A DNA stretch of 64,000 nt, from positions 1,867,501 through 1,931,500 of the forward strand of contig NZ_AP019810.1 of the NCBI RefSeq assembly GCF_013394305.1, in the 5' to 3' direction. A program made the position numbers and the translations under genes. Within the stretch, counting starts at the first letter, position 1; every line of letters starts with the position of its first letter. This DNA is from Enterococcus mundtii. GTDB taxonomy: Bacteria > Bacillota > Bacilli > Lactobacillales > Enterococcaceae. The notes below the pieces were generated by a model. That model was not told the DNA's origin. It saw nothing but the letters and a program-made list of their open reading frames with translations, and did not search any database. Below are positions 1 to 64,000 of the stretch, piece after piece.

Positions 1-735
1 GATTTTACGAAAGTCAGTGCTTCTGCGTTAGAAAGTTTCTCTAAAGTCTATTCGATTTTTTCAGTTCCTTACTTGTTCAATGATGAGCAACATTTCTTCA
101 ATGTCATGGAGAACGAAGAGATCATGCCACCCATTTATCAATCAACGACAGATTTAGGTTTTTCTGGTCTCACCTATTATGATTCAGGGCAACGTAGTTT
201 TTATATGGTCGATGGCCCGATCCACACACCGGATGATCTAAAAGGGAAAAAAATCCGCGTGATGCAAAGTGAAACGGCCATTAGAATGGTGGAACTACTA
301 GGTGGATCACCTGTGCCGATGGGCAGTGACGAAGTATATACTTCGCTACAGTCAAACTTGATCAACGGATCAGAGAACAATGAATTTGTTTTGTATACAG
401 CCGGGCATGGTGGTGTAGCCAAGTATTATTCCTATGATGAGCATACACGAGTACCGGATATCATCATCATGAACGATGCGATCAAAGAACGTTTGACTGC
501 TGAGCAACAACAAGCAATCGAAGAAGCGGCGAAAGCATCAACGATTTTTGAAATCGAAGCATTCGCTCAAGCAATCGAAGAAGAAAAAAGAGTGGCAACG
601 GAAGAATATGGCGTCCAGTTCAATGAAGTGGACAATACGCCATTTCGTGAAGCAGTCGCACCGTTGCATGACGAATTCAAAAATCATCCGGATTTTCAGA
701 CGCTTTACCGAATGATCCAAGAAGAAGGGGTGTAA
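1..735 (+). CDS. TRAP transporter solute-binding protein DctP family (5' end cut by window)
   Basis: This is the C-terminal part of the extracytoplasmic substrate-binding subunit of a tripartite ATP-independent periplasmic transporter. The frame is open from base 1, so the gene starts upstream; 244 residues are present of about 330 usual. Visible DctP features are the stretch around TPDDLKGKKIRV, followed by VELLGGSPVPMGSDEVYTSL, the segment that frames the conserved carboxylate-binding site in this family. The stop lies 3 bp before dctQ, so the P, Q and M subunits are one operon. In a Gram-positive this subunit would be membrane-anchored outside the cell. The substrate is inferred to be an acidic sugar (uronate or a derivative), because kduI, kduD, kdgK and KDPG aldolase follow. 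Confidence 0.93.
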   Translation, partial: DFTKVSASALESFSKVYSIFSVPYLFNDEQHFFNVMENEEIMPPIYQSTTDLGFSGLTYYDSGQRSFYMVDGPIHTPDDLKGKKIRVMQSETAIRMVELLGGSPVPMGSDEVYTSLQSNLINGSENNEFVLYTAGHGGVAKYYSYDEHTRVPDIIIMNDAIKERLTAEQQQAIEEAAKASTIFEIEAFAQAIEEEKRVATEEYGVQFNEVDNTPFREAVAPLHDEFKNHPDFQTLYRMIQEEGV

Positions 736-738
736 TCG

Positions 739-1218
739 ATGAAAAAAGGAATCAGTCGGCTGTTAGAATTTCTAGGAGCATGTCTGTTGATCGGTATGAT
801 CATCATTGTCTTGTGGCAAGTATTCTCGCGAACGATTTTGGGTAATCCAAATACTGTAACAGAAGAATTAGTGCGTTTTGGATTAGTCTGGTTTGCGATG
901 CTATCTTCCGCTTATGTAGTGGGTCAAAAAGGGCACTTAGCAGTTACACTGTTAAGTGAGAAACTGACTGGTAAGAAAGCGAATGTATTGGAGATCGTCG
1001 TTCAGTGTCTTTTTCTGGCTTTTGCAATCACGATCATGGTTTATGGTGGTTGGAATGCTGTGACATTGACGATGGGGCAAATTTCCCCTTCATTAGGGAT
1101 TCCGATGGGCTATGTCTATTTATCGGTGCCGGTCTCAGGTGTTTTGATCATTATCTACAGTTTGATCAATTTGATTGAAGCAATGAATAGGAAGTCTGTC
1201 GTTCAGGAAAAGGGATAG
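739..1218 (+). CDS. TRAP transporter small permease, DctQ family
   Basis: A 159-residue membrane protein with four hydrophobic segments (roughly residues 10-30, 47-65, 88-110 and 128-148), the size and topology of the DctQ/TRAP small permease that pairs with DctM. The motif NPNTVTEELVRFGLVWFAML, following the first helix, is typical of the family. It begins 3 bp after the DctP stop and ends 10 bp before the DctM ATG, so expression is tightly coupled. Function is known from the family only: it helps couple the ion gradient to solute uptake with the large subunit. Confidence 0.92.
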   Translation: MKKGISRLLEFLGACLLIGMIIIVLWQVFSRTILGNPNTVTEELVRFGLVWFAMLSSAYVVGQKGHLAVTLLSEKLTGKKANVLEIVVQCLFLAFAITIMVYGGWNAVTLTMGQISPSLGIPMGYVYLSVPVSGVLIIIYSLINLIEAMNRKSVVQEKG

Positions 1219-1228
1219 GAGGAATTTG

Positions 1229-2524
1229 ATGGCTTTAGAAGCAGGTGCAATTTTATTTTTTGTTTTTGTCTTTTTATTGATTGTTGGAATGCCCATTGCA
1301 ATCAGTATCGCTTTTTCATCGATGCTCACGTTGTTATTAGTGATTCCCTTTGATGTCGCAGCGTTTAGTTCTGCGCAAAAAATGGTCGGGAGTATCAATA
1401 GTTTCTCATTGATTGCCATTCCATTTTTCGTTTTTTCAGGAATCATTATGAACCATGGTGGGATTGCTAAAAAATTAGTTGATTTTGCTATGTTGTTTGT
1501 TGGTCGGATCCCTGGGTCTTTGGCCCATACGAATGTTTTAGGAAACGCATTGTTCGGCTCAATCTCCAGTTCGGCGATTGCTACTTCGACAGCGATTGGG
1601 GGCGTGCTGATTCCGCAACAAGTCGAAGAAGGGTACGATCGTAAATTTGCGACAGCAGTCAATATTGCTTCGGCACCTACAGGGATGGTGATCCCACCAA
1701 GTACAGCATTTATCATGTATTCTTTAGTTGCCGGAGGCGCTTCGATCTCAGCTCTATTTATGGGTGGCTATTTAGTGGGAGCTTTGTGGTCGTTAGGAAT
1801 CATGCTCGTTGCATTTGTAGTGGCGAAGAAAAATAAATATCCGACAGTACCAAAAGGACAAGGGAAGCAAGTCGGAAAAGTGTTAAAAGAAGCAATCCCA
1901 AGTTTAGCTTTGATCGTTATCATCATTGGTGGTATTTTAACAGGATTCTTCACAGCTATCGAAGCATCTGCGATTGCGGTATTGTATTCTTTATTGATCT
2001 CCATGTTCTTCTACAAGACAGTGAAACTACAAGATATACCAAAGATGTTGGTACAATCCGTGGCGATGTCGGGAACGATCATGTTTTTATTAGCGACGTC
2101 TTCCATGATGTCATTCGCTATGGCATTTACTGGGATACCTCAAGCAATCAGCAGTCTGATCATTGGAGTCACTGATAATCGCTTCATTATTTTATTATTG
2201 ATCAATATCATTTTGTTACTTGTTGGGATGTTTATGGATGTCGCGCCAGCGATTTTGATTTTTACGCCGATTTTCTTGCCGATCGCGACAAGTGTTGGTG
2301 TCGATCCAGTCCACTATGGCTTATTTTCGATCATGAATCTTTGTGTCGGTTCCATTACCCCACCAGTAGGTACCGGACTATATGTAGGAGCGAGTGTTGG
2401 TGGAGTTAAAGCAGAAGCAATGTTGAAGCCGCTGTTACCATTTTACGGTGTCATATTAACAGTTTTATTGTTGATTACGTATTTCCCCAAAATCGTGATG
2501 TGGTTACCGGATCTATTAGGATAA
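1229..2524 (+). CDS. TRAP transporter large permease, DctM family
   Basis: A 431-residue polytopic protein with about 12 hydrophobic helices, the ion-coupled translocation subunit of the TRAP system. Recognisable family segments are GSISSSAIATSTAIGG near residue 112, the ASAPTGMVIPPSTAFI stretch near 150, and NLCVGSITPPVGTGLYVGAS near the C-terminus, all hallmarks of DctM. The ATG at 1229 is preceded by AGGAGG with good spacing; the in-frame TTG one codon earlier is not needed. It lies in the operon with dctP and dctQ, and the next gene starts about 10 bp downstream. Length matches the family (about 430). Confidence 0.95.
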   Translation: MALEAGAILFFVFVFLLIVGMPIAISIAFSSMLTLLLVIPFDVAAFSSAQKMVGSINSFSLIAIPFFVFSGIIMNHGGIAKKLVDFAMLFVGRIPGSLAHTNVLGNALFGSISSSAIATSTAIGGVLIPQQVEEGYDRKFATAVNIASAPTGMVIPPSTAFIMYSLVAGGASISALFMGGYLVGALWSLGIMLVAFVVAKKNKYPTVPKGQGKQVGKVLKEAIPSLALIVIIIGGILTGFFTAIEASAIAVLYSLLISMFFYKTVKLQDIPKMLVQSVAMSGTIMFLLATSSMMSFAMAFTGIPQAISSLIIGVTDNRFIILLLINIILLLVGMFMDVAPAILIFTPIFLPIATSVGVDPVHYGLFSIMNLCVGSITPPVGTGLYVGASVGGVKAEAMLKPLLPFYGVILTVLLLITYFPKIVMWLPDLLG

Positions 2525-2534
2525 AGGAGAAACC

Positions 2535-3377
2535 ATGATGAAATTAAACCTAGTCGCCAGAGGGCATGACTTGAGCCATGTACAAACCGTGGATGATTTA
2601 GCAAAAAAAGTGACTCAACAAAAAATTTCTACGCTACAATTGGCATTAAGTCGTTCATTTCCTACACTTCCATCAGATGGACAAGCCATCAATGCTGGAA
2701 TGGGGCAATATATGAAAAATATTCTCGCAAAAGAAGGCATAAGTGTCGGTATCTTAAGCTGTTATATCAACATGATCCATCCTGATCTATTTGTTCGTGA
2801 AACGGTGCTTCGTCAATTTGAAAGATATCTCCAATATGCTGCAAGCTTCGGGGCGACGATGGTCGCAACCGAGACGGGGAGCGTGAGTGAAGCAGGTTAT
2901 ACAGAGAAGAACTTTTCGGAGGAGGCCTTTTCACAAATCGTTGAAGCGATTCGCCAGTTAGTGCGAGCTGGCGAAAAATATCGAATGATGGTCGGTATCG
3001 AACCAGGGTTGAATCATCCTTTGTATTCGCTTGATCGCGTAGCAGAGTTAATTGAAACAATCGATTCGGATTATCTGGGTATCATTTTAGATCCAACGAA
3101 TTTGATCACTGCAGAAAATCATCACCAACAAGTTGGATTAGTTGAAGAAGCCTTTGAACGTTTTGGAGAAAAAATTTGCGGATTACATCTAAAAGACTAC
3201 CTCGTTTCTGATGAAGGGAAGATTATCCCGGCTGATTTAGGTACGGGACTGATTGATTACGAAGCCATCGTAACAATCGCGCAGGAGCATCGTCCGTATC
3301 TTTATATCGTTTTAGAAGAAACAAAAGACGATGCGCTAAAGCACGCTGTCTCGATACTGAGTCACGTTACTGGATAA
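2535..3377 (+). CDS. Sugar phosphate isomerase/epimerase-like TIM barrel protein
   Basis: A 280-residue protein of the AP endonuclease 2/xylose isomerase-like TIM barrel superfamily. Likely divalent-metal ligands sit in the usual order: Glu in MVGIEPG, Asp in IILDPTNLI, His in GLHLKDY and Glu in IVLEET near the C-terminus. Such proteins isomerise or epimerise ketoses, inosose or tagaturonate-type compounds; the exact substrate cannot be read from sequence. It follows dctM by 10 bp with a strong AAAGGAG site, so it is cotranscribed with the transporter and probably acts on the imported acid sugar before the KDG pathway. Initiation could be at either of two adjacent ATGs (2535 or 2538). Confidence 0.8.
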   Translation: MMKLNLVARGHDLSHVQTVDDLAKKVTQQKISTLQLALSRSFPTLPSDGQAINAGMGQYMKNILAKEGISVGILSCYINMIHPDLFVRETVLRQFERYLQYAASFGATMVATETGSVSEAGYTEKNFSEEAFSQIVEAIRQLVRAGEKYRMMVGIEPGLNHPLYSLDRVAELIETIDSDYLGIILDPTNLITAENHHQQVGLVEEAFERFGEKICGLHLKDYLVSDEGKIIPADLGTGLIDYEAIVTIAQEHRPYLYIVLEETKDDALKHAVSILSHVTG

Positions 3378-3434
3378 GAAAACGCAGGAATGTGCATTTG
3401 CTCATTATTGAGCAATGCGAAAGGGGAGATAGGC

Positions 3435-4346
3435 ATGGAGAAAAAACACATCAATGGAAAAGAAGTCAATACGATGATTTCTGATCAATATGAGATTTAT
3501 CACGTGAAAGATATCGTTAGTCAAAATAAAACGGTCTATCATCATCATGATTTCTATGAGATCCATGCCACTTTGGAAGGAGAAGCCATTTTTTATTTAG
3601 ATGGTCGTCAGTTTACGATCCAATCAGGAAATGTTTTATTGATCCATTCAAGAGATCTGCATCGGATCGTTCGTCAATCAACTGATGTATTCGAGCGTGT
3701 CTACATGTTTATCACCCCTGCATTCTTAGAGAGTCGTTCCACCAAGTGGTCCAATCTATCCGCCTGTTTTTGGCCGATTGGTGAACGCCGAAGCCGGATA
3801 TTACATATTGAACCACAAGTACTAAAAGAAAAACTTTCTTTTATCGACCAAACGTTGGATCGAAAAGATTATGGTGCAGATATTCGTTATGAACAAGCGC
3901 TAGTCGAATATTTGATTTTTCTCAACCGTATGGTACAGATCGAAGAACATATTTCGGAAGAAAATTTCACTGTACCAAATGAACGGTTAGAAAAAATGCT
4001 CCAATTTGTCGCAGAGAATTTGAGTGAACCCCTCTCACTCAAACAAATGGAAAAAGAATTTTTCATCAGTAAATATCACGTGACTCGCGAATTCAAAAAA
4101 CATACTGGTTTTACCTTTCATCAATACGTGATGAAGAAAAAACTACTTTATTCAAAACAACTATTAAGAGAGTACGGCAACTCAAGTTCCGTTTATAGTA
4201 AATGTGGTTTCGCTTCTTATCCTCACTATTTACGCGCATTCAAAACCGAATTTGGCGTAACTCCCAAAGAATTTTTGAAAAAAGATCTGGCAGGAGCGTT
4301 TGTTCATTATACGCATTATGAAGAAGAAAACAAAGATCCCTTTTAA
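3435..4346 (+). CDS. AraC-family transcriptional regulator with N-terminal cupin
   Basis: A 303-residue regulator. The N-terminal half has a cupin-type sensor fold (HHHDFYEIHATLEGEA near residue 35, then a glycine-rich turn and LLIHSRDLH). The C-terminal 100 residues carry two helix-turn-helices of the AraC/XylS type, with LSLKQMEKEFFISKYHVTREFKK as the first and SSSVYSKCGFASYPHYLRAFK as the second, ending in GVTPKEF. The start at 3435 was chosen because a clear AAGGGGAGA precedes it; the frame is open upstream to 3390, but no comparable site is present there. It lies between the transporter genes and the IclR gene and probably responds to the imported sugar acid. This control role is inferred from position. 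Confidence 0.88.
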   Translation: MEKKHINGKEVNTMISDQYEIYHVKDIVSQNKTVYHHHDFYEIHATLEGEAIFYLDGRQFTIQSGNVLLIHSRDLHRIVRQSTDVFERVYMFITPAFLESRSTKWSNLSACFWPIGERRSRILHIEPQVLKEKLSFIDQTLDRKDYGADIRYEQALVEYLIFLNRMVQIEEHISEENFTVPNERLEKMLQFVAENLSEPLSLKQMEKEFFISKYHVTREFKKHTGFTFHQYVMKKKLLYSKQLLREYGNSSSVYSKCGFASYPHYLRAFKTEFGVTPKEFLKKDLAGAFVHYTHYEEENKDPF

Positions 4347-4363
4347 ATTATCGTTCTTTCCGA

Positions 4364-4384
4364 TATAATTTCCTATATAGAAAT
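4364..4384 (+). promoter_or_regulatory. -10 box overlapped by ATTTC-N7-GAAAT operator candidate (iclR promoter)
   Basis: A TATAAT box at 4364-4369 runs into the inverted repeat ATTTC-CTATATA-GAAAT (4368-4384), 13 bp before the IclR gene start. The same layout, with the same 7-bp spacer length, recurs at 5222-5242 in front of the KDPG aldolase gene. This suggests one repressor, most simply the IclR protein itself, controls both. The binding is inferred; the two matching sequences are seen. Confidence 0.55.
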
Positions 4385-4397
4385 AGGAGAGTGGAAT

Positions 4398-5159
4398 ATG
4401 GAAAATAAAAAACCTTATGGGACCGTTTTAATCAAAGCTTCGCATATTTTAGATTATCTAGCAGAGCATCCAGATGCTTCATTACAAGAAATTGCAAAAG
4501 GTATCGACATGACGTCATCTACTGCATTAAAAATTTTAGATACGTTATCCATGATTGGTTATGTAAATAAAAATCAAGAAAAAAATTATCGTTTAGGTGG
4601 GAAACTGGTCCGATATGCAAACAAAAATATCGATCAAATCGATCTAGTTGAACGTACTTTGCCATTTTTGGAAAAACTACAACAAACAATTGATGAAACC
4701 ATTCATCTAGGTATTTTAGACAACAACGAGATTCTCTATGTCAATAAGTTGGACCCTAAAAATCAAACGATCCGTATGTCTTCAAAAATCGGTATCACGA
4801 GACCTTTATATAGTTCAGCAATGGGGAAAGCCGTCTTGGCGCATTTTACGGAAGAGCAATATCAACAGTATATCGAACAATGTCCTCTGGTCCCCTTCAC
4901 TGAATATACAATTACCAATTCTTTAAAACTAAAAAAAGAGATCCAGCAAGTTAAACAAACAAAAATCGCCTTCGATGATGAAGAAGTCGAAAAAGACATT
5001 TTTTGCATCGGTACCTCTTTAGTTCATGAGAACCAGGTGGTTGGAGCGTTTAGTGTCAGTATGCCGAAATACCGATTAAGTGAAGAAAGCAAGGCTCAAA
5101 TCATTCAAACGATCCTGCAAACGAAAGAAGAAATCGAAAAAACTTTTGAAAAAAGCTAA
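4398..5159 (+). CDS. IclR-family regulator, probable KdgR-like repressor
   Basis: A 253-residue protein. Residues 9-65 form the winged helix-turn-helix of IclR regulators (KASHILDYLAEHPDASLQEI, then STALKILDTLSMIGYV). The remainder is the GAF-like effector-binding domain with IHLGILDNNEILYVNKLD, PLYSSAMGKAVLA and GTSLVHENQVVGAFSVS. Length is typical of IclR/KdgR (about 250). It sits directly before the KDPG aldolase-kdgK-kduI-kduD operon, and its own promoter and the operon promoter share an inverted repeat. It is therefore the likely ketodeoxygluconate-responsive repressor of the locus. The effector identity is an inference from gene context and known KdgR proteins. Confidence 0.9.
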   Translation: MENKKPYGTVLIKASHILDYLAEHPDASLQEIAKGIDMTSSTALKILDTLSMIGYVNKNQEKNYRLGGKLVRYANKNIDQIDLVERTLPFLEKLQQTIDETIHLGILDNNEILYVNKLDPKNQTIRMSSKIGITRPLYSSAMGKAVLAHFTEEQYQQYIEQCPLVPFTEYTITNSLKLKKEIQQVKQTKIAFDDEEVEKDIFCIGTSLVHENQVVGAFSVSMPKYRLSEESKAQIIQTILQTKEEIEKTFEKS

Positions 5160-5221
5160 AAAGCGTTTGCGTTTTTTTATTCCTGCCGTATAATGAAGAT
5201 GTAAATTTCTTTATTGTAAAC

Positions 5222-5242
5222 TATAATTTCCAAATAAGAAAT
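5222..5242 (+). promoter_or_regulatory. -10 box overlapped by ATTTC-N7-GAAAT operator candidate (KDPG aldolase operon)
   Basis: TATAAT at 5222-5227 overlaps the inverted repeat ATTTC-CAAATAA-GAAAT at 5226-5242. Both the TATAATTTCC block and the repeat spacing match the element at 4364-4384. A repressor bound here would block RNA polymerase at the -10 box. Because transcription would start near 5234, the ATG at 5241 is an unlikely start for the downstream gene. Confidence 0.55.
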
Positions 5243-5252
5243 GGGTGGGAAG

Positions 5253-5897
5253 ATGAAAAAAATGGATATCTTATCTCGTTTGAAACAAGCGGGAGTTATT
5301 GCAGTCGTACGAGGAGCAACAAATGAAGAAGCACTGAATGCTTGTCACGCGATTATCAAAGGCGGACTAACTGGCATTGAGTTGACTTTCACCGTGCCAC
5401 AAGCAGATCGAGTAATTAAAGAACTAGTAGAAACCTACAAAGACCAACAGGATGTGGTGATCGGTGCAGGGACAGTGTTGGATGCTATTACTGCGCGTTT
5501 AGCGATTTTAGCAGGTGCTGAGTATATCGTCAGCCCCTGTTTTGATCAGGAAACCGCAGAACTATGCAATTTATACCAAATCCCTTATTTACCAGGATGT
5601 ATGACGATCGATGAAATCAAAACAGCGCTAAAAAGTGGCGTAGACATCGTCAAACTATTTCCTGGAAGTGCTTTCGGTCCAAGTATCATCTCTGCATTCA
5701 AAGCGCCGATGCCCCATGTCAATATCATGCCTACTGGTGGGGTCAGTTTAGAAAACATGCAAGAATGGTTTGAGGCAGGCGTGATCACTGTTGGTGTTGG
5801 TGGGAACTTGTTGGCTCCAGCAGCTCATGGAGATTTTGAGGAAGTGACAAAAGTCGCACAACAATATGCGGCAAAAATGAAAGAAATTACGAGGTAA
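5253..5897 (+). CDS. 2-dehydro-3-deoxy-phosphogluconate (KDPG) aldolase
   Basis: A 214-residue class I aldolase that splits 2-keto-3-deoxy-6-phosphogluconate into pyruvate and glyceraldehyde-3-phosphate, the last step of this uronate pathway. Diagnostic segments are the catalytic Glu in GLTGIELTFTVP, the GAGTVLD turn, the phosphate/substrate region SPCFD, the Schiff-base Lys in SGVDIVKLFPGS and the terminal MPTGGVS. Length matches the Eda/KdgA family (about 210). The ATG at 5253 is preferred over 5241, because 5241 overlaps the operator and lies only a few bases from the probable transcription start. It is 6 bp ahead of kdgK in a four-gene operon. Confidence 0.93.
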   Translation: MKKMDILSRLKQAGVIAVVRGATNEEALNACHAIIKGGLTGIELTFTVPQADRVIKELVETYKDQQDVVIGAGTVLDAITARLAILAGAEYIVSPCFDQETAELCNLYQIPYLPGCMTIDEIKTALKSGVDIVKLFPGSAFGPSIISAFKAPMPHVNIMPTGGVSLENMQEWFEAGVITVGVGGNLLAPAAHGDFEEVTKVAQQYAAKMKEITR

Positions 5898-5903
5898 CCG
5901 CTG

Positions 5904-6911
5904 ATGGGAAGAGTCGTGACACTCGGAGAAATCATGCTACGCTTGTCGACAGAACAGGGACAACGGTTACAAGACAGTGATCATTTTTGCGCGCATTATG
6001 GCGGTGGGGAAGCGAATGTCGCGATCTCATTAGCAAATTATGGACATATGGTTTCGTTCATGTCAAAAGTCCCAGAACATTCACTGGGTCTGGCAGTCGA
6101 AAAACACTTACGAAGCTATGGGGTAGATACTAGCCTACTGCTGAAAGGCGGCCCTCGGCTTGGCACATATTATATGGAAACAGGGATCGGTGAACGTGCG
6201 GCTTCAGTCATTTATGATCGTGCTGGTTCTAGTTTCGCGGTGATGGATCGCTTGGAATGGTCACTAGAGGATTGTTTTAAGGGAGTCGATCTATTCCATG
6301 TTTCAGGAATCACACCGGCATTATCAGAAAATTGGCGATGGCTGACAAAAGAACTTATGGAAGCAGCCAAACAAGCAGGTTGTCAAATCAGTTTTGATAT
6401 CAATTATCGGGGCAAGCTGTGGACACAACAAGAAGCGGGTAAAGTGTTAGAACAATTATTACCACTCGTTGATATTTGTTCAGCGGGTGAGATGGATGCG
6501 CTTTATTTGTTAGGGATAGCAAAAGCACCTGAAACGACAGTAAATCCACTTATTTATTATTACGAAAAAATGCAAGAAAGATTTCCCAACATCCAAACGT
6601 TTTACTCAACCAAACGTACGGTGCATTCAGCGAGTGAAAATGATCTACAAGGTACCTTGTGGATGAAGGATAGCTATTTCGAATCGCCGCTTCATCAAGT
6701 CACTTCGATCGTTGATCGTGTGGGTGGAGGAGATGCGTTTGCTGGGGGATTGCTTCATGGAATTTTAGAAGAGATGCAACCACAAGCAATTATTGATTTT
6801 GCGACAGCAGCCTCTGCGTTGAAACACACGATTCATGGAGATTGCAACCAATTCAATCAAGCAGAAGTTGCTAGTTTTATCACTAGCGGTTCTGGAAAAA
6901 TCATTCGATAA
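5904..6911 (+). CDS. kdgK: 2-keto-3-deoxygluconate kinase, PfkB family
   Basis: A 335-residue sugar kinase that phosphorylates KDG to KDPG using ATP in the cytoplasm. N-terminal VTLGEIMLRLS and YGGGEANVAISLANYG (residues 4-45) are the PfkB substrate-binding start. The C-terminal signature VDRVGGGDAFAGGLLHGI contains the catalytic Asp and the anion hole. It follows the aldolase by 6 bp and precedes kduI by 16 bp, consistent with the DKI to KDG to KDPG order of the pathway. The PfkB assignment is certain; the KDG specificity comes from the operon. Confidence 0.9.
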   Translation: MGRVVTLGEIMLRLSTEQGQRLQDSDHFCAHYGGGEANVAISLANYGHMVSFMSKVPEHSLGLAVEKHLRSYGVDTSLLLKGGPRLGTYYMETGIGERAASVIYDRAGSSFAVMDRLEWSLEDCFKGVDLFHVSGITPALSENWRWLTKELMEAAKQAGCQISFDINYRGKLWTQQEAGKVLEQLLPLVDICSAGEMDALYLLGIAKAPETTVNPLIYYYEKMQERFPNIQTFYSTKRTVHSASENDLQGTLWMKDSYFESPLHQVTSIVDRVGGGDAFAGGLLHGILEEMQPQAIIDFATAASALKHTIHGDCNQFNQAEVASFITSGSGKIIR

Positions 6912-6927
6912 AGGAGAGTCTATCAAC

Positions 6928-7770
6928 ATGCAAGAAATGGAAACACGTTATACACATAGCCCAGAGGATATCCGTCATTATTCAACAGAACAATTGAGAA
7001 ATGAATTTTTGGTAGAGAAAGTATTTGTTCCAGGGAAAATCAGTCTTACTTATACGCACAATGATCGTATGATCTTCGGCGGTGTAACACCAACAACTCA
7101 TCCATTAGAAATCAAACTAGATAAAGAACTAGGTGTTACTTATTTCCTAGAACGTCGCGAGCTTGGTGTGATCAACATCGGCGGACTCGGATTCATTGAA
7201 ATCGACGGTGAAAAAGAAGAAATGAAGAAACAAGATGGGTATTACATCGGTAAAGAAACGGAGCATGTAGTTTTCTCCTCGGTAGATCCAGAAAACCCTG
7301 CAAAATTTTACATCAGTTCTGTGCCAGCACATCACAAATATCCAAATGTAAAAATCAGCATCGATCAAGTGAAACCCATGGAAACAGGCGAAGGCGTCAC
7401 ATTGAATGAGCGCAAAATCTACCAATATATCCATCCAAACGTTTGTGAAAGCTGTCAATTACAGATGGGTTATACCATTTTAGAACCGGGTAGTTCATGG
7501 AACACGATGCCTTGTCATACACATGAACGTCGCATGGAAGCTTATGTTTACTTTGATTATGCAAATGAAGATACACGTGTGTTCCATATGATGGGTAAAC
7601 CAGATGAAACCAAACATTTAGTCGTAGATAATGAACGAGCCGTGATTTCGCCAAGTTGGTCGATCCACTCAGGTGTTGGCACAAGCAATTATTCGTTTAT
7701 CTGGGCAATGTGTGGTGAAAATATCACCTATACAGATATGGATATGGTATCAATGGATCAATTGAAATAG
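6928..7770 (+). CDS. kduI: 5-dehydro-4-deoxy-D-glucuronate isomerase
   Basis: A 280-residue cupin-type isomerase converting 4-deoxy-5-keto-uronate to 2,5-diketo-3-deoxygluconate, as in pectin or glycosaminoglycan catabolism. The metal site is visible as CHTHERRMEAYVYFD around residue 195-210, with the His-x-His and following Glu. Total length equals E. coli KduI (278). The start at 6928 is supported by AAAGGAG 12 bp upstream; the longer open frame reaching back into kdgK is not supported. It forms an operon with kdgK and kduD. The presence of KduI implies that an unsaturated uronate, produced elsewhere by a lyase or unsaturated hexuronidase, feeds this route. Confidence 0.95.
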   Translation: MQEMETRYTHSPEDIRHYSTEQLRNEFLVEKVFVPGKISLTYTHNDRMIFGGVTPTTHPLEIKLDKELGVTYFLERRELGVINIGGLGFIEIDGEKEEMKKQDGYYIGKETEHVVFSSVDPENPAKFYISSVPAHHKYPNVKISIDQVKPMETGEGVTLNERKIYQYIHPNVCESCQLQMGYTILEPGSSWNTMPCHTHERRMEAYVYFDYANEDTRVFHMMGKPDETKHLVVDNERAVISPSWSIHSGVGTSNYSFIWAMCGENITYTDMDMVSMDQLK

Positions 7771-7785
7771 GAAAGGAAGATAAAA

Positions 7786-8589
7786 ATGTCATTCAATATG
7801 GATATGTTTCGCTTAGACAATAAAGTCGCTTTAATCACCGGTGCGGTATACGGAATCGGTTTTGAGATTGCTCGCTCATTAGCAGAAGCTGGAGCAACGA
7901 TCGTCTTCAATAATTTAACTCAGGAATCAGTAGATGAAGGGATTGCCAACTACAAAGAAATTGGCATTGAAGCAAAAGGCTATGTTTGTGATGTGACGGA
8001 TGAGTCAGCAGTACAAGCAATGGTCAAACAAATCAAATCAGAAGTTGGTCCAATCGATATTTTGGTCAACAATGCAGGCATCATCAAACGTACACCAATG
8101 ATCGAAATGGATGTGGCGGATTTCCGTCAAGTCATCGACGTAGACTTGAACGCACCATTTATCATGTCGAAAGCAGTCATCCCAGATATGATTGAAAAAG
8201 GTGGTGGGAAAATCATCAATATTTGTTCAATGATGAGTGAACTTGGCCGTGAGACAGTAAGTGCCTATGCTGCTGCTAAAGGCGGATTAAAAATGTTGAC
8301 GAAAAACATTGCTTCAGAATATGGTCAGTACAACATTCAATGTAATGGGATCGGACCTGGCTATATCGCGACGTCGCAAACAGCGCCATTAAGAGAAACA
8401 CAAGAAAACGGGGAGCGTCATCCATTTGACCAATTTATCGTTGGCCGTACACCAGCCGCTCGTTGGGGTGATCCAATCGACTTAGCTGGACCATCTGTCT
8501 TCTTAGCATCAAGTGCGTCTGATTTTGTTAACGGACATATCTTGTATGTAGATGGCGGTATCTTAGCTTATATCGGAAAACAACCATAA
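7786..8589 (+). CDS. kduD: 2-dehydro-3-deoxy-D-gluconate 5-dehydrogenase (SDR family)
   Basis: A 267-residue short-chain dehydrogenase/reductase that reduces 2,5-diketo-3-deoxygluconate to KDG with NAD(P)H. The Rossmann start is ALITGAVYGIGFEIA (TGxxxGIG), the structural motif is LVNNAGI, and the catalytic residues are Ser in ICSMMSELG and Tyr/Lys in SAYAAAKGG. Length is the usual one for KduD with a slight C-terminal extension (DGGILAYIGKQP). It is the last gene of the KDG operon, and a strong hairpin terminator begins 10 bp after the stop. Confidence 0.95.
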   Translation: MSFNMDMFRLDNKVALITGAVYGIGFEIARSLAEAGATIVFNNLTQESVDEGIANYKEIGIEAKGYVCDVTDESAVQAMVKQIKSEVGPIDILVNNAGIIKRTPMIEMDVADFRQVIDVDLNAPFIMSKAVIPDMIEKGGGKIINICSMMSELGRETVSAYAAAKGGLKMLTKNIASEYGQYNIQCNGIGPGYIATSQTAPLRETQENGERHPFDQFIVGRTPAARWGDPIDLAGPSVFLASSASDFVNGHILYVDGGILAYIGKQP

Positions 8590-8599
8590 TAAACAAAGA

Positions 8600-8635
8600 A
8601 TGACGAGTGCATCGTATGCACTCGTCATTTTTATT
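8600..8635 (+). terminator. Rho-independent terminator after kduD
   Basis: Perfect 13-bp stem ATGACGAGTGCAT (8600-8612) and its complement (8616-8628), with loop CGT, followed by a T-rich run. It separates kduD from the convergent mevalonate operon, whose last gene ends at 8631 inside this structure. Confidence 0.9.
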
Positions 8636-9674
8636 TGCGCCGACCATATTTTGATAATGGGATGTCTCTGGCTTCGCACCATTCTTTGACCGGGCCAGAA
8701 AAAATCAAGGATTGTTTGGTTAAATCACTTGTTTTTGTTGCACCGACCATAGCATAGAGCATTCGTAGTTCTTCTTGCCACTGTGCCATAAGAGCAATCG
8801 TCTCCTCAATCCCGTGTGTCATGTAGTGCGTCAAGATCGTTCCGGAAATCCCTACAGCGTTCGCACCAAGACACAATGCTTTAAAGATATCATAAGCATT
8901 TCGTATGCCACCCGAAGCAATGATTTCGGCGGCTGTATTTGCTTCGTTCGCTTCAAGTAAGGAGGACACAGTAGATTGCCCCCAATCCGTCAAATAAGCC
9001 AATTCACGTTTTTTACGACGAGCATTTTCGATTTGTGTGAAGCTTGTTCCGCTACGTCCACTGACGTCAATCGTCTTGATACCTAGTTCAGACAGTTCAA
9101 TGATGGTCTCCCTCGTCATCCCAAAGCCCACTTCTTTTACGATCACTGGCACATCAAGAGTTTGTTGGATTTCTGAGATCAGTTCTTTCCACTGCGAAAA
9201 ATCGCGATCCCCTTCAGGCATGACTAATTCTTGTGGTGCATTTAAATGGATCTGTAACGCATCCGCTTGGAAGAGTGCTACAGCTTCTTGGGCACGTGCG
9301 ACAGAAGTACCAGCACCGACATTCGCTAAAATCTTCCCTTCAGGATAGACATCTCGCATCACCGTATAAGAATTTGCCAAGGAAGGATCTTTCAAGGCGG
9401 CGCTGACAGAACCGGTAGCAACCATCAATCCAGCACTTTTAGCAATCTGTGCAAGGTCATGATTGATCTTTTTTGTTTTTTCACTACCGCCAGTCATGGC
9501 ATTGATATAGAAAGGACTAGAAAGAGTAAAACCTGCAACTTCTGTCTTCAAAGACACTTCATCGACCTTGCTTTGTGGAAGTGGATGATGGACAAGTCGA
9601 ACGAAGTCAAATTCATTTATTTGTTTGTTGTGAAATGCTTTAGCTAATGATACATGTTCATCTTTTCGATTCAT
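8631..9674 (-). CDS. fni: Type 2 isopentenyl-diphosphate delta-isomerase
   Basis: A 347-residue FMN- and NADPH-dependent isomerase interconverting isopentenyl and dimethylallyl diphosphate. It shows the type 2 IDI pattern: YINAMTGGSEKT near residue 57, the QIHLNAPQELVMPEG segment, VIVKEVGFGM and the FMN/phosphate-binding SGGIRNAYDIFKAL. The type 1 Nudix motif is absent. The gene overlaps mvaK2 by 4 bp (ATGA), the usual translational coupling, and is the last gene of the mevalonate operon. It ends at the terminator shared with kduD. Confidence 0.95.
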   Translation of the reverse strand: MNRKDEHVSLAKAFHNKQINEFDFVRLVHHPLPQSKVDEVSLKTEVAGFTLSSPFYINAMTGGSEKTKKINHDLAQIAKSAGLMVATGSVSAALKDPSLANSYTVMRDVYPEGKILANVGAGTSVARAQEAVALFQADALQIHLNAPQELVMPEGDRDFSQWKELISEIQQTLDVPVIVKEVGFGMTRETIIELSELGIKTIDVSGRSGTSFTQIENARRKKRELAYLTDWGQSTVSSLLEANEANTAAEIIASGGIRNAYDIFKALCLGANAVGISGTILTHYMTHGIEETIALMAQWQEELRMLYAMVGATKTSDLTKQSLIFSGPVKEWCEARDIPLSKYGRRK

Positions 9675-10756
9675 AACTTGTCCTCTTTCTGTTGATGGTA
9701 GACATGTAATGGAAGCGGGGTGATTTCAGCTTCTTCCCAAGCACTCATCAGTGGAAGGATACCTGATTTTTGGTCCACGATCACGATGCCACAATCCCCA
9801 CCGCCAGCGCCAGAAGATTTCGCCGCGCCTTCAAATTGTTCAGCTAAACAACACAGTTTATTTAATGCTGGTGTTTCAATCAACACGCCAGTGATGGCAG
9901 ACAGATCACGCAATAATTCACGATTTTTACGAATCATTTCTTGGATCAAAGCAACGTCGTTTTCTTTAAAACCTTGGATCATCGTGTTGACGCAAAGCGT
10001 ACTATCTTCAAGGAATTGTTGATACGCCGCCATTTTATCTTCACGAGAGCGATGTACTTGGTCCACTAAGTCGGAAGTAGAGGCAGGACTACCAGTCCAA
10101 CCAATCAATAAACGGAGATCTTCCGGAGTGTGTAAGGATTCAATAGATAAACCAGGCCAATCGAGCGCTAATAATTCACTGATCGTTTTACTTGATTCTT
10201 GTTCTTTGAGCCATTGGTGGTCAAAAGTGGAGAAGGCGATCCAACCACCATAACAGCTAGCCGCAATATCACCACAAGAACCATTGTCTTGGACAGCTAG
10301 ATTAGCTAAGGCTGCAATTTTAAAAATCTCAAGCTGAGATAAATTCAGTGCATAAAATTGGTTCAATGCTCGTACAGTCGCTACCGCTACTGCGCCACTA
10401 GAACCTAGTCCATACTTCCTACCATTTGAGCTATCTAATTCACTGGTTACCTTCAAGTCATAAAATGAAAGAAGAATGTTTTTTTCCTGTGCATATTTCT
10501 CAGTTAAACGTATAGCAGCAAGGATATAATGGAACGGGTTTTCACGGATATCTAGAATGAGTTCGCCTTTTCGTCTTGTCCAACGCACAGGCATTTCGCT
10601 ATATTGTGCAGATTGGATACTCCCGACTTTCCGAGCAGCTTTCACTGTTACTGTGACGAATTGATCGACTGCCACGATGATTGCAGGATGCCCCGTTTCG
10701 ACAACTGCGTATTCTCCAGCGATATAAAGTTTTCCAGGTGCAGATACTTCAACCAT
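9671..10756 (-). CDS. mvaK2: Phosphomevalonate kinase
   Basis: A 361-residue GHMP kinase phosphorylating 5-phosphomevalonate. The ATP-binding loop is KYGLGSSGAVAVATVRAL (residues about 113-130), the N-terminal substrate strand is VSAPGKLYIAGEYAVVE, and the C-terminal GHMP motif is AAKSSGAGGGDCGIV. It lies between mvaD and fni in the operon mvaK1-mvaD-mvaK2-fni that is standard in enterococci, staphylococci and streptococci. Spacing is 12 bp from mvaD with a GGGAGA site, and it overlaps fni by 4 bp. Confidence 0.95.
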   Translation of the reverse strand: MVEVSAPGKLYIAGEYAVVETGHPAIIVAVDQFVTVTVKAARKVGSIQSAQYSEMPVRWTRRKGELILDIRENPFHYILAAIRLTEKYAQEKNILLSFYDLKVTSELDSSNGRKYGLGSSGAVAVATVRALNQFYALNLSQLEIFKIAALANLAVQDNGSCGDIAASCYGGWIAFSTFDHQWLKEQESSKTISELLALDWPGLSIESLHTPEDLRLLIGWTGSPASTSDLVDQVHRSREDKMAAYQQFLEDSTLCVNTMIQGFKENDVALIQEMIRKNRELLRDLSAITGVLIETPALNKLCCLAEQFEGAAKSSGAGGGDCGIVIVDQKSGILPLMSAWEEAEITPLPLHVYHQQKEDKL

Positions 10757-10768
10757 AACAATCTCCCT

Positions 10769-11746
10769 TTATTCAATAATCGTGATTCCTTGCCCAGCAT
10801 GAGCAAGAATCACTTGTTGACGACTAAATAATTCAATGAATTTTGCTTGAACAGCCGTTTGATTTTTCTTTTCAACTAATACTTTGACGTTTGGGCCTGC
10901 ATCCATCGTGAAATAGCAAGGAATGCCTGAAGCACGTAGTTCACGAACCGTTTGCATCGCCTTCAGACTATCTGGAGACCAGTAGGTGAAGGGTGGATTA
11001 GCCGCTAACGTGGTGCCGTGCATTTTTAACCCATTTCGCTCCATGATTTCGCCCATTTTTTGGAACGATTTTTCAGCGATTGCTTGTTTCAGCTCCCGTA
11101 GATCTGTTTCGACTGAATCAAGCCACCCTTGATAAAAATGTGAAGTTTTCACTGTTCGGCGCATTCCATCACGACTAGATACATCTTTTTGTTGATCATT
11201 GATCAATACAAATACCATGGCGAGTTCGTCTTCAAATCCATTAGAAGGGATTTGTTGCGCATATGAAGTTTGGTCATCATGCCCTTTTTCCCATTCCACG
11301 AAGCCACCAAAAATACTACGACAAGCAGAGCCAGAGCCGCGACGAGCTAGTCTGGACAGGGATTGTTTATCCAATTCTAGTCCTAGGGCTTCATTACAGG
11401 CGCCGGCTAACGCAGCTAGACCGCTTGCAGAGGAAGCTAACCCTGCGGCTGTTGGAACAAAGTTATGGCTGATCACTTTTGCGCGTTTGTTTGTATTCGC
11501 TTGTATGCGTACAAGATCAAGGAAGCGACTGACTTTTTTGGTGGCTGCTTCTGTTTGTAATTCATGATCTAAATAGAACAGATCGTCTGTGAACGAATCT
11601 GAAAAAATCACTTCGGTTTCTGTGTAGAAAGCATCGAGAGTGAGAGATAAACTGTTGTTCATCGGAAGAATCAATTCTTCATTTTTTTTGCCCCAATATT
11701 TGATCAAGGCGATATTTGTATAAGCACGGGCTTTACCACTAAGCAT
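10769..11746 (-). CDS. mvaD: Diphosphomevalonate decarboxylase
   Basis: A 325-residue GHMP-superfamily enzyme producing isopentenyl diphosphate by ATP-dependent decarboxylation. Typical motifs are ALIKYWGKKNEELILPMNNS at the N-terminus, the phosphate loop PTAAGLASSASGLAALA, and SRLARRGSGSACRSIFGGFVEW, which carries the family's conserved Arg and Ser. The C-terminal FTMDAGPNVKVL is also characteristic. The ATG lies inside the end of mvaK1, an 8-bp overlap, so translation is coupled. Length matches the bacterial family. Confidence 0.96.
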   Translation of the reverse strand: MLSGKARAYTNIALIKYWGKKNEELILPMNNSLSLTLDAFYTETEVIFSDSFTDDLFYLDHELQTEAATKKVSRFLDLVRIQANTNKRAKVISHNFVPTAAGLASSASGLAALAGACNEALGLELDKQSLSRLARRGSGSACRSIFGGFVEWEKGHDDQTSYAQQIPSNGFEDELAMVFVLINDQQKDVSSRDGMRRTVKTSHFYQGWLDSVETDLRELKQAIAEKSFQKMGEIMERNGLKMHGTTLAANPPFTYWSPDSLKAMQTVRELRASGIPCYFTMDAGPNVKVLVEKKNQTAVQAKFIELFSRQQVILAHAGQGITIIE

Positions 11747-12686
11747 AGGTATGTACTCCTAATCCTTGAATCCAAGTTTCAGCTGCGCCTGCTTGTATTA
11801 GTGCGTGGCTGATTTCTTGAGCTTCTGTTTTTGTTTGTGCTAAGGCAATCATACATCCACCACGTCCGCCACCGGTCAATTTTGCTCCTAAAGCGCCAGC
11901 AGCACGTGCGGTAGCGATCAGAGTATCTAAAAAGTCATTACTGATCGTCAAACTTTTTAGAATGCGCTGGGCATCATTCATTGCTTCAGCTAACTTTTCT
12001 GGCGAATTGTCGATAATTGCTTTTTTAGCTTGTTTCGTCAAGTATCCTAGTTGTTGGATTTTTTGTCCAGTTTTCTGCGCATCTTTCTCAAAAAGGTGTG
12101 CGACATCTTTCACCGCTGCACGTGTTTGTCCTTTGATTCCCGTATCAGCGACAATCAAGAAAGCATCGATATTCAACGCAAAATAATCAAAAGGATGGCC
12201 TTTTGTAAAATAAATCGGTTCGAATCCACTTGTTGCGGCAGCATCGATTCCACTGGGGTTTCCATGTGCGATTTTTTCAGAAACTTGCACATGCGCCAAT
12301 AATTGTTCTCGTGATAATGGCAACTCATAGGCGGAATAAAAAGCTCGTGTGATCGCAGTAGCTACGGCTGCACTGGAACCCATTCCACGTTCTGCAGGGA
12401 TGGTGCTTTCAATCGTTAAACGCAAGGTGTCTTGCACATGGTAGTGAGTTTTCAGACCAGCAATCAGCTGTTTGATATTATTCAACGCATGTGGTGCATC
12501 ATGTAAATTTCCTATATAGTAGGAAGAAATAAGTTGATCTTTATTGAATGATTGGAGTGCTTCAAGTGTAGCTGTTACTTTTGTTGCATAAAACGGAAAG
12601 GCAATGGCAGGCTCGCCGTAAACGACAGCATGCTCACCCATTAAAATCAGTTTTCCACTCGATTCCCCTTGGCCATGAATTGCCAT
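11739..12686 (-). CDS. mvaK1: Mevalonate kinase
   Basis: A 315-residue GHMP kinase catalysing the first phosphorylation of mevalonate. Residues 10-26 (GKLILMGEHAVVYGEPA) form the N-terminal substrate strand, the ATP loop is PAERGMGSSAAVATAI, and the GHMP C-terminal motif is KLTGGGRGGCMIAL. It is the first gene of the mevalonate operon; a GAAGGAG site precedes the ATG. The operon covers mevalonate to IPP/DMAPP. The upstream enzymes (HMG-CoA synthase and reductase) are not in this window. Confidence 0.96.
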   Translation of the reverse strand: MAIHGQGESSGKLILMGEHAVVYGEPAIAFPFYATKVTATLEALQSFNKDQLISSYYIGNLHDAPHALNNIKQLIAGLKTHYHVQDTLRLTIESTIPAERGMGSSAAVATAITRAFYSAYELPLSREQLLAHVQVSEKIAHGNPSGIDAAATSGFEPIYFTKGHPFDYFALNIDAFLIVADTGIKGQTRAAVKDVAHLFEKDAQKTGQKIQQLGYLTKQAKKAIIDNSPEKLAEAMNDAQRILKSLTISNDFLDTLIATARAAGALGAKLTGGGRGGCMIALAQTKTEAQEISHALIQAGAAETWIQGLGVHTYA

Positions 12687-12740
12687 AATACAACTCCTTC
12701 TTTTCCTCTAAGAGTAGCTTTTTAACAAAAAATAAAGCGC

Positions 12741-12769
12741 CTATTACTATGTGCGCAATGTTTGTCCAA
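12741..12769 (-). promoter_or_regulatory. Possible promoter of the mevalonate operon
   Basis: On the minus strand, TTGGAC (12764-12769) and TAATAG (12741-12746) are separated by 17 bp, about 55 bp upstream of the mvaK1 ATG. The match to consensus is moderate. No other good pair was seen in the 296-bp divergent gap between mvaK1 and the kinase gene. Confidence 0.4.
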
Positions 12770-12899
12770 AAAAACAGTCCTTCTTTATTTTACTAAAACC
12801 AGTCAAGAAGTAAAATAAAGAATACGATTTCTCGACAAAAAACGTGATTTTCTTAATAAAATTTTGATTTTTCATAGGAAAGAATCTTGTCGATTTCGT

Positions 12900-12928
12900 T
12901 TGACACCACAAGATATTGGGGTTATATT
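12900..12928 (+). promoter_or_regulatory. Sigma-A promoter of the deoxynucleoside kinase gene
   Basis: TTGACA (12900-12905), a 17-bp spacer, then TATATT (12923-12928). This is a near-consensus sigma-A promoter 55 bp upstream of the kinase ATG. Confidence 0.8.
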
Positions 12929-12982
12929 TAGAAACATGAGAAAAAAACACTGTATTTAGTGGGAGAAGTGAGTTGGAGGGAA

Positions 12983-13639
12983 ATGAGTGTGATTGTTTTA
13001 GCAGGAACGATAGGAGCAGGGAAATCAAGCTTAACAAAAATGATTGCTGACCATTTTAAGAGTCAGGCGTTTTACGAATCAATCGATGACAACGAAGTAT
13101 TGCCTTTGTTTTATGCAAACCCTGAACAATATGCGTTTTTATTGCAAATTTATTTTTTGAATAAGCGATTTGCAAGTATCAAGCAAGCGATGCAAGAGGA
13201 TAACAATGTGTTAGATCGTTCGATTTATGAAGATTCATTATTATTTCATTTAAATGCAGATCTTGGTCGAGCGACAGCGACAGAAGTCCAAGTCTACGAT
13301 GAATTATTGGCGAACATGATGGAAGAATTGCCCTATGCGGCATCGAAAAAACATCCCGATCTATTGGTTCATATTCGCGTATCTTTTTCAACCATGTTAG
13401 AACGGATCGAAAAAAGAGGGCGGGCATATGAACAACTTTCTTTTGACCCTAGTCTCTATGAGTATTATCAAGAATTGAATCGCCGTTATGATGAATGGTA
13501 TGAAGCTTACGATGAAAGTCCTAAGATCCAAATCGACGGTGACTGTTTGAACTTTGTGGAAGATGAAGCAGCTAGAGTACAAGTGTTACAAATGATTGAA
13601 GAAAAACTAATGGAGATCCGTGAAGAAGTCAGCATATAA
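12983..13639 (+). CDS. Deoxynucleoside kinase (deoxyguanosine/deoxyadenosine kinase family)
   Basis: A 218-residue P-loop kinase of the dNK/dCK/dGK family, which salvages deoxynucleosides to monophosphates. The Walker A is LAGTIGAGKSSL (residues 5-16), the ERS/DRS motif is LDRSIYEDSL near residue 75 (nucleoside binding and catalysis), and the lid Arg region is RIEKRGRAYEQL. The ATG at 12983 has TTGGAGGG upstream; the GTG at 12959 gives only an unsupported extension. It is monocistronic, with its own promoter and a downstream hairpin. Exact base specificity cannot be read from the sequence. Confidence 0.9.
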   Translation: MSVIVLAGTIGAGKSSLTKMIADHFKSQAFYESIDDNEVLPLFYANPEQYAFLLQIYFLNKRFASIKQAMQEDNNVLDRSIYEDSLLFHLNADLGRATATEVQVYDELLANMMEELPYAASKKHPDLLVHIRVSFSTMLERIEKRGRAYEQLSFDPSLYEYYQELNRRYDEWYEAYDESPKIQIDGDCLNFVEDEAARVQVLQMIEEKLMEIREEVSI

Positions 13640-13690
13640 AAAATGTTCTGACTTAAGTGGAACTTTGAATTGTCCGAATAAAAAATCACA

Positions 13691-13725
13691 AAAAAGAGGC
13701 AACCACAAATGAGTGATTGCCTCTT
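13691..13725 (-). terminator. Terminator between the kinase gene and LPMO A
   Basis: Stem AAGAGGCAA (13694-13702) with TTGCCTCTT (13717-13725). The A-run on its left becomes a T-run on the minus strand, so it terminates the LPMO gene ending at 13772. It may also stop the convergent kinase transcript. Confidence 0.8.
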
Positions 13726-13771
13726 GCTTATTTGAATCGTTGTTTAGTCGAATAAAGGGTAGTGAGTTGAT

Positions 13772-15169
13772 TTATTTAGGGTAGAATAATGAGTGAGCAA
13801 TGCCTGGTGCCCAGTTTGTATCACCGTAGTTCAAGTGAGACTGCCAAGTAATATAAGTCACACCATTGTGGACAACTTCTTCACCGGCTGTATAAGAAAC
13901 AGGTGAGAAGAAGCTACCTACTGTCCATTGACGTCCAGTAACGACTTCACCGCCGCCGTTTCCGCCATCGCCACCATTTTCGTCACCGCCGCCATTTTCA
14001 TCGCGATCAGTTGTGATTGTTAATGTGTTACTTGCATCTGAAACATCGCCTTCATTGCTGATTGCGCGTACTACAAATGAGTATTGTGTCTCAGCTTTTA
14101 AGCCTTCTACTTCAAAAACAGTTTCAGTTGTTGAACCAATTACTTGGCCATCACGCAAGATTTCGTATTCTTTGATTCCTTTTGAGTGAGTAGAAGCTCC
14201 CCACATCAATGAAACGCTAGAACTTGTCTGACCCATTGAGTGTAAGTGGCTAGGTGCAGTTGGTTTTTCTTCTGTAGTTTCAGATAAAGTTGTAACAGAT
14301 AAAGCTGTTCTTTCAGAAACTAGCCCTGTTTGTCCAACTGCTTCGATTTCATATTTATATGTAGTTTCTGCAGTTAGGTTTTGATCGCTGAAATCTGGTG
14401 AAGCTGTGTTTCCTAATAATTGACCATCACGGTAAACGTTGAATGATGAAGCATTTGCTTGTCCATCCCAAGTCAATTGAGTTGTTGAAGAAGTTACATT
14501 AGTAGTACGAACGTTACGTGGTGCTGTTGGTGCTACTGGAATTGCTGAATCACCTTTCAAGTTCACATCGATTACTTGGTAGAATGCCATTGCTGTATCA
14601 TCTACATCCCAAACAGCTAGAACAACATGGTAACCAAGACGGTCATTAGGGATGTTCACTAAGTGTGATGGATTTGTTGAAGCTTGAGCCCCACCATGGT
14701 TGATCGTTGTTAACAATTCAAAATCGCTACGATCTAATTGATCGTTTGGATTCCAATCTGCTTTTGTGATATAGTAATGCCATTTAGTTGTAGGGTGAGT
14801 CGCGGTATAACGCCAAGTAAATGTATTAGGACCTGTGTTCAAATCTTGTTTTGTCCACATGGTCGAAGTTTGACGGTCTAAGTTGAAGTTGTTTCCAACA
14901 GCACCGTTTGCAGAAGCGATGCGTCCGTCAGCAGGGCCAGCTTGCGGAAAACCTTTTAATGCTTCTAATGATTGTGGTTCATAAATCACTGGACCGTATT
15001 TTGCTAATGCTGCATTATGGTTCACATTACGGTCTAAGGAACCTTGGTATGAACGACTGATCGGTGACTGCACATAACCGTGAGCTGAAGCGTCTTGTCC
15101 TCCGATAGATAAACCTACTCCTAATAAAACGCTAGAGCATAGAACTGTTGCTAAAATTTGTTTTTTCAT
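13772..15169 (-). CDS. Secreted AA10 lytic polysaccharide monooxygenase with FnIII and chitin-binding module (copy A)
   Basis: A 465-residue copper-dependent LPMO that oxidatively cleaves crystalline polysaccharide, probably chitin. A 29-residue signal peptide ends in ASA, leaving His as residue 1 (HGYVQSPISR), the first half of the copper histidine brace; the second His is in HYYITK or AQASTNPSHLV. The AA10 domain spans about residues 30-200. Two FnIII-like repeats follow (APRNVRTTNVTSSTTQLTW and APSHLHSMGQTSSSVSLMW), then an Asp/Gly/Asn-rich linker and a C-terminal CBM5/12-type module (RQWTVGSFFSPVSYTAGEEV to YGDTNWAPG). The start at 15169 is used because the earlier ATG at 15181 contains the GGAGGG ribosome binding site. 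A paralogue lies 0.8 kb upstream. Confidence 0.95.
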   Translation of the reverse strand: MKKQILATVLCSSVLLGVGLSIGGQDASAHGYVQSPISRSYQGSLDRNVNHNAALAKYGPVIYEPQSLEALKGFPQAGPADGRIASANGAVGNNFNLDRQTSTMWTKQDLNTGPNTFTWRYTATHPTTKWHYYITKADWNPNDQLDRSDFELLTTINHGGAQASTNPSHLVNIPNDRLGYHVVLAVWDVDDTAMAFYQVIDVNLKGDSAIPVAPTAPRNVRTTNVTSSTTQLTWDGQANASSFNVYRDGQLLGNTASPDFSDQNLTAETTYKYEIEAVGQTGLVSERTALSVTTLSETTEEKPTAPSHLHSMGQTSSSVSLMWGASTHSKGIKEYEILRDGQVIGSTTETVFEVEGLKAETQYSFVVRAISNEGDVSDASNTLTITTDRDENGGGDENGGDGGNGGGEVVTGRQWTVGSFFSPVSYTAGEEVVHNGVTYITWQSHLNYGDTNWAPGIAHSLFYPK

Positions 15170-15181
15170 GTTTCCCTCCAT

Positions 15182-15790
15182 AGATAAAATGATATTTTAG
15201 ATAACTAATAAGGTCGATGAGTATGACTCGTTCGATGTGCCTCGTTGTTATCTGTATTTAATATTATCAGAGAATTGCACTATTGAATAATCTGTTTATA
15301 CCGAACATTAGGTAAAATTGGGTCTTGACTTCAAATGATGGTATTTTTATCCAAAACATGAATAAATATTGTTTTAAAGGCGTTTTTGTTGTCTTTTTTA
15401 TTTGTTATTAGTTATTTGTTTTGCATAATAAATAACAAGGAAAAAATAAAAAGATAAAATTTGATTCTAATTGAGAAAGGTTGAAGTAGCGTTTATAGTT
15501 ATTTTTAACGTTTACTTATTTTTAAAATATATCTTTTTATTGGCTGTTTTATTCCTTTTTTATGGATTTGACCATCAATTTTTTGGTCTGAGATTGTGAT
15601 AGGAGCGTTCGGTCTTATTATCGAAAAAAGTCAAATTAGAATATCGTTTATTTGGATTCAAGAGTTTCGAGAGGACTAAATACCACCTCTCAAGCAATTC
15701 TATCTATTTTATCTATTTATAGAAGGAACGGGATACGAAGTGGGAGGGAATGTATTTTGCAATCTGTGATAATGGATAAGCGCTTTGAAA
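15182..15790. other. Non-coding gap between the two LPMO genes
   Basis: This AT-rich stretch holds the upstream region of LPMO A, including the 24-bp element at 15294-15317. A 75-codon open frame at 15652-15879 on the plus strand has no ribosome binding site, runs through the terminator hairpin and shows no recognisable motif, so I do not call it a gene. Confidence 0.6.
15294..15317 (-). promoter_or_regulatory. Element conserved upstream of both LPMO genes (copy A)
   Basis: GTTTATACCGA, 4 variable bases, then TAGGTAAAA. The identical arrangement is found at 17433-17456. Both lie about 120-125 bp upstream of the respective start codons. The ends (TTTATACC and GGTAAA) form an imperfect inverted repeat, as an operator would. 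Regulatory role is inferred. Confidence 0.5.
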
Positions 15791-15832
15791 AAAATAGCAC
15801 CTGTAATATTCGTCTCGAATGTTACAGGTGCT
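15791..15832 (-). terminator. Terminator of LPMO B
   Basis: 17-bp arms AGCACCTGTAATATTCG (15796-15812) and the complement (15816-15832), with a 3-nt loop and one G-T pair. The A-run at 15788-15794 gives the T-run on the minus strand. It lies about 110 bp past the LPMO B stop. Confidence 0.85.
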
Positions 15833-15940
15833 GGCTTATTTTTGAGGCAAAGAAAGTTGTTCTAGCCTCATTTTTATAGGGTTTTGTTTACGTGGAATGT
15901 TTTCTATATTATCGTTTTAATTACGTTGATAAGGTTTATT

Positions 15941-17311
15941 TTATTTAGGATAGAATAAGGCATGGGCAATTCCTGGCGCCCAGTTTGTATCACCATAGTT
16001 CAAGTGAGATTGCCAAGTGATATATGTCACACCGTTGTGAACAACTTCTTCACCGGCTGTATAAGAAACCGGTGCGAATAAGCTTCCTACTGTCCATTGA
16101 CGTCCTGGAGTGACTTCACCACCCCCGTCGCCGCCATTGTCATCGCGATCTGTCGTAATAGATAACGCATTGCTTGCATCAGATAGTTCATCCGTATTGC
16201 TGACTGCGCGAACCACGAATGAGTAGGTAGTGTTTGCAGCTAATCCAGACACTTCGTATTCTGTTTCTTTTGTTGAACCAATCAATTGATTGTTACGGTA
16301 GATGTTGTATTGTTTGATTCCTTTTGAATGAGTAGAAGCGCCCCACATCAATGAAACACTTGAACTTGTTTGACCCATCGAGTGTAAGTGAGTTGGTGTA
16401 GTTGGTTTTTCTTGTGTATTTTCTGTTGTAGTTTTTACTGTCAAAGCTGTTTTAGCAGAGACTAAGCCAGTTTGTCCAACTGCTTCGATTTCATAATTAT
16501 AAGATGTATCCGCAGTTAAGTTTGTATCACTGAAATCTGGTGTTGTTGTGTTTCCAAGCAATACGCCATCACGGTAAACGTTGTAAGAGGCTGTATTCGC
16601 TTGGCTGTTCCAAGCTAATTGGACAGTTGAAGAAGTCACATTCGTCGCACGAACGTTTTGTGGTGCTGTTGGTGCTACTGGAATTGCTGAATCACCTTTC
16701 AAGTTGACGTCGACTACTTGATAGAATGCAGCGCCTGTGTCATGGATATCCCAAACAGCTAGAACGACATGGTAACCAAGCCGATCCTTTGGTATATTCA
16801 CTGAATGCGATGGATTAGTCGAAGCTTGTGCCCCGTGATGATCGATAGTTGCTAATAATTCCAAATCGCTACGTTTTAAGGGCTCATTTGGGTTCCAACC
16901 TACTTTAGTAATATAATAATGCCATTTAGTGGTACGGTGAGATTGTGTATAACGCCATCTGAATGTATTCACACCAGTATCTAAGTTTTGTTTTGTCCAC
17001 ATCGTTTCTGTTTGGTTATCTAGTAAGAAGCTTCCTCCAACTGCACCATTTGCAGAAGCGATGCGTCCGTCAGCAGGGCCAGCTGCTGGGAAGCCTTTAG
17101 CAGTTTCTAATGATTGTGGTTCATAAATCACTGGACCATATTTTGCTGCTGCAGCGGATAAATTAACATTACGGTCTAAGTGTCCTTGATACGCACGACT
17201 GATCGGTGATTCGACATAACCGTGAGCAGAAGCGTCTTGTTCCCCAATCGTTAAGCTTGCTCCAAATAAAATCCCCGAGCATAAAACTGTACCAAAAATT
17301 TGTTTTTTCAT
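15941..17311 (-). CDS. Secreted AA10 lytic polysaccharide monooxygenase with FnIII and chitin-binding module (copy B)
   Basis: A 456-residue paralogue of the adjacent LPMO with the same architecture: signal peptide to ASA, His1 in HGYVESPISRAYQ, an AA10 catalytic domain, two FnIII-like repeats, a shorter Asp/Gly linker and the C-terminal CBM5/12-type module ending in WAPGIAHALFYPK. The start at 17311 has TTTCCTCC on the opposite strand (GGAGGAAA) immediately upstream; the ATG at 17323 lies before that site. Compared with copy A the linker is about 10 residues shorter and the catalytic domain has several substitutions around LLDNQTETMW and GAAFYQV. It is probably the product of tandem duplication, possibly with divergent substrate preference. 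Confidence 0.95.
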   Translation of the reverse strand: MKKQIFGTVLCSGILFGASLTIGEQDASAHGYVESPISRAYQGHLDRNVNLSAAAAKYGPVIYEPQSLETAKGFPAAGPADGRIASANGAVGGSFLLDNQTETMWTKQNLDTGVNTFRWRYTQSHRTTKWHYYITKVGWNPNEPLKRSDLELLATIDHHGAQASTNPSHSVNIPKDRLGYHVVLAVWDIHDTGAAFYQVVDVNLKGDSAIPVAPTAPQNVRATNVTSSTVQLAWNSQANTASYNVYRDGVLLGNTTTPDFSDTNLTADTSYNYEIEAVGQTGLVSAKTALTVKTTTENTQEKPTTPTHLHSMGQTSSSVSLMWGASTHSKGIKQYNIYRNNQLIGSTKETEYEVSGLAANTTYSFVVRAVSNTDELSDASNALSITTDRDDNGGDGGGEVTPGRQWTVGSLFAPVSYTAGEEVVHNGVTYITWQSHLNYGDTNWAPGIAHALFYPK

Positions 17312-17432
17312 TTTTTCCTCCATATGTAAATAAGATTTAGATAACGAATAATAAAAAACGAATTTCGTAATTATCTCTCTTTTGTGTTATCTGGGATTAA
17401 GATTATCAAATAAAATGAATAGTTACGAATCA

Positions 17433-17456
17433 GTTTATACCGATGTGTAGGTAAAA
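17433..17456 (-). promoter_or_regulatory. Element conserved upstream of both LPMO genes (copy B)
   Basis: GTTTATACCGA-TGTG-TAGGTAAAA, matching 15294-15317 at 20 of 24 positions, at a similar distance from the start codon. The surrounding 120 bp also share shorter blocks (for example TTAGATAAC and GTTATCTG), which suggests the promoter was duplicated with the gene. Confidence 0.5.
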
Positions 17457-17768
17457 AAATGATAGAAACATAAATAGTATGATTTGTTATAACGTTGATT
17501 TTTTAAGGATGTAGGTACCATATTTGGAAAATGAGAACATTTTTTTATAAAAAAATATTTCTTGGGATTAAGAATTGAATGATTTTGTTCAGATTCTATT
17601 TTAGTTATCTTAAAATAAAAGAAGTGAAATTATATAAAACGTAAATGAGGTAGTAGCAGAAGGGTGACAGATTCGATTGGTGATAAGGGAAGTAACAAAA
17701 ATATCTAATTGCTGAGCTGTATGAGAAGAAGAACTGCTACGATTAAATAGAAAAAAGTGAAGAAATGA

Positions 17769-17797
17769 TTGACAAAAAGAAATAGATTTGGTATGAT
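17769..17797 (+). promoter_or_regulatory. Promoter of the infC-rpmI-rplT operon
   Basis: TTGACA (17769-17774), a 17-bp spacer, then TATGAT (17792-17797). It is a strong sigma-A promoter about 185 bp upstream of infC, leaving room for a regulatory leader. The 310 bp between LPMO B's upstream element and this promoter show nothing I can name. Confidence 0.85.
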
Positions 17798-17820
17798 AAT
17801 TAAGTTGAGAAATAAAAGCA

Positions 17821-17932
17821 GAAGCACCCGCTTCTCGCCTTAGTTGATACAGTCACTGGGCTAGATAGTTTTCATCTATATGTAGTATAGGTGGAGTACG
17901 TGCGGGTTCTATCAAAAGAACTCGTTTTTTTA
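17821..17932 (+). promoter_or_regulatory. infC leader RNA with attenuator (L20-type autoregulation)
   Basis: The leader contains ACCCGC (17826-17831), which can pair with GCGGGT (17902-17907). The same GGGT segment is part of a terminator stem CGGGTTCT (17903-17910) and AGAACTCG (17917-17924), followed by seven T residues. Mutually exclusive pairings of this kind are the expected design of the Firmicutes infC-rpmI-rplT leader, where ribosomal protein L20 represses its operon. The pairings are seen; the L20 ligand comes from family knowledge. Confidence 0.75.
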
Positions 17933-17982
17933 TTGCCGTTCATTCGGTAAGCTTTTCTTTCTCTCATAATATTTGGAGGTGA

Positions 17983-18507
17983 ATGACCATAGCAAAGGAT
18001 ATGATGGTTAACGACGGCATTCGTGCACGTGAATTACGATTGATCGGTTCAGATGGTGAGCAATTAGGAGTTAAGTCAAAAGCAGAAGCATTGCAAATTG
18101 CAGAACAATCAAACTTGGATCTTGTGTTAGTTGCTCCAGGTGCGAAACCACCAGTAGCGCGAATCATGGACTACGGAAAATACCGTTTCGAGCAACAAAA
18201 GAAAGACCGCGAAGCGCGTAAAAAACAAAAAGTGATCAATGTAAAAGAAGTTCGTTTAAGTCCAACGATTGATTTGAATGACTTCAATACAAAACTTCGT
18301 AATGCACGTAAGTTCTTAGAGAAAGGCGATAAAGTGAAAGCTTCTATCCGTTTCAAAGGCCGTGCCATTACCCACAAAGAAATTGGTCAAAAAGTCTTGG
18401 ATCGCTTAGCTGAAGAAACTGCTGATATTGCAACAGTGGAACAAAAAGCGAAAATGGACGGACGCAGCATGTTCTTGACGCTGGCACCGAAAAACGACAG
18501 TAAGTAA
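17983..18507 (+). CDS. infC: Translation initiation factor IF-3
   Basis: A 174-residue IF-3, which binds the 30S subunit and enforces start-codon and initiator tRNA fidelity. The N-terminal domain ([15 protein letters not shown], then [20 protein letters not shown]) and the C-terminal domain ([30 protein letters not shown]) are full length. An ATTTGGAGGTG site precedes the ATG. It is the first gene of the conserved operon with rpmI and rplT, under the leader attenuator. Confidence 0.98.
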
Positions 18508-18578
18508 TTTGAATGACTAACTGATTGTTGGACAGTCAATAGTCGGATAACGAAAGATTTTGAGGAGGAAATATAGTC

Positions 18579-18779
18579 ATGCCAAAACAAAAAACACACC
18601 GCGGATCAGCAAAACGTTTCAAACGTACTGGTAAAGGCGGATTGAAACGCTTCCGTGCGTTTACAAGTCACCGTTTCCACGGCAAAACTAAAAAACAACG
18701 CCGTCAATTACGTAAAGCGCGCATGGTTTCTAGTGGCGATTTCAAACGTATTCGTCAACAACTAGCAAAAATGAAATAA
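18579..18779 (+). CDS. rpmI: 50S ribosomal protein L35
   Basis: A 66-residue basic ribosomal protein with the canonical start [20 protein letters not shown] and the internal [17 protein letters not shown]. It has a GAGGAGG site 8 bp before the ATG. It stands between infC and rplT, as in nearly all Firmicutes, and is full length. Confidence 0.98.
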
Positions 18780-18832
18780 GAACGTAAAATAATTGAAATT
18801 TAAAGATTTATTTTTATTAGGAGGAATTATAC

Positions 18833-19192
18833 ATGGCACGTGTAAAAGGTGGAACAGTAACTCGTAAACGTCGCAAAAAAATGCTGAAATTAGCAAAAGG
18901 TTACTACGGTTCAAAACACACTTTATTTAAAACAGCAAAAGAACAAGTAATGAATTCATACAACTACGCATATCGCGATCGTCGTCAAAAGAAACGCGAC
19001 TTCCGCAAATTGTGGATCGCTCGTATCAACGCAGCGGCTCGTATGAATGGCTTAAGCTACTCAAAATTGATGCACGGTTTGAAATTAGCTGAAATCGACA
19101 TCAACCGCAAAATGTTAGCTGACTTGGCTGTCCATGATGCAGCAGCATTTACTGCATTAGCTGACCAAGCAAAAGATGCTTTAGCTAAATAA
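18833..19192 (+). CDS. rplT: 50S ribosomal protein L20
   Basis: A 119-residue ribosomal protein, complete, with [20 protein letters not shown] at the N-terminus and [19 protein letters not shown] in the middle. It is needed for early 50S assembly and, in Firmicutes, represses its own operon through the infC leader. AGGAGG lies 8 bp upstream. A strong terminator follows 15 bp after the stop. Confidence 0.98.
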
Positions 19193-19207
19193 GCGCTAGA
19201 ATAGCTA

Positions 19208-19239
19208 AACACATCCAGGTTTTCTGGATGTGTTTTTTT
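19208..19239 (+). terminator. Terminator of the infC-rpmI-rplT operon
   Basis: 11-bp stem AACACATCCAG (19208-19218) and CTGGATGTGTT (19224-19234), then a T-run. The 300 bp that follow, up to the next gene, contain only the palindrome noted separately. Confidence 0.95.
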
Positions 19240-19507
19240 ATATCTAACAAACTTCAATAAAATTTCTGTTATGTACAAATAAATTGAAATAACCAAATAG
19301 ATAAAGTACATGATATTTTTTTGAAAAGAAAGGTGACCATAGCTCATTTTTTGTCTTAGATAATGAATCTTTGTATATAGTTATCTGACTGAAATATTTT
19401 TTCAAAAAACATTTCAGTAGCTCGTAATGAATCTTTTTTAATCATATGTACTTATTCTGTCGTTGATATTTAATGAGAGCGGTTTCTTTATAGGGTAAAA
19501 TGAAGCA

Positions 19508-19521
19508 ACTGATATATCAGT
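19508..19521 (+). promoter_or_regulatory. Perfect 14-bp palindrome upstream of the permease-hydantoinase operon
   Basis: ACTGATATATCAGT is a perfect inverted repeat ending 26 bp before the permease ATG, where a repressor would overlap the transcription start. It is a candidate operator for the GntR/FCD regulator at 23740-24414, whose own upstream region has a similar half-site (ACTGGATATA on the minus strand). A weak cre-like sequence lies at 19473-19487 (two mismatches to consensus). Confidence 0.4.
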
Positions 19522-19547
19522 GGGATGAAATAGAATGGAGTGAGTCT

Positions 19548-20885
19548 ATGAGCGAAATGATTATTGGCATGTTGTTGATTTTGTCGTTCTTTTTTATGGT
19601 TTGGTATTGTGTCAAAGGACTTAATTTGATGGTTGGTTTAGCGATCATGGCGACGATTTGGATGGGATTGGCGCTGATTGGTAATTTTTTCTCACCGAAT
19701 GCCGCAATGGAAGGACAGTCAGTCATTGATGTGTTGACCCATGTATATGCTACTGGTCCAGCGGAATATGCGAAATCGATTTTAGTGAATGTATTCTTTG
19801 GTGCTTTTTTTGGTCGAGTATTGGTAGATAGTGGGATAGCGGCTACATTGATTCGAAAAGTCGTAGAGCTTGGCGGTGATAAACCGCGGATCACGATGAG
19901 CCTTTTATGTCTTGTAACGTCAATTATTTTTATGTCGATGACCGGGATCGGCCCAGTGATTTCAATTGCCGTGATCGTTTTACCGATTTTGATGTCGTTA
20001 GGAATTGCTGCACCTGTTGCTCTATTTGCATTCATGGGTTCGATTATGGCAGGGATCTTTGCAAATATTGTCAATTTCAAGCAATACCAAACGATCTATG
20101 CAGGGTTTAATTCTGCGGCTGAAAATTATACATACAATGATTACTTTCAAATCGGAATGATTGGCATGATCGTAAGTTTAGTAATCGTTTTGCTTGTAGC
20201 TAATATATCAATGAACACGAAGAAACGCTATGCAATGGCAGCTGAACTTCCACGAGAAGGTGGGGAAGCGCCAATGATTTCTTGGTTGGCAGTCGTTATT
20301 CCTGTGTTGGGAGTGGTGTTATTAGAAATTCCGATTATTCTTGGTTTCATGTTGGCAGGGATCTGGGCGTTGCTATTTACTGGGAAATTACGTGGTGGAT
20401 ACAAGGAGATCTGTCGGCAATTCGCTAAATTATTTACAGATGGAGCAACAGATGTAGCACCGATGGTTGGCTTTTTGATGACTTTAGCGATGTTCAATAA
20501 TTCGGCGGTATATGCTTCTTCTTATTTCTCTGCGATTTTGGGAGACTTTATTCCCCAGACACCTTTTGTGTTGGCACTTGCCTTTGCATTGTTGACGCCT
20601 CTAGGTTTTTTCCGTGGTCCGTTGAGTCTAGTCGGTTCGGGATCAGCGATTTTAGCAGTAGTTTTAGCAGTCAATCCGACAATGCCTGTGGCCTTCTTAT
20701 TTCCGTTATTTGCGACGACGACCATTGCGCCACAGCATTTAGATATCACTCAATCCTGGATTGCATGGGGATTAGGGTATACAAAGGTTTCCTCTCGTGA
20801 ATTCATGAAAAAATCGATTCCGACAGGGTGGGCGATCGGTGTGATCGTCTGTATCTTGACGTTGATCCTTTATGGTAATTTTTGA
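19548..20885 (+). CDS. Multi-TM permease (GntP/citrate-transporter-like)
   Basis: A 445-residue integral membrane protein with about 11-12 hydrophobic helices. The glycine-rich segment SMTGIGPVISIAVIVLPILM and the later TDGATDVAPMVGFLMTLAMF resemble the ion transporter superfamily (GntP/CitMHS type), but I cannot name the substrate. The ATG at 19548 is favoured by TGGAG 7 bp upstream; the frame is open to 19500, but that extension is polar and lacks a ribosome binding site. The hydantoinase-like gene starts 35 bp downstream, so it probably imports that enzyme's substrate, perhaps a small amide or cyclic imide. Confidence 0.75.
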   Translation: MSEMIIGMLLILSFFFMVWYCVKGLNLMVGLAIMATIWMGLALIGNFFSPNAAMEGQSVIDVLTHVYATGPAEYAKSILVNVFFGAFFGRVLVDSGIAATLIRKVVELGGDKPRITMSLLCLVTSIIFMSMTGIGPVISIAVIVLPILMSLGIAAPVALFAFMGSIMAGIFANIVNFKQYQTIYAGFNSAAENYTYNDYFQIGMIGMIVSLVIVLLVANISMNTKKRYAMAAELPREGGEAPMISWLAVVIPVLGVVLLEIPIILGFMLAGIWALLFTGKLRGGYKEICRQFAKLFTDGATDVAPMVGFLMTLAMFNNSAVYASSYFSAILGDFIPQTPFVLALAFALLTPLGFFRGPLSLVGSGSAILAVVLAVNPTMPVAFLFPLFATTTIAPQHLDITQSWIAWGLGYTKVSSREFMKKSIPTGWAIGVIVCILTLILYGNF

Positions 20886-20920
20886 TAGGTATAGAAAGTA
20901 AAAAATTTGGAGGATGCAAA

Positions 20921-23050
20921 ATGAAGCGTGCAGTAAGAATGGGCATTGATGTAGGCGGTACCCATACAAAAGCAGTCGCAATCGACAATGCGACACATGA
21001 AGTCATCGGTAAATCATCTGTTAAAACAACGCATCACCATCCAGAGGGTGTAGCTGCAGGGGTCGTACAATCGTTCCAAAATTGTTTGCAAGAAAATCAG
21101 ATCAGCCCCGAGGATGTTGTTTTTGTCGCGCATTCTACAACTCAAGCAACGAATGCCTTGATTGAAGGAGATGTGGCAAAAGTAGGAGTGATCGGAATGG
21201 CAAAGGGCGGGTTCGAAGGTTTTTTGGCAAAAAGACAAACTCGATTAGCACCGATTGATTTAGGGAATAATCGAAAAATAGACATTGCAAATGTGTTCTT
21301 GCCAATCAAACAATTGACAAATGAACGAGTGTTAGAGACGATTGCTACACTTAAAAAAGAACAGGCGGAAGTTTTAGTTTCTTCCATGGCTTTTGGCGTA
21401 GATAATAGTGAACCAGAACAAGTCATCTATTCACTTGCTTCGGAACAAGGGATACCAACAACGATGGCTTCTGAAATCACAAAGCTTTATGGTTTGACGA
21501 GACGAACACGAACGGCAGCGATCAATGCCTCGATTTTACCTAAAATGTTAGAAACAGCGACATCAACTGAACGTTCCGTTCGAACTGCCGGTGTCAATGT
21601 TTCTTTGATGATCATGCGTGGTGATGGTGGTGTAATGGAAATTGCTGAAATGAAGAAGCGACCAGTATTAACGATGCTTTCAGGTCCAGCTGCCTCTGTC
21701 ATGGGTTCTTTGATGTATTTACGTGCCTCGAATGGTGTGTATTTTGAAGTTGGAGGGACAACGACTAATATTGGTGTTATCAGGAATGGGCGTCCAGCCA
21801 TCGATTACTCAGTGGTCGGCGGTCATGCGACCTATATTTCATCGTTAGATGTTCGTGTCTTAGGTGTGGCCGGTGGTTCAATGGTTCGGGCAGATCGCAC
21901 AGGGATCCTTGATGTGGGACCACGTTCAGCCCATATTGCTGGATTGGATTATGCTGTATTCACACCGATTGAAAAAATCGATCAACCGAAAATCGTTTTT
22001 TTCTCACCCATTGAGGGAGATCCGGCTGATTATGTCAAAGTGATTTTGGCAGACGGAAAAGAGGTCACTATTACCAATACATGTGCAGCGAATGTTCTTG
22101 GGCTTGTCCAAGAAGAACACTTTTCTTATGGTGATCCACAAGCCGCAAGAAAAGCCATGGAAGCTTTAGCAGCTTATTGTCAGACTTCTGTGGAAGATAT
22201 CGCTGAGCAGATCATGGCAAAAGCTTATGCCAAAATCGAACCAGTGATTTTGGAACTGGCAGAAAAATATCAATTGGAAAAAGAGCAAATCTCCTTGGTT
22301 GGGGTAGGCGGTGGAGCAGCGTCCTTGATTACTTATTTTAGTCAGAAAATGGGTGTTAAGTATTCAATACCAGAAAATGCGGAAGTGATCTCATCTATCG
22401 GTGTGGCATTAGCGATGGTGAGAGATGTGGTTGAACGAATCATTCCTTCTCCAAGTAAAGAAGATATTCGAGGATTGAAAAATGAAGCGATGAATAAAGC
22501 AATCGAATCTGGCGCTACACCAGAATCGATTGAGGTCCATGTTGAAATTGATCCACAGACATCGAAAGTGACGGCAATTGCTACAGGTTCAACGGAAGTC
22601 AAAGCGACTGATTTAACAAAGCAGATCAGTGAAACAGAGGCGTTGACATTAGCTGCAGAAGATTTACGGATGTCCCTCAAAGATGTTCGTTTATTAGCGA
22701 ATACTGACTACTTCTATGTGGTTGGGGAAAATAGTCCAGAACATTCAATCGGCGCATTACGGATCATCGACCAAAAAGGATTCATCAAAGTTCAAAGAGG
22801 GTATGCAAAATGTCTGAAAACTACAGCTGAACAGTATCTCTCCGCTGTCCAACAATTATGGGAAGAACTTGCGGTCTATCAGACGGAGCTGATTGCTCGA
22901 CCGGAATTTTATCTATGTATCGGCGCGCGTGTCGCAGATTTTTCAGCGACAGAATTTGAACAACTACAACTCTTGATGGAGTTAGAAATCGCGATGTTGG
23001 AACCAGCGGAAGAAGTGATCGTGATTGCGGGAAATATCAAGCAAAAGTAA
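20921..23050 (+). CDS. Hydantoinase/oxoprolinase family protein (HyuA-like)
   Basis: A 709-residue protein of the HyuA/N-methylhydantoinase A family. The N-terminal RMGIDVGGTHTKAVAID is the ATPase phosphate loop of the actin/hexokinase fold, HSTTQATNALIEGDVAKVGV is typical of Hydant_A_N, and MLSGPAASVMGSLMYLRASNGVYFEVGGTTTNIG is the second nucleotide-binding core (seen as adjacent segments). The C-terminal third after about residue 520 lacks clear motifs. The start at 20921 is set by TTTGGAGG 8 bp upstream. No HyuB partner gene is present, although the family often works as HyuA/HyuB. The reaction, ATP-driven opening of a cyclic amide, is inferred from the family. Confidence 0.85.
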   Translation: MKRAVRMGIDVGGTHTKAVAIDNATHEVIGKSSVKTTHHHPEGVAAGVVQSFQNCLQENQISPEDVVFVAHSTTQATNALIEGDVAKVGVIGMAKGGFEGFLAKRQTRLAPIDLGNNRKIDIANVFLPIKQLTNERVLETIATLKKEQAEVLVSSMAFGVDNSEPEQVIYSLASEQGIPTTMASEITKLYGLTRRTRTAAINASILPKMLETATSTERSVRTAGVNVSLMIMRGDGGVMEIAEMKKRPVLTMLSGPAASVMGSLMYLRASNGVYFEVGGTTTNIGVIRNGRPAIDYSVVGGHATYISSLDVRVLGVAGGSMVRADRTGILDVGPRSAHIAGLDYAVFTPIEKIDQPKIVFFSPIEGDPADYVKVILADGKEVTITNTCAANVLGLVQEEHFSYGDPQAARKAMEALAAYCQTSVEDIAEQIMAKAYAKIEPVILELAEKYQLEKEQISLVGVGGGAASLITYFSQKMGVKYSIPENAEVISSIGVALAMVRDVVERIIPSPSKEDIRGLKNEAMNKAIESGATPESIEVHVEIDPQTSKVTAIATGSTEVKATDLTKQISETEALTLAAEDLRMSLKDVRLLANTDYFYVVGENSPEHSIGALRIIDQKGFIKVQRGYAKCLKTTAEQYLSAVQQLWEELAVYQTELIARPEFYLCIGARVADFSATEFEQLQLLMELEIAMLEPAEEVIVIAGNIKQK

Positions 23051-23669
23051 ACTAGATGAGTTGATTTCAAAATTAATGACGATTTCTGATAAACAGTGGT
23101 GTGATTATCAATTTAAACGAGAGATTTTAGTAGGGAAACTCTCACTTTCTGAGCAACGAGCATGGGGAGAACTGGCGAGACAATGTGGAGAAAGGTTAGC
23201 AGAACTGATTTATCGAAAGTACCATACAAGAAATATTCATGCGCTTTGTCGTACATTAAATGTCGCTATCTCCTATGGAGAAACAGCATGGCGGAATGAT
23301 CGTTTGACACTCGCCACTTACGATGAAACAACGGGGATCTGTTTAATGACAGAACCAATCCAGAAGTTTGAACAGGAAAAGATCACTGCTCTCCCACTGG
23401 AACAAGTGACTTCTTTGATTTTAGCACATGAATTGTATCATCATCTTGAAACATGCGATCCTACATTGTATACCCAACAGAAAACTGTAGAACTATGGCG
23501 ATTTTTTGGGTATCGCCATCAGTCTAAGATCCGAACATTGAGTGAGATTGCAGCGATGAGCTTTTCGGAGAAGTTGAATAACGTAGGATTTTCACCATAT
23601 GTGTTAGAAGTCGCTATGATTTGGCCGTATGATCCTCTACTCTGTGAGCGACTTGTTCAGTCATTGTAA
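23025..23669 (+). CDS. Uncharacterised protein with an HExxH zinc-protease-like motif
   Basis: A soluble protein of up to 214 residues overlapping the end of the HyuA-like gene by 26 bp if the TTG at 23025 is used; the next ATG in frame is 23076 and neither has a strong ribosome binding site, so translation may be coupled. LILAHELYHHLE (about residues 131-142) contains HExxH, the zinc-binding and catalytic motif of metallopeptidases, and TLSEIAAMSFSEKL about 35 residues later could supply the third ligand Glu, as in ImmA/IrrE-type proteins. No helix-turn-helix or membrane segment is seen. Its fixed position in this operon suggests a role with the hydantoinase-like enzyme. I do not recognise a named family. 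Confidence 0.65.
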   Translation: MREISSKSKLDELISKLMTISDKQWCDYQFKREILVGKLSLSEQRAWGELARQCGERLAELIYRKYHTRNIHALCRTLNVAISYGETAWRNDRLTLATYDETTGICLMTEPIQKFEQEKITALPLEQVTSLILAHELYHHLETCDPTLYTQQKTVELWRFFGYRHQSKIRTLSEIAAMSFSEKLNNVGFSPYVLEVAMIWPYDPLLCERLVQSL

Positions 23670-23693
23670 ATCTATTTGAATAAGGCAAAAGAA

Positions 23694-23736
23694 GGCGCAA
23701 ACGTTCCTAAAAATTGCGGAGCGTTACGCCTCTTTT
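23694..23736 (+). terminator. Terminator between the hydantoinase operon and its GntR gene
   Basis: Stem GGCG-x-AAACG with CGTT-x-CGCC, extended by TTCC and GGAG (23694-23730), followed by TCTTTT. It lies between convergent genes and may serve both. Confidence 0.7.
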
Positions 23737-23739
23737 GAA

Positions 23740-24414
23740 TCATCCTTCAGAGGATGCTTCAAAATAATTCGGATAATGAAGGATCACTTGTTCTTGTTCC
23801 TCAATGATCATATGGAGGTGGAGGTTACAAAGAAATCCCACTTCATCAAGTGCGTGTTCTTTCATGGCTCTCAATAAGATTTGATGTTCATCTAATACAC
23901 GGCCCCAATCTAATTCAGAAATCGTCAAACGCAACCAACGGAAACGATCTAAGTGAGTGCTATAGCTTTCAAGCCAAGTCCATATTTCTTCTTTCCCCGC
24001 AACTTTGTAACACATTTGGTGAAAGGCTTTATCCAAAAGAAAGAAGGTTTTTTTGTCTTGTGCCAAGATGGCTTGATCCGTCTGTTCTAAAATCATCTCC
24101 AAGCGTTGATGAGCGGTATCGTTCATTTTAGCACTGCACTCTTGTAAAATCGGTTGTTCTAATTTTTCTCGCATGTAACGTGCCAAGTCTGCGGAACGTA
24201 TGTCGATTTTTGAGATATATGTACCGGATTGAGGAATTGTTTTGATCAATTCCTGATTTCTAAGTTGGATCAATGCTTCTCGAATTGGCGTGCGTCCAAT
24301 CGTTAGTTGTTCTTCTAAGATTCTGTCGGAAATCTTACTCCCTGGAGCTAATTCAGAATAGATGATTTGTTGTCTGATAGCTTCGTATGCTTGTTGTTGC
24401 AAATTGTTCCCCAT
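23740..24414 (-). CDS. GntR-family (FadR/FCD) transcriptional regulator
   Basis: A 224-residue regulator with an N-terminal winged helix (AYEAIRQQIIYSELAPGSKI, then TIGRTPIREALIQLRNQELI, residues 9-55) and a C-terminal all-helical FCD effector domain (MREKLEQPILQECSAKM, DKAFHQMCYKVAGKEEIW, DEHQILLRAM). FCD regulators usually sense small organic acids or amino-acid-like ligands. It is convergent to the permease-hydantoinase-HExxH operon and most likely controls it, possibly through the palindrome at 19508-19521. A strong GGGGTG ribosome binding site precedes the ATG. Confidence 0.88.
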   Translation of the reverse strand: MGNNLQQQAYEAIRQQIIYSELAPGSKISDRILEEQLTIGRTPIREALIQLRNQELIKTIPQSGTYISKIDIRSADLARYMREKLEQPILQECSAKMNDTAHQRLEMILEQTDQAILAQDKKTFFLLDKAFHQMCYKVAGKEEIWTWLESYSTHLDRFRWLRLTISELDWGRVLDEHQILLRAMKEHALDEVGFLCNLHLHMIIEEQEQVILHYPNYFEASSEG

Positions 24415-24597
24415 AGAACACCCCTTTCAAAAAGTTATATCCAGTATAGCATATCCTTTACTAGGAACAGAATAAGGGAGGAAGCAATAGGAACAGCGAA
24501 CGGAAACACAAAAATAGAGCCGCAAACAATTGGTTTGTCGACTCTTTTCAATACATATCCATAGTGCGAACATCTCATCCTTTCACGAAAGCAACAG

Positions 24598-24768
24598 TCA
24601 ATCTGGGCGAACTTCCTGCAGTTGTTTGACACGACCACCGATTTGATTGGCAAAGGTTTCTGATTCTTTTTTGTCTTTGAAGACAAGCAAGTTTTCCGGG
24701 TTTTTTTCACGTGTGCGACAGCCAGTTTTATCAATATAACCGTGTAGTACTTTCACGACATACATCAT
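24598..24768 (-). CDS. 56-residue hypothetical protein
   Basis: A short complete frame beginning MMYVVKVLHGYIDKTGCRTR and ending LQEVRPD, preceded by GCAGGTGATT (a reasonable ribosome binding site). It is mixed alpha/beta in appearance, highly charged, with one Cys and no membrane segment or signal. The frame that overlaps it on the same strand at 24435-24734 lacks a start signal and is a shadow. I do not recognise the family. It is flanked by the GntR gene and the thioesterase gene, all on the minus strand, but with gaps that suggest separate transcription. Confidence 0.6.
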   Translation of the reverse strand: MMYVVKVLHGYIDKTGCRTREKNPENLLVFKDKKESETFANQIGGRVKQLQEVRPD

Positions 24769-24838
24769 AATCACCTGCTTTTTTTCTTTCCATTATACAA
24801 ATCGGGGGTTAAAAGGCAAGAATAAACACTTATTTTTT

Positions 24839-24858
24839 ATTTTATTTTATTTTATTTT
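24839..24858. repeat. (ATTTT)4 pentanucleotide repeat at the thioesterase stop codon
   Basis: Four exact ATTTT units, plus a degenerate unit at each side. On the minus strand the TAA stop of the thioesterase gene (24852-24854) lies inside the repeat. Loss or gain of whole units would leave the reading frame up to the stop unchanged, so phase variation is not expected. Confidence 0.8.
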
Positions 24859-25310
24859 ATTTCTGTTGCAGAATCAGGGGCTGCGTCGATGTTTGCATAA
24901 GTTTTAAACAGACTATCCAAGCTAGGGTTGACACGGCTTAGTTTGACTAAACGTTGATTTTCTGCAAGTAAGAAACAGTGCTGGCTTGTACCGGTCGTCC
25001 GTAAACGCTGATCTTCTGTGTCGTAGATCTCATAACGGAAATTCAAGCGTGTGCCTGTGTAGCTTTCGATAATCGATTGGATCAAGATTTTGTCCCCATA
25101 ACGGATCATCTCTTTGTATTCGCAACTTACGCCTAGTACAGGGATGATGATGCCTTGTTCTTCGATTTTCTTGTAACTAAAATCCAAGTGTTCTAACAAG
25201 GCAACACGTGCTTCTTCGAACCAGCGGATATAGTTGCTGTGGTGAATGATACCCATTTGATCGGTTTCATAATAAAAAGGCTCTCTAAGGTAGCCGGTAT
25301 ATTTTTCCAT
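24852..25310 (-). CDS. Acyl-CoA thioesterase, YbgC-like hotdog fold
   Basis: A 152-residue protein of the 4-hydroxybenzoyl-CoA thioesterase superfamily. The N-terminal YYETDQMGIIHHSNYIRWFE carries the catalytic Asp and the HHSNY motif of this group; the following helix EEARVALLEHL and the strand GVSCEYKEMIRYGDKI complete the hotdog fold. The acyl-CoA substrate is unknown. It is 14 bp downstream of the NAD(P)HX dehydratase gene, so the two are cotranscribed. Confidence 0.88.
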   Translation of the reverse strand: MEKYTGYLREPFYYETDQMGIIHHSNYIRWFEEARVALLEHLDFSYKKIEEQGIIIPVLGVSCEYKEMIRYGDKILIQSIIESYTGTRLNFRYEIYDTEDQRLRTTGTSQHCFLLAENQRLVKLSRVNPSLDSLFKTYANIDAAPDSATEIK

Positions 25311-25324
25311 TGTTATGCTCCTTC

Positions 25325-26152
25325 TTATCTTTGACTAAAATAATGCATCCATTTTGGGATGTACTGACTGATTTGAGTCGGTAAAACGACATACTGCTCT
25401 TTTGCTAATTGATCGCCGATAAAGCTATGCAAATAGACAGCGGCACTGATCGTTTGGTCATTTTTTGGAAACTGAGCTAAAAAACCAGCAATCATGCCAG
25501 CTAACGTATCCCCCATACCACCTGTTGCCATAGCTGGTGTACCTGCTGTATTGTAATAGATGCCATTTTGCCCATAGATCGTTGTTTGATGACTTTTTAA
25601 AACCAGAGATGCCCCTAATTCTTGTTGCTTCTGCTGATTATTCTCTTCAGATTGCTCATCTAAACGCAATCCACTGACGCGTTGCCATTCCATTTGATGG
25701 GGTGTGAGAACGGTATGCTCTGGATAAGGAAGCTCCAGCGAATACGTAGCGAGCAGTGTCAAAGCAGAACCATCAATGACTAACCATTGTTTTTCTGTTT
25801 GATTTGTCAGGACAAATTGCAGAAGTTCAAGGCTTTGTTGGTTGGTCCCTAATCCCGGACCAATCAGTAAGACATCGGCATCTTCAAAAGCCGAATGCCA
25901 TGTTTCTTTATTTGTCCAATCCCCTACCATTGCCTCTGGTAAATGACTATGGACGGTCACGTGATTATTAGGATCTGTTACAACAGTTGTCAAGCCAGCC
26001 CCACTATGGACAGCTGCTAAAGCGCTCATGATGATCGCACCGCCAAACTGTTCATTTCCGCCAATCAGTACGACTTTTCCAAACGTACCTTTATGGGATT
26101 CCACAGGACGAGGAGTAATCACTTGTTGGAGTAATCGTTCATTTAATTCCAT
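25325..26152 (-). CDS. nnrD: ADP-dependent (S)-NAD(P)H-hydrate dehydratase
   Basis: A 275-residue YjeF C-terminal (ribokinase-like) domain protein that repairs hydrated NADH and NADPH using ADP. The motifs are VVLIGGNEQFGGAIIMSALA near residue 27, LLIGPGLG, VLTPHQMEWQRV and the signature TPAMATGGMGDTLAGMIAG. It is the dehydratase alone; the epimerase (YjeF N) domain is not fused and must be encoded elsewhere. AGGAGG precedes the ATG. It is divergent from pepV across 142 bp. Confidence 0.92.
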   Translation of the reverse strand: MELNERLLQQVITPRPVESHKGTFGKVVLIGGNEQFGGAIIMSALAAVHSGAGLTTVVTDPNNHVTVHSHLPEAMVGDWTNKETWHSAFEDADVLLIGPGLGTNQQSLELLQFVLTNQTEKQWLVIDGSALTLLATYSLELPYPEHTVLTPHQMEWQRVSGLRLDEQSEENNQQKQQELGASLVLKSHQTTIYGQNGIYYNTAGTPAMATGGMGDTLAGMIAGFLAQFPKNDQTISAAVYLHSFIGDQLAKEQYVVLPTQISQYIPKWMHYFSQR

Positions 26153-26294
26153 GAGAAAACCTCCTTTTTTTCATTATAGCCCATAATATTTAGGGAAAAA
26201 ACTGTTTCGTTTATCCGTTGTCTGATTTTTTAAACAATTTGTCTGATTTATGTTATGATGAACTCGTAGACTGAATGAGTGGAGGAGTAACTTT

Positions 26295-27713
26295 ATGACA
26301 ATCAATTGGCAAAAAGAAGTCGAAGCACGTAAAGAAGACTTGCTTGAAGACTTAAAAAATCTTTTACGCGTAAGCAGTGAACGTGATGATTCAAAAGCAA
26401 CTGCAGATGCACCATTTGGACCTGGGCCTCGTGACGCATTGAAACACATGCTTGCTTATGGTGAACGTGATGGCTTCGTTGTAAAAAACGTGGACAATTA
26501 CGCAGGACACATCGATCTAGGTGAAGGAGACGAAACCTTAGGGATTTTTGGGCATATGGATGTTGTGCCTGCTGGCGATGGTTGGGATACTGATCCTTAC
26601 GAACCAGTGATCAAAGACGGAAAAATCTTTGCTCGTGGGTCAAGTGATGACAAAGGACCAAGTATGGCTGCCTATTATGCGATGAAAATCATCAAAGACC
26701 TAGATTTAGAATTATCGAAAAAAGTTCGCTTTGTCGTAGGTAGTGACGAAGAAAGTGGTTGGGCAGATATGGCTTACTACTTTGAACATGAAGAAGAACC
26801 TGATTTCGGTTTCTCACCAGATGCGGAATTTCCGATCATCAACGGAGAAAAAGGCAATGTTTCTTTCGGATTCCGTTTTAAAGGCGATAATGCCGGTGAC
26901 TATGTATTGAAATCATTTACGTCAGGTTTACGTGAAAACATGGTGCCAGGAACAGCGATTGCAAAAATCGAAGTACCAAGCGCAGATGCAGCAGTTGCTT
27001 TAGAAAAGGCATTTTATGAATTTGTTGAAGCAAACCCAATCAACGGTTCGATCGAAGCAGAGCATACATTTGTTACGATCAACGTAGTCGGAAAAGGAGC
27101 ACATGGCGCAAGCCCACAATCTGGGATCAATGCCGGCTCTTTCTTAGCGAGCTTCCTTGATGATTATGAATTTATTGGTGCAGCTAAACAATTCATCCAT
27201 GTGGCAGCTACTTACGTCCATGAAGACTTTTATGGTGAGAAATTAGGCGTTGCCCACGAAGACGAAAAAATGGGTAAACTAACAATGAACGCTGGGTTGT
27301 TTGCGTTTAAAGAAAATGGTTCAGAAGACGATAACTATATCAACATGAACTTCCGTTTTCCTAAGGGCACAACCACAGATGAATTAGAAAGCAAACTGAA
27401 CAAAACAGTAGCAGACGAAGGTGCGTCAGTTACTCGTGGTGCCCGTGTAATGGAACCACATTATGTACCAATGGATGATCCGTTGGTTGAAACATTATTA
27501 CAAGTCTACGAAGATCATACCGGCGAAAAAGGCTACGAACAAATCATCGGTGGCGGCACATACGGACGCTTATTAAAACGCGGTGTTGCGTATGGCGCAA
27601 TGTTTCCAGGCTACACAGATACAATGCACCAAGCAAATGAATTTATGAGTCTAGATGACTTATTCCGTGCTACAGCGATTTATGCAGATGCCATCTACCG
27701 TTTGGCAAAGTAA
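26295..27713 (+). CDS. pepV: Dipeptidase PepV (M20 family)
   Basis: A 472-residue cytoplasmic zinc dipeptidase (Xaa-His dipeptidase/beta-Ala dipeptidase type). Metal ligands and catalytic residues are visible: LGIFGHMDVVPAGDGW (His and catalytic Asp), FARGSSDDKGPSMA (bridging Asp), GSDEESGWADM (general-base Glu and ligand), FSPDAEFP (Asp ligand) and the C-terminal GGGTYGRLLKRGVAYGAMFPG region with MHQANE. Full length for PepV. GGAGGAG lies 6 bp upstream of the ATG. It is monocistronic. Confidence 0.96.
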   Translation: MTINWQKEVEARKEDLLEDLKNLLRVSSERDDSKATADAPFGPGPRDALKHMLAYGERDGFVVKNVDNYAGHIDLGEGDETLGIFGHMDVVPAGDGWDTDPYEPVIKDGKIFARGSSDDKGPSMAAYYAMKIIKDLDLELSKKVRFVVGSDEESGWADMAYYFEHEEEPDFGFSPDAEFPIINGEKGNVSFGFRFKGDNAGDYVLKSFTSGLRENMVPGTAIAKIEVPSADAAVALEKAFYEFVEANPINGSIEAEHTFVTINVVGKGAHGASPQSGINAGSFLASFLDDYEFIGAAKQFIHVAATYVHEDFYGEKLGVAHEDEKMGKLTMNAGLFAFKENGSEDDNYINMNFRFPKGTTTDELESKLNKTVADEGASVTRGARVMEPHYVPMDDPLVETLLQVYEDHTGEKGYEQIIGGGTYGRLLKRGVAYGAMFPGYTDTMHQANEFMSLDDLFRATAIYADAIYRLAK

Positions 27714-27832
27714 ATCATCTTTATTCGTACTTCAACATTCATTACAAAAGTCAGAAATAGTTGTACGCCTATCTTAGATATAACATGATAAAATCATTAG
27801 GCAACAAATGACAAAGACTTGAGTGACACCTG

Positions 27833-27869
27833 GCCTTCAGAGAATTGGGCTTCTCTGAAGGCTTTTTTT
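27833..27869 (+). terminator. Terminator downstream of pepV
   Basis: 12-bp perfect stem GCCTTCAGAGAA (27833-27844) and TTCTCTGAAGGC (27851-27862) followed by seven T residues. It lies 120 bp after the pepV stop; the intervening sequence shows nothing recognisable. Confidence 0.92.
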
Positions 27870-27990
27870 GGATTCCAAAAAGCGGATATGTTAATAATTG
27901 AATAAACGTCTTCCTGACTAGTCATTTGTTTATTTGTTAGTTAAAGTTGTAAAGGTTATTTACATTTTCTTGTTATTCTATTAATATAAT

Positions 27991-28006
27991 AAGTGTATAC
28001 AAATTT
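27991..28006 (+). promoter_or_regulatory. Operator candidate of the GntR/UTRA regulator (site 1)
   Basis: AAGTGTATACAAATTT contains the perfect palindrome TGTATACA and lies just after a TATAAT box (27985-27990) and before the regulator's ribosome binding site. The same motif, 14 of 16 identical, is found at 28796-28811 in front of the EIIC gene. The shared position suggests autoregulation. Confidence 0.55.
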
Positions 28007-28018
28007 TTGGGGGGTGAA

Positions 28019-28729
28019 ATGAATATGCCTAAATACATCGAAATTGCTCGTTCTTTGAAAAATAAGATTATCGAGGGTGAATTTAAAGAAGGCGAGCTAT
28101 TACCAAACCAAGAAGCATTGGCAAAAACCTATAATACGAGTCGAGTAACTGTCAGAAAAGCGATACAGTTATTGATTGATGAATCTTTGCTTTACACAAG
28201 ACGGGGATCGGGGACATATGTTAGGAGCAACATAAAAAAGGACAATGAGAGTGTGACCCAGATCAATAGCGTATTTGGGACTTCTGCTCAAGAAGGGACG
28301 GCGGTGACTAGTAAAATCATCCGCTTTGATGTGCGTTTTCCCACTTCTTATGAGTCTGAAGAATTGAAAATAAAGGCGACTGATCCGGTCTATGATATTA
28401 AACGAGTGAGATATGTCAATGAAGAGGCGAGAAGTATAGAGACATCTATCATGCCTCTTAAGTACATCAAAAATTTGGACGAAGAGATTTTAAAGGGGTC
28501 CATCTATAACTATATCAGAGAAGAGTTAGGTTATGTGGTTAGTGCGGCCCGTCGAGTGATCATTGCTTCAAAGGCAAATCATTTAGATAGTGAAGAGTTT
28601 GAGATCGAGGTAGGCGACCCGATTTTGGAAACCAATCAGATCGTCTTTTTTGATGATGGTACGCCGTTTGATCTATCTAAGACAAGATATCCCTATACGT
28701 CAGGAAAAATAGTAGCAGACATCAATTAG
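28019..28729 (+). CDS. GntR-family (HutC/UTRA) regulator of a beta-glucoside PTS operon
   Basis: A 236-residue regulator. Residues 1-70 are the winged helix (PKYIEIARSLKNKIIEGEF, then TYNTSRVTVRKAIQLLIDES and RRGSGTYV). The C-terminal UTRA domain has SEELKIKATDPVYDIKRVRY, a central NYIREELGYVVSAARRVI, and DPILETNQIVFFDDGTPFDL. This subfamily binds sugar phosphates. The ATG at 28019 is preceded by GGGGGG. It is followed by a terminator and then an EIIC-GH1 operon with a shared operator-like motif, so it likely represses beta-glucoside uptake until the phosphorylated sugar appears. Confidence 0.9.
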   Translation: MNMPKYIEIARSLKNKIIEGEFKEGELLPNQEALAKTYNTSRVTVRKAIQLLIDESLLYTRRGSGTYVRSNIKKDNESVTQINSVFGTSAQEGTAVTSKIIRFDVRFPTSYESEELKIKATDPVYDIKRVRYVNEEARSIETSIMPLKYIKNLDEEILKGSIYNYIREELGYVVSAARRVIIASKANHLDSEEFEIEVGDPILETNQIVFFDDGTPFDLSKTRYPYTSGKIVADIN

Positions 28730-28743
28730 ATCATAATGTTTAA

Positions 28744-28783
28744 AAGACTGTGCTTGTCACGATCAAGTGTGGTCTTTTTTCTT
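28744..28783 (+). terminator. Terminator after the GntR/UTRA gene
   Basis: 13-bp stem AAGACTGTGCTTG (28744-28756) pairing with CAAGTGTGGTCTT, including four G-T pairs, then a T-run. It separates the regulator from the EIIC gene. Confidence 0.75.
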
Positions 28784-28795
28784 TCGTCGACAAAT

Positions 28796-28811
28796 AAGTA
28801 TATACTAATTT
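28796..28811 (+). promoter_or_regulatory. Operator candidate of the GntR/UTRA regulator (site 2)
   Basis: AAGTATATACTAATTT differs from the site at 27991-28006 at two of 16 positions. It lies 89 bp upstream of the EIIC ATG, in a position suited to promoter control. Confidence 0.5.
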
Positions 28812-28899
28812 TAATTATGTATTTACAAAAGTTATTGCAGGTGATATTCTGTATTAGAAGTTGATATACAACTTTAGACAATTCAGGAGGCATAAATAA

Positions 28900-30231
28900 A
28901 TGGATGAGAAAAAAAGGGAAGCTTTGATGGGAAGATTTGTTTTAACAGCTCAAAAAATCGGCAATCAAATTTATTTAAGAACACTGCGTGATTCATTTGC
29001 TACTATCATGCCTTTATTTATTTTAGCAGGTATTGCTATTTTAATTAATTCGGTAGTGTTAGATCCGTCAGGTTGGTTCCAAAATATGATTAGCGCGGAC
29101 ACAATGGCATCTTGGCAAAACTGGGGATCGATCATTACGAACTCGACCCTTAATATCACTGGGATTATTCTTGTACTCACCATTGGCTATTTCTTGTCAA
29201 AAAATAGAGGGTTTGATAATCCAATCGGCGTTGTGATCGCTGTTGTTCCAGCATTTTTGACGTTACTCCCAACAATGATCGAGACAACACCGATCAATGC
29301 GGAAACGGCTGTGGAAATCAGTGGAGTCATCAGTTACGGAAATATTGGTTCAAAAGGAGTATTTGCTGCAATCATTACTGGATTATTGGCAACAGAGCTA
29401 TACATTCGTCTGACACGTTCTAAAAAGTTGCAAGTCAACTTAGGAGATAGTGTTCCGCCAGCAGTAGGAAAATCTTTTAACACGATGTTCCCATTGATCA
29501 TTGTCGTTTCATTGTTTGCCTTTGCTTCATTTTTGATCCAACTAACAGGAAATGATTTTATGAGAATCATTGAGCAATTCATCCAAGAACCGTTACGTGG
29601 TGTAGGTACTTCATTTATTGGTTACTTATTTTTAGTTTGTTTTGGCAACTTACTATTTTCTTTCGGTATTCACCAATCTGTCATCACTGGTCCGATCCTA
29701 GATCCATTATTGATGGTAAATATGAATGAGAATATGGCAGCTACTGCGAATGGTGAGGCTGCTCCTCACATCATCAACTCAGCGTTCCACCAAGTATATG
29801 GCGCTTTGATGGGGGGAACTGGTTCGACCATTGCTTTAGTGATAGCAATATTGATTTTTAGTCACTATCAAGCATATAAAGATTTATCTAAGTTGGCGTT
29901 AGGCCCTAATATTTTCAACATCAATGAACCTGTGATTTTTGGATTACCGATCGTCTTCAACTTACCGATGATCATTCCTTTTGTATTATCACCGATCGTA
30001 GGTACGACCATTGGCTATTTAGCAACATCGATGGAACTAGTTAATCAATGTGTGGTTCCAATTCCATGGACGACACCACCATTTTTAAGTGGATTTTTAG
30101 CAACAGCAGGTGATTGGCGAGCAATTGTTGTTCAAGCAGTTATTATCGTTGCGTTAGTCTTCTTCTATCTTCCATTCTTGAAAATCAGTGAACGGGTTGC
30201 TCGTATAAATGCTGAGATGAGTCTTTCTTAA
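28900..30231 (+). CDS. PTS EIIC component, cellobiose/lichenan (Lac) family
   Basis: A 443-residue membrane permease of the PTS lactose/cellobiose superfamily with about 10 helices. The family signature NIFNINEPVIFGLPIVFNL is near residue 345, and PLLIVSLFAFASFLIQL and SFGIHQSVITGPILDP are also typical. It transports and, with phospho-EIIB, phosphorylates a beta-glucoside. No EIIA or EIIB gene accompanies it here, so it must borrow them from another locus. CAGGAGGC precedes the ATG. The GH1 gene follows at 57 bp. Confidence 0.93.
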   Translation: MDEKKREALMGRFVLTAQKIGNQIYLRTLRDSFATIMPLFILAGIAILINSVVLDPSGWFQNMISADTMASWQNWGSIITNSTLNITGIILVLTIGYFLSKNRGFDNPIGVVIAVVPAFLTLLPTMIETTPINAETAVEISGVISYGNIGSKGVFAAIITGLLATELYIRLTRSKKLQVNLGDSVPPAVGKSFNTMFPLIIVVSLFAFASFLIQLTGNDFMRIIEQFIQEPLRGVGTSFIGYLFLVCFGNLLFSFGIHQSVITGPILDPLLMVNMNENMAATANGEAAPHIINSAFHQVYGALMGGTGSTIALVIAILIFSHYQAYKDLSKLALGPNIFNINEPVIFGLPIVFNLPMIIPFVLSPIVGTTIGYLATSMELVNQCVVPIPWTTPPFLSGFLATAGDWRAIVVQAVIIVALVFFYLPFLKISERVARINAEMSLS

Positions 30232-30288
30232 ACGATTGCTAAAAGGAAATAGACAAATGATAAATAGAACGATGATTGGGATGATAAG

Positions 30289-31644
30289 ATGGTAAAGGAA
30301 AAATTTTTCTGGGGAGATTCCTCCTCAAGTATGCAAACTGAAGGTGCTTGGAAGGAAGGCGGAAAAGGATTGTCTGTTTATGACGTTCGTGAAGCGACTG
30401 AAACTACTTCAGATTGGAAACATGGGATTGATCGCTATCATAGATATGAAGAAGATCTTGATTTGATGCAAGAAATGGGTATGAATTTTTATCGCTTTCA
30501 AACTTCTTGGTCACGTGTCAATCCTACAGGTGATGGAGCATTCAATGAAGAGGGTCTCTTATTTTATGATCATTATATCGATGCGATGCTAAAACGGAAT
30601 ATTGAACCCATGCTATGTCTCTATCATTTTGATATGCCACTCCATCTTGCACAAAATTACGATGGTTTTATGAGTAAACACGTCGTAGATGCTTTTGTGG
30701 AATATGGGAAAAAAATGGTGGATCGTTACAAGAATAAAGTCAAGTATTGGGTAACTTTCAATGAACAAAACTTGTATTCAACACCGTTGGCACTATTATA
30801 CGGGGGAACATTGAATACTGAAAATACAACGGATAACATTCATCAAATCGCGCATAATATCATGGTCGCACATGCCAAAATCGCCAACTATATCCATGAA
30901 ACGACAGATGGACAAATCGGTGGGATGTTAGCCTATTCCAATATGTACCCTGCGACAAATCACCCCAAAGATGTATTAATTGCGAGAGAATGGGATGAGT
31001 TTATCAACCAGAATCTTTTGGATGCTTTTTGTGGGCGTAGTTATTCGAAACAAGTTTTGACGTTTGAAAAACAGTATTTGAATGTAGACATGACAGAGGA
31101 AGAACTTACTGAAATCGGAAGACTAACAAGTGATTATTTAGCGTTCAGTTACTATTGTACAGGAAGTATCAGTCATAAAAATATTCCAGCAGACGTTGCA
31201 CCAAATTATTATTTGACGTATGGTGAAGTAGAAAATCCATTTGTTTCGATGAATGACTGGAATCTAGGAATTGATCCTCTTGGCTTTAGAGATATCATCA
31301 ACAAGATGTATCAAAAATACAATCTACCGATTTTTCCCGTTGAAAATGGGATAGGCACGCAGGAAAATTGGGATGGCCATACACCTATTGAAGACGACTA
31401 CCGCATTTATTACCATGAACAACATATTAAAGCAATGAAAGATGCAATGAGCATTGACGGCTGTGAAGTACTAGGTTATCTTGGCTGGGGATTAATTGAT
31501 CTACCTAGCTCAAAAGGTGATATGGAAAAAAGATACGGGATGGTTTACGTCAATAGAGGAAATCATGATCTACGTGATATGAAACGCATACCTAAAAAAA
31601 GCTTCTATTGGTTCAAGGAATTTTTTCAAAAAGAGCAAGGCTGA
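30289..31644 (+). CDS. GH1 6-phospho-beta-glucosidase
   Basis: A 451-residue glycoside hydrolase family 1 enzyme that hydrolyses the phosphorylated beta-glucoside delivered by the PTS. The family N-terminal signature is FFWGDSSSSMQTEGAW; the acid/base Glu is in VTFNEQN (about residue 164, where TFNEPN is usual) and the nucleophile Glu is in FPVENGIG (about residue 354). The C-terminal LGYLGWGLIDLPSSKGDMEKRYGMVYV is typical in arrangement (seen as adjoining segments). It is intracellular, with no signal peptide. It is cotranscribed with the EIIC gene, and a terminator follows. Confidence 0.93.
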   Translation: MVKEKFFWGDSSSSMQTEGAWKEGGKGLSVYDVREATETTSDWKHGIDRYHRYEEDLDLMQEMGMNFYRFQTSWSRVNPTGDGAFNEEGLLFYDHYIDAMLKRNIEPMLCLYHFDMPLHLAQNYDGFMSKHVVDAFVEYGKKMVDRYKNKVKYWVTFNEQNLYSTPLALLYGGTLNTENTTDNIHQIAHNIMVAHAKIANYIHETTDGQIGGMLAYSNMYPATNHPKDVLIAREWDEFINQNLLDAFCGRSYSKQVLTFEKQYLNVDMTEEELTEIGRLTSDYLAFSYYCTGSISHKNIPADVAPNYYLTYGEVENPFVSMNDWNLGIDPLGFRDIINKMYQKYNLPIFPVENGIGTQENWDGHTPIEDDYRIYYHEQHIKAMKDAMSIDGCEVLGYLGWGLIDLPSSKGDMEKRYGMVYVNRGNHDLRDMKRIPKKSFYWFKEFFQKEQG

Positions 31645-31677
31645 TAGGATGAGTAAATAATAGCAAAATAGATAGTT

Positions 31678-31719
31678 GCATGTATTCGCTGGATCAAGTG
31701 GATACATGTAGTTTTTTTT
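31678..31719 (+). terminator. Terminator after the beta-glucosidase gene
   Basis: Stem GCATGTAT (31678-31685) pairing with GATACATG (31701-31708), followed by TAGTTTTTTTT. The rest of the 270-bp gap to the next small gene shows no other structure. Confidence 0.75.
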
Positions 31720-31914
31720 GTATATTCTTATTTGTTTGAAGAGTTAAGTGATGAATCAATAATACAGTTAGTCTGCTGAATGTTCACAAGCGACTATCTA
31801 GGCGGGATTTTTTACTTTATAGTTTGAAGGAAATACTTTTTTTATTTTCAAAAAAAATTGGTTCATTCTTTCGACATTTATCCAATAGAATAATTATTAA
31901 AGGGGGGAATTACG

Positions 31915-32094
31915 ATGGAACACGAAACATTGGAAGGGCTTAGAGAAAGAAAACAGCGTAAATTAGCATCAGTTAAAGAGCAAGCATTAAATGAAGTCGA
32001 CAGAAATAAAGAAGTAACTAAAGATAGTAAAGAAGTATTACACAGTGGTGATTCTCAGACTATTGTGCAAAGCGAAAAAAATAAAGAGAGATAA
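31915..32094 (+). CDS. 59-residue charged coiled-coil protein (paralogue 1)
   Basis: A small complete frame starting MEHETLEGLRERKQRKLASV, with AAAGGGGGG 8 bp before the ATG, an excellent ribosome binding site. Residues 1-35 are predicted helical and highly charged; the C-terminal part is polar and probably disordered (DSQTIVQSEKNKER). It aligns with the next small protein over about 25 residues (LEGLRERKQRKLASVKEQ against LEKLKEKRRQKIEGIKQR). There is no signal, membrane segment or known motif, and function is unknown. It is flanked by the beta-glucosidase terminator and its paralogue. Confidence 0.7.
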   Translation: MEHETLEGLRERKQRKLASVKEQALNEVDRNKEVTKDSKEVLHSGDSQTIVQSEKNKER

Positions 32095-32229
32095 ATTTTC
32101 AAAAATCTAGAATATGAATAGAAGAGACTTGGACGTCCCGCCATCCTGTTCGATTGATACTACTTTCTAGATTTGTATGGTCACAGTGAATCTTAGAAAC
32201 CAAACTTCTTCGAAAGAAAGGAGAGCGTG

Positions 32230-32430
32230 ATGAGAGAAAAAGATCTAGAAAAGTTAAAAGAGAAAAGAAGACAAAAAATCGAGGGTATCAAACAACGTTC
32301 TTTTACAGAAATCAATAAAATCAAAGAGAAAAATATGAAGAAACTTAAACTAGAAAAAATGGACTTTAAAGAAAAAAGAACAAAAGATCAAAAAATGAAG
32401 GCTATGTATTATAAAATTTTAAGTCTCTAG
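32230..32430 (+). CDS. 66-residue lysine-rich coiled-coil protein (paralogue 2)
   Basis: A small basic protein beginning MREKDLEKLKEKRRQKIEGI, almost entirely helical and about one-third Lys/Arg, with AAAGGAGA before the start. An in-frame GTG one codon earlier is an alternative. It shares the LExLxEKRxxKIxxIKxxxxxEI pattern with the 59-residue protein 135 bp upstream, so the two look like diverged tandem copies. The positive charge could suit nucleic acid or membrane binding, but nothing in the sequence proves this. Confidence 0.7.
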   Translation: MREKDLEKLKEKRRQKIEGIKQRSFTEINKIKEKNMKKLKLEKMDFKEKRTKDQKMKAMYYKILSL

Positions 32431-32467
32431 AAGCGTTTTTGCATAAGTCGTCAACAATGCACAATCA

Positions 32468-32508
32468 GCCTCCACACCCAAAATTCTTCAAGTTTTGGAT
32501 GTGGAGGC
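32468..32508. terminator. Hairpin between the small protein gene and the PH-domain gene
   Basis: GCCTCCACA-CCAAAA pairs with TTTTGG-TGTGGAGGC (32468-32483 with 32493-32508) around a 9-nt loop, followed by CTCTTTG on the plus strand. It lies between convergent genes. The T-run is weak on either side. Confidence 0.6.
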
Positions 32509-32528
32509 TCTTTGTGATGATCGTAAGT

Positions 32529-32909
32529 TTAAGATAAAACAGCTGCAGCAAGTGCCTGTTGTACAGCGATGATATTCTTATCTTTTCTAAATTGTAACGA
32601 TTCAGCGGGTAATTCTGCGCTAGAGATCCAAATTTTCAATTCGGCATCTAAATCAAAATGCCCACTTGTTTCAATCGAAAAACGTGAAATCGAACGGTAA
32701 GGGATCGATTTATATTCGCTTTTTTTACCGGTCATTCCTTGTTTATCGACGATAATCATCCGACGGTCGGTAAAAATAATCAAATCACGTACTAATTTGA
32801 ACGCTAACTCTACCTGTTCCATTGGAATCAGGATTTCTTGAACTTCTCTTGTGATATTGGTTGTATCTTTTTGGGTAGCATTTCCCATCAAGCCATCAAA
32901 TAGTCCCAT
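32529..32909 (-). CDS. Bacterial PH-domain protein
   Basis: A 126-residue cytoplasmic protein matching the bacterial pleckstrin-homology family (YyaB/DUF1696 type). Key segments are VELAFKLVRDLIIFTDRRMIIVDKQG, KSEYKSIPYRSISRFSIE and a C-terminal amphipathic helix (IIAVQQALAAAVL), each shorter than a domain but in the right order. The biological role of these proteins is not established. Its own AGGAGT ribosome binding site precedes the ATG; it appears monocistronic. Confidence 0.85.
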   Translation of the reverse strand: MGLFDGLMGNATQKDTTNITREVQEILIPMEQVELAFKLVRDLIIFTDRRMIIVDKQGMTGKKSEYKSIPYRSISRFSIETSGHFDLDAELKIWISSAELPAESLQFRKDKNIIAVQQALAAAVLS

Positions 32910-33123
32910 AAAAGCACTCCTTTAGTCGTAGGATAAAATTATAGTGATACTTCTATTTCATTGTAACAAAGGTTTTGAATGAACGATCAATTTATTCTTC
33001 AAAAGAACGAAAAAATTGAAGATGTAGGTCTAAGTTGGATCGATTCATACTAAACAGATGGTTTGAGCTTTGACTTTATTAGTGTTACGGTTGTTATGTA
33101 ATTAAGAATAGAGGAGGAAAACT

Positions 33124-34581
33124 ATGGGGAAATATGATTTACCGCAAGTAGAAACTCATCTTTATATTAATGGCAAATGGCTTGAAGGCTCTGAAGGAAC
33201 AGTTGATGTCGTCAATCCAGCAACTGGTGAAACATTAGCAAGCGTTCAACAAGGTGGCGAAAAAGAGACAAAAGAAGCAATCAAGGCTGCCAACAAGGCT
33301 TTCGAAGATTGGTCAAGAACAGCACCAAGCGAACGAGCAAAATTAATGAATAAAATGGCTGATCTTGTAGAAGAAGACAGTGAACGTTTAGCAAAAATCA
33401 TGACGATGGAACAAGGAAAACCGCTTGCTCAAGCGACGGCAGAAATCCAAACAAATGTCGAGAACCTTCGCTGGAATGCAGCGCAAGGTCAACGAATCAT
33501 GGGAGAAATCATTCCTTCACCTGAAGGAAAACAATGGCAAGCACGTAAACAACCAATTGGTGTCGTCGGTGCCATCACACCATGGAATTTTCCTTCTAAT
33601 ATGATCATTCGTAAAATCTCACCGGCAATCGCCGCAGGATGTACGGTTATCTTAAAACCAGCAAAATCAACACCTTTATCAGCACTTGCGCTGATGGAAC
33701 TATTCCACAAAGCTGGCTTTCCAGATGGCGTTGTAAATATCGTCATGGGTGATTCCTCAACGATCGGGAAGATTTTATCTGAATCGGATGATATCCAAAA
33801 AATCACATTCACAGGCTCAACAGAAGTCGGACAAATTCTAAATGAACAAGCAGCACCTACCTTGAAAAAAGTTTCCATGGAGCTAGGTGGACATGCGCCA
33901 TTTATTATTTTTCCAGATGCTGATGTAGAATTAGCAGTCGATACATTGATCAAAACGAAATTTATCAACAATGGACAAGTATGTACGTCACCAAATCGAA
34001 TTTTTATCCATAAAGAAATCAAAGAACAAGCAACAAAATTGATTGTGGAAAAAATCAGAGAAGTGACTGTTGGAAATGGATTAGACGATCCAACTACGGG
34101 GCCATTGATCAATGAAGAAGGCGTAAAAAAAGTTGAAGAACAACTAGAAGATGCAGTAGCTAAAGGAGCAGAAATCTTGGCTGGCGGTCATCGTCTAACG
34201 GACGGAGAATATGCAAATGGCTTCTTCTTTGAACCGACAGTATTAGATGGTGTAAAAAAGGAAATGGATGTTTTCTACAATGAAACATTTGGACCAGTGA
34301 TTCCAATCATTACATTTGAAGACGAAGAACAAGTAATCAAAGATGCCAATGATACGATTTTTGGTTTAGCATCGTATTTCTTTGCGACAAATATCCATAC
34401 GATCAACAATGTAAGCAATAAATTGCAATATGGCATGGTTGGCGTCAATGACACGGCCATCTCAAATTCTGCGACGCCATTTGGGGGAGTCAAACATTCA
34501 GGATTTGGCCGTGAGAACGGAACTTTTGGGGTAGAAGAATATGTCGAAGTGAAGTTTGTGACGATCAGTACCGAACAATAA
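33124..34581 (+). CDS. gabD: NAD(P)-dependent succinate-semialdehyde dehydrogenase
   Basis: A 485-residue aldehyde dehydrogenase. The cofactor region is VGAITPWNFPSNMIIRKISP and ITFTGSTEVG, the general base Glu lies in SMELGGHAPFII, and the catalytic Cys is in NNGQVCTSPNR. The C-terminal SNSATPFGGVKHSGFGREN is typical of GabD. It oxidises succinate semialdehyde or a related aldehyde to the acid. No GABA transaminase or transporter gene is next to it, so the exact substrate is open. GGAGGA lies 5 bp before the ATG; it is monocistronic with a terminator-like structure downstream. Confidence 0.88.
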   Translation: MGKYDLPQVETHLYINGKWLEGSEGTVDVVNPATGETLASVQQGGEKETKEAIKAANKAFEDWSRTAPSERAKLMNKMADLVEEDSERLAKIMTMEQGKPLAQATAEIQTNVENLRWNAAQGQRIMGEIIPSPEGKQWQARKQPIGVVGAITPWNFPSNMIIRKISPAIAAGCTVILKPAKSTPLSALALMELFHKAGFPDGVVNIVMGDSSTIGKILSESDDIQKITFTGSTEVGQILNEQAAPTLKKVSMELGGHAPFIIFPDADVELAVDTLIKTKFINNGQVCTSPNRIFIHKEIKEQATKLIVEKIREVTVGNGLDDPTTGPLINEEGVKKVEEQLEDAVAKGAEILAGGHRLTDGEYANGFFFEPTVLDGVKKEMDVFYNETFGPVIPIITFEDEEQVIKDANDTIFGLASYFFATNIHTINNVSNKLQYGMVGVNDTAISNSATPFGGVKHSGFGRENGTFGVEEYVEVKFVTISTEQ

Positions 34582-34660
34582 ATAAAGTTACTTCTGTCTT
34601 ACACTCATTCGAGACTAAATAAGAAAATAAAAGTTTTTTCATTTTTATGTTATAAAAAAG

Positions 34661-34748
34661 CACCTAATAAATGGACTAGTTTGTAGAACTCTAAAAAGTT
34701 AAAAATTTAACTTTTTTGGGTGCTATACTTCTAGTAATTTATTAGGTG
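34661..34748. terminator. Nested inverted repeats, bidirectional terminator between gabD and the glycosyltransferase operon
   Basis: Outer arms CACCTAATAAAT (34661-34672) and ATTTATTAGGTG (34737-34748) are perfect complements. Inside lies an 11-bp stem AAAAAGTTAAA (34693-34703) and TTTAACTTTTT (34706-34716) with a T-run. The inner stem fits a bidirectional terminator for the two convergent transcripts; the outer pair is unusual. Confidence 0.6.
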
Positions 34749-34769
34749 TTTGTTTTTTCTAAATCAATA

Positions 34770-35981
34770 TCACAAATTCAATTTTTTATCATCTGGTGTA
34801 GGTGGGATCAAGGAAGCAACTCCACAAAGGATTGAAAAAACAGTAATGATTTGTCCACGATAAGTGAACCAAAAATGGATTTGAGAATGATTTGCGAGTA
34901 AATTGAGCCAAATGTAAGGAGTTAAAGCCATCAAACTGTACAAAAAGAATGTTCGAATTAAATTAGTATATCGATAGGTACGGCTTCTTTTTTTTATCGC
35001 TATAGCTAAAAATATGAAGCAGGTGATTCCAAGTATAAGAATCGTTACTCTGGGATACATCAAAATGACATTTTTTCTTAACATTTCTATCCGTTGTAAA
35101 GGATAGTCAGTATTTCCTTCTGTACGAAATAGAATTTGGGTGAGAGCATCATGAATGACATTTTTTCTTAAAATAATAGTAGCTAATAACCACTTAGTAA
35201 ACCAAGTGAGTCCGTAACCAATCGTCCAGAACACACCAGTGAATATGAGACGTTCATATGGTTTTTCTCCATCTTCTTTTTCACTTGTTGGATATTTATT
35301 GTTGATATAGTAGTACGTGATCATTGGTATTCCCCAAGAAATCAAAGGAACTGTCAAGAGATCAAAAAAATTAGTTAGTGAACCGACCATGAAAAAGAAA
35401 ATAAGCATATTTTGAAATTTCTCAATATATTTGGGTTTGCATAACATAAGTAGCATAGCTAAAAGTGTCACGATCCACAGATTTGAAAATTGCATACTAA
35501 AGAAAAAAGTAGCTGCATTTCCAACTGCCAATGAAATTAAAAAAGCAATTCCAACATAAATATCACTGCGTTTAATTAGATGATAAGTAGTCAATCCAAT
35601 TAGTAAGAATAAGACAACTGCGTAAATCGAACGAATACTTCCTAGATTCATGATAATCAGTAAAGGACGTAAAAAGATTAAGTAACCGTGCCAGTATCGA
35701 GGATAATTGTCTACATACATCGCATTTTCGAGTATATTTAAGTCGCTTTTTTTAGAGGTTTTACGAATCATTAAGTGATCTGTGAAATTATCAAGTTTGG
35801 TCCCATCAGAGTTTCCATGGTTCATTATAGGATACAAACTTTCACTTTCGATTAGACTTAAAGATTTATCTGTGTTCTCTTGTATTAGTTGTTGAGGGAT
35901 GCTAAATGAAATAGTCAGCAATATACAATAACTGATCAATAAAATTAAAAAAGCCGTAATCGTTTTTTTTAGTAACTTCAT
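34770..35981 (-). CDS. Polytopic membrane protein of a glycosylation operon
   Basis: A 403-residue protein with about 9-10 hydrophobic helices. The large loop after the first helix (about residues 30-95) contains NHGNSDGTKLDNFTDHLM and YPRYWHGYLI; acidic residues in such a loop are usual in GT-C glycosyltransferases and GtrC/GtrII-type proteins. I cannot name a family. It is the third gene of an operon with a GT2 enzyme and a 587-residue membrane protein, 9 bp behind the latter. A role in transferring sugars from an undecaprenyl carrier to an envelope polymer is inferred. Confidence 0.6.
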   Translation of the reverse strand: MKLLKKTITAFLILLISYCILLTISFSIPQQLIQENTDKSLSLIESESLYPIMNHGNSDGTKLDNFTDHLMIRKTSKKSDLNILENAMYVDNYPRYWHGYLIFLRPLLIIMNLGSIRSIYAVVLFLLIGLTTYHLIKRSDIYVGIAFLISLAVGNAATFFFSMQFSNLWIVTLLAMLLMLCKPKYIEKFQNMLIFFFMVGSLTNFFDLLTVPLISWGIPMITYYYINNKYPTSEKEDGEKPYERLIFTGVFWTIGYGLTWFTKWLLATIILRKNVIHDALTQILFRTEGNTDYPLQRIEMLRKNVILMYPRVTILILGITCFIFLAIAIKKRSRTYRYTNLIRTFFLYSLMALTPYIWLNLLANHSQIHFWFTYRGQIITVFSILCGVASLIPPTPDDKKLNL

Positions 35982-35990
35982 GAGAATCTC

Positions 35991-37754
35991 CTATATCGTG
36001 GTTGTTTTATTTTCGTTTTCGAGTAAAAAAGGACTTAGTAAATAAATAGGTAATCCTAAAGCTAGAATAAAAACGTATCGCAAACTGAAAGCAACTGGGG
36101 TGGCTATCATAATCGTCAGAAAGACGAGCCCTCCAGGTAGTAATAGGGCTATAGGATATGTGTTTTTCTTGACCAATAATAAAAACAAACTCAATAAAAA
36201 TAACCACAACAATGTTCCAGAACCCCAAAATTCACGTTGATCAATCATTGTTTGGAGACCAGAGCTACCTGTGTAACGCTCAATTAAATTCGCTTGTTTG
36301 ATCCCATAACTATTCTCATTTACACGGGTATCTAAGAATCCATAGTTATTTTTAACGCCTGGGGCCCAAAAACCAAATGTTTCTAATATATATGCATCAA
36401 TGTAAATCTTCAAATTAGAAGGAAGATTTCTAGCCCAGAGCATCAAAAATTCTTTTTTATGCATATTTAAAAATTCGTTATTAAAATTTTTATGCCATTT
36501 AACTGGATCAGCTAAGCTAGGTGCATAAGCTTTATAATCTTCAATCGGTAATATCTGACTTAAAAATTCTTGATCTTTTTTTGACAAATGCCCTTCATCT
36601 AACACAACGGTTCGAGAAATTTGTTGTAAAGGAATCCCTAATTGTTCTGCGCTTTGTGAGGGAATAGCATAGCGACTCAGCAAGGGTTGGAATACTAAAA
36701 TTACCAGAAAAAGATAACTCAGTGTAACTTGGATGAATGGTTGATACTTCTTGTTCTTGATTGCGTATGTCCCATAAATTACCAAAGATCCAATTACTAC
36801 ATACAGACCATTATTACGCAAATAAGTAGTTAATAATGCAAATATGATGAAGGATAGTTGCTGTGCAATCGTAGGCTTGTTTTTGTTAGTAATTACATCA
36901 AAAAAAGTTAAAGAGAATAACAAACATGCGACAGAAAATAAAATATCTTTTTGCATGTTCAAAACATAGATAGGAAAAACTGGTGCGAGTGAAAAATAAC
37001 CAAGTGAGATCATCACTGGCACTATTTTTATTTTTTTCTTCATTAACCAGCATAAGGAATAGCTAAGTGCTAAAGAAGTAATCAACGATTGAAACAAGGA
37101 GAACAAAAATACACCATGATTAATTGTTATTGGTAAAATATCAATAAAAAATTTAACAATCAACGTAAATAAGATAGGATGATGATTGTTTAAGGCAGTG
37201 TCCCCAAGAGCTTGACTGACTGAACTTAATGAATCTGGTAAAACGACACCAGGGTACAACGTAAGAGCATAAGGGGCCCAACATAAGAGCATGATGATCG
37301 CAAACAGAAGAAAGAATTTCCATGTAGGCTGCAGGTCTATGTTAGTTCCCCCTAGATAACTGCTGATTTGTATTAAGTACTTGACCATAAAACGTAATAT
37401 GATCAAAAAATAACAGAATGTTGCTAGAGCTATTAGTATCTGCACAAAACTAAATGGAACGAGTGTTGTTTCTTCATAGCTTGCTGAAACATGTGTAAAT
37501 TGTATACGACTACCAGTAGCGAGGATGAGAGAAAATAATAACGAGAATAATATGCAAACACCAGTTGTAAAATCAAGCCGCCATGAAAATAAGTCATTCC
37601 CTAATTTTTTACCCGTATACCACAATAAATAGACTAAGACAAGAATCAGCAATGGATTTAAAGAACCAAGGCCTAAGGCAGTTAAAAAAGAAATAAGAAA
37701 TAGTAGCAAGGTCAAAAAAAATATCGGTAGAAGGCGAATCTTTTTTGTTTCCAA
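35991..37754 (-). CDS. Large polytopic membrane protein, DUF6020-like
   Basis: A 587-residue membrane protein with about 12 helices, resembling the DUF6020 or GT-C/YfhO-like group. The loop WAPYALTLYPGVVLPDSLSS near residue 160 and NNHHPILFTLIVKFF resemble the first extracellular loop of GT-C enzymes, with candidate catalytic Asp and conserved His. A long extracellular segment (about 375-480) with YKAYAPSLADPVKWHKNFNN follows. It sits between the GT2 gene (11 bp) and the 403-residue membrane protein (9 bp). It probably uses the lipid-linked sugar made by the GT2 enzyme. Acceptor unknown. Confidence 0.65.
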   Translation of the reverse strand: METKKIRLLPIFFLTLLLFLISFLTALGLGSLNPLLILVLVYLLWYTGKKLGNDLFSWRLDFTTGVCILFSLLFSLILATGSRIQFTHVSASYEETTLVPFSFVQILIALATFCYFLIILRFMVKYLIQISSYLGGTNIDLQPTWKFFLLFAIIMLLCWAPYALTLYPGVVLPDSLSSVSQALGDTALNNHHPILFTLIVKFFIDILPITINHGVFLFSLFQSLITSLALSYSLCWLMKKKIKIVPVMISLGYFSLAPVFPIYVLNMQKDILFSVACLLFSLTFFDVITNKNKPTIAQQLSFIIFALLTTYLRNNGLYVVIGSLVIYGTYAIKNKKYQPFIQVTLSYLFLVILVFQPLLSRYAIPSQSAEQLGIPLQQISRTVVLDEGHLSKKDQEFLSQILPIEDYKAYAPSLADPVKWHKNFNNEFLNMHKKEFLMLWARNLPSNLKIYIDAYILETFGFWAPGVKNNYGFLDTRVNENSYGIKQANLIERYTGSSGLQTMIDQREFWGSGTLLWLFLLSLFLLLVKKNTYPIALLLPGGLVFLTIMIATPVAFSLRYVFILALGLPIYLLSPFLLENENKTTTI

Positions 37755-37765
37755 TGGGAATCCTC

Positions 37766-38722
37766 CTATCTTGCTTTTCTATTTTGCTGGTACTCATTAT
37801 AAACATGATATAGGTTCAGTTCATACTCTTTTTTTGCATTGGTTACAACTGTATCTAAGATCATTCCTGTTACTAATGAGAGTAACGCGAGTATCATGAA
37901 TCCAGTACTTAGAATGGCCGAAGGGACTTTAGTGATAAAGCTCGTCAGCATGAACTCTCGAATAACAGGGATCCCAGTGAACAGACCAGCTAAAAAGAAG
38001 ATGACTGTCCAGATATTGAAAAATAGGATAGGTTTATAATCTTTACACATTTTAATGATCATCATAATGACTTTGAAGCCATCAGAAAAGGTATTCAATT
38101 TTGACTCGCTACCTTCGGGGCGGTCACGATAGTCAATAGGAATTTCAACTAATTTGAATTTTTTATCTAAGGCATGTATGGTCAATTCCGTTTCGATTTG
38201 GAAACCAGCACTCATGATTGGGAAGCTTTTAACAAAAATACGGTTGAATCCGCGATAGCCAGTCATCACGTCTCTTATTTTTGTTTTATATAAACGAGTG
38301 ATCGTATTTTTAACTAAATTATTGCCAAAATCATGGAAGGCACGTTTATTTTCTTCAAAATAAGTGCCATTAGAAAGACGGTCGCCAATAACCATATCAG
38401 CTTCGCCAGAACGTAATTTTTCTAAAAGTTCATGTACGGCTTCGGCTGGATAAGTATCATCTCCGTCTACCATCAAATAATAATCAGCATCAATGTCAAA
38501 AAACATTTGTCTTATAACATTCCCTTTTCCTTGACGCGGTTCTTTTTTGACGATTGCTCCGCCTTTTACAGCAAGTTCATAGGTTGCATCTGTAGAATTA
38601 TTATCGTAAACATATATATCAGCTTCTGGTAGTTCTTTTCTAAAATCGGATATAACGTTTGAAATTGTAGCTTCCTCATTATAACAAGGAATCAAGATAG
38701 CAATTTTCTCTTGTTGTTCCAT
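37766..38722 (-). CDS. GT2 glycosyltransferase, dolichol/undecaprenyl-phosphate sugar synthase type
   Basis: A 318-residue glycosyltransferase of the DPM1/GtrB type. The N-terminal GT-A domain has AILIPCYNEEATISNVI, VYDNNSTDATYELA and the metal-binding LMVDGDDTYPAEAV; the acceptor region GYRGFNRIFVKSFP is also typical. Two C-terminal helices (about 232-255 and 265-290) anchor it in the membrane. It would charge undecaprenyl phosphate with a single sugar. It is the first gene of a three-gene operon with two polytopic proteins, the layout of three-component glycosylation systems that decorate teichoic acids or other wall polymers. A GGAGAG site precedes the ATG. Confidence 0.88.
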   Translation of the reverse strand: MEQQEKIAILIPCYNEEATISNVISDFRKELPEADIYVYDNNSTDATYELAVKGGAIVKKEPRQGKGNVIRQMFFDIDADYYLMVDGDDTYPAEAVHELLEKLRSGEADMVIGDRLSNGTYFEENKRAFHDFGNNLVKNTITRLYKTKIRDVMTGYRGFNRIFVKSFPIMSAGFQIETELTIHALDKKFKLVEIPIDYRDRPEGSESKLNTFSDGFKVIMMIIKMCKDYKPILFFNIWTVIFFLAGLFTGIPVIREFMLTSFITKVPSAILSTGFMILALLSLVTGMILDTVVTNAKKEYELNLYHVYNEYQQNRKAR

Positions 38723-38797
38723 TTTTCACTCTCCTAAATAAATTGTCAATTTTGATTTAAGCATAACTTGTTCTAAGTATTTATACCAGTTTTTACG

Positions 38798-38842
38798 CAA
38801 AAAAAGAAGCTCTTATCCATAGGAAAGCCTATTTCTAAGAGA
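38798..38842 (-). terminator. Terminator of the PepSY-domain gene
   Basis: Stem CTCTTA-x-CATAGG with CCTAT-x-TAAGAG (38810-38841), and an A-run to the left that reads as a T-run on the minus strand. Confidence 0.75.
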
Positions 38843-38859
38843 ATCTTTTAAAAATGAAA

Positions 38860-39210
38860 TCAAGCATCTGTTCCTTTTTTTCTAGAAATATCTAAAACAG
38901 TACCAGTATAGGCATCTGCTAAAAATTCATAATAGACGACTTCACCATCTTCTATGCGAGAAATCCCACCACGATAAGCTTTTGAATGGATTGCAAATTT
39001 ACGTGTCGGTTCTTTCTCAAAAGAGATCCAGGAGCCTTCAATCGAGCCTTCGTCTAAAAATGCTTCTTTGATGGTAGCTAAGACTTCATCAGCGGACATC
39101 GTTTTGTTACGGTTGTACCATAGTGCAGTTGCCACGCCACTTAATAATCCTAAACCAAGTCCGACAGCTAAACCACCTTTGAAATAGGCCTGTTCACTTT
39201 CTTCATACAT
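38860..39210 (-). CDS. Membrane-anchored PepSY-like protein
   Basis: A 116-residue protein with one N-terminal membrane helix (AVGLGLGLLSGVATALWYN, residues 15-33) and an exported domain whose C-terminal part reads VYYEFLADAYTGTVLDISRK. That is the PepSY pattern, with an acidic-Ala-x-Thr-Gly turn. PepSY domains often inhibit or chaperone secreted peptidases. AGGAGGG lies 6 bp before the ATG. It is divergent from pepA over 200 bp, though no functional link can be shown. Confidence 0.75.
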   Translation of the reverse strand: MYEESEQAYFKGGLAVGLGLGLLSGVATALWYNRNKTMSADEVLATIKEAFLDEGSIEGSWISFEKEPTRKFAIHSKAYRGGISRIEDGEVVYYEFLADAYTGTVLDISRKKGTDA

Positions 39211-39411
39211 ACTGCTTGCCCTCCTTTACAATTACACAAGTTTCTTTGGCTTTATTTTACCACACTATCGGATTTTCTTTGAAATAAATAACCGTTTTGA
39301 AATAAAATACGGTATAATGATCACGATAGATTTGTCCAGATGCTATTTTTTTAAGACAAATCAAAGCTGAGATTGAAAGGAGACAAGTCTGAATTATAGA
39401 CGATCATTATT

Positions 39412-40491
39412 ATGGATGAAAAAACATTTCAACGTATCAAAGAATTAACAGAATTACAAGGAACAAGCGGTTTTGAACAAGATATCCGCGCGTACATGGA
39501 ACAACACATGGAGCCACTAGTTGATGAATTACAATTAGATGGATTAGGTGGGATCTTTGGATTGCGCCATCACCAAGAAGCGGATGCCCCTCGTGTCATG
39601 GTGGCAGCACACATGGATGAAGTTGGTTTTATGTTGACACAAATCCAAGATAACGGATTGTTCAAAGTGGTTCCGCTAGGCGGTTGGAATCCTTATGTAG
39701 TGTCGGCTCAACGCTTTACATTGAAGACATCAACAGGGAAAAATTACCCATGTATTTCTTCTTCCGTGCCTCCACATTTATTACGTGGTACAAGCGGTCA
39801 AAAGTCAGTCGAAGTAACAGATATTTTATTTGATGCTGGTTTTGAATCAAAAGAAGAAGCAATGAGTTTTGGTGTCCTACCAGGAGATACGATCGTACCT
39901 TATGCAGAAACGATCAAAACAGCAAACGGCAAAAATATTATCAGTAAGTCATGGGATAACCGTTACGGTTGTACGATGGTCTTGGAAGCATTAGAAGCCC
40001 TAGAAAAAGAAACATTAGGTCATACGCTGATCGCCGGCGCTAACGTCCAGGAAGAAGTTGGTTTACGTGGATCAAAAGCTTCAGTGAACAAATTCAAACC
40101 TGATCTATTCTTTGCGGTAGACTGCTCTGCAGCAGATGATACAGTAACGAAAAAAGGCACATTTGGTCATCTAGGAGAAGGCACCTTGATGCGTATCCAA
40201 GATCCAGGATTGATCATGTTGCCACGTTTACGTGAATATTTACTAGATATTGCTGAAACAAACAATATTCCATATCAATACTTTGTATCAAAAGGTGGTA
40301 CCGACGCGGGTGCTGCTCATACACAAAATGAAGGAATCCCAAGTACCGTTATCGGTGTGGTTGGGCGCTATATCCATACGCATCAAACGATGTTTAGTAT
40401 CCGTGACTTTGAAGCAGCCAGAGAAATGTTGATCCAAACATTGAAGGGCTTAGATAAATCAACGGTGAATACGATCGTTTACGGAAAATAA
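39412..40491 (+). CDS. pepA: Glutamyl aminopeptidase, M42 family
   Basis: A 359-residue cytoplasmic metallo-aminopeptidase (PepA/YtoP). Zinc ligands and catalytic residues are seen in MVAAHMDEVGFM (His, Asp), SKSWDNRYGCTM (bridging Asp), GANVQEEVGLRG (catalytic Glu and ligand Glu), FFAVDCSAADD (Asp) and VVGRYIHTHQTM (His). It typically removes N-terminal Glu or Asp from peptides. Length is the usual one. It is followed by a terminator and then by the thioredoxin-like gene, the same order as ytoP-ytpP in Bacillus. Confidence 0.95.
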   Translation: MDEKTFQRIKELTELQGTSGFEQDIRAYMEQHMEPLVDELQLDGLGGIFGLRHHQEADAPRVMVAAHMDEVGFMLTQIQDNGLFKVVPLGGWNPYVVSAQRFTLKTSTGKNYPCISSSVPPHLLRGTSGQKSVEVTDILFDAGFESKEEAMSFGVLPGDTIVPYAETIKTANGKNIISKSWDNRYGCTMVLEALEALEKETLGHTLIAGANVQEEVGLRGSKASVNKFKPDLFFAVDCSAADDTVTKKGTFGHLGEGTLMRIQDPGLIMLPRLREYLLDIAETNNIPYQYFVSKGGTDAGAAHTQNEGIPSTVIGVVGRYIHTHQTMFSIRDFEAAREMLIQTLKGLDKSTVNTIVYGK

Positions 40492-40497
40492 GTAATC

Positions 40498-40532
40498 AAC
40501 GAGTGAAGGCTATCCGCTTTTGCTCGTTTTTT
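40498..40532 (+). terminator. Terminator of pepA
   Basis: Stem AACGAG (40498-40503) with CTCGTT (40523-40528), then a T-run. The loop contains a further imperfect pairing. Confidence 0.7.
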
Positions 40533-40548
40533 ATTTTTTAGATATAGT

Positions 40549-40577
40549 TTGGTCAGTTTTTTGTAAAGGTGTATAAT
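40549..40577 (+). promoter_or_regulatory. Promoter of the thioredoxin-like/UspA genes
   Basis: TTGGTC (40549-40554), a 17-bp spacer, then TATAAT (40572-40577), 38 bp upstream of the ATG. Confidence 0.7.
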
Positions 40578-40614
40578 TTAAGTAAAATATAGAATAAGAA
40601 AGAAGTGTAAACCT

Positions 40615-40935
40615 ATGATTACTCCTAAAAGTCTTGAAGAAGTAGCCGGTTATGTTGAAAAAGGCAATCATATCTTTTTCTTTACTGCCGATTGGTGTGG
40701 TGATTGTCGCTTCATCAAACCACAAATGCCAGAGATCGAGCGTCGCTTTTCAGATTGGACATTTGTCGAAATGGATCGTGATGCGTATATCGACTTAGCA
40801 GCAGAATGGAATATTTTCGGTATTCCAAGTTTTATTGTCATCAAAGATGGGAAAGAGCTAGGTCGTCTGGTCAATAAAGATCGTAAAACAAAAGAAGAAA
40901 TCGAACAATTTTTAAAAAAAACGATTCAGCAGTGA
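40615..40935 (+). CDS. ytpP: Thioredoxin-like protein (YtpP type)
   Basis: A 106-residue thioredoxin-fold protein with the active-site motif FFTADWCGDCRFIKP (CGDC instead of the CGPC of TrxA) near residue 26-30 and the cis-Pro loop FGIPSFIVIKDG. It is expected to reduce or exchange disulfides or bacillithiol-like adducts in the cytoplasm; the partner is not known. It lies between pepA and, after uspA, ytpR, as ytpP does in Bacillus. It has its own promoter and is followed at 21 bp by the UspA gene. Confidence 0.88.
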   Translation: MITPKSLEEVAGYVEKGNHIFFFTADWCGDCRFIKPQMPEIERRFSDWTFVEMDRDAYIDLAAEWNIFGIPSFIVIKDGKELGRLVNKDRKTKEEIEQFLKKTIQQ

Positions 40936-40956
40936 GAAACGAGAGGAGTGGGAAAA

Positions 40957-41412
40957 ATGGAACAAGCATATAAGAAAATATTAGTTGGAATTGACGGAAG
41001 CGAGCAAGCGTTTGCTGCATTCAAAAAAGCCGTTGAGGTAGCTCGTAGAAATGAAGGCACAGTATATGCGACGAATGTGATCGACCAACAATTTTATCAA
41101 TTTATGGGGTATACGCCTATTGACCAATCCTTGATCGATCAACAGACTGAATCAGCAAAAGAATTGATTGAAGAATGTAAAAATTACGGCAAATCCGTTG
41201 ACTACCAAAAAATAGAAGGTATTGTGGCTTACGGTTCGGTCAGAGAATCTATGGCAGTAAAACTACCAAAGAAATATCAAATCGACTTGATCATGATTGG
41301 TCAATCAGGGTTAAATGCCGTTGAACGTTTTATGACTGGTAGTGTGGCAAGCTATGTGATTCGACAAGCTCCGTGTGATGTCTTAGTCGTTTCAGAACCA
41401 AGAGAAGCCTAG
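40957..41412 (+). CDS. Universal stress protein, UspA family
   Basis: A 151-residue alpha/beta nucleotide-binding protein. The N-terminal ILVGIDGSEQAFAAFKKAVE and the C-terminal ATP-loop residues DLIMIGQSGLNAVERFMTGS (the G2xG9xG(S/T) pattern) are present. The family binds ATP and is induced by stress, without a known single reaction. The ATG at 40957 follows GAGGAGTGGG; a GTG at 40948 is a weaker option. It is cotranscribed with the thioredoxin-like gene and ends at a very strong terminator. Confidence 0.9.
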   Translation: MEQAYKKILVGIDGSEQAFAAFKKAVEVARRNEGTVYATNVIDQQFYQFMGYTPIDQSLIDQQTESAKELIEECKNYGKSVDYQKIEGIVAYGSVRESMAVKLPKKYQIDLIMIGQSGLNAVERFMTGSVASYVIRQAPCDVLVVSEPREA

Positions 41413-41441
41413 TTTTTGATTCAATAGGCAGATCCTTGAAC

Positions 41442-41492
41442 AAAAAAGACGAGGAAACGAAAGATGGTGCATTTCGTTTCCTCGTCTTTTTT
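41442..41492 (+). terminator. Strong terminator after uspA
   Basis: 21-bp complementary arms (41442-41462 and 41472-41492) built on AAAAAAGACGAGGAAACGAAA and its complement, with the T-run forming part of the right arm. Any coding frame passing through it, such as the upstream part of the frame at 41464, is not credible. Confidence 0.95.
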
Positions 41493-41544
41493 TGTGATCC
41501 GTGCTTTCTTTTTATTCCGGCAAGCTTTTCTAAGAGAATTTATC

Positions 41545-41685
41545 ATGCAAGAACCGCCTTTTTTTGTTAAGATAAAGCAAGAGAGTTTGGCGCTGGACTA
41601 TGTGGGGTTTCCCGAAAGTACGATGTATTCAGTTGCCATAAATAAAAAACAACTTCAACAAATGATATTGGAGGAAACAAAATGA
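41545..41685 (+). CDS. Short hypothetical ORF overlapping the ytpR start
   Basis: A 46-residue frame starting MQEPPFFVKIKQESLALDYV and ending LEETK, whose stop overlaps the ytpR ATG (ATGA), the pattern of translational coupling. The ribosome binding site is weak (AAGAG). The composition looks coding rather than random, but the family is not recognised. In Bacillus, ytpQ (DUF1444) occupies this position, so this could be an unrelated small protein or the tail of a reduced gene. The frame upstream of 41545 runs through the uspA terminator and is excluded. Confidence 0.4.
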   Translation: MQEPPFFVKIKQESLALDYVGFPESTMYSVAINKKQLQQMILEETK

Positions 41686-42287
41686 TTTTTGCTTATAATC
41701 GCGCACATGTGGGCGACACACTAATGGTGATCGTAGCCGACGATAAAGGGACGGAAAATACCGCTATTCGCAAATGGAATGTTGCGCAGATCAAAGATGA
41801 ATCTGGCCAAATCGTTGCATGGAACTTTTTCCATATCTCAGATCATCTAACAATTGAAGGCAACGGCCAAGTAACAATCTCAGAAGAACAACTAGCTGAA
41901 TTGAACCGTTTGATCAAGGAAGCTGGCTTTGAAGAAACACTCGAAAAAGACAACCAGCCGAAAATCGTTGTTGGTTACGTCAAAACTTGTGAACCCCATC
42001 CAGATTCAGATCATTTATCTGTAACTGAAACTGAAGTAGATGGTGGTGAAGTTTTACAAATCGTTTGTGGCGCACCAAATATCGAAGCAGGTCAAAAAGT
42101 AGTCGTTGCCAAACCTGGTGCAATGATGCCAGACGGTATGATGATTTGGCCTGGAGAATTAAGAGGGGTCAAAAGTGATGGAATGATTTGCTCTGCAAAG
42201 GAACTTCACGTACCTAACGCCCCAGAGAAAAAAGGCATCTTAGTTTTACCTGAAGATGCGATAGTTGGCGAAGCATTCAAAAACTAG
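41682..42287 (+). CDS. ytpR: tRNA-binding domain protein YtpR
   Basis: A 201-residue protein with an N-terminal DUF4479-like domain (residues 1-90) and a C-terminal EMAP/PheT-type OB-fold tRNA-binding domain: VVGYVKTCEPHPDSDHLSVT, LQIVCGAPNIEAGQKVVVAK and LRGVKSDGMICSAKEL. It resembles the N-terminal domain of the phenylalanyl-tRNA synthetase beta chain but lacks any synthetase part. Function is unestablished. ATTGGAGGA precedes the ATG. It ends at a bidirectional terminator shared with htrA. Confidence 0.9.
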   Translation: MIFAYNRAHVGDTLMVIVADDKGTENTAIRKWNVAQIKDESGQIVAWNFFHISDHLTIEGNGQVTISEEQLAELNRLIKEAGFEETLEKDNQPKIVVGYVKTCEPHPDSDHLSVTETEVDGGEVLQIVCGAPNIEAGQKVVVAKPGAMMPDGMMIWPGELRGVKSDGMICSAKELHVPNAPEKKGILVLPEDAIVGEAFKN

Positions 42288-42294
42288 CAATAAT

Positions 42295-42334
42295 AAAAAA
42301 GACGACTACCTCCACTGAGATAGTCGTCTTTTTT
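42295..42334. terminator. Bidirectional terminator between ytpR and htrA
   Basis: 14-bp arms AAAAAAGACGACTA (42295-42308) and TAGTCGTCTTTTTT (42321-42334) give a T-run on both strands. Confidence 0.95.
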
Positions 42335-42336
42335 TA

Positions 42337-43641
42337 TTAATTATTTGAGCCATTGGAACTATTTGAATTTCCTTGATTTAATGCAGTATTATCAATTGTC
42401 AATTTGATATCTACAGTTTTTTCTTCTTCGCCACGGTAATAAGTGATCTTCACAGTGTCACCAACTTTTTTACCATAAAGCACAGACTGTAATTCAACAC
42501 CAGATGAGACTTCTGTATCATCGATTTTTGTGATGACATCATATTGTTCTAAGCCAGCTTTTTCCGCAGGCGTTGCTGGTTGAACCGAACGAATGATCAC
42601 GCCATTTGTTACAGAAGATGGTAATTTCAAGATCTGTTCCTGTTGTTGTGTAGAAACGGCGGAAAGATCGGTCATTGTGATACCCAGTGCAGGGCGTGTT
42701 ACTTTTCCATCTTTTTCAAGTTGATTGATGATATTTACGACATCATTACTTGGAATCGCAAAGCCCATTCCTTCAACACTTACACTTGAAGAATCAGAAG
42801 TCGATGCAATTTTACTTGAATTGATACCAATGACTTGTCCTTCGATATTAACTAGTGGACCACCAGAGTTCCCCGGGTTGATCGCTGCATCTGTTTGAAT
42901 CGCGTTGATATTGACCGTTTCATTAGATTCATTGGTACTTGTCACTTGGCGATTCAAGGAAGAAATGATCCCTGATGTTACGGAATTCGCGTATTGAGAA
43001 CCTAGAGGAGAACCAATCGCAATCGCAGGTTCGCCGACTTTCAATGAAGCAGAATCGCCAAATGAAGCAACAGTGTCGACTTTGTCAGCACTGATTTTCA
43101 ACACAGCTAAATCAGTGTAAGCATCTGTACCGACTAATTCTGCTTTCACTTTTGTTCCATCTTTTAATAAAACTTCTAACCCTTGTTGTCCATCGACCAC
43201 GTGATTATTCGTCACGATATAAGCGGAACCGCCCTCTTTTTTATAGATCACACCGCTACCTTCACTGTAAGCTTGCAATTCGCCATCTTCGCCACTACTT
43301 TCTTGTTGTTGGCCAAATAATGAACCAAACGGGTCAGATGATGAACTTTGTTTTTGTAGGTTGATAACAGAAACAACTGCTCCTTGTACTTTATCTACTG
43401 CAGAAGTGATATCTGAATCTACATTGACTTTTACATTCTCGACAACTGTTTCGCCTGATGCATTTTGTGTCCCACTGCTAGAAGAAGTCGTTACTGAGTT
43501 ACCACCTCCAGTTGCTGCATAAAAAATACCGAAAGTCAGTAATCCGCCAATCACGCCACCAACTACGCCAAGACCTAGCTTTCGCCAAATGCCATTAGAT
43601 TTTCTTTTTTTCATTTTTGGTGTCACATCTCTTCTGTCCAT
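42337..43641 (-). CDS. htrA: Membrane-anchored serine protease HtrA/DegP family
   Basis: A 434-residue surface quality-control protease. A basic cytoplasmic N-terminus and one membrane helix (about residues 22-42) are followed by a Ser/Gly-rich linker. The trypsin-like domain has the triad His in VTNNHVVDG, Asp in [12 protein letters not shown] and Ser in [10 protein letters not shown]. One PDZ domain follows ([20 protein letters not shown]), and the tail is Asn/Ser-rich. The ATG at 43641 follows GGAGG; the earlier ATG at 43656 contains that site. It degrades or refolds misfolded exported proteins and processes surface factors. It is divergent from rlmH, as in streptococci. Confidence 0.95.
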
Positions 43642-43783
43642 GTGATCTGCCTCCATTTATTATTTTCTAGATAAGTTAAGTATAGACTTATTTACTAGAT
43701 TTAGTCTACTTCCAGACTGTGAACTTTTTATGAAAAACATTAGGAAAAATAATTGTTTTCAGATGAAAAAATTAAATACAAAC

Positions 43784-43980
43784 TTATACACAGAAATTGT
43801 GGAAAAGTATTTGTAAAAAATGCGTATAATTGTCCATAAAAGTTATCAACAACTTGTGGGAAAAGTGGAAAAATCTGTGCGAAACATATGTTTGCTTAAG
43901 AAATACTTATGAAACAAGTAATAAAACCACGATAAACTGTGGATAAACCTGTGGAAGATGTGTATAACTATGTGGGAAAA
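43784..43980. other. Cluster of DnaA-box-like sequences between htrA and rlmH
   Basis: In about 200 bp there is one perfect DnaA box (TGTGGATAA at 43938-43946, complement of TTATCCACA), two TTATACACA boxes (43784-43792 direct, 43959-43967 inverted), TTATCAACA (43843-43851), and near matches TGTGGAAAA (43798-43806), TGTCCATAA (43831-43839), TGTGGAAGA (43950-43958) and TGTGGGAAA (43971-43979). The rest of the 428-bp gap is AT-rich. No dnaA or dnaN gene is present, so this is not simply the chromosomal origin. The density of sites is seen; binding by DnaA is inferred. Confidence 0.65.
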
Positions 43981-44069
43981 CTTTTTTAAATCACTTTCTT
44001 GAATAAGCATCCTCAATTATAATAAGGAAGGAATAAATCGACATGGAAGAATGAGGAAAGGAAATAATT

Positions 44070-44549
44070 ATGAATATAAAAATCATCTCAGTAGGAAAAT
44101 TAAAAGAGAAATATCTGATTCAAGGAAGCAATGAGTACGTTAAGCGACTTAAAGCCTACGGGAAAATCGAACTAATAGAAGTACCTGACGAAAAAGCACC
44201 AGAAAATCTTAGCGAAGCTCAAATGCGCCAAGTCAAAGAAAAAGAAGGCGAGCGTATACTCGCAAAAATCAAAGATCATGAATTTGTCTACGCTTTAGCG
44301 ATCCAAGGCGAAAATCCTACTAGTGAAGCCTTTGCAAAGCAAATTGATCAATTAGGTATCCAAGGAAAAAGCCAGCTCGTCTTTGTCATCGGTGGCTCGT
44401 TAGGATTAAGCGATGACGTCATGCAACGCAGCAATGCCCAAATCTCTTTCGGCAAAATGACCTACCCCCATCAACTGATGCGCCTGATCCTCGTTGAACA
44501 AATTTATCGCGCATTTCGGATCAATACTGGGGCTCCGTACCACAAATGA
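44070..44549 (+). CDS. rlmH: 23S rRNA pseudouridine-1915 N3-methyltransferase RlmH
   Basis: A 159-residue SPOUT-class methyltransferase modifying pseudouridine 1915 in helix 69 of 23S rRNA. Characteristic segments are the N-terminal [13 protein letters not shown], the knot region [15 protein letters not shown] and the invariant C-terminus GAPYHK. It is full length. AGGAAAGG lies upstream of the ATG. The 3' end of rlmH is the integration site of SCC elements in staphylococci; here a type VII secretion effector module starts immediately downstream. A terminator follows the stop. Confidence 0.97.
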
Positions 44550-44566
44550 AATAATTATCCATATCA

Positions 44567-44599
44567 AGATCGACTGTCAATAAATGGCGGTCTTTTTTT
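44567..44599 (+). terminator. Terminator of rlmH
   Basis: Stem AGATCG (44567-44572) with CGGTCT (44588-44593), one G-T pair, followed by seven T residues. The next 180 bp are very AT-rich and show nothing else. Confidence 0.75.
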
Positions 44600-44779
44600 G
44601 TTATTTTAACGATTATGAGACTAAAACGATGTTTTATGATATATTTTATTTTTTCAATTGATTATTATATTAAAATGGAAATATGTCGAAGGTGTAAAAT
44701 TAATTTTATCAGTTATTTTATTTGATCAAAGGGCTCATTTTTTTATGAAATAATAAAAATCGCTTTAATCGTTTTAAAT

Positions 44780-44914
44780 ATGAAAATAATTCAGAAAAAA
44801 TTCGTATTTAGTTTAAGAAGACCAGTATCTAAAGAGCAAAGCTATCGTTTAGGAAAAAGAATGTTGCAAGAAATCAACCATCAAATATCTAAGAAGGTGA
44901 ACGAATGTCAATAG
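44780..44914 (+). pseudogene. Possible remnant ORF upstream of the LXG module
   Basis: A 44-codon frame beginning MKIIQKKFVFSLRRPVSKEQ and ending KVNECQ, without a ribosome binding site, overlapping the start of the DUF3958-like gene by 10 bp. LXG modules normally have a WXG100-like DUF3130/TIGR04197 gene here. This stretch may be the tail of such a gene after decay, but the sequence is too short to assign. It is listed because the position is informative. Confidence 0.25.
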
Positions 44915-45300
44915 ACAATGAAATGATCTATGAGAATCAAAAAGAAATTTGGAAAGTGGAACAGCAACAAGACGAATTAGTAAATGGGAAACGTAGGTTA
45001 GAAAACCAGCTCCTTCAATTAGAAAAAGAACTTCAAAGAGGTTTTCGCCAATTATCTGAATTGAATCATGAAGATATCCAACAAGGTATGACCAATGCAA
45101 TTTGGATGCAGAAGGAGTATGAAGCAAAGCAACAAACATTTCAACAACAATTTCATCAGGCACATGAAGAACTTGATTTTTCGTACAGGAAAACTTTACA
45201 AGGATTAGAAGTAGAAAGAGAAGAGTTGTTTGCAGAAAGGATAACATTTGAGTGGGGAATCATCAGAATTTATGTCAGCGTTAAAGAAGAACTTAGCTAG
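44905..45300 (+). CDS. Alpha-helical LXG partner protein, DUF3958-like
   Basis: A 131-residue, almost wholly helical protein (long coiled coil with QQQDELVNGKRRLENQLLQL and KELQRGFRQLSELNHED), preceded by AAGAAGGTGA. Size, composition and its place directly before an LXG gene fit the DUF3958 (Lap2) helper family, which binds the LXG domain and targets the toxin to the type VIIb secretion machine. The last 17 codons overlap the LXG gene start by 53 bp. The DUF3958 assignment rests on these features, not on a search. Confidence 0.7.
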   Translation: MSIDNEMIYENQKEIWKVEQQQDELVNGKRRLENQLLQLEKELQRGFRQLSELNHEDIQQGMTNAIWMQKEYEAKQQTFQQQFHQAHEELDFSYRKTLQGLEVEREELFAERITFEWGIIRIYVSVKEELS

Positions 45301-46537
45301 TAGTAAAGAAACGATCAATCAACTAAAGAGAGGAAGTCAAAAAGTCGTGTCAGCTGTTAACGGAAACGAATTATCTGGTGCAGCATATGCAGCAGGAAAA
45401 GGATTATTTAGTAAATTGATCATTCCGACAATTACACGAACAACGAATGCGATTGAAAAAATTGAACAGGAGCTACAAAGGTATAAAGTCTCGGATCAGA
45501 TTGTAGCAATGGAAGGATACTTGGATGAGAACAAACTGAACCAGCAACTGGCGACGACGCGAGTTATGAAAGCATCAGTAGACACGACTTCTGCTTTTGT
45601 TCAGTCCAAAGCACAAAGTAATCCGTTCGTCGGCATTCTCGAAACATTGCTAAATGTCCAACGATATCTAGAACGTATGTCAGAGAGCTTTCAACAAGAT
45701 ATTGATCAATTACAAAATAAGCTAAAAAAATTACATAATTTCAATTCTCAAACTAGTGGATTATTCAGTCATAGTTTGGATGAATTGAAACTGGCAATGC
45801 AGGGTGTATTAGTGTTAAAGAATACGAGAGTGAGGACAGATGGTTCATATTTGTTACCCGAGGGGATAAATAAAAAGTGGTTTACTGAGGTTGGAACTGA
45901 TAATAAGGTGAAGCAAATATTGGAGAAATTGACTGAGAAGATAGACTATGCCCATTCTATAGGGAACACTACATTAAGTGTCATCAAAGAATATGGTAAA
46001 GCAACTAAAGTAAAAGCAATAAGACTTGGGTCTAAGTCAGTTTCTAGTTATTCGTTCTCTCGTACAACTAGGTACGCTAAAACATTAGAGAGTGTTAGTG
46101 ATGATTTATTAGATTCAGTGGAAATTGTAAGAAGTAATAATATGTGGAAAGGTATAGGGATTGCTGGTACGATTGCAGGTATAGCTTTTGATTATGATAC
46201 TCAAATGAGTAAATATAATGATATTGAAAGAGCAACTAGAAATACAGTTGCATATACGATAATAGATGCTAGTGGCAAAGTTATGGGGGCTTATATTGGG
46301 GGCATTCTTGGAACCTTGATACCAATACCTGGTGCAGGATCCGTACTAGGCGCAGTTATTGGAGCTGGTATTGGGAGTTTTGGAGAGCATGTATATGATT
46401 GGATTGAAACGGGGAAAGCTAAAAAAGCTTTTGATAATATTGGAAAAACTATTTCTTTAGGAATAAACAGTTTGAAAAACGATGTTGGTAAAGTCTTTGC
46501 CGGTTTTGGGCAATCATTAGGGAGTATATTCGGATGA
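45248..46537 (+). CDS. LXG-domain type VIIb secretion toxin with glycine-zipper C-terminal domain
   Basis: A 429-residue polymorphic toxin. Residues 1-210 form the helical LXG targeting domain: SALKKNLASSKETINQLKRG, NELSGAAYAAGKGLFSKLII and ENKLNQQLATTRVMKASVDT are strongly typical. The TTG start at 45248 has AAAGGA 6 bp upstream; the ATG at 45272 would remove the conserved N-terminus. After a variable region (220-300), the C-terminus is hydrophobic and Gly-rich: KGIGIAGTIAGIAF at 301-314 and a GxxxG-repeat stretch at 343-378 (GAYIGGILGT, then LGAVIGAGIG). This suggests a membrane-inserting, pore-forming effector, as described for glycine-zipper LXG toxins of streptococci and the membrane toxin TspA of staphylococci. 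It overlaps the next gene by 4 bp. Confidence 0.88.
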   Translation: MSGESSEFMSALKKNLASSKETINQLKRGSQKVVSAVNGNELSGAAYAAGKGLFSKLIIPTITRTTNAIEKIEQELQRYKVSDQIVAMEGYLDENKLNQQLATTRVMKASVDTTSAFVQSKAQSNPFVGILETLLNVQRYLERMSESFQQDIDQLQNKLKKLHNFNSQTSGLFSHSLDELKLAMQGVLVLKNTRVRTDGSYLLPEGINKKWFTEVGTDNKVKQILEKLTEKIDYAHSIGNTTLSVIKEYGKATKVKAIRLGSKSVSSYSFSRTTRYAKTLESVSDDLLDSVEIVRSNNMWKGIGIAGTIAGIAFDYDTQMSKYNDIERATRNTVAYTIIDASGKVMGAYIGGILGTLIPIPGAGSVLGAVIGAGIGSFGEHVYDWIETGKAKKAFDNIGKTISLGINSLKNDVGKVFAGFGQSLGSIFG

Positions 46538-47127
46538 AAAAGAAGATTATTCCACTTTTGAAAATATCAGGAAATTCATCAATATATTTTGATTTTGAAA
46601 AGAGCACTCCATATGTACAACATTTTAAAGGGGCTTATACGGAAACAGCAGGAAAAAGCTACTCTAAAAGTAGAACTTTTTGGACAAGTCAAGTTCTTAT
46701 GGTAGGAATGGTGACGTTTGGAACCATTTTAGATAGATTACTTATTTTTCCAGCTTTAGTTAGTTTACTTCTTGTGTGGTGTCTAGGATATGTGTTAGCA
46801 CACGTTTTTATAGGAATAATGATAACTAATTCATTGGGAGAAAAAGAATATAGAAATTTTTCTCCCAATGAAATTCAAGGAGTTGTATCTAACTCACCAA
46901 AGTTTTGGATATTGTTGTTTGTCGAGTTTTTATTGACTATAGGAATACTCTTTGTTTCTATTATTTCGATTTTTAATCATATGCTAAAAGGTGAAGATTT
47001 TATAGAACTTTTATTTGGTGTGTTTAGTTTAGCAAGTTTAAGAAAAATAGTACCGCCTATTTTAGGAATTAAAGCAGGGGGAATACTAAAAAAACAAATA
47101 AAGGAAGGAAAATTTCATAATCAATAA
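46534..47127 (+). CDS. Membrane protein, candidate immunity protein 1
   Basis: A 197-residue protein with four predicted membrane helices (about 51-67, 71-96, 124-147 and 155-170). The start ATGA overlaps the stop of the LXG toxin gene, the tightest possible coupling and usual for toxin-immunity pairs. A membrane immunity protein matches a toxin with a membrane-inserting domain. The N-terminal soluble part (LKISGNSSIYFDFEKSTPYV) may be distantly related to the second membrane protein of this locus. I do not recognise a named family. Confidence 0.6.
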   Translation: MKKKIIPLLKISGNSSIYFDFEKSTPYVQHFKGAYTETAGKSYSKSRTFWTSQVLMVGMVTFGTILDRLLIFPALVSLLLVWCLGYVLAHVFIGIMITNSLGEKEYRNFSPNEIQGVVSNSPKFWILLFVEFLLTIGILFVSIISIFNHMLKGEDFIELLFGVFSLASLRKIVPPILGIKAGGILKKQIKEGKFHNQ

Positions 47128-47455
47128 ACATATTTTACCATTAGGAAGTGTAGTGCGATTAAAAGGCGGAGATATCAAACTTATTATTGTTGGACGGGCA
47201 CAGCTTTTTAATAATGAAGGAGCGATTGGTTATTTTGACTATTCTGCTTTAGGTTATCCGCAAGGTGTAATAGCGGAATCCAATTTTGCATTTTTTAATG
47301 ATAAAGATATAAAGAAAGTCTTATTTGAAGGATATCGAGATGAGCAAGAAGTAGCGTTTGCTGATTCTTACGAAGAAAACATAAAAAACATACCTTATCC
47401 TAAATTAGTGATTGAAAGAGAGATTGAAGAGGAACCAGAAACTTTTGGGTTTTAA
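47117..47455 (+). CDS. DUF4176 family protein with apparent ATA start
   Basis: DUF4176 proteins are small partners of type VIIb LXG loci and begin near the motif ILPLGSVVxLKGG. Here that motif is present in frame (KHILPLGSVVRLKGGDIKLI), but its codons lie upstream of the first standard start, GTG at 47153. The only codon at proper distance (8 bp) from the AAGGAAGG site at 47101-47108 is ATA at 47117, which would give a 112-residue protein. Either AUA is used as a start, or a former ATG has mutated. The rest (AQLFNNEGAIGYFDYSALGY, PQGV) is typical. It overlaps the preceding gene by 11 bp. Confidence 0.65.
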   Translation: MINKHILPLGSVVRLKGGDIKLIIVGRAQLFNNEGAIGYFDYSALGYPQGVIAESNFAFFNDKDIKKVLFEGYRDEQEVAFADSYEENIKNIPYPKLVIEREIEEEPETFGF

Positions 47456-47583
47456 AAATTTAGTTATTAATATGGAATAACAGAAATAAAATACTATAGA
47501 ACTGTTTTGAAACTAATTAAGTAATAGCTTATAGTGCTAAATTTTTCAGAATCAACTGAGAAACTTGAAGGAGGCTTTAGAGG

Positions 47584-48249
47584 ATAGGAAACAACTGTGC
47601 CCAAGAGATTAAAAGAATTAATAGCAGATATTATTTACTGGAATTAAATGATAGATTGTACATTGTTGATTATTTTAAGTTAATGAGGCTGAGAAACTTT
47701 TTTCCGTTTAGTACCTTTTACAACAACGCTCCGAAAGAAAGTTGGACTGCATATAAAGTAACTGGATCAGCAGAAATTTTTGAAGGTAAAAAAACACCTG
47801 AAATACAATTTTATGTTCCTGAATCTTATGGGATTTTCAGTGTTTTTGTAATTAGTCCTTTTCTTATATTTTTGGGCTATCTTGAATCAATATATTTAGC
47901 TCTATTGATTGCTAGTCTTCTTAGTACATATGGAATAATATCAACCTGTCGACTATTACATAACAATAAGAAAGTGAAAGAACTAGTTAAAGATACGACA
48001 ATTGTACAGTTAGTACTTGTTGAAAATAAAAGGTCAAAAATCTATGTTGTTCAGAGTAATTTTTTTTCATGTGTATATGGTATATTTGTAGGCTACCTAT
48101 TTATATCAGCAATTTTATCAGGTGACTTTTGGGAGGTTATTTTTGTTTTGTTAGTATCACCTACAACTTCATTAATATTTGGAAAAATCATATCAAATTT
48201 TAGAGAAGTCCCAGATGTATCTTCTAAATATCAAATTGAAAAAAGATAA
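47584..48249 (+). CDS. DUF443-like membrane protein, candidate immunity protein 2, with apparent ATA start
   Basis: A four-helix membrane protein. The conserved N-terminal part typical of DUF443 (INSRYYLLELNDRLYIVDYF, then RNFFPF) lies in the open frame upstream of the first standard start (TTG 47656). The frame opens at 47581 after a stop codon, and the codon 9 bp after GAAGGAGG (47567-47574) is ATA at 47584, giving 221 residues. DUF443 includes TsaI, the immunity protein to the membrane toxin TspA of Staphylococcus aureus. If AUA is not used, translation would begin within the domain or not at all. The gene lies 128 bp after the DUF4176 gene. Confidence 0.6.
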   Translation: MGNNCAQEIKRINSRYYLLELNDRLYIVDYFKLMRLRNFFPFSTFYNNAPKESWTAYKVTGSAEIFEGKKTPEIQFYVPESYGIFSVFVISPFLIFLGYLESIYLALLIASLLSTYGIISTCRLLHNNKKVKELVKDTTIVQLVLVENKRSKIYVVQSNFFSCVYGIFVGYLFISAILSGDFWEVIFVLLVSPTTSLIFGKIISNFREVPDVSSKYQIEKR

Positions 48250-48741
48250 AAATCACATGAAAGATTATCAATTGAAATGATTGTACATTTAAAACCATTA
48301 TTCTAATCTATTACGGGAATAAACAGAAGAACGTTTGAAAAGAAAGAATATGACTACTAGAATTTCCAAAATTTAAGTTTATATAGAATGTGTATTTATT
48401 TTTTAGTCCACCTTTAAGTATTTAGGAACATAGGTGCTGTATCTTTGAGTATCTATCAAGAAATCCTACCAAATAAAGAAAAATTAGGAAATCATTCATT
48501 GTTCCATAGGAATCTTGTAATAATTATTTGATAAGGTATCATCGTGGGGGATTGAGAAAGAGGATTCGTAATTTATGCCTAAGATTACAATGATGTTTTT
48601 TATTTTTCCAAATCAAAATCGTTCGTTATTTTTTTAAGGGACACATAGATATGCGAAATAATAAGAATTTTCTGAAAATTACTCTTTTGTTTCTCTCATG
48701 AAGATGTTAAAATGGTTGTTAAACTATAAAGGGGTGATTGT
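48250..48741. other. AT-rich gap between the LXG module and sstT
   Basis: No supported gene. A short open stretch around 48435-48530 reads like degraded coding sequence (SIYQEILPNKEKLGNH), with stops on either side and no ribosome binding site. No att-like direct repeat of the rlmH 3' end could be identified by eye. Confidence 0.5.
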
Positions 48742-49977
48742 TTGTTAGAGAAATTCTTGGACATGTCGTTAGTTCAACGTATTGGTTGCGGTATTTTAAT
48801 TGGTATAATATTAGGTATTTTTTTACCGACCTGGGGATTTATTGCTTTATTAGGAACGTTGTTCGTTAGTTGTTTAAAAGCGATTGCGCCGCTGTTAGTG
48901 TTTTTCTTGACTGCAGCTTCAATTGCAAAACATAAAATGGGGAATGAGACATTTGTAAAACCGATTTTAGGATTGTATTTAGGGGGGACTTTTTTCGCGG
49001 CTTTTGTGGCGGTGATCACTAGTTCGATTTTTACGGTACCGATCACTCTGCAGGAAACTGCTTCGGAACAAGCGCCTCAAAATATTGGGACTGTTTTATC
49101 AACGATGCTGACCAATGTCACGCAAAATCCGATTCAAGCAATTATTGACTCTAATTATTTAGGTGTGCTATTTTGGGCGATATTATTAGGATTGGCATTG
49201 CGGGCACGTACGGAAGCAACGAAAGAAGTTATCGATCAGATTTCGGTCGCATTGTCACAGGTGGTTCAATTGATTATTTCTTTCGCTCCGATCGGTATTT
49301 TGGGGTTAGTTTATGAATCAATTGCAACAACAGGTCTTTCTGGACTGACCGAGTATCTCCAATTAGTTCTTGTGTTAGTAGGTACGATGCTCTTTGTTGC
49401 TTTGATCATCTATCCATTACTTACTTTTTTGTTTATCAAAGAAAATCCCTATCCATTAATTTTCTTTTGTTTAAAAGAAAGTGCAATTTCTGCTTTCTTT
49501 ACGCGTAGTTCTGCGGCGAACATTCCGATCAATATGATGTTGGCAGAAAAACTGAAATTAACAAAAGAATCTTATGCTATTTCGATTCCATTAGGAGCAA
49601 CGATCAATATGGGGGGAGCAGCAGTGACGATTACAGTGATGACGTTAACGACTGTTCAAGCACTAGGTATCGAAGCTTCTTTCGCCTTAAAATTGATTTT
49701 AAGCATCTTGGCGGCTTTAGCTGCTTGTGGTGCATCTGGAGTAGCTGGGGGTTCATTACTATTGATTCCTTTGGCTTGTAGCTTATTTGGTATCTCAAAT
49801 GATATTGCGATGCAAGTGGTAGGAATCGGGTTTATTATTGGGGTCATCCAAGACTCAGTTGAGACAGCTTTAAATTCTTCCAGTGACTTACTATTCACCG
49901 CAATTGGTGAATTGGGTGCTAGAAAAAGAAATGGCGAGGATGTTTCGATCAAAAGTCGTTTGAGTGAATTGCAATAG
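48742..49977 (+). CDS. sstT: Serine/threonine:sodium symporter
   Basis: A 411-residue dicarboxylate/amino acid:cation symporter family protein (SstT branch). The first helix SLVQRIGCGILIGIILGIFL, the hairpin SAFFTRSSAANIPINM (serine-rich re-entrant loop), the NMGGAAVTITVMTLTTVQAL motif for sodium and substrate, and QDSVETALNSSSDLL near the C-terminus are all typical. A TTG start is used, with AAAGGGGTGA 7 bp upstream. It has its own terminator at about 50015 and is monocistronic. Confidence 0.94.
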   Translation: MLEKFLDMSLVQRIGCGILIGIILGIFLPTWGFIALLGTLFVSCLKAIAPLLVFFLTAASIAKHKMGNETFVKPILGLYLGGTFFAAFVAVITSSIFTVPITLQETASEQAPQNIGTVLSTMLTNVTQNPIQAIIDSNYLGVLFWAILLGLALRARTEATKEVIDQISVALSQVVQLIISFAPIGILGLVYESIATTGLSGLTEYLQLVLVLVGTMLFVALIIYPLLTFLFIKENPYPLIFFCLKESAISAFFTRSSAANIPINMMLAEKLKLTKESYAISIPLGATINMGGAAVTITVMTLTTVQALGIEASFALKLILSILAALAACGASGVAGGSLLLIPLACSLFGISNDIAMQVVGIGFIIGVIQDSVETALNSSSDLLFTAIGELGARKRNGEDVSIKSRLSELQ

Positions 49978-50014
49978 AGGCATCTTTCTACCATCATTTC
50001 AAATTACATTTTTT

Positions 50015-50045
50015 AAGTCAACAGCAATCGTCTGTTGGCTTTTTT
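50015..50045 (+). terminator. Terminator of sstT
   Basis: Stem AAGTCAACAG (50015-50024) with CTGTTGGCTT (50032-50041), one G-T pair, then a T-run. Confidence 0.88.
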
Positions 50046-50206
50046 CATATTTTTTACTGTGAGTAGAATTATTTAGTTGTTTCTGAGTATACTAAAAAAA
50101 GACTTCGATTAGTAATGTGCATACTATCTCATTATTTTTTAATGATTTTTGTGGTCTTCTAATCGGTTGTTTGAAAAATTATAGTAAACATAGAAGGTGA
50201 TGGAAA

Positions 50207-51847
50207 ATGAAAGTTATGCACTATCAGGAAAATAAAATGCGCAGAATAACCATTCTCAATCGACTGTTGAATTTTGAACACTTAAGTTACCAACAGCTTT
50301 CTGATGAATACTTTGTCTCACGAAGTAGTATTGCCAATGATCTTTCTTATGTGAAAGATATTTTTACCAAAGAAGGATTGAATTTGACATTTGATCGTTC
50401 GGGAACATTTTTTGAAGGAAATGAAATTCAAATCCAACGTGTGTTGAAGCGGACCATCCTTAATCATTTCAATGAACTAGAAGTGGTAGCAGAACTAATA
50501 GATCAGCAGCTTTTAAGAAGAATCGAGCAAGCTTTTCGTCAAGGAATCAACGAAAAACAAATGGAGATTCCAGAAAGTTATTTCAAAAGCATTGTGATTT
50601 CAATTTTATTGATTATCCAACGCTCAAAAATGGGTGAAAAAATAGATTTGATCGGTAAGAATCAGTATGGAAAATATTTCTTGGAGTTCAATAAGTACCC
50701 GCTGGTGTATGAACTATTAAAAAAATTAGAGGACCAGAAAATTTATCAGTTCACACAAGAAGAGGTCCAATATTTAACTTACATTATCGTAGGAAGTGGC
50801 TTGAAATTCTTTATGAAAAGTGAAAATATTCCTTTTGCTTTTCGCGGGAAAATTCGACAATTGATCCAAAAGGTTAGCGAAGGTATCCAGATTGATTTAA
50901 CACAAGATAACCGTCTAGAAGAAGATCTTCTAGTACATCTGTATCAATTACTTTTACGAATTGAAGCGCAAACAACGATCGTCAATCCATTGATTGATGG
51001 AATCAAACAAAATTATCCGTCCATTTATGGGGTTGTATGGTTTGCATTAAAAGATTTTCGTTGGCCAAGTGAAGTGAATCTATCTGAGGATGAAGTTGGG
51101 TTTGTCACCATTCATTTTCAAGCTGCTATCGAGAGGATCAAACGATTAAACAAATTATTATTTGTCTGCCCGAATGGCATTGGAACAAGTTCATTTGTTT
51201 CAGCCAAAATACGAAGAATCTTACCTGATATTGACAGCATTGAAACTGCCTCTATTGATAAGTTGACTTACATGGATCTATCAGAAATTGATTTTATTAT
51301 TTCTACAGTCGATATACCCAAGCAATCAAAGCCTGTCGTCAGAATTTCACCCATGGTGACTAGTCGCGATATGAAACGAATCATGAATCATTATATCGAT
51401 TTAGTGATTGATCATGAGCATATGAAAGAAAGGCGGATCTTACCTGAAAAAACAAAACAATTGCTTGCGTCCAATATTTATTTTGGTCATTATGGGTCAA
51501 AAGAAGAAGCAATCCATTTTCTGATGGAGCAGCAAAACTTTAAAAATGACTATAAGAAACAACAATACACCCAGTCGGTTTTTGACCGAGAAGCAATCCA
51601 ATCTACTTATCTCGATAATGGTTTTGTGATTCCTCATGGTAATCCGCTATTCGTAGAAGAGACTGCTATTGCGATATTAGTAGCGGATAAACCAGTTAAT
51701 TGGGGAAATCAAAAAGCAGATATCATCGTATTATTGATGATCCGAGAAGAAGATGTGAAAGAAGTTGAAGCAGTGATGAAACTGATCATGCAAGGGATAG
51801 GTGATAAAAACTGGTTCATCTCAAAAATGTTGGAGGTAAAAGAATGA
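50207..51847 (+). CDS. PRD-containing transcriptional activator with EIIB- and EIIA-like domains (BglG/MtlR type)
   Basis: A 546-residue PTS-controlled regulator. Residues 8-85 contain helix-turn-helix motifs (LSYQQLSDEYFVSRSSIAND). PRD modules cover about 90-320; the second keeps the phosphorylatable His in EVGFVTIHFQAAIE, while the equivalent His of the first is not evident. An EIIB-Gat-like domain (LLFVCPNGIGTSS, Cys near 325) and an EIIA type 2 domain (NGFVIPHGNP, His near 472) complete it. It overlaps the EIIA gene by 4 bp and very likely activates this ascorbate-type PTS operon according to its phosphorylation state. Confidence 0.93.
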   Translation: MKVMHYQENKMRRITILNRLLNFEHLSYQQLSDEYFVSRSSIANDLSYVKDIFTKEGLNLTFDRSGTFFEGNEIQIQRVLKRTILNHFNELEVVAELIDQQLLRRIEQAFRQGINEKQMEIPESYFKSIVISILLIIQRSKMGEKIDLIGKNQYGKYFLEFNKYPLVYELLKKLEDQKIYQFTQEEVQYLTYIIVGSGLKFFMKSENIPFAFRGKIRQLIQKVSEGIQIDLTQDNRLEEDLLVHLYQLLLRIEAQTTIVNPLIDGIKQNYPSIYGVVWFALKDFRWPSEVNLSEDEVGFVTIHFQAAIERIKRLNKLLFVCPNGIGTSSFVSAKIRRILPDIDSIETASIDKLTYMDLSEIDFIISTVDIPKQSKPVVRISPMVTSRDMKRIMNHYIDLVIDHEHMKERRILPEKTKQLLASNIYFGHYGSKEEAIHFLMEQQNFKNDYKKQQYTQSVFDREAIQSTYLDNGFVIPHGNPLFVEETAIAILVADKPVNWGNQKADIIVLLMIREEDVKEVEAVMKLIMQGIGDKNWFISKMLEVKE

Positions 51848-52275
51848 GTAGAATTGATCCATTATTGGCAAAAGAGCAGATCCAAGTAATCGATACAGTG
51901 GAAAATTGGGAGACTGCCGTTGAGATTGCAAGTGAGCCTTTGTTAAAAAGCAAAATGATAACGCATACTTATATGGATAATATGATCAAAAGTGTAGAAG
52001 AGCATGGTCCATATATGGTTTTAACCGATTATTTTGCCCTCATGCACGCCAAACCAGGCGTAGGAGTGAATGAACAAAGCATGAGTCTTTTAGTCGTAAA
52101 AAATGCAGTAGATATGAAAGACGAAGCGGTGAAAATATTTTTGATCTTAGCTGCGAAAGATAGTGAGAGCCATCTGGATAAATTGCAAGAAATCATGTCC
52201 ATATTTATGGATGAAGTGAAGTATCAAACTATTTTATCGGGAAATAAGGAAAAAATAATCCAATTACTAACCTAA
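51844..52275 (+). CDS. PTS EIIA component, ascorbate (SgaA/UlaC) type
   Basis: A 143-residue phosphotransferase with the active His in ALMHAKPGVGVN (near residue 66) and the usual N-terminal DTVENWETAVEIASEPLL. It receives phosphate from HPr and passes it to the EIIB encoded next. It is the second gene of the operon, overlapping the regulator by 4 bp and followed at 12 bp by EIIB, with AAGGAGG between. Confidence 0.92.
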   Translation: MSRIDPLLAKEQIQVIDTVENWETAVEIASEPLLKSKMITHTYMDNMIKSVEEHGPYMVLTDYFALMHAKPGVGVNEQSMSLLVVKNAVDMKDEAVKIFLILAAKDSESHLDKLQEIMSIFMDEVKYQTILSGNKEKIIQLLT

Positions 52276-52287
52276 GGAGGAAAAAAA

Positions 52288-52569
52288 ATGAAAATTTTAG
52301 CAGTATGTGGATTTGGTGTTGGAAGTTCAATGGTTTTAAAAATGTCGATTGATAAGGTGATCAAAGAACTAGGGCTCAAAGCTACAGTAGAGAATACTGA
52401 TTTATCCTCAGCAAAAGCGACTCAAGCAGATGTTTATTTTACTAGTAATGAATTACTACCAGAACTGAAAGCTTCGGTCAAAGCGCCTGTTTATCCAATC
52501 AAAAAATATATGGATACAAATGAAGTAAAGGCACAATTAGAACAATATTTAGCAAATAAGGAGGGCTAG
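52288..52569 (+). CDS. PTS EIIB component, ascorbate (SgaB/UlaB) type
   Basis: A 93-residue domain with the phosphorylated Cys in LAVCGFGVGSSMVLKM (residue 6) and the pattern VENTDLSSAKATQADVYFTS of the SgaB family. It transfers phosphate to the substrate bound by the EIIC encoded 4 bp downstream. Confidence 0.94.
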   Translation: MKILAVCGFGVGSSMVLKMSIDKVIKELGLKATVENTDLSSAKATQADVYFTSNELLPELKASVKAPVYPIKKYMDTNEVKAQLEQYLANKEG

Positions 52570-52573
52570 ACTG

Positions 52574-53824
52574 ATGAATTTTATTAGCAATCATATTTTG
52601 AAAAATCCACCTGTTCTTTTAGCCCTGATCGCGATGATCGGTTTGATCATCCAACGAAAGTCATTTTCAGAAATCATTAAAGGTTCCTTGACCGCAGCCT
52701 TTGGGATGGTGGCTTTAACGGCTGGTGTAAATATGTTGGTAGGGACGATAGCTCCTATAAATACGGCGGTCCAGACACAATTAGGTGTGCAAGTTACTGA
52801 AGGGTTATCTGATGTGACTTTTACAGCAGAATACGGTGGTACAGTCGGTTTAGCCATGTTCTTAGGATTGATCATCCATTTGTTGATTGCTCGTTTTACA
52901 CCAGTCAAAACGATTTTTCTGACTGGACATATGCTGTGGTGGTTCCCATTTGTATTTGTAGCTGCCGGAGTAGAGGCTGGTCTAACTGGTACTTTACTGA
53001 TTGGGATTAGTGCATTATTGTCTGCTTGCTATTGGTCATTCATGCCATGGATCATGCGCAAATATGTTTGGGATGCTACCGGTGATGATTCTTTCTTGAT
53101 CGGTCATCCGACAGGGATCTTATCATTGATTTCAGGATTTGTGGCAAAGCGTGTGGGAAATAAAGAAAAATCGACAGAAGAGATCAATGTTCCAGAGAAC
53201 CTTTCATTTTTTCGTGAAATTTCGATCACGGGAGCATTGGTCATGTTTCTTATGAATGTGGTAGTGGGGATCATCGCACCAGTTTTGATTCCAGAAGGTG
53301 GGAATCTTGTTATGTTTGCCATTGAAGCTGGGTTGAATTTCGGTGCTGGATTATTGATCATGTTGTATGGTGTTCGTTTATTGATTAATCAAATTATTCC
53401 AGCTTTCCAAGGGATTGCTGAAAAAGTGGTACCAGGTGCGAAACCTGCTTTTGATGTCCCGATCCTATTCAACTATCGTCCGAATGCGGTCATTATTGGT
53501 TTTATCGTTGCGATGATCACTTCAACGATTTTAGTTGTCTTAGCAAATTCATTCCAGTTATTTGGTGTACTGATCGTACCATTGGTCATTACAAGTTTCT
53601 TTGAATGTGGTGGAGCCGCAGTCATTGGTGAAGGCCAAGGCGGTTTTCGTGGGGCAGTTCTCGGAACGATTGCAGCATCTGTCACAATGGTTGCTTTAGT
53701 TGGTTTTTCTGCCATGATTTTCAGTACAACGATCCAAAGTTGGATCTTGATTTTTGGCGGAAACGATTTGTCATTGTGGGGAATGATTGGACGAGGAATC
53801 AGCAGTTTATTTGGAGGGTTTTAA
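52574..53824 (+). CDS. PTS EIIC component, ascorbate (SgaT/UlaA) type
   Basis: A 416-residue permease with about 11 helices of the UlaA family. Typical segments are LIAMIGLIIQRKSFSEIIKG, TGHMLWWFPFVFVAAG, FLIGHPTGILSLISGFVA and LFNYRPNAVIIGFIVAM. The family takes up L-ascorbate or related sugar acids and polyols, but the substrate here is undefined because no ulaG, D, E or F-like genes follow. The SIS gene starts at the base after its stop. Confidence 0.93.
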   Translation: MNFISNHILKNPPVLLALIAMIGLIIQRKSFSEIIKGSLTAAFGMVALTAGVNMLVGTIAPINTAVQTQLGVQVTEGLSDVTFTAEYGGTVGLAMFLGLIIHLLIARFTPVKTIFLTGHMLWWFPFVFVAAGVEAGLTGTLLIGISALLSACYWSFMPWIMRKYVWDATGDDSFLIGHPTGILSLISGFVAKRVGNKEKSTEEINVPENLSFFREISITGALVMFLMNVVVGIIAPVLIPEGGNLVMFAIEAGLNFGAGLLIMLYGVRLLINQIIPAFQGIAEKVVPGAKPAFDVPILFNYRPNAVIIGFIVAMITSTILVVLANSFQLFGVLIVPLVITSFFECGGAAVIGEGQGGFRGAVLGTIAASVTMVALVGFSAMIFSTTIQSWILIFGGNDLSLWGMIGRGISSLFGGF

Positions 53825-54565
53825 ATGTTTCGTTACATGGATAAAATCAGAGAACTATTAACAATTGTCGAAGAAAAAGAAAGGCAATCAATTGGAGAAG
53901 CGATTGAATTATTGACTCAATCAAATTTACAAAAACATTCTATTTATATTTTTGGTGCCAGCCACGCGGGTATTTTAGCAGAGGAAATGTATTACCGTGC
54001 TGGAGGAATGATGACGATCAATGCAATATTTGGACGAGAAGTGATGTTGGATCGAAATCCAGTAACCTTTACGAGTCAAATGGAGCGATTAGAAGGCTAT
54101 GGAATGGCCCTAGCCGGAACGATTCCTTTTAAAGAAAATGATGTATTAATTCTTCATTCAGTATCTGGCAGAAACCCGATCATTATTGATTTAGCTAAAG
54201 TGGCAAAAGAAAAAGGAGTAAAAATCATCGCACTAACAAATGTATCCTACTCGAAATCTGTAACTAGTCGCCATTCATCAGGGGAACGATTATTTGAAAT
54301 TGCGAATATCGTGATCGATAACCACGGCGATATCGGAGATGCGTGTTGTGAACTAACAGGGCTATCACAAAAGGTCGGGCCTTCTTCTACGGTGATTGGA
54401 GGGACCATTCTCAATACGATCATCGTAGAAGTTTGTGAACAGTTGATTTCTGAGGGAGTGAAACACCCACCGATTTTTTATTCTGCCAATATAGACGGTG
54501 GCGATCAATTGAATGCTGAATTATTTGAAACGTACAAAGAGGTCATTCATTATCCATTCACTTAA
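53825..54565 (+). CDS. SIS-domain protein, UPF0309 type
   Basis: A 246-residue sugar isomerase (SIS) domain protein. The fold signature is YIFGASHAGILAEEMYYRAGGM (residues 40-60) with LILHSVSGRNPIIIDLA and KIIALTNVSYSKSV. Such proteins bind phosphosugars, and UPF0309 members are often linked to PTS operons. It is the last gene of the operon, immediately after EIIC and before a terminator. It probably isomerises the imported sugar phosphate or an amino sugar phosphate; the reaction is unknown. Confidence 0.88.
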   Translation: MFRYMDKIRELLTIVEEKERQSIGEAIELLTQSNLQKHSIYIFGASHAGILAEEMYYRAGGMMTINAIFGREVMLDRNPVTFTSQMERLEGYGMALAGTIPFKENDVLILHSVSGRNPIIIDLAKVAKEKGVKIIALTNVSYSKSVTSRHSSGERLFEIANIVIDNHGDIGDACCELTGLSQKVGPSSTVIGGTILNTIIVEVCEQLISEGVKHPPIFYSANIDGGDQLNAELFETYKEVIHYPFT

Positions 54566-54639
54566 ACTAGCTCGTCGTGAACCATTGATTTTAAAATGAT
54601 AACTTTTTTGAGAATATAGTTAATAAGCTCTATCAAAGC

Positions 54640-54694
54640 AAAAAATCCTTTGATTTTAAACCACTGAATGTGACAGAATCAATAGGATTTTTTG
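54640..54694 (+). terminator. Terminator of the first ascorbate-type PTS operon
   Basis: AAAAAATCCT (54640-54649) pairs with AGGATTTTTT (54684-54693), and inside it TGATT pairs with AATCA. A T-run forms the end of the right arm. Confidence 0.8.
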
Positions 54695-54756
54695 TTTTGC
54701 AATTAAATTGAAAATGTTATTCTGTATATAAGAATAAAAGTGTTTTGGAGGAGTAC

Positions 54757-55401
54757 ATGGTTTTTTTACGACGTTATGGGCTTTATTTTTTATTTCTAGG
54801 AGTGTTGAGTGATTTTTCAACACCTTATATTTTGGGCTTGTTCTATCCAGGTTTAGATCAATTAAGGCTGCCAATCAGTGTATTCGGTGACGTCACAAGT
54901 CCAGTGAGAACATTCTTTCTTGTTTGTTCTGTTTTTTCAGGCATCTTTTTTAGCTTATCCTTACCTGCGCTGTATTCTTCGTTTGAAAAAGTATCTACTC
55001 ATTTAGCGAAATGGTTGGTTGTTTCACTAGGTTTCTATGCGATAGGCGATTGCCTTTTTACAGGATTGTTTAGTCTTAACACCCAAGCTACTTCGTGGGA
55101 TTTCTCAACGTGGGTACATAATGTTGGTTCTAGTTTAGGTTATAGTGGCTTTCTTTTATTTCCGGTTTTTGCTTTATTGCTCTATCGAAAAGAAGCGAAT
55201 CAACCAATCAGTCGAGTGTATATCGTTTTAATCAGCTTGAGTCTGCTGAGTGCGATGATTTACGGACTGGCAAGGATCCCAGTGCTGAATCACCTTCCAC
55301 TATTAGATAAACTAGGTTTTTGTCAAAGATTGAGTTACTTCTTCAATTATTTAACGATCATATCAGTAGGTACCAACCAACTAAAACGAGTGACAAAATA
55401 G
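54757..55401 (+). CDS. DUF998-like membrane protein
   Basis: A 214-residue protein with about six helices, resembling DUF998 (frequent in Firmicutes and Actinobacteria, function unknown). Typical elements are the first helix ending in DFSTPYILGLFYPG, the extracytoplasmic ISVFGDVTSPVR (close to the SxlG...spv pattern of the family) and a fourth helix region NVGSSLGYSGFLLFPVFALL. The ATG at 54757 has TTTGGAGGAG just upstream. It is monocistronic, between two PTS operons. Confidence 0.8.
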   Translation: MVFLRRYGLYFLFLGVLSDFSTPYILGLFYPGLDQLRLPISVFGDVTSPVRTFFLVCSVFSGIFFSLSLPALYSSFEKVSTHLAKWLVVSLGFYAIGDCLFTGLFSLNTQATSWDFSTWVHNVGSSLGYSGFLLFPVFALLLYRKEANQPISRVYIVLISLSLLSAMIYGLARIPVLNHLPLLDKLGFCQRLSYFFNYLTIISVGTNQLKRVTK

Positions 55402-55466
55402 CTGTTTGGGTGAGCGAAATGGTTATTTCTAAACAATCGAATAAGCGAGCTTCCTGAAGAGGATTT

Positions 55467-55538
55467 TTTCGAGAAATGAGCCGCGCAAGCCAAAAATAGG
55501 AGAGACTATTTTCGACTTGTGCGGCTCATTTCTCGAAA
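55467..55538. repeat. 33-bp-arm palindromic element
   Basis: The arms 55467-55499 and 55506-55538 are complementary except at three positions (one still a G-T pair), with a 6-nt loop. The core is CGAGAAATGAGCC on the left and GGCTCATTTCTCG on the right. It is followed by no T-run on either strand, so it is not a simple terminator. It may be a repeated extragenic palindrome of the genome; only this copy is in the window. Confidence 0.7.
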
Positions 55539-55591
55539 GTAGGTACTTCTGCTACATTCTTGCTTGAAAAATTAGTACAGGCTTTCTTACT

Positions 55592-55616
55592 TTTCTGCCA
55601 ACTTAATTGGCAGAAA
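55592..55616 (+). promoter_or_regulatory. Perfect 10-bp hairpin upstream of the second PTS operon
   Basis: TTTCTGCCAA (55592-55601) and TTGGCAGAAA (55607-55616) around CTTAA. It lies 16 bp before the cre site and 62 bp before the regulator start. It could be an operator or part of the leader; the following T-rich stretch could also make it a weak terminator. Confidence 0.5.
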
Positions 55617-55631
55617 TCTCTACTTTTTATT

Positions 55632-55646
55632 TTGGAAGCGCAAACA
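55632..55646 (+). promoter_or_regulatory. Catabolite-responsive element (cre)
   Basis: TTGGAAGCGCAAACA fits the CcpA consensus WTGNAANCGNWWNCA at every position. It lies 32 bp upstream of the regulator ATG, so glucose repression of the whole operon by CcpA is expected. Confidence 0.75.
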
Positions 55647-55677
55647 TATACTTGGTTCAGAAAGGAAAATCAATCAT

Positions 55678-57759
55678 ATGAAAACGAGAACGATTGAGTT
55701 ACTTCAAAGATTTAGAGCATATCATTATCCAATCAAAGCGGAACAATTAGCGTTAGAGTATCAAGTCAGTCAACGAACGATTCGTCAAGATGTGCTGGAT
55801 GTCAACAGTTGGTTGCGAGCCAATCAATTAGCAGAGATCCAAACGGTTCGTAAGCAAGGGTTTCTGTTGCGTTTAAGCGATGAGGAAGAAAAAAGACTGA
55901 CAGAAGCATTGGTGACTTATCAAGAGGAGTTGTTGAATCGTGACGAGAGGACCTTTGATTTAGTGTTATCAATTGCTTATGAGCAACAGCCAGTTTATTT
56001 GAATCGTAAGGAAGAAGCATTCATGATCTCGAAAAGTACGATGGACGAAGATATGCGTCGTTTGCGAGCGGATTTGATCAAATACGGTATCGAAATCGTG
56101 AGTTTTGGCAGACAGGGATTGGTCTATAAAGGAGCGGAGCGCTCCATCCGCACGATGATTTATGACTTGATTAATAAAAATCTAGGGAGAATTGATTTTT
56201 CAGCAAGAAACGGTACGAAAATCACTGCGGCTCAAAGAATTTTCCAACAGTATTTTTCACCTTCGGAGATTGTAAAGCTCGAAGCCATCTATACAGATAC
56301 TATGATCAGACAAGAAGATGATATCTACAAAAATCAACTGTTGCTGTTTACAATGATCTGGGTCCAGCGAGTCAGAAAGCATGAACTTATTTCAGCAATC
56401 AATTGGAAAAATAATAACGAAAAAAAAGACTGTTTCACTGATTTTATTGAAAAAGTCATCGTTGAGTTTCGCTTGACAGACGTTCCACCGGTTGAAAGAA
56501 ACTACCTTCGTTTTACGATTGAGACATTCAGTTCAAAAGATATCAGTAATTCGTTGGAATGGGTCCAAGCCCAACTGTTGACGATCCAACTGATCCAGTT
56601 CGTCGAGGAACAGACCCGTATCCCATTTCACTTAAAAGAAGAAATCCTGTGTGAAAATCTTTATAAACATATGACGGCTTTGATCATTCGCATCAAACAT
56701 CGAATCCAAGTCACGAATCCTTTGAAAGAAAATATTCGGGCCAATTACCGCCCCATCTATGAAGCAGTTGAATTATTTGTCCCAACGATCGAGGAAGTCA
56801 TTGGTGGAGAGATAATCGAAGATGAACTTGCTTTTCTAGTGATCCATTTTTCGACGATTGCTAGCACGATCAAACAGAATGTCATGTACATGTATAAATC
56901 AGTGGTGGTTTGTCACCATGGACTGGCAACAGGCAATCTATTAGCAGAAAATTTAAAAGAGAAGTTCCCACAAATTGAAGTTGTCGTGGTATTGAGTTCT
57001 AAAGAAGCGGAGTTGGTGGATAAGTTAGATGTCGACTTGATTTTCAGTACGTTCCAATTATCAGATCAGAACAAACCACTGCTTGTGTTGGAGCCTATTT
57101 TAACCGATGCGAATCGTCCGATCATTGCAGATTTTTTAAATGCTCACCAAAAGGTCCAACGACTGATTCCGACAGAGAGTGGGCAAACAGAATTGTTTAC
57201 CGACGTCTTGCGGATCGTGGAAGAAAGTGGAGGCAAGATTGATCGGCCAATCTACACCAAATTAGAAACATTATTTGAGCAAAATCATTTAGAAATCAAT
57301 AAAAGGGAGATCCAACCAATGCTAAAAGACATTTTGACAGATAATCATATATTGATCCAAGAACACGTAGACAATTGGCAAGAAGCGATTGAACGAGTGG
57401 CTAAACCATTGTTGAAAGAAAATATCGTTGAGTCAAGTTATGTTGATGCGATGGTCCGTGCAGTAGAAGAGTATGGCGCCTATATCGTTATTGGCAAGAA
57501 TCTGGCATTAGCCCATGCCAGACCAGAAGATGGCGTCAATAAGTTAGGCGTGAGTGTCGCGACAATTCGTCAGCCAGTTGATTTTGGCAATGAAGAGATG
57601 GACCCAGTAAAAATCATTTTCTGCTTAGCAGCAGTAGATTCATATTCCCATTTAACCATCATGAAGGAGTTGATCGAGTTGATCAATGACGAAACGAAAT
57701 TGACTCGTTTGATCGAAAGTTCAAATGTAGATTTATTTAAAAAACGACTATTTAAGTAG
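55678..57759 (+). CDS. PRD-containing regulator fused to ascorbate-type EIIA (BglG/MtlR type)
   Basis: A 693-residue regulator. Residues 1-90 and 115-165 carry two helix-turn-helices (AEQLALEYQVSQRTIRQDVL and MISKSTMDEDMRRLRADLIK). PRD modules follow, the second with DELAFLVIHFSTIAS (His). An EIIB-Gat-like domain has Cys in VVVCHHGLATGN (near 411). The last 150 residues are a full SgaA-type EIIA (NLALAHARPEDGVNKLG, His near 612), so the operon needs no separate EIIA gene. This may be both activator and phosphocarrier. EIIB and EIIC genes follow directly. Confidence 0.92.
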   Translation: MKTRTIELLQRFRAYHYPIKAEQLALEYQVSQRTIRQDVLDVNSWLRANQLAEIQTVRKQGFLLRLSDEEEKRLTEALVTYQEELLNRDERTFDLVLSIAYEQQPVYLNRKEEAFMISKSTMDEDMRRLRADLIKYGIEIVSFGRQGLVYKGAERSIRTMIYDLINKNLGRIDFSARNGTKITAAQRIFQQYFSPSEIVKLEAIYTDTMIRQEDDIYKNQLLLFTMIWVQRVRKHELISAINWKNNNEKKDCFTDFIEKVIVEFRLTDVPPVERNYLRFTIETFSSKDISNSLEWVQAQLLTIQLIQFVEEQTRIPFHLKEEILCENLYKHMTALIIRIKHRIQVTNPLKENIRANYRPIYEAVELFVPTIEEVIGGEIIEDELAFLVIHFSTIASTIKQNVMYMYKSVVVCHHGLATGNLLAENLKEKFPQIEVVVVLSSKEAELVDKLDVDLIFSTFQLSDQNKPLLVLEPILTDANRPIIADFLNAHQKVQRLIPTESGQTELFTDVLRIVEESGGKIDRPIYTKLETLFEQNHLEINKREIQPMLKDILTDNHILIQEHVDNWQEAIERVAKPLLKENIVESSYVDAMVRAVEEYGAYIVIGKNLALAHARPEDGVNKLGVSVATIRQPVDFGNEEMDPVKIIFCLAAVDSYSHLTIMKELIELINDETKLTRLIESSNVDLFKKRLFK

Positions 57760-57777
57760 CTAAAAGGAGAGAGTGGA

Positions 57778-58080
57778 ATGAACAAATTGAATATTTTATT
57801 TGTATGTGGCGCAGGACTAGGAAGTAGTTTTGCCGCTCAAATGTCAGCCGAGGATGTATTGAATAAATTAGGCGTAACAGCTAAGCTGGATCACTGCGAT
57901 ATCTCTTCGGCCGTTTCGATGAAGCCAGATGTGATCATTACCGCAGAGAATTTTCGTTCACAATTTGAAAAATTTACCATTGATCCGACAACAGCCATGA
58001 TTTACTTGAAAAATATCGTCTCAAAAGTTGAGATCGAAGAGAAGTTAACACCAGTTTTACAAAGTAAGGGAGCTATCTAA
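57778..58080 (+). CDS. PTS EIIB component, ascorbate (SgaB) type
   Basis: A 100-residue EIIB with the phospho-Cys in ILFVCGAGLGSSFAAQM (residue 10) and LDHCDISSAVSMKPDVIITA. AAAGGAGAG precedes the ATG. It lies 18 bp after the regulator-EIIA gene, which probably supplies its phosphate donor domain. Confidence 0.93.
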   Translation: MNKLNILFVCGAGLGSSFAAQMSAEDVLNKLGVTAKLDHCDISSAVSMKPDVIITAENFRSQFEKFTIDPTTAMIYLKNIVSKVEIEEKLTPVLQSKGAI

Positions 58081-58105
58081 TCAAGAAAAAATAGGGGGAG
58101 AAAAC

Positions 58106-59395
58106 ATGGGCGTTATCAATTTTATTATCGAAAATATTTTGACTCAAGCATCGATCACGATTGCCTTGATTGCGATGCTAGGGCTGATCCTGCAAAAGAA
58201 ATCAACGGGTCAAATTATTTCGGGTACATTGAAAACATTGCTAGGCTTTCAAGTTTTAAGTGCGGGTTCGAGTATCATCGTCGGTAGTTTGACGTATTTT
58301 GGGCAAATTTTTACCGAAGGGTTCCAAATGGAAGGGATCATCCCGTCAATTGAAGCAATCAATGGTCAAGCAATGAATGAACTTGGTCTAGGTAGAGATA
58401 TCGCGTTAACCTTTTTAGCTATTTTTATCTTTAATATCTTACTTGCCCGTTTTACGAAGTGGAAATATATCTTCTTGACTGGTCAAGCAATCTTATGGAT
58501 GGCGACGATGACCACTGTATTTGGGTACTTCGCTGGGTTACGTGGGTTTGTCTTGATTTTAGTTGGTGGTTTCATTGGGGCAGTGTTTGCTATTGCGATG
58601 CCAGCGATGGCGCAACCAATCATCCGTAAGGTCACCGGTTCAAACGATATTGCTTTAGGGCATTTTTGTACGATCGGCTATTTATTTGAGGCTGGGGTAG
58701 CAAAAATCTTTGGTGAAAGAGGCGAGAACAAGAAATCGATTGAAGACATTAAATTGCCTGCTCACTTTGAATTTTTACAAGATACGTATTTATCAGTCAT
58801 GGTGGTGATGGTGCCACTTTATATCGTGACTGTGTTGTTTGCAGGAGAGACGTTTGCGGCTGAGCTATCAGGAGGTCAAAACTATATCATGTTTGCCTTT
58901 TTACAAGCCATCCAGTTTGTTGTTGGTGTATACGTATTACTTTCAGGGGTACGTTTATTACTAGGCGAAATCGTTCCAGCGTTTCGTGGGATTGCGATGA
59001 AACTAGTTCCTGATGCGATTCCAGCGTTAGATTGTCCGGTGTTCTTCCCTTATAGTCCGAATGCAGTGATTTTAGGGTTTATCACAACAACGATCGGTAC
59101 GGTCATTGCGATGTTTACGTTGCCGATGTTTGGATTAGCGATGATTCTGCCAGGGATGTTGACGAATTTCTTTGCTGGGGGGACAGCGGGTATTTTTGGT
59201 AATGCAGTTGGGGGACGACGAGGAGCAATCATTGGTGGAATCGCTCATGGCTTCTTTATTACCTTGTTGCCAGCATTATTAGTAACGATTTTCAATTCAA
59301 TGGGATTTGTTAGTGCGACAGCGACAGATGTCGATACAGTAGTGGTAGCGCTACTGTACGCTTGGATCTTAAGTCCGATTTTAAAAGCATTCTAA
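58106..59395 (+). CDS. PTS EIIC component, ascorbate (SgaT/UlaA) type
   Basis: A 429-residue permease of the UlaA family with about 11 helices. Segments include IALIAMLGLILQKKSTGQII, FLTGQAILWMATMTTVFGY, ALGHFCTIGYLFEAGVAKIF and FFPYSPNAVILGFITTTIG. It aligns throughout with the EIIC of the neighbouring operon but is clearly diverged (for example, GHFCTIGYL in place of GHPTGILSL), so a different substrate is likely. The substrate cannot be named. Confidence 0.93.
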   Translation: MGVINFIIENILTQASITIALIAMLGLILQKKSTGQIISGTLKTLLGFQVLSAGSSIIVGSLTYFGQIFTEGFQMEGIIPSIEAINGQAMNELGLGRDIALTFLAIFIFNILLARFTKWKYIFLTGQAILWMATMTTVFGYFAGLRGFVLILVGGFIGAVFAIAMPAMAQPIIRKVTGSNDIALGHFCTIGYLFEAGVAKIFGERGENKKSIEDIKLPAHFEFLQDTYLSVMVVMVPLYIVTVLFAGETFAAELSGGQNYIMFAFLQAIQFVVGVYVLLSGVRLLLGEIVPAFRGIAMKLVPDAIPALDCPVFFPYSPNAVILGFITTTIGTVIAMFTLPMFGLAMILPGMLTNFFAGGTAGIFGNAVGGRRGAIIGGIAHGFFITLLPALLVTIFNSMGFVSATATDVDTVVVALLYAWILSPILKAF

Positions 59396-59414
59396 TGTGA
59401 AAGTAGGGAGCATA

Positions 59415-59807
59415 ATGTTTGGTTTTTTGAAAAAGAAAAAAGAGCAACCTGAAGCAATACAGACGCTTTCCATCGAAGAAAAAGAAGAACTTCAAACAAC
59501 GATCGAACGACTAAAGAAAGATATCGACCAGACAGAAGAAACAGACCAACGAGCGGTTCTTTTTGAACAAGTAGGACTAAAGCTCGCTGAGTTAGGGGAT
59601 AACGATCAGGCAATCGAACACCTTGAGAAAAGTTTATCACTGAAGAAAAGTATCAATGATGGGTACAAGAAGTTGATGTCTTTATATAATGCAAAAAGAG
59701 CAGAAGCTGCACGAGCTGGGGACGATCAAGGAATTGATCATTATATGGGGAAAATGGACGAGATGCGACAAATTGCTAAACAACTTACGATTACAGGGAA
59801 TAAATAA
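59415..59807 (+). CDS. TPR-like small protein
   Basis: A 130-residue hydrophilic protein. After the basic start MFGFLKKKKEQ, two helical repeats fit tetratricopeptide spacing (QRAVLFEQVGLKLAELGDND and QAIEHLEKSLSLKKSIND), followed by a helical tail. The ATG at 59415 follows GTAGGGAG; the GTG at 59397 overlaps the EIIC stop and is less likely. It lies in the PTS operon between EIIC and the aldolase gene. A scaffolding or regulatory role is possible but unproven. Confidence 0.75.
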   Translation: MFGFLKKKKEQPEAIQTLSIEEKEELQTTIERLKKDIDQTEETDQRAVLFEQVGLKLAELGDNDQAIEHLEKSLSLKKSINDGYKKLMSLYNAKRAEAARAGDDQGIDHYMGKMDEMRQIAKQLTITGNK

Positions 59808-59830
59808 GAATAAAGGTGGCTATAAAAAAA

Positions 59831-60700
59831 ATGTATACGACATTAAAAGAGGTAACAAAAACAGCAGAAGCTTTGAATTTTACCGTGGGCGCATTCAACA
59901 CGCATAACTTAGAGATGTTGCCAGAAATGTTACGAGCAGCCAAAGAAATGGGTGCGCCGATCATTATCCAAACAAGTGTGGATACGGCGAAATATATTGG
60001 GATGAATGTCTTAGTCAATGTAGTGAAAACGATCGCTGAAGAAGAAATGGTGGACGCTGTTCTTCATCTGGATCATGCGCGTGATTTCTCTGATATCAAG
60101 CAAGCAATCGATAGCGGTTATACTTCAGTAATGTATGATGGTTCCCATTTACCTTTTAAAGAAAATATCTTGAAAACAAAAGCAGTCGTTGAATACGCCC
60201 ACGCTCGTGGTGTCTCAGTGGAAGGGGAGCTAGGGACGATTGGTGGGACGGAAGAAGGAATCCATGTGGCAGAAGATGATAAAGTGTATACGAAACCCGA
60301 AGATGCGGTAGAATTCGTAGCAGCAACTGGAGTAGACGCATTAGCAATTGCTATTGGAACAAATCATGGACAATTCAAATCAAAAACAGAAGTCAATCTA
60401 CCACTCCTGAAAGAAATCGACGCAGTAGTCGATGTTCCCTTGGTCATCCACGGCGGTACTGGAGTGAAAGAGGAAGATTATCCAGAGTTGATCAACCATG
60501 GAATCCGTAAATTCAATGTTGGGACAGAGCTACTTGTTAACTGGACGAAAACAGCAAAAGAAAGCTTTGGGGAAACAGAAGTCAGCCGATCATTACGCCA
60601 CAACGTGATTCCAGCCAACGAAGCAGTAAAGGCAATCATCAAACATAAAATCGGCCTGTTTTTGAATACAGGAAGTGAGATCTATGCAGGAAAGAGCTAA
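59831..60700 (+). CDS. Class II (zinc) ketose-bisphosphate aldolase, GatY/KbaY-like
   Basis: A 289-residue aldolase. Zinc and substrate residues are seen in AVLHLDHARDFSDIKQA (catalytic Asp, His ligand), SVEGELGTIGGTE (Glu), LAIAIGTNHGQFK (His) and PLVIHGGTGVKEEDY (His), then FNVGTEL. The ATG at 59831 is preferred over the GTG at 59816, because AAAGGTGG precedes it and the protein then matches the family N-terminus. In this PTS operon it would cleave the phosphorylated ketose into triose phosphate and a second product. Tagatose- and fructose-bisphosphate specificity cannot be told apart by eye. Confidence 0.92.
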   Translation: MYTTLKEVTKTAEALNFTVGAFNTHNLEMLPEMLRAAKEMGAPIIIQTSVDTAKYIGMNVLVNVVKTIAEEEMVDAVLHLDHARDFSDIKQAIDSGYTSVMYDGSHLPFKENILKTKAVVEYAHARGVSVEGELGTIGGTEEGIHVAEDDKVYTKPEDAVEFVAATGVDALAIAIGTNHGQFKSKTEVNLPLLKEIDAVVDVPLVIHGGTGVKEEDYPELINHGIRKFNVGTELLVNWTKTAKESFGETEVSRSLRHNVIPANEAVKAIIKHKIGLFLNTGSEIYAGKS

Positions 60701-60701
60701 A

Positions 60702-61322
60702 ATGAAAAAATATTTGTTTCTTTTGGCAGGAAGTCCTGGGACAGGAAAAACTTATTTGATGGAACGACTGTTCGAACGTTTTCCAACGATGTATCGTCTT
60801 ACCTTAGATGAAGTCAAAGAGTATTACGCTGAATCAATTGGGTTCGATAATTTAGCTGAACGAGCAGAGCAAGAAAAAAACAAGGTGTATCCATTCTTTT
60901 ATCAGGCATTGGAACTGTACATGGAAGCAGGGAAGAAAGTGATTGTTTCAGAGTATCCTTTCAGTGACAAACAAAAAGGACCATTAGGAGCGTTATCAAA
61001 AAAATATGGATATGAAGTGATCACGATTCGCTTGCACGCAGACTTTGATGTACTATGGCAACGACGTTATAAAAGAGATCGTGATCCTGAACGTCATTTG
61101 AGTTATATCATGGACCATTATCATTATGGGGATACGTTGGACGATCGATCGTTAGGAACCAATCATATCACCAAAGAAGAATTTAGAGCTGTTATAAATG
61201 ATCGAAAGTATGAACACTTTGAACTTGGAACGCTTTATACATTCGATGTGACTGATTTCACCAAAGTGGATTATACGCCACTGTTAAACGAGTTAGAGTG
61301 GCGAGTGGCGAATGACCAATAA
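60702..61322 (+). CDS. P-loop kinase-like protein (AAA_33 type)
   Basis: A 206-residue protein with a Walker A motif FLLAGSPGTGKTYLMERLF (residues 6-24), a small-molecule kinase-like lid (LWQRRYKRDRDPERHLSYIM) and no membrane segment. The start at 60702 is 2 bp after the aldolase stop and has CAGGAAAGAG upstream. It is the last gene of the PTS operon. It may phosphorylate an intermediate so that the aldolase can act on a bisphosphate, since the operon otherwise lacks a sugar kinase; zeta-toxin-like folds are an alternative. Confidence 0.75.
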   Translation: MKKYLFLLAGSPGTGKTYLMERLFERFPTMYRLTLDEVKEYYAESIGFDNLAERAEQEKNKVYPFFYQALELYMEAGKKVIVSEYPFSDKQKGPLGALSKKYGYEVITIRLHADFDVLWQRRYKRDRDPERHLSYIMDHYHYGDTLDDRSLGTNHITKEEFRAVINDRKYEHFELGTLYTFDVTDFTKVDYTPLLNELEWRVANDQ

Positions 61323-61373
61323 AAAATAATATCTAGTTGATTGATTCAAGTTTTGAATGAATCGTAAAAAGTG

Positions 61374-61410
61374 AAAGCCTATCCTCCTATTTATCGAGAG
61401 ATAGGCTTTT
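61374..61410. terminator. Terminator between the PTS operon and the alpha/beta hydrolase
   Basis: AAAGCCTATC (61374-61383) pairs with GATAGGCTTT (61400-61409), followed by T residues on the plus strand. The complement of the left flank gives a short T-run on the minus strand, so it may act both ways. Confidence 0.85.
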
Positions 61411-61442
61411 TCATTTTTATTACTAGATTTTTGTGCCATATG

Positions 61443-62267
61443 TCAAAGTGACTCTTTGGTGGATAACCAATCTGATAATTCCTTTAAGACTGTTTGGACT
61501 TGGGGCTCGTTTGTTTGTTTCAAAAAGTCATGTTCTAGATCATAAACAGGTTTGAATCGACTATTCGGGATCTGTTTGCTTATCCTTTTACTTGAAGCAA
61601 AAGGTACTTCTTGGTCTGAGGTGCTGGCGGTACTATAGCAAGGAGGAAAAACTGCAAGTTCTGTTTCACTAATGGCATAATCCGACCAATCCAGTGATTT
61701 CGGTAAGCGATAGTAATCGGCTAAGATTCCTTGTTGTCGTCCATAGTAATAAAGTAAGGCGCGACCCATCAGTGGATCGTCTGCCGTGGGTGTTTGTTGA
61801 TCAATGTCTATAAGCATTTCTTCTGTTAATGTGTGTGTGGTGGGAGTGGTTTGTTTCTTCAGAAATTCAAAATCAGCATAGCCATAAAAATTGATTAGGA
61901 AATTGGGTGAAAGCCCTCGATCCACACACAAATATTTGGTTAGGTGGAACATCAAATAACTTCCGGCAGAACGCCCGCAAATACCAAAGGGGTGTTCATG
62001 AATGATTGTCTTTTTTAAGGCATCAAAGCTTTCATTTAGTTTTGCAATGATTTCTGTTACAGATGTATTTGGTGCCAACAGGTAATCAAGAGCTAGCAGA
62101 GTGTAGCCATGAGCTAAAAAGAGATCTTTTAGCCTATTGGGTATGTCACCTTTTGATCCGTAAATCAATCCGCCACCATGCAAATAAAGGATATATTTCG
62201 GTGTATCACTCTGAGCAGGATAAATGGTTACTGTAATGTCATCGAGTAGTTGTTTGGTTTCTTTCAT
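61443..62267 (-). CDS. Alpha/beta hydrolase (HSL-like esterase)
   Basis: A 274-residue hydrolase. YLHGGGLIYGSK is the oxyanion HGGG motif (about residue 30) and GICGRSAGSYL holds the nucleophile Ser in GxSxG (about residue 97). The acid Asp is probably in TSDQEV, and the His in DLEHDFLKQ. There is no signal peptide, so it is cytoplasmic. It overlaps the end of the PucR gene by 29 bp and is cotranscribed with it. Substrate unknown; the PucR context hints at nitrogen-compound turnover. Confidence 0.82.
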   Translation of the reverse strand: MKETKQLLDDITVTIYPAQSDTPKYILYLHGGGLIYGSKGDIPNRLKDLFLAHGYTLLALDYLLAPNTSVTEIIAKLNESFDALKKTIIHEHPFGICGRSAGSYLMFHLTKYLCVDRGLSPNFLINFYGYADFEFLKKQTTPTTHTLTEEMLIDIDQQTPTADDPLMGRALLYYYGRQQGILADYYRLPKSLDWSDYAISETELAVFPPCYSTASTSDQEVPFASSKRISKQIPNSRFKPVYDLEHDFLKQTNEPQVQTVLKELSDWLSTKESL

Positions 62268-63834
62268 TTGCCTGTCTCCTCATTTTGATAATATAGGCGC
62301 CAATCTCATGATTGATCATTTGTAACGGATTTGTTAAATCAATTGATAGATAATTGGAAATTTTGTGGAGACGATAACGAATCGTTTTAGCATGTAAAAA
62401 CATTGCTTCTGCTGTTTGTTTGTAATTCCGATTGTGTTGTAAAAAACAATAAAAAGTTTCAAATAAGTCATAGTCTGTTTGAGCCAACTGCGCCAATTTT
62501 AGAGGGATTGCTTCTTGCAATGTTGCTATCTGATTTTCTCGAATAAAATGTTTGAATATGCCGATATCTTCGGATGTCACAACAGGGCCATTGTAAAATG
62601 AGGTATTGAAATTCAAAATATCCAAACATTCAAACAACAATTCCTTGATTTCCTGTCGTGGTTTTGCTTGGCTGATGGCAAATGTTACTTGTTGATTTTC
62701 TGCGAGTATTTCTACCATCAGACGTGAAATCTGATCTTTAGTGATAGGCCCTTCCGATTGAGCAAAGTTGAATAAAACAGCTGAATATTGATGTTGGTCA
62801 AAGAAAATCGCCTCTTTTTTCAGTGTCCGTAAAAGTGTAAGGATGCGATTTTTCATTAATTGCGTTTGCATCTCTTTAGTTGAAAAGACGATTGTCTGGT
62901 AAGTATCTTTTGACTGCATATGCGCTTCTTGTAGCAAGCTATCTAGTTCTTCAGGATTTCGTGGTGTATTTTGTAAAATCGCATCAGCTAAATTATTTAA
63001 ACGAGTATAGCGTTCTTTTTTCAATAGGCTTTCTGTATTGAATTTTTCTTGCAAGGCGTCAATGGCATTTTCGATAATGACTAGGTCGGTTTCTTTGATT
63101 TGTTGGTTGTTCAGATAAACAAGCAATAAGCAATTGAGAGAATAGTTATTGAAAATCGCAATCTCTAATGCATAGCGTTTTTTCGAGTCTGTTTGAGCAT
63201 AAAGTGTCAGTAAAGAATAATCGTTTTTCATGAAATCTGTTTGTGGCAGCGATTCACGTGAGAGTACGATGGCATCGGTTGGAATCATCCCTTCGCAAAT
63301 TTCGATTTCTTTATCAAGCAATTTTAAGGAAAAAGGAAGTTCGATGATTTGATAAAACTCTTGCATGATCGTTTCTAAAGAAGAAAACTGTTTTTCTAGA
63401 CGGTTGAATCTTTGGCGTGCTTCATAGTAGGTTCGTAAAGTATGGGCATGTGCATTGAGTAACGGCTCATAAATCGTTAATAGAATTTTTTCATAGCTGA
63501 TCTCTTGACTGATTTTGATCAATGGGATTTCATATTTGAAGCATAACTCAATAAACCATTCGGGGATCACCTTGATAAAACGATCGGTTTTTAACACAAG
63601 ACCGCTGATCCCGATTTGACACATCTTGATGAAAAAATCTTCCAGTTCTTTTTCTGACAAGTCGTTCAATGCATAAAACGAGGTCAGGATCAGCTGATTT
63701 TGTTTGCTCCAATTTTCGATATCAATGGCTTCTAAGACCATTGCAGTTTCGACTTCATTATCTAAACCAATCTCATTCGTTAGAATCTTCCCTTTTTTTA
63801 GTTCACCTAGCAATAATAACTCCCTTAATTTCAT
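62239..63834 (-). CDS. PucR-family transcriptional regulator
   Basis: A 531-residue regulator. The N-terminal PucR domain (KLRELLLLGELKKGKILTNE, ILTSFYALNDLSEKELEDFF, GISGLVLKTDRFI, residues 1-130) is followed by a variable central GGDEF-like segment (about 290-400) and a C-terminal HTH_30 domain (FYCFLQHNRNYKQTAEAMFL, HAKTIRYRLHKI). PucR activates purine and allantoin catabolism in Bacillus. The second of two adjacent ATGs is chosen because it is 6 bp from AAAAGGAG; the frame is open upstream to 63876. It is divergent from the partial gene at 63956. Confidence 0.9.
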   Translation of the reverse strand: MKLRELLLLGELKKGKILTNEIGLDNEVETAMVLEAIDIENWSKQNQLILTSFYALNDLSEKELEDFFIKMCQIGISGLVLKTDRFIKVIPEWFIELCFKYEIPLIKISQEISYEKILLTIYEPLLNAHAHTLRTYYEARQRFNRLEKQFSSLETIMQEFYQIIELPFSLKLLDKEIEICEGMIPTDAIVLSRESLPQTDFMKNDYSLLTLYAQTDSKKRYALEIAIFNNYSLNCLLLVYLNNQQIKETDLVIIENAIDALQEKFNTESLLKKERYTRLNNLADAILQNTPRNPEELDSLLQEAHMQSKDTYQTIVFSTKEMQTQLMKNRILTLLRTLKKEAIFFDQHQYSAVLFNFAQSEGPITKDQISRLMVEILAENQQVTFAISQAKPRQEIKELLFECLDILNFNTSFYNGPVVTSEDIGIFKHFIRENQIATLQEAIPLKLAQLAQTDYDLFETFYCFLQHNRNYKQTAEAMFLHAKTIRYRLHKISNYLSIDLTNPLQMINHEIGAYIIKMRRQANERNQTTTR

Positions 63835-63955
63835 CATATTCTCCTTTTTTCCTTTTATGGATAAAAAGTATAGCATTCTTTTAGAAATACGTCCGATGAA
63901 AACACTTTCTTAATCTTCTACAATGACAGTGTAAGAATGAATAAGGAGGGGCATT

Positions 63956-64000
63956 ATGTTAGAAACGGTTGTTTTACCAAATAATTATCAAGATTCCATC
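63956..64000 (+). CDS. Start of a gene cut by the window end (possibly fdrA)
   Basis: A strong AAGGAGGGG site precedes ATG, followed by 15 codons reading MLETVVLPNNYQDSI. The NxYQDS pattern near residue 10 resembles the N-terminus of FdrA, an acyl-CoA-synthetase-like protein of allantoin and oxamate catabolism that often accompanies PucR regulators. The fragment is too short for a firm call. Confidence 0.4.
   Translation, partial: MLETVVLPNNYQDSI

What the first reader, a model, noticed from the sequence alone, without database searches (positions are those of the whole stretch)
44905..48249. Type VIIb LXG effector module with a glycine-zipper membrane domain and membrane immunity candidates
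Seen: a helical DUF3958-like partner overlapping an LXG gene, whose C-terminal 130 residues switch to a hydrophobic, GxxxG-rich domain (301-314 and 343-378), followed by a 4-bp-coupled four-helix membrane protein, a DUF4176 gene and a DUF443-like membrane protein. Established: LXG proteins are type VIIb secretion toxins, glycine-zipper LXG effectors permeabilise membranes, and DUF443 includes TsaI, immunity to the membrane toxin TspA. Inference: this is an interbacterial membrane-depolarising toxin with one or two cognate immunity proteins, and the variable region 215-300 may define a new subtype.
Basis: partly seen in the sequence, partly recalled or inferred. Interest (0 to 1): 0.8.

Follow-up and report, generated by a model that had tools for sequence, protein, structure and literature searches.

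The report
Swappable membrane-toxin cassette in Enterococcus
The stretch holds a known sort of weapon that bacteria use against each other, a secreted protein that probably attacks membranes, with its likely antidote, in an enterococcus where parts of the weapon and of its export machine look broken; comparison with relatives shows that the toxin end, one antidote and a helper protein change together as a block.

Summary
The window holds a type VIIb LXG module: helical Lap-type partner, LXG protein with a glycine-rich C-terminus, 4-bp-overlapping membrane protein ("P3"), DUF4176 (Ltc) chaperone frame and a second membrane protein ("P5"). The LXG assignment rests on orthology; the window copy scores just under the Pfam cut-off. 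DUF3958 and DUF443 profiles do not match. Three same-genus genomes keep partner, LXG domain and P5, but toxin C-terminus, membrane immunity and DUF4176 are replaced as one block (window 45887-47475). In three other Enterococcus species a 44%-identical toxin domain sits beside P3 with the same 4-bp overlap; in two of them an unrelated LXG domain precedes it and a 64-65% identical DUF4176 follows. So P3 is the likely cognate immunity, P5 is backbone, and residues 215-300 belong to linker and toxin domain. Over 12 hand-picked loci DUF4176 similarity follows the toxin domain, not the LXG domain. In this genome three of five module genes lack their normal start, and essC and esaA are frameshifted although single frames in three relatives: an EssC locus exists, but export is doubtful. 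Toxicity is untested. New member of a known kind.

The parts
44905..45300 (+). Lap-type helical partner (Lap2/DUF3958-like by position and by similarity to the gene beside essC); its frame now runs past the usual end because of the junction deletion
   Evidence: ORF; 33% identity, E 1e-11 to L009:8818-9168; no DUF3958 profile hit; deletion
45248..46537 (+). LXG effector, 429 codons from a TTG; LXG domain about residues 1-213, toxin domain about 225-429
45248..45256 (.). scar of a 19-bp deletion between two 8-bp direct repeats that removed the usual LXG start and the partner's usual stop
   Evidence: DNA alignment with 4 sequences from three same-genus genomes
45899..46534 (+). C-terminal toxin domain with its linker
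   Evidence: 44% identical domain in 3 other Enterococcus species
46274..46384 (+). two runs of GxxxG separated by a Pro turn (residues 343-379): presumed glycine-zipper hairpin
   Evidence: invariant glycines in 6 of 6 aligned sequences, window included; enrichment
46534..47127 (+). P3, membrane protein with four hydrophobic peaks, probable cognate immunity protein
   Evidence: 4-bp overlap with the toxin here and in 3 of 3 other genomes with a whole toxin domain; copies without a toxin match
47132..47455 (+). DUF4176 (Ltc) chaperone; the listed ORF starts at GTG 47153 but the domain frame begins upstream without a canonical start
   Evidence: 66.1 bits as protein, 86.3 bits in six frames over profile 1-74; similar to solved chain 9dcs_A, E 3.8e-17
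47584..48249 (+).
   Evidence: 92% identity over query residues 2-222, no stops; no DUF443 hit
45887..47475 (+). the exchanged block: toxin C-terminus + P3 + DUF4176
   Evidence: blastn identity to G007, G008 and G012 stops at 45886; it resumes at 47476 in G007 and G012 and at 47139 in G008, where a remnant of this block is left
44070..44549 (+). rlmH, left neighbour; its 3' end is where an SCC-like element lies in G012
   Evidence: SPOUT_MTase 196 bits

Best explanation
A polymorphic type VIIb effector locus. The fixed part is a Lap-type partner, an LXG export domain and a far-end membrane protein (P5). The exchangeable part is a three-gene block: a ~205-residue, probably membrane-acting toxin domain with a double glycine-zipper hairpin, its cognate membrane immunity protein P3, and a DUF4176/Ltc chaperone. 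Inferred mechanism: in the cytoplasm the LXG domain binds the partner, and probably a Lap1-like protein encoded beside essC, to form the export signal, while Ltc holds the toxin domain or linker; after EssC-dependent export the hairpin inserts into a neighbour's cytoplasmic membrane and depolarises it; P3 in the membrane blocks this in kin. Shown here: the homologies, linkage, swap borders and co-inheritance. Inferred: toxicity, depolarisation, P3 as immunity, Lap1 in trans. In the sequenced isolate the locus looks partly degraded (LXG start deleted, two further genes without a canonical start, essC and esaA frameshifted), so it may no longer fire. My probability: about 0.9 that it is an LXG antibacterial effector locus, 0.75 that the toxin is membrane-acting with P3 cognate, 0.65 that export is impaired in this isolate.
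For: LXG part 97% identical to the G007 orthologue and 65% to a paralogue that passes the LXG cut-off. DNA identity to three relatives breaks at 45886 and resumes at 47476 in two of them. Whole toxin-domain homologues in 3 of 105 other Enterococcaceae genomes, each with P3 directly downstream at a 4-bp overlap; P3 occurs without a toxin match in G008, G074 and G078. LXG domains of window and E. caccae are not detectably similar (E 0.43) while toxin domain is 44% and DUF4176 65% identical. DUF4176 similarity against toxin similarity given LXG: partial rho 0.81, 0 of 5000 permutations as high; against LXG given toxin: -0.11, p 0.80 (12 loci). The glycine-zipper LXG toxin EsxX depolarises membranes (PMC12744356, Results and Discussion read) and TelE compromises membrane integrity (PMC10434224, abstract only). 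DUF4176/Ltc as toxin chaperone: PMC13355648, passages. essC is one frame of 1469-1471 codons and esaA one of 1128-1143 codons in three relatives, each split in two in this genome, by gaps seen against all three.
Against: No experiment. The toxin model is of no use (mean pLDDT 36) and the P3 model is weak (54.8). Glycine-rich hydrophobic stretches match unrelated profiles below cut-off, and the class-wide hits other than G000 and G081 are partial, E 3.4e-9 to 9.7e-4 or, in one, 2.0e-9. The window copy misses the LXG cut-off. Only four toxin-P3 pairs with a whole toxin domain are known, and three are from one other genus group. The essC frameshift is one base in a homopolymer and could be a sequencing error; the esaA (4 bp) and LXG (19 bp) changes are less easily explained that way. 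Weak start codons might still work.
Confidence: 0.75

Rival explanations
1. The far-end membrane protein P5, alone or with P3, is the cognate immunity, like TsaI for TspA or the paired ExiC and ExiD for EsxX.
For: P5 lies in the same locus and has several hydrophobic peaks; ExiC and ExiD are needed together and lie apart in the esxX locus. Its N-terminus loosely resembles one DUF443 protein (17 residues, E 0.19).
Against: P5 is 88-100% identical to one orthologue in four genomes whose toxin ends are of two unrelated types; it matches in 4 of 106 family genomes, those with this locus, and in none of the three other species with the toxin domain; no DUF443 profile hit for P5 or two intact orthologues.
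Confidence: 0.12
2. The C-terminal domain is not a membrane depolariser but acts otherwise, for example as an enzyme or a structural helical domain, the GxxxG runs being packing motifs.
For: No confident model, no credible solved relative (one hit at E 0.054), sub-threshold matches to many unrelated profiles.
Against: No enzyme profile over its cut-off; invariant zipper glycines; the linked gene encodes a membrane protein, and EsxX and TspA have membrane immunity proteins too.
Confidence: 0.15
3. The locus is a non-functional relic in this isolate: a decaying copy whose export system is also broken.
For: 19-bp deletion at the LXG start, no canonical start for DUF4176 or P5, essC and esaA split; G012's LXG copy is broken too.
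Against: The toxin-domain and P3 frames are open and undamaged; the LXG domain shows dN/dS of 0.22-0.28 against G008 and G012, although 0.97 on very few changes against G007; a Shine-Dalgarno-like sequence precedes the TTG of the LXG frame (my reading). Parts may be kept for immunity alone.
Confidence: 0.5

Closest known systems
EsxX with ExiAB and ExiCD, Staphylococcus aureus ST398 (PMC12744356)
   Same: LXG domain plus C-terminal glycine zipper, helical Lap partners upstream, membrane immunity that also occurs as orphans
   Different: EsxX uses a membrane pair (DUF5079/DUF5080) and a soluble DUF5085 pair; here one membrane gene is coupled to the toxin and a DUF4176 gene is present; relatedness of the toxin domains was not tested by sequence
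TspA with TsaI (DUF443) and LapT1/LapT2/DUF4176, S. aureus (PMC11322744)
   Same: LXG toxin encoded away from the secretion locus, DUF4176 and Lap partners, membrane immunity
   Different: neither P3 nor P5 matches DUF443; here only one Lap gene was seen in the module; toxin domains were not compared
TelE with TipE, Streptococcus gallolyticus (PMC10434224)
   Same: C-terminal glycine zipper on an LXG effector
   Different: TipE is a DUF5085 protein; no DUF5085 hit in the five proteins here
Ltc (DUF4176) chaperones of LXG toxins (PMC13355648 and the work it cites)
   Same: DUF4176 gene in the toxin operon, strong profile match and similarity to solved chain 9dcs_A
   Different: here natural swaps suggest that it travels with the toxin domain and not with the LXG domain
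OG1RF_11121/11122 and orphan toxins, Enterococcus faecalis (PMC7790226, passages)
   Same: enterococcal LXG toxin with an adjacent immunity gene and orphan modules
   Different: those lie in the T7SS locus; sequence relation to the window toxin was not tested

Membership tests
LXG polymorphic toxins (PF04740) | LXG profile above the curated cut-off | tested here: inconclusive
   21.2 (protein) and 23.9 bits (six frames) against 26.5; intact orthologue L029 scores 26.5; own paralogue 36.6
LXG polymorphic toxins (PF04740) | conserved N-terminal export domain with exchangeable C-terminal toxin and immunity gene | tested here: met
   97% identity before, E 0.07 after residue ~213-218 against G007
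LXG polymorphic toxins (PF04740) | EssC-type secretion system in the genome | tested here: inconclusive
   EssC, EssB, EsaA, EsxA over cut-off, EssA and YukD below; essC and esaA frameshifted
Glycine-zipper LXG toxins (TelE/EsxX type) | extended C-terminal glycine zipper | tested here: met
Glycine-zipper LXG toxins (TelE/EsxX type) | zipper-dependent membrane depolarisation or permeabilisation | not testable with these tools
   needs a growth and voltage-dye assay
DUF4176 / Ltc chaperones (PF13780) | profile above cut-off and position in an LXG operon | tested here: met
   66.1 against 25 bits; 86.3 in six frames
DUF443 / TsaI (PF04276) | profile match | tested here: not met
   no hit at E<=1 for P3, P5, two P3 relatives or two intact P5 orthologues; a DUF443 protein of G083 hits at 74.8 bits
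DUF3958 / Lap2 (PF13125) | profile match | tested here: not met
   no hit for the window protein; the paralogue on L010 11.2 bits, below the 26.3 cut-off; a G083 partner hits at 40.6 bits
DUF3958 / Lap2 (PF13125) | helical protein encoded just upstream of the LXG gene, related to the partner beside essC | tested here: met
   33% identity, E 1e-11; position

The most novel reading that the evidence does not exclude
DUF4176 chaperones are specific for the toxin end, not for the export domain: toxin domain, membrane immunity and DUF4176 form a self-contained transferable block that can be fitted behind unrelated LXG domains, with DUF4176 acting as the cytoplasmic shield of the glycine-zipper domain in the way ExiB does for EsxX, and P3 guarding the membrane from outside.
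Probability: 0.35. Interest if true: 0.6.

Novelty: new member of a known kind. Interest (0 to 1): 0.42.

Why it matters
The module itself is of a kind already described. What is useful is a natural experiment: the same LXG domain with two unrelated toxin blocks, and the same toxin block behind two unrelated LXG domains. It points to the cognate immunity gene (P3), suggests that the DUF4176 chaperone goes with the toxin, and gives two protein families without a Pfam match over cut-off (toxin domain, P3) that can be tested directly. It also warns that the presence of an essC locus does not show that a strain can secrete.

Tried and rejected
DUF443 and DUF3958 labels: tested and not met. A new subtype defined by residues 215-300: rejected; the region belongs to the linker and to a C-terminal domain shared with other species. 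P5 as cognate immunity: judged unlikely. Structure prediction of the toxin domain (pLDDT 36) and of P3 (54.8): too weak for fold searches, so none were run. Solved-structure search: for the toxin-domain profile one hit at E 0.054, for the LXG protein one at E 0.091, neither credible. Plasmid search: 3 of 72,556 records match, over query residues 1-250 or 1-222, at 52.7-56.3% identity; P3 no match. PADLOC: only weak matches, best E 7.5e-5 to LeoA. P3 profile over 398 genomes of the class: strong only in G000 and G081, one weak match (E 8.9e-4) elsewhere. Toxin profile over the same 398: 33 genomes match; G000 and G081 over the whole domain, the other 31 over part of it, not followed. dN/dS of the partner gene is uninformative for want of changes. 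All 12 genome-search runs were used, and the one genome-contig scan. Papers: PMC12478183 and PMC12482557 are not held, so the Ltc work is cited only through PMC13355648. Searches for an earlier description: 'LXG, glycine zipper, type VII secretion, immunity protein', 'Enterococcus, LXG, type VII secretion, immunity' (25 of 34 papers listed), 'LXG, Ltc, chaperone, toxin domain', 'casseliflavus, LXG'. I saw no mention of this toxin-P3 pair in the listings or in the passages read; most listed papers were not opened, and bioRxiv and most subscription journals are not held.

Loci left out of the 12-locus comparison: G012's copy at the rlmH site (broken toxin frame), the second G007 copy at the contig end, LXG modules on L010, L032 (450 aa) and L034 (no DUF4176 seen next to them), E. 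termitis (most of the LXG part missing), the further modules on L032, L033 and L037, and one E. plantarum module (L055:6722-8239) without its own downstream DUF4176. I chose the 12 by inspection and set the domain border by hand for each; the permutation ignores phylogeny.
Full report
What is there. The window lies at G000:C1:1867501-1931500 in a 3.30-Mb genome of four contigs. It looks like an Enterococcus: the three named genomes with the toxin domain are Enterococcus; the species was not determined. Downstream of rlmH lie five + strand genes: a helical partner (44905-45300), an LXG protein (45248-46537), a membrane protein P3 (46534-47127), a DUF4176 protein (listed from 47153) and a membrane protein P5 (listed from 47656).

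Profiles. DUF4176 is clear (66.1 bits, cut-off 25; 86.3 in six frames). LXG is under its cut-off (21.2 bits; 23.9 bits; cut-off 26.5), and WXG100 far under (17 of 44.85). The intact orthologue in G008 scores 26.5, at the cut-off, and an own-genome paralogue with an EndoU nuclease end scores 36.6; the window LXG part is 97% identical to the G007 orthologue and 65% to that paralogue. P3 and P5 match no family over a cut-off. DUF443 does not hit P3, P5, two P3 relatives or two intact P5 orthologues, while a DUF443 protein of G083 in the same run scored 74.8 bits. DUF3958 does not hit gene 1, which is 33% identical to the partner gene beside essC.

Glycine motif. Residues 301-429 hold 9 GxxxG against a mean of 4.2 in 20,000 shuffles (p 0.008) and 5 GxxxGxxxG (p 0.002). 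In an alignment of 6 C-terminal domains, the window's included, the glycines at 347, 351, 355, 364, 368, 372, 376 and 379 and the prolines at 359 and 361 are invariant: two zipper runs with a turn between. An AlphaFold model is all-helical but useless in confidence (pLDDT 36).

The swap. In 16 genomes of the genus (one per species), 4 including the window's have the LXG domain. In G007, G008 and G012 the locus has the same partner, LXG domain and P5, but a different glycine-rich toxin end, other membrane proteins and another DUF4176 (G012's LXG frame is broken). DNA identity of 94-96% stops at window 45886; it resumes at 47476, just after the DUF4176 stop, in G007 and G012, and at 47139 in G008. 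G008 keeps a remnant of the window-type P3 (75% identity over residues 36-106, with a stop; DNA 91% over 198 bp) and a second, 31% identical P3-family gene. The window genome has no match to the A1 membrane protein that follows the other toxin type. So these genomes carry alternative toxin-immunity blocks at one site.

Across species. Of 106 Enterococcaceae genomes, the window's included, 6 match the toxin domain and 7 match P3. Four have the whole domain: the window's and three that are E. caccae, E. plantarum and E. termitis by matching contig lengths. All four have P3 next to it with the same 4-bp overlap. The other two, G075 and G083, share only the zipper half and have another membrane gene. 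G008, G074 and G078 have P3 without a toxin match: orphan immunity. E. caccae's LXG domain is not detectably similar to the window's (E 0.43), yet toxin domain (44%) and DUF4176 (65%) are. E. termitis lacks most of the LXG part, and no DUF4176 was seen directly after its P3.

Chaperone follows toxin. For 12 loci that I had read, similarity matrices of LXG domain, toxin end and DUF4176 were compared: partial rank correlation DUF4176-toxin given LXG 0.81 (0 of 5000 permutations as high), DUF4176-LXG given toxin -0.11 (p 0.80); with 8 loci, after dropping close copies, 0.80 and -0.18. The loci were picked by hand, those left out are listed under Tried and rejected, and the permutation ignores phylogeny. 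Published work says that Ltc (DUF4176) binds a disordered region of a subset of LXG toxins and stays in the cytoplasm (PMC13355648, passages); the co-inheritance fits that and suggests which side it reads.

P5. It matches in 4 of 106 family genomes, those with this locus, at 88-100% identity to the G007 query, whatever the toxin type. It is therefore part of the backbone; its role is open.

State in this isolate. A 19-bp deletion between two 8-bp direct repeats removed the usual LXG start and the partner's stop; the LXG frame now starts at a TTG with, by my reading, a Shine-Dalgarno-like sequence before it. The DUF4176 frame is open 17 codons upstream of its GTG and the P5 frame 25 codons upstream of its TTG, with no ATG, GTG or TTG in either. 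Intact P5 and LXG copies exist in relatives. In the T7SS locus, essC and esaA are each split in two ORFs while three relatives have single frames. Against all three relatives the window genome lacks one base in a homopolymer in essC and four bases in esaA; against G007 alone there are two more small gaps near the esaA break, and in-frame 3-base differences against G008 and G012. EsaA, EssB, EssC and EsxA pass their profile cut-offs, EssA (21.3 of 32.45 bits) and YukD/EsaB (23.2 of 27) do not. EssC and EsaA are core components, and loss of a core component can abolish activity in S. aureus (PMC8675928, passage). The homopolymer gap could be an assembly error. A Lap1-like 84-residue gene (named by position and size; no profile hit over a cut-off) sits beside essC and was not seen among the ORFs of the rlmH-site modules; that it serves the window toxin in trans is inference, by analogy with TspA (PMC11322744, passages).

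Verdict. An ordinary kind of system, characterised elsewhere: a glycine-zipper LXG effector module with one probable cognate immunity gene, probably decaying in this isolate. The new part is a pair of protein families without a Pfam match over cut-off, and evidence for a toxin-immunity-chaperone block that moves between LXG domains.

Noticed in passing
L099:10590-16716 (G012:C1) and L100 (G007): In G012 about 22.8 kb lies between the 3' end of rlmH and the LXG locus, with CcrA-, CcrB- and Cch-like genes (best hits, below equivalog cut-offs) and HsdM and HsdS genes (L030); in G007 about 8.7 kb lies there. Enterococcal ccrAB elements are in print (PMC3068701, PMC6222049, seen as search listing). 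In the window rlmH is followed directly by the LXG locus.
   Followed up: partly
L009:9842-14253 and 16197-19579 (G000:C1 T7SS locus): essC and esaA each split into two frames in the window's genome, single frames in three relatives.
   Followed up: yes
L009:7307-8827: LXG-type effector at the T7SS locus, also with a glycine-rich end, a 301-residue membrane protein and DUF4176; no Pfam hit at E 0.1, but 51% identical to the window's LXG part.
   Followed up: partly
L010:5253-6662: Third LXG effector with a bacterial EndoU nuclease end (58.9 bits); none of the genome's three DUF4176 matches lies near it.
   Followed up: partly
L054, L055, L057, L058: Islands of many small membrane genes, among them P3-type and, in some, A1-type relatives, partly in genomes without the toxin: likely orphan-immunity islands.
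   Followed up: partly
L010:3304-3702: A 210-residue protein of relatives (L034:1779-2411) is shortened to 132 residues in the window's genome.
   Followed up: no
plasmids LR962679.1, LR962653.1, AP025691.1: Stretches 53-56% identical to the window's LXG part lie on Enterococcus plasmids; the match ends at query residue 222-250.
   Followed up: no
L030:4943-5758: G012's LXG gene is itself broken by a stop and a frame change.
   Followed up: no
L028 and L031 (G007:C1 both ends): The same locus appears near both ends of one contig, the second copy with more broken frames: probably an assembly overlap at the circle's join.
   Followed up: no
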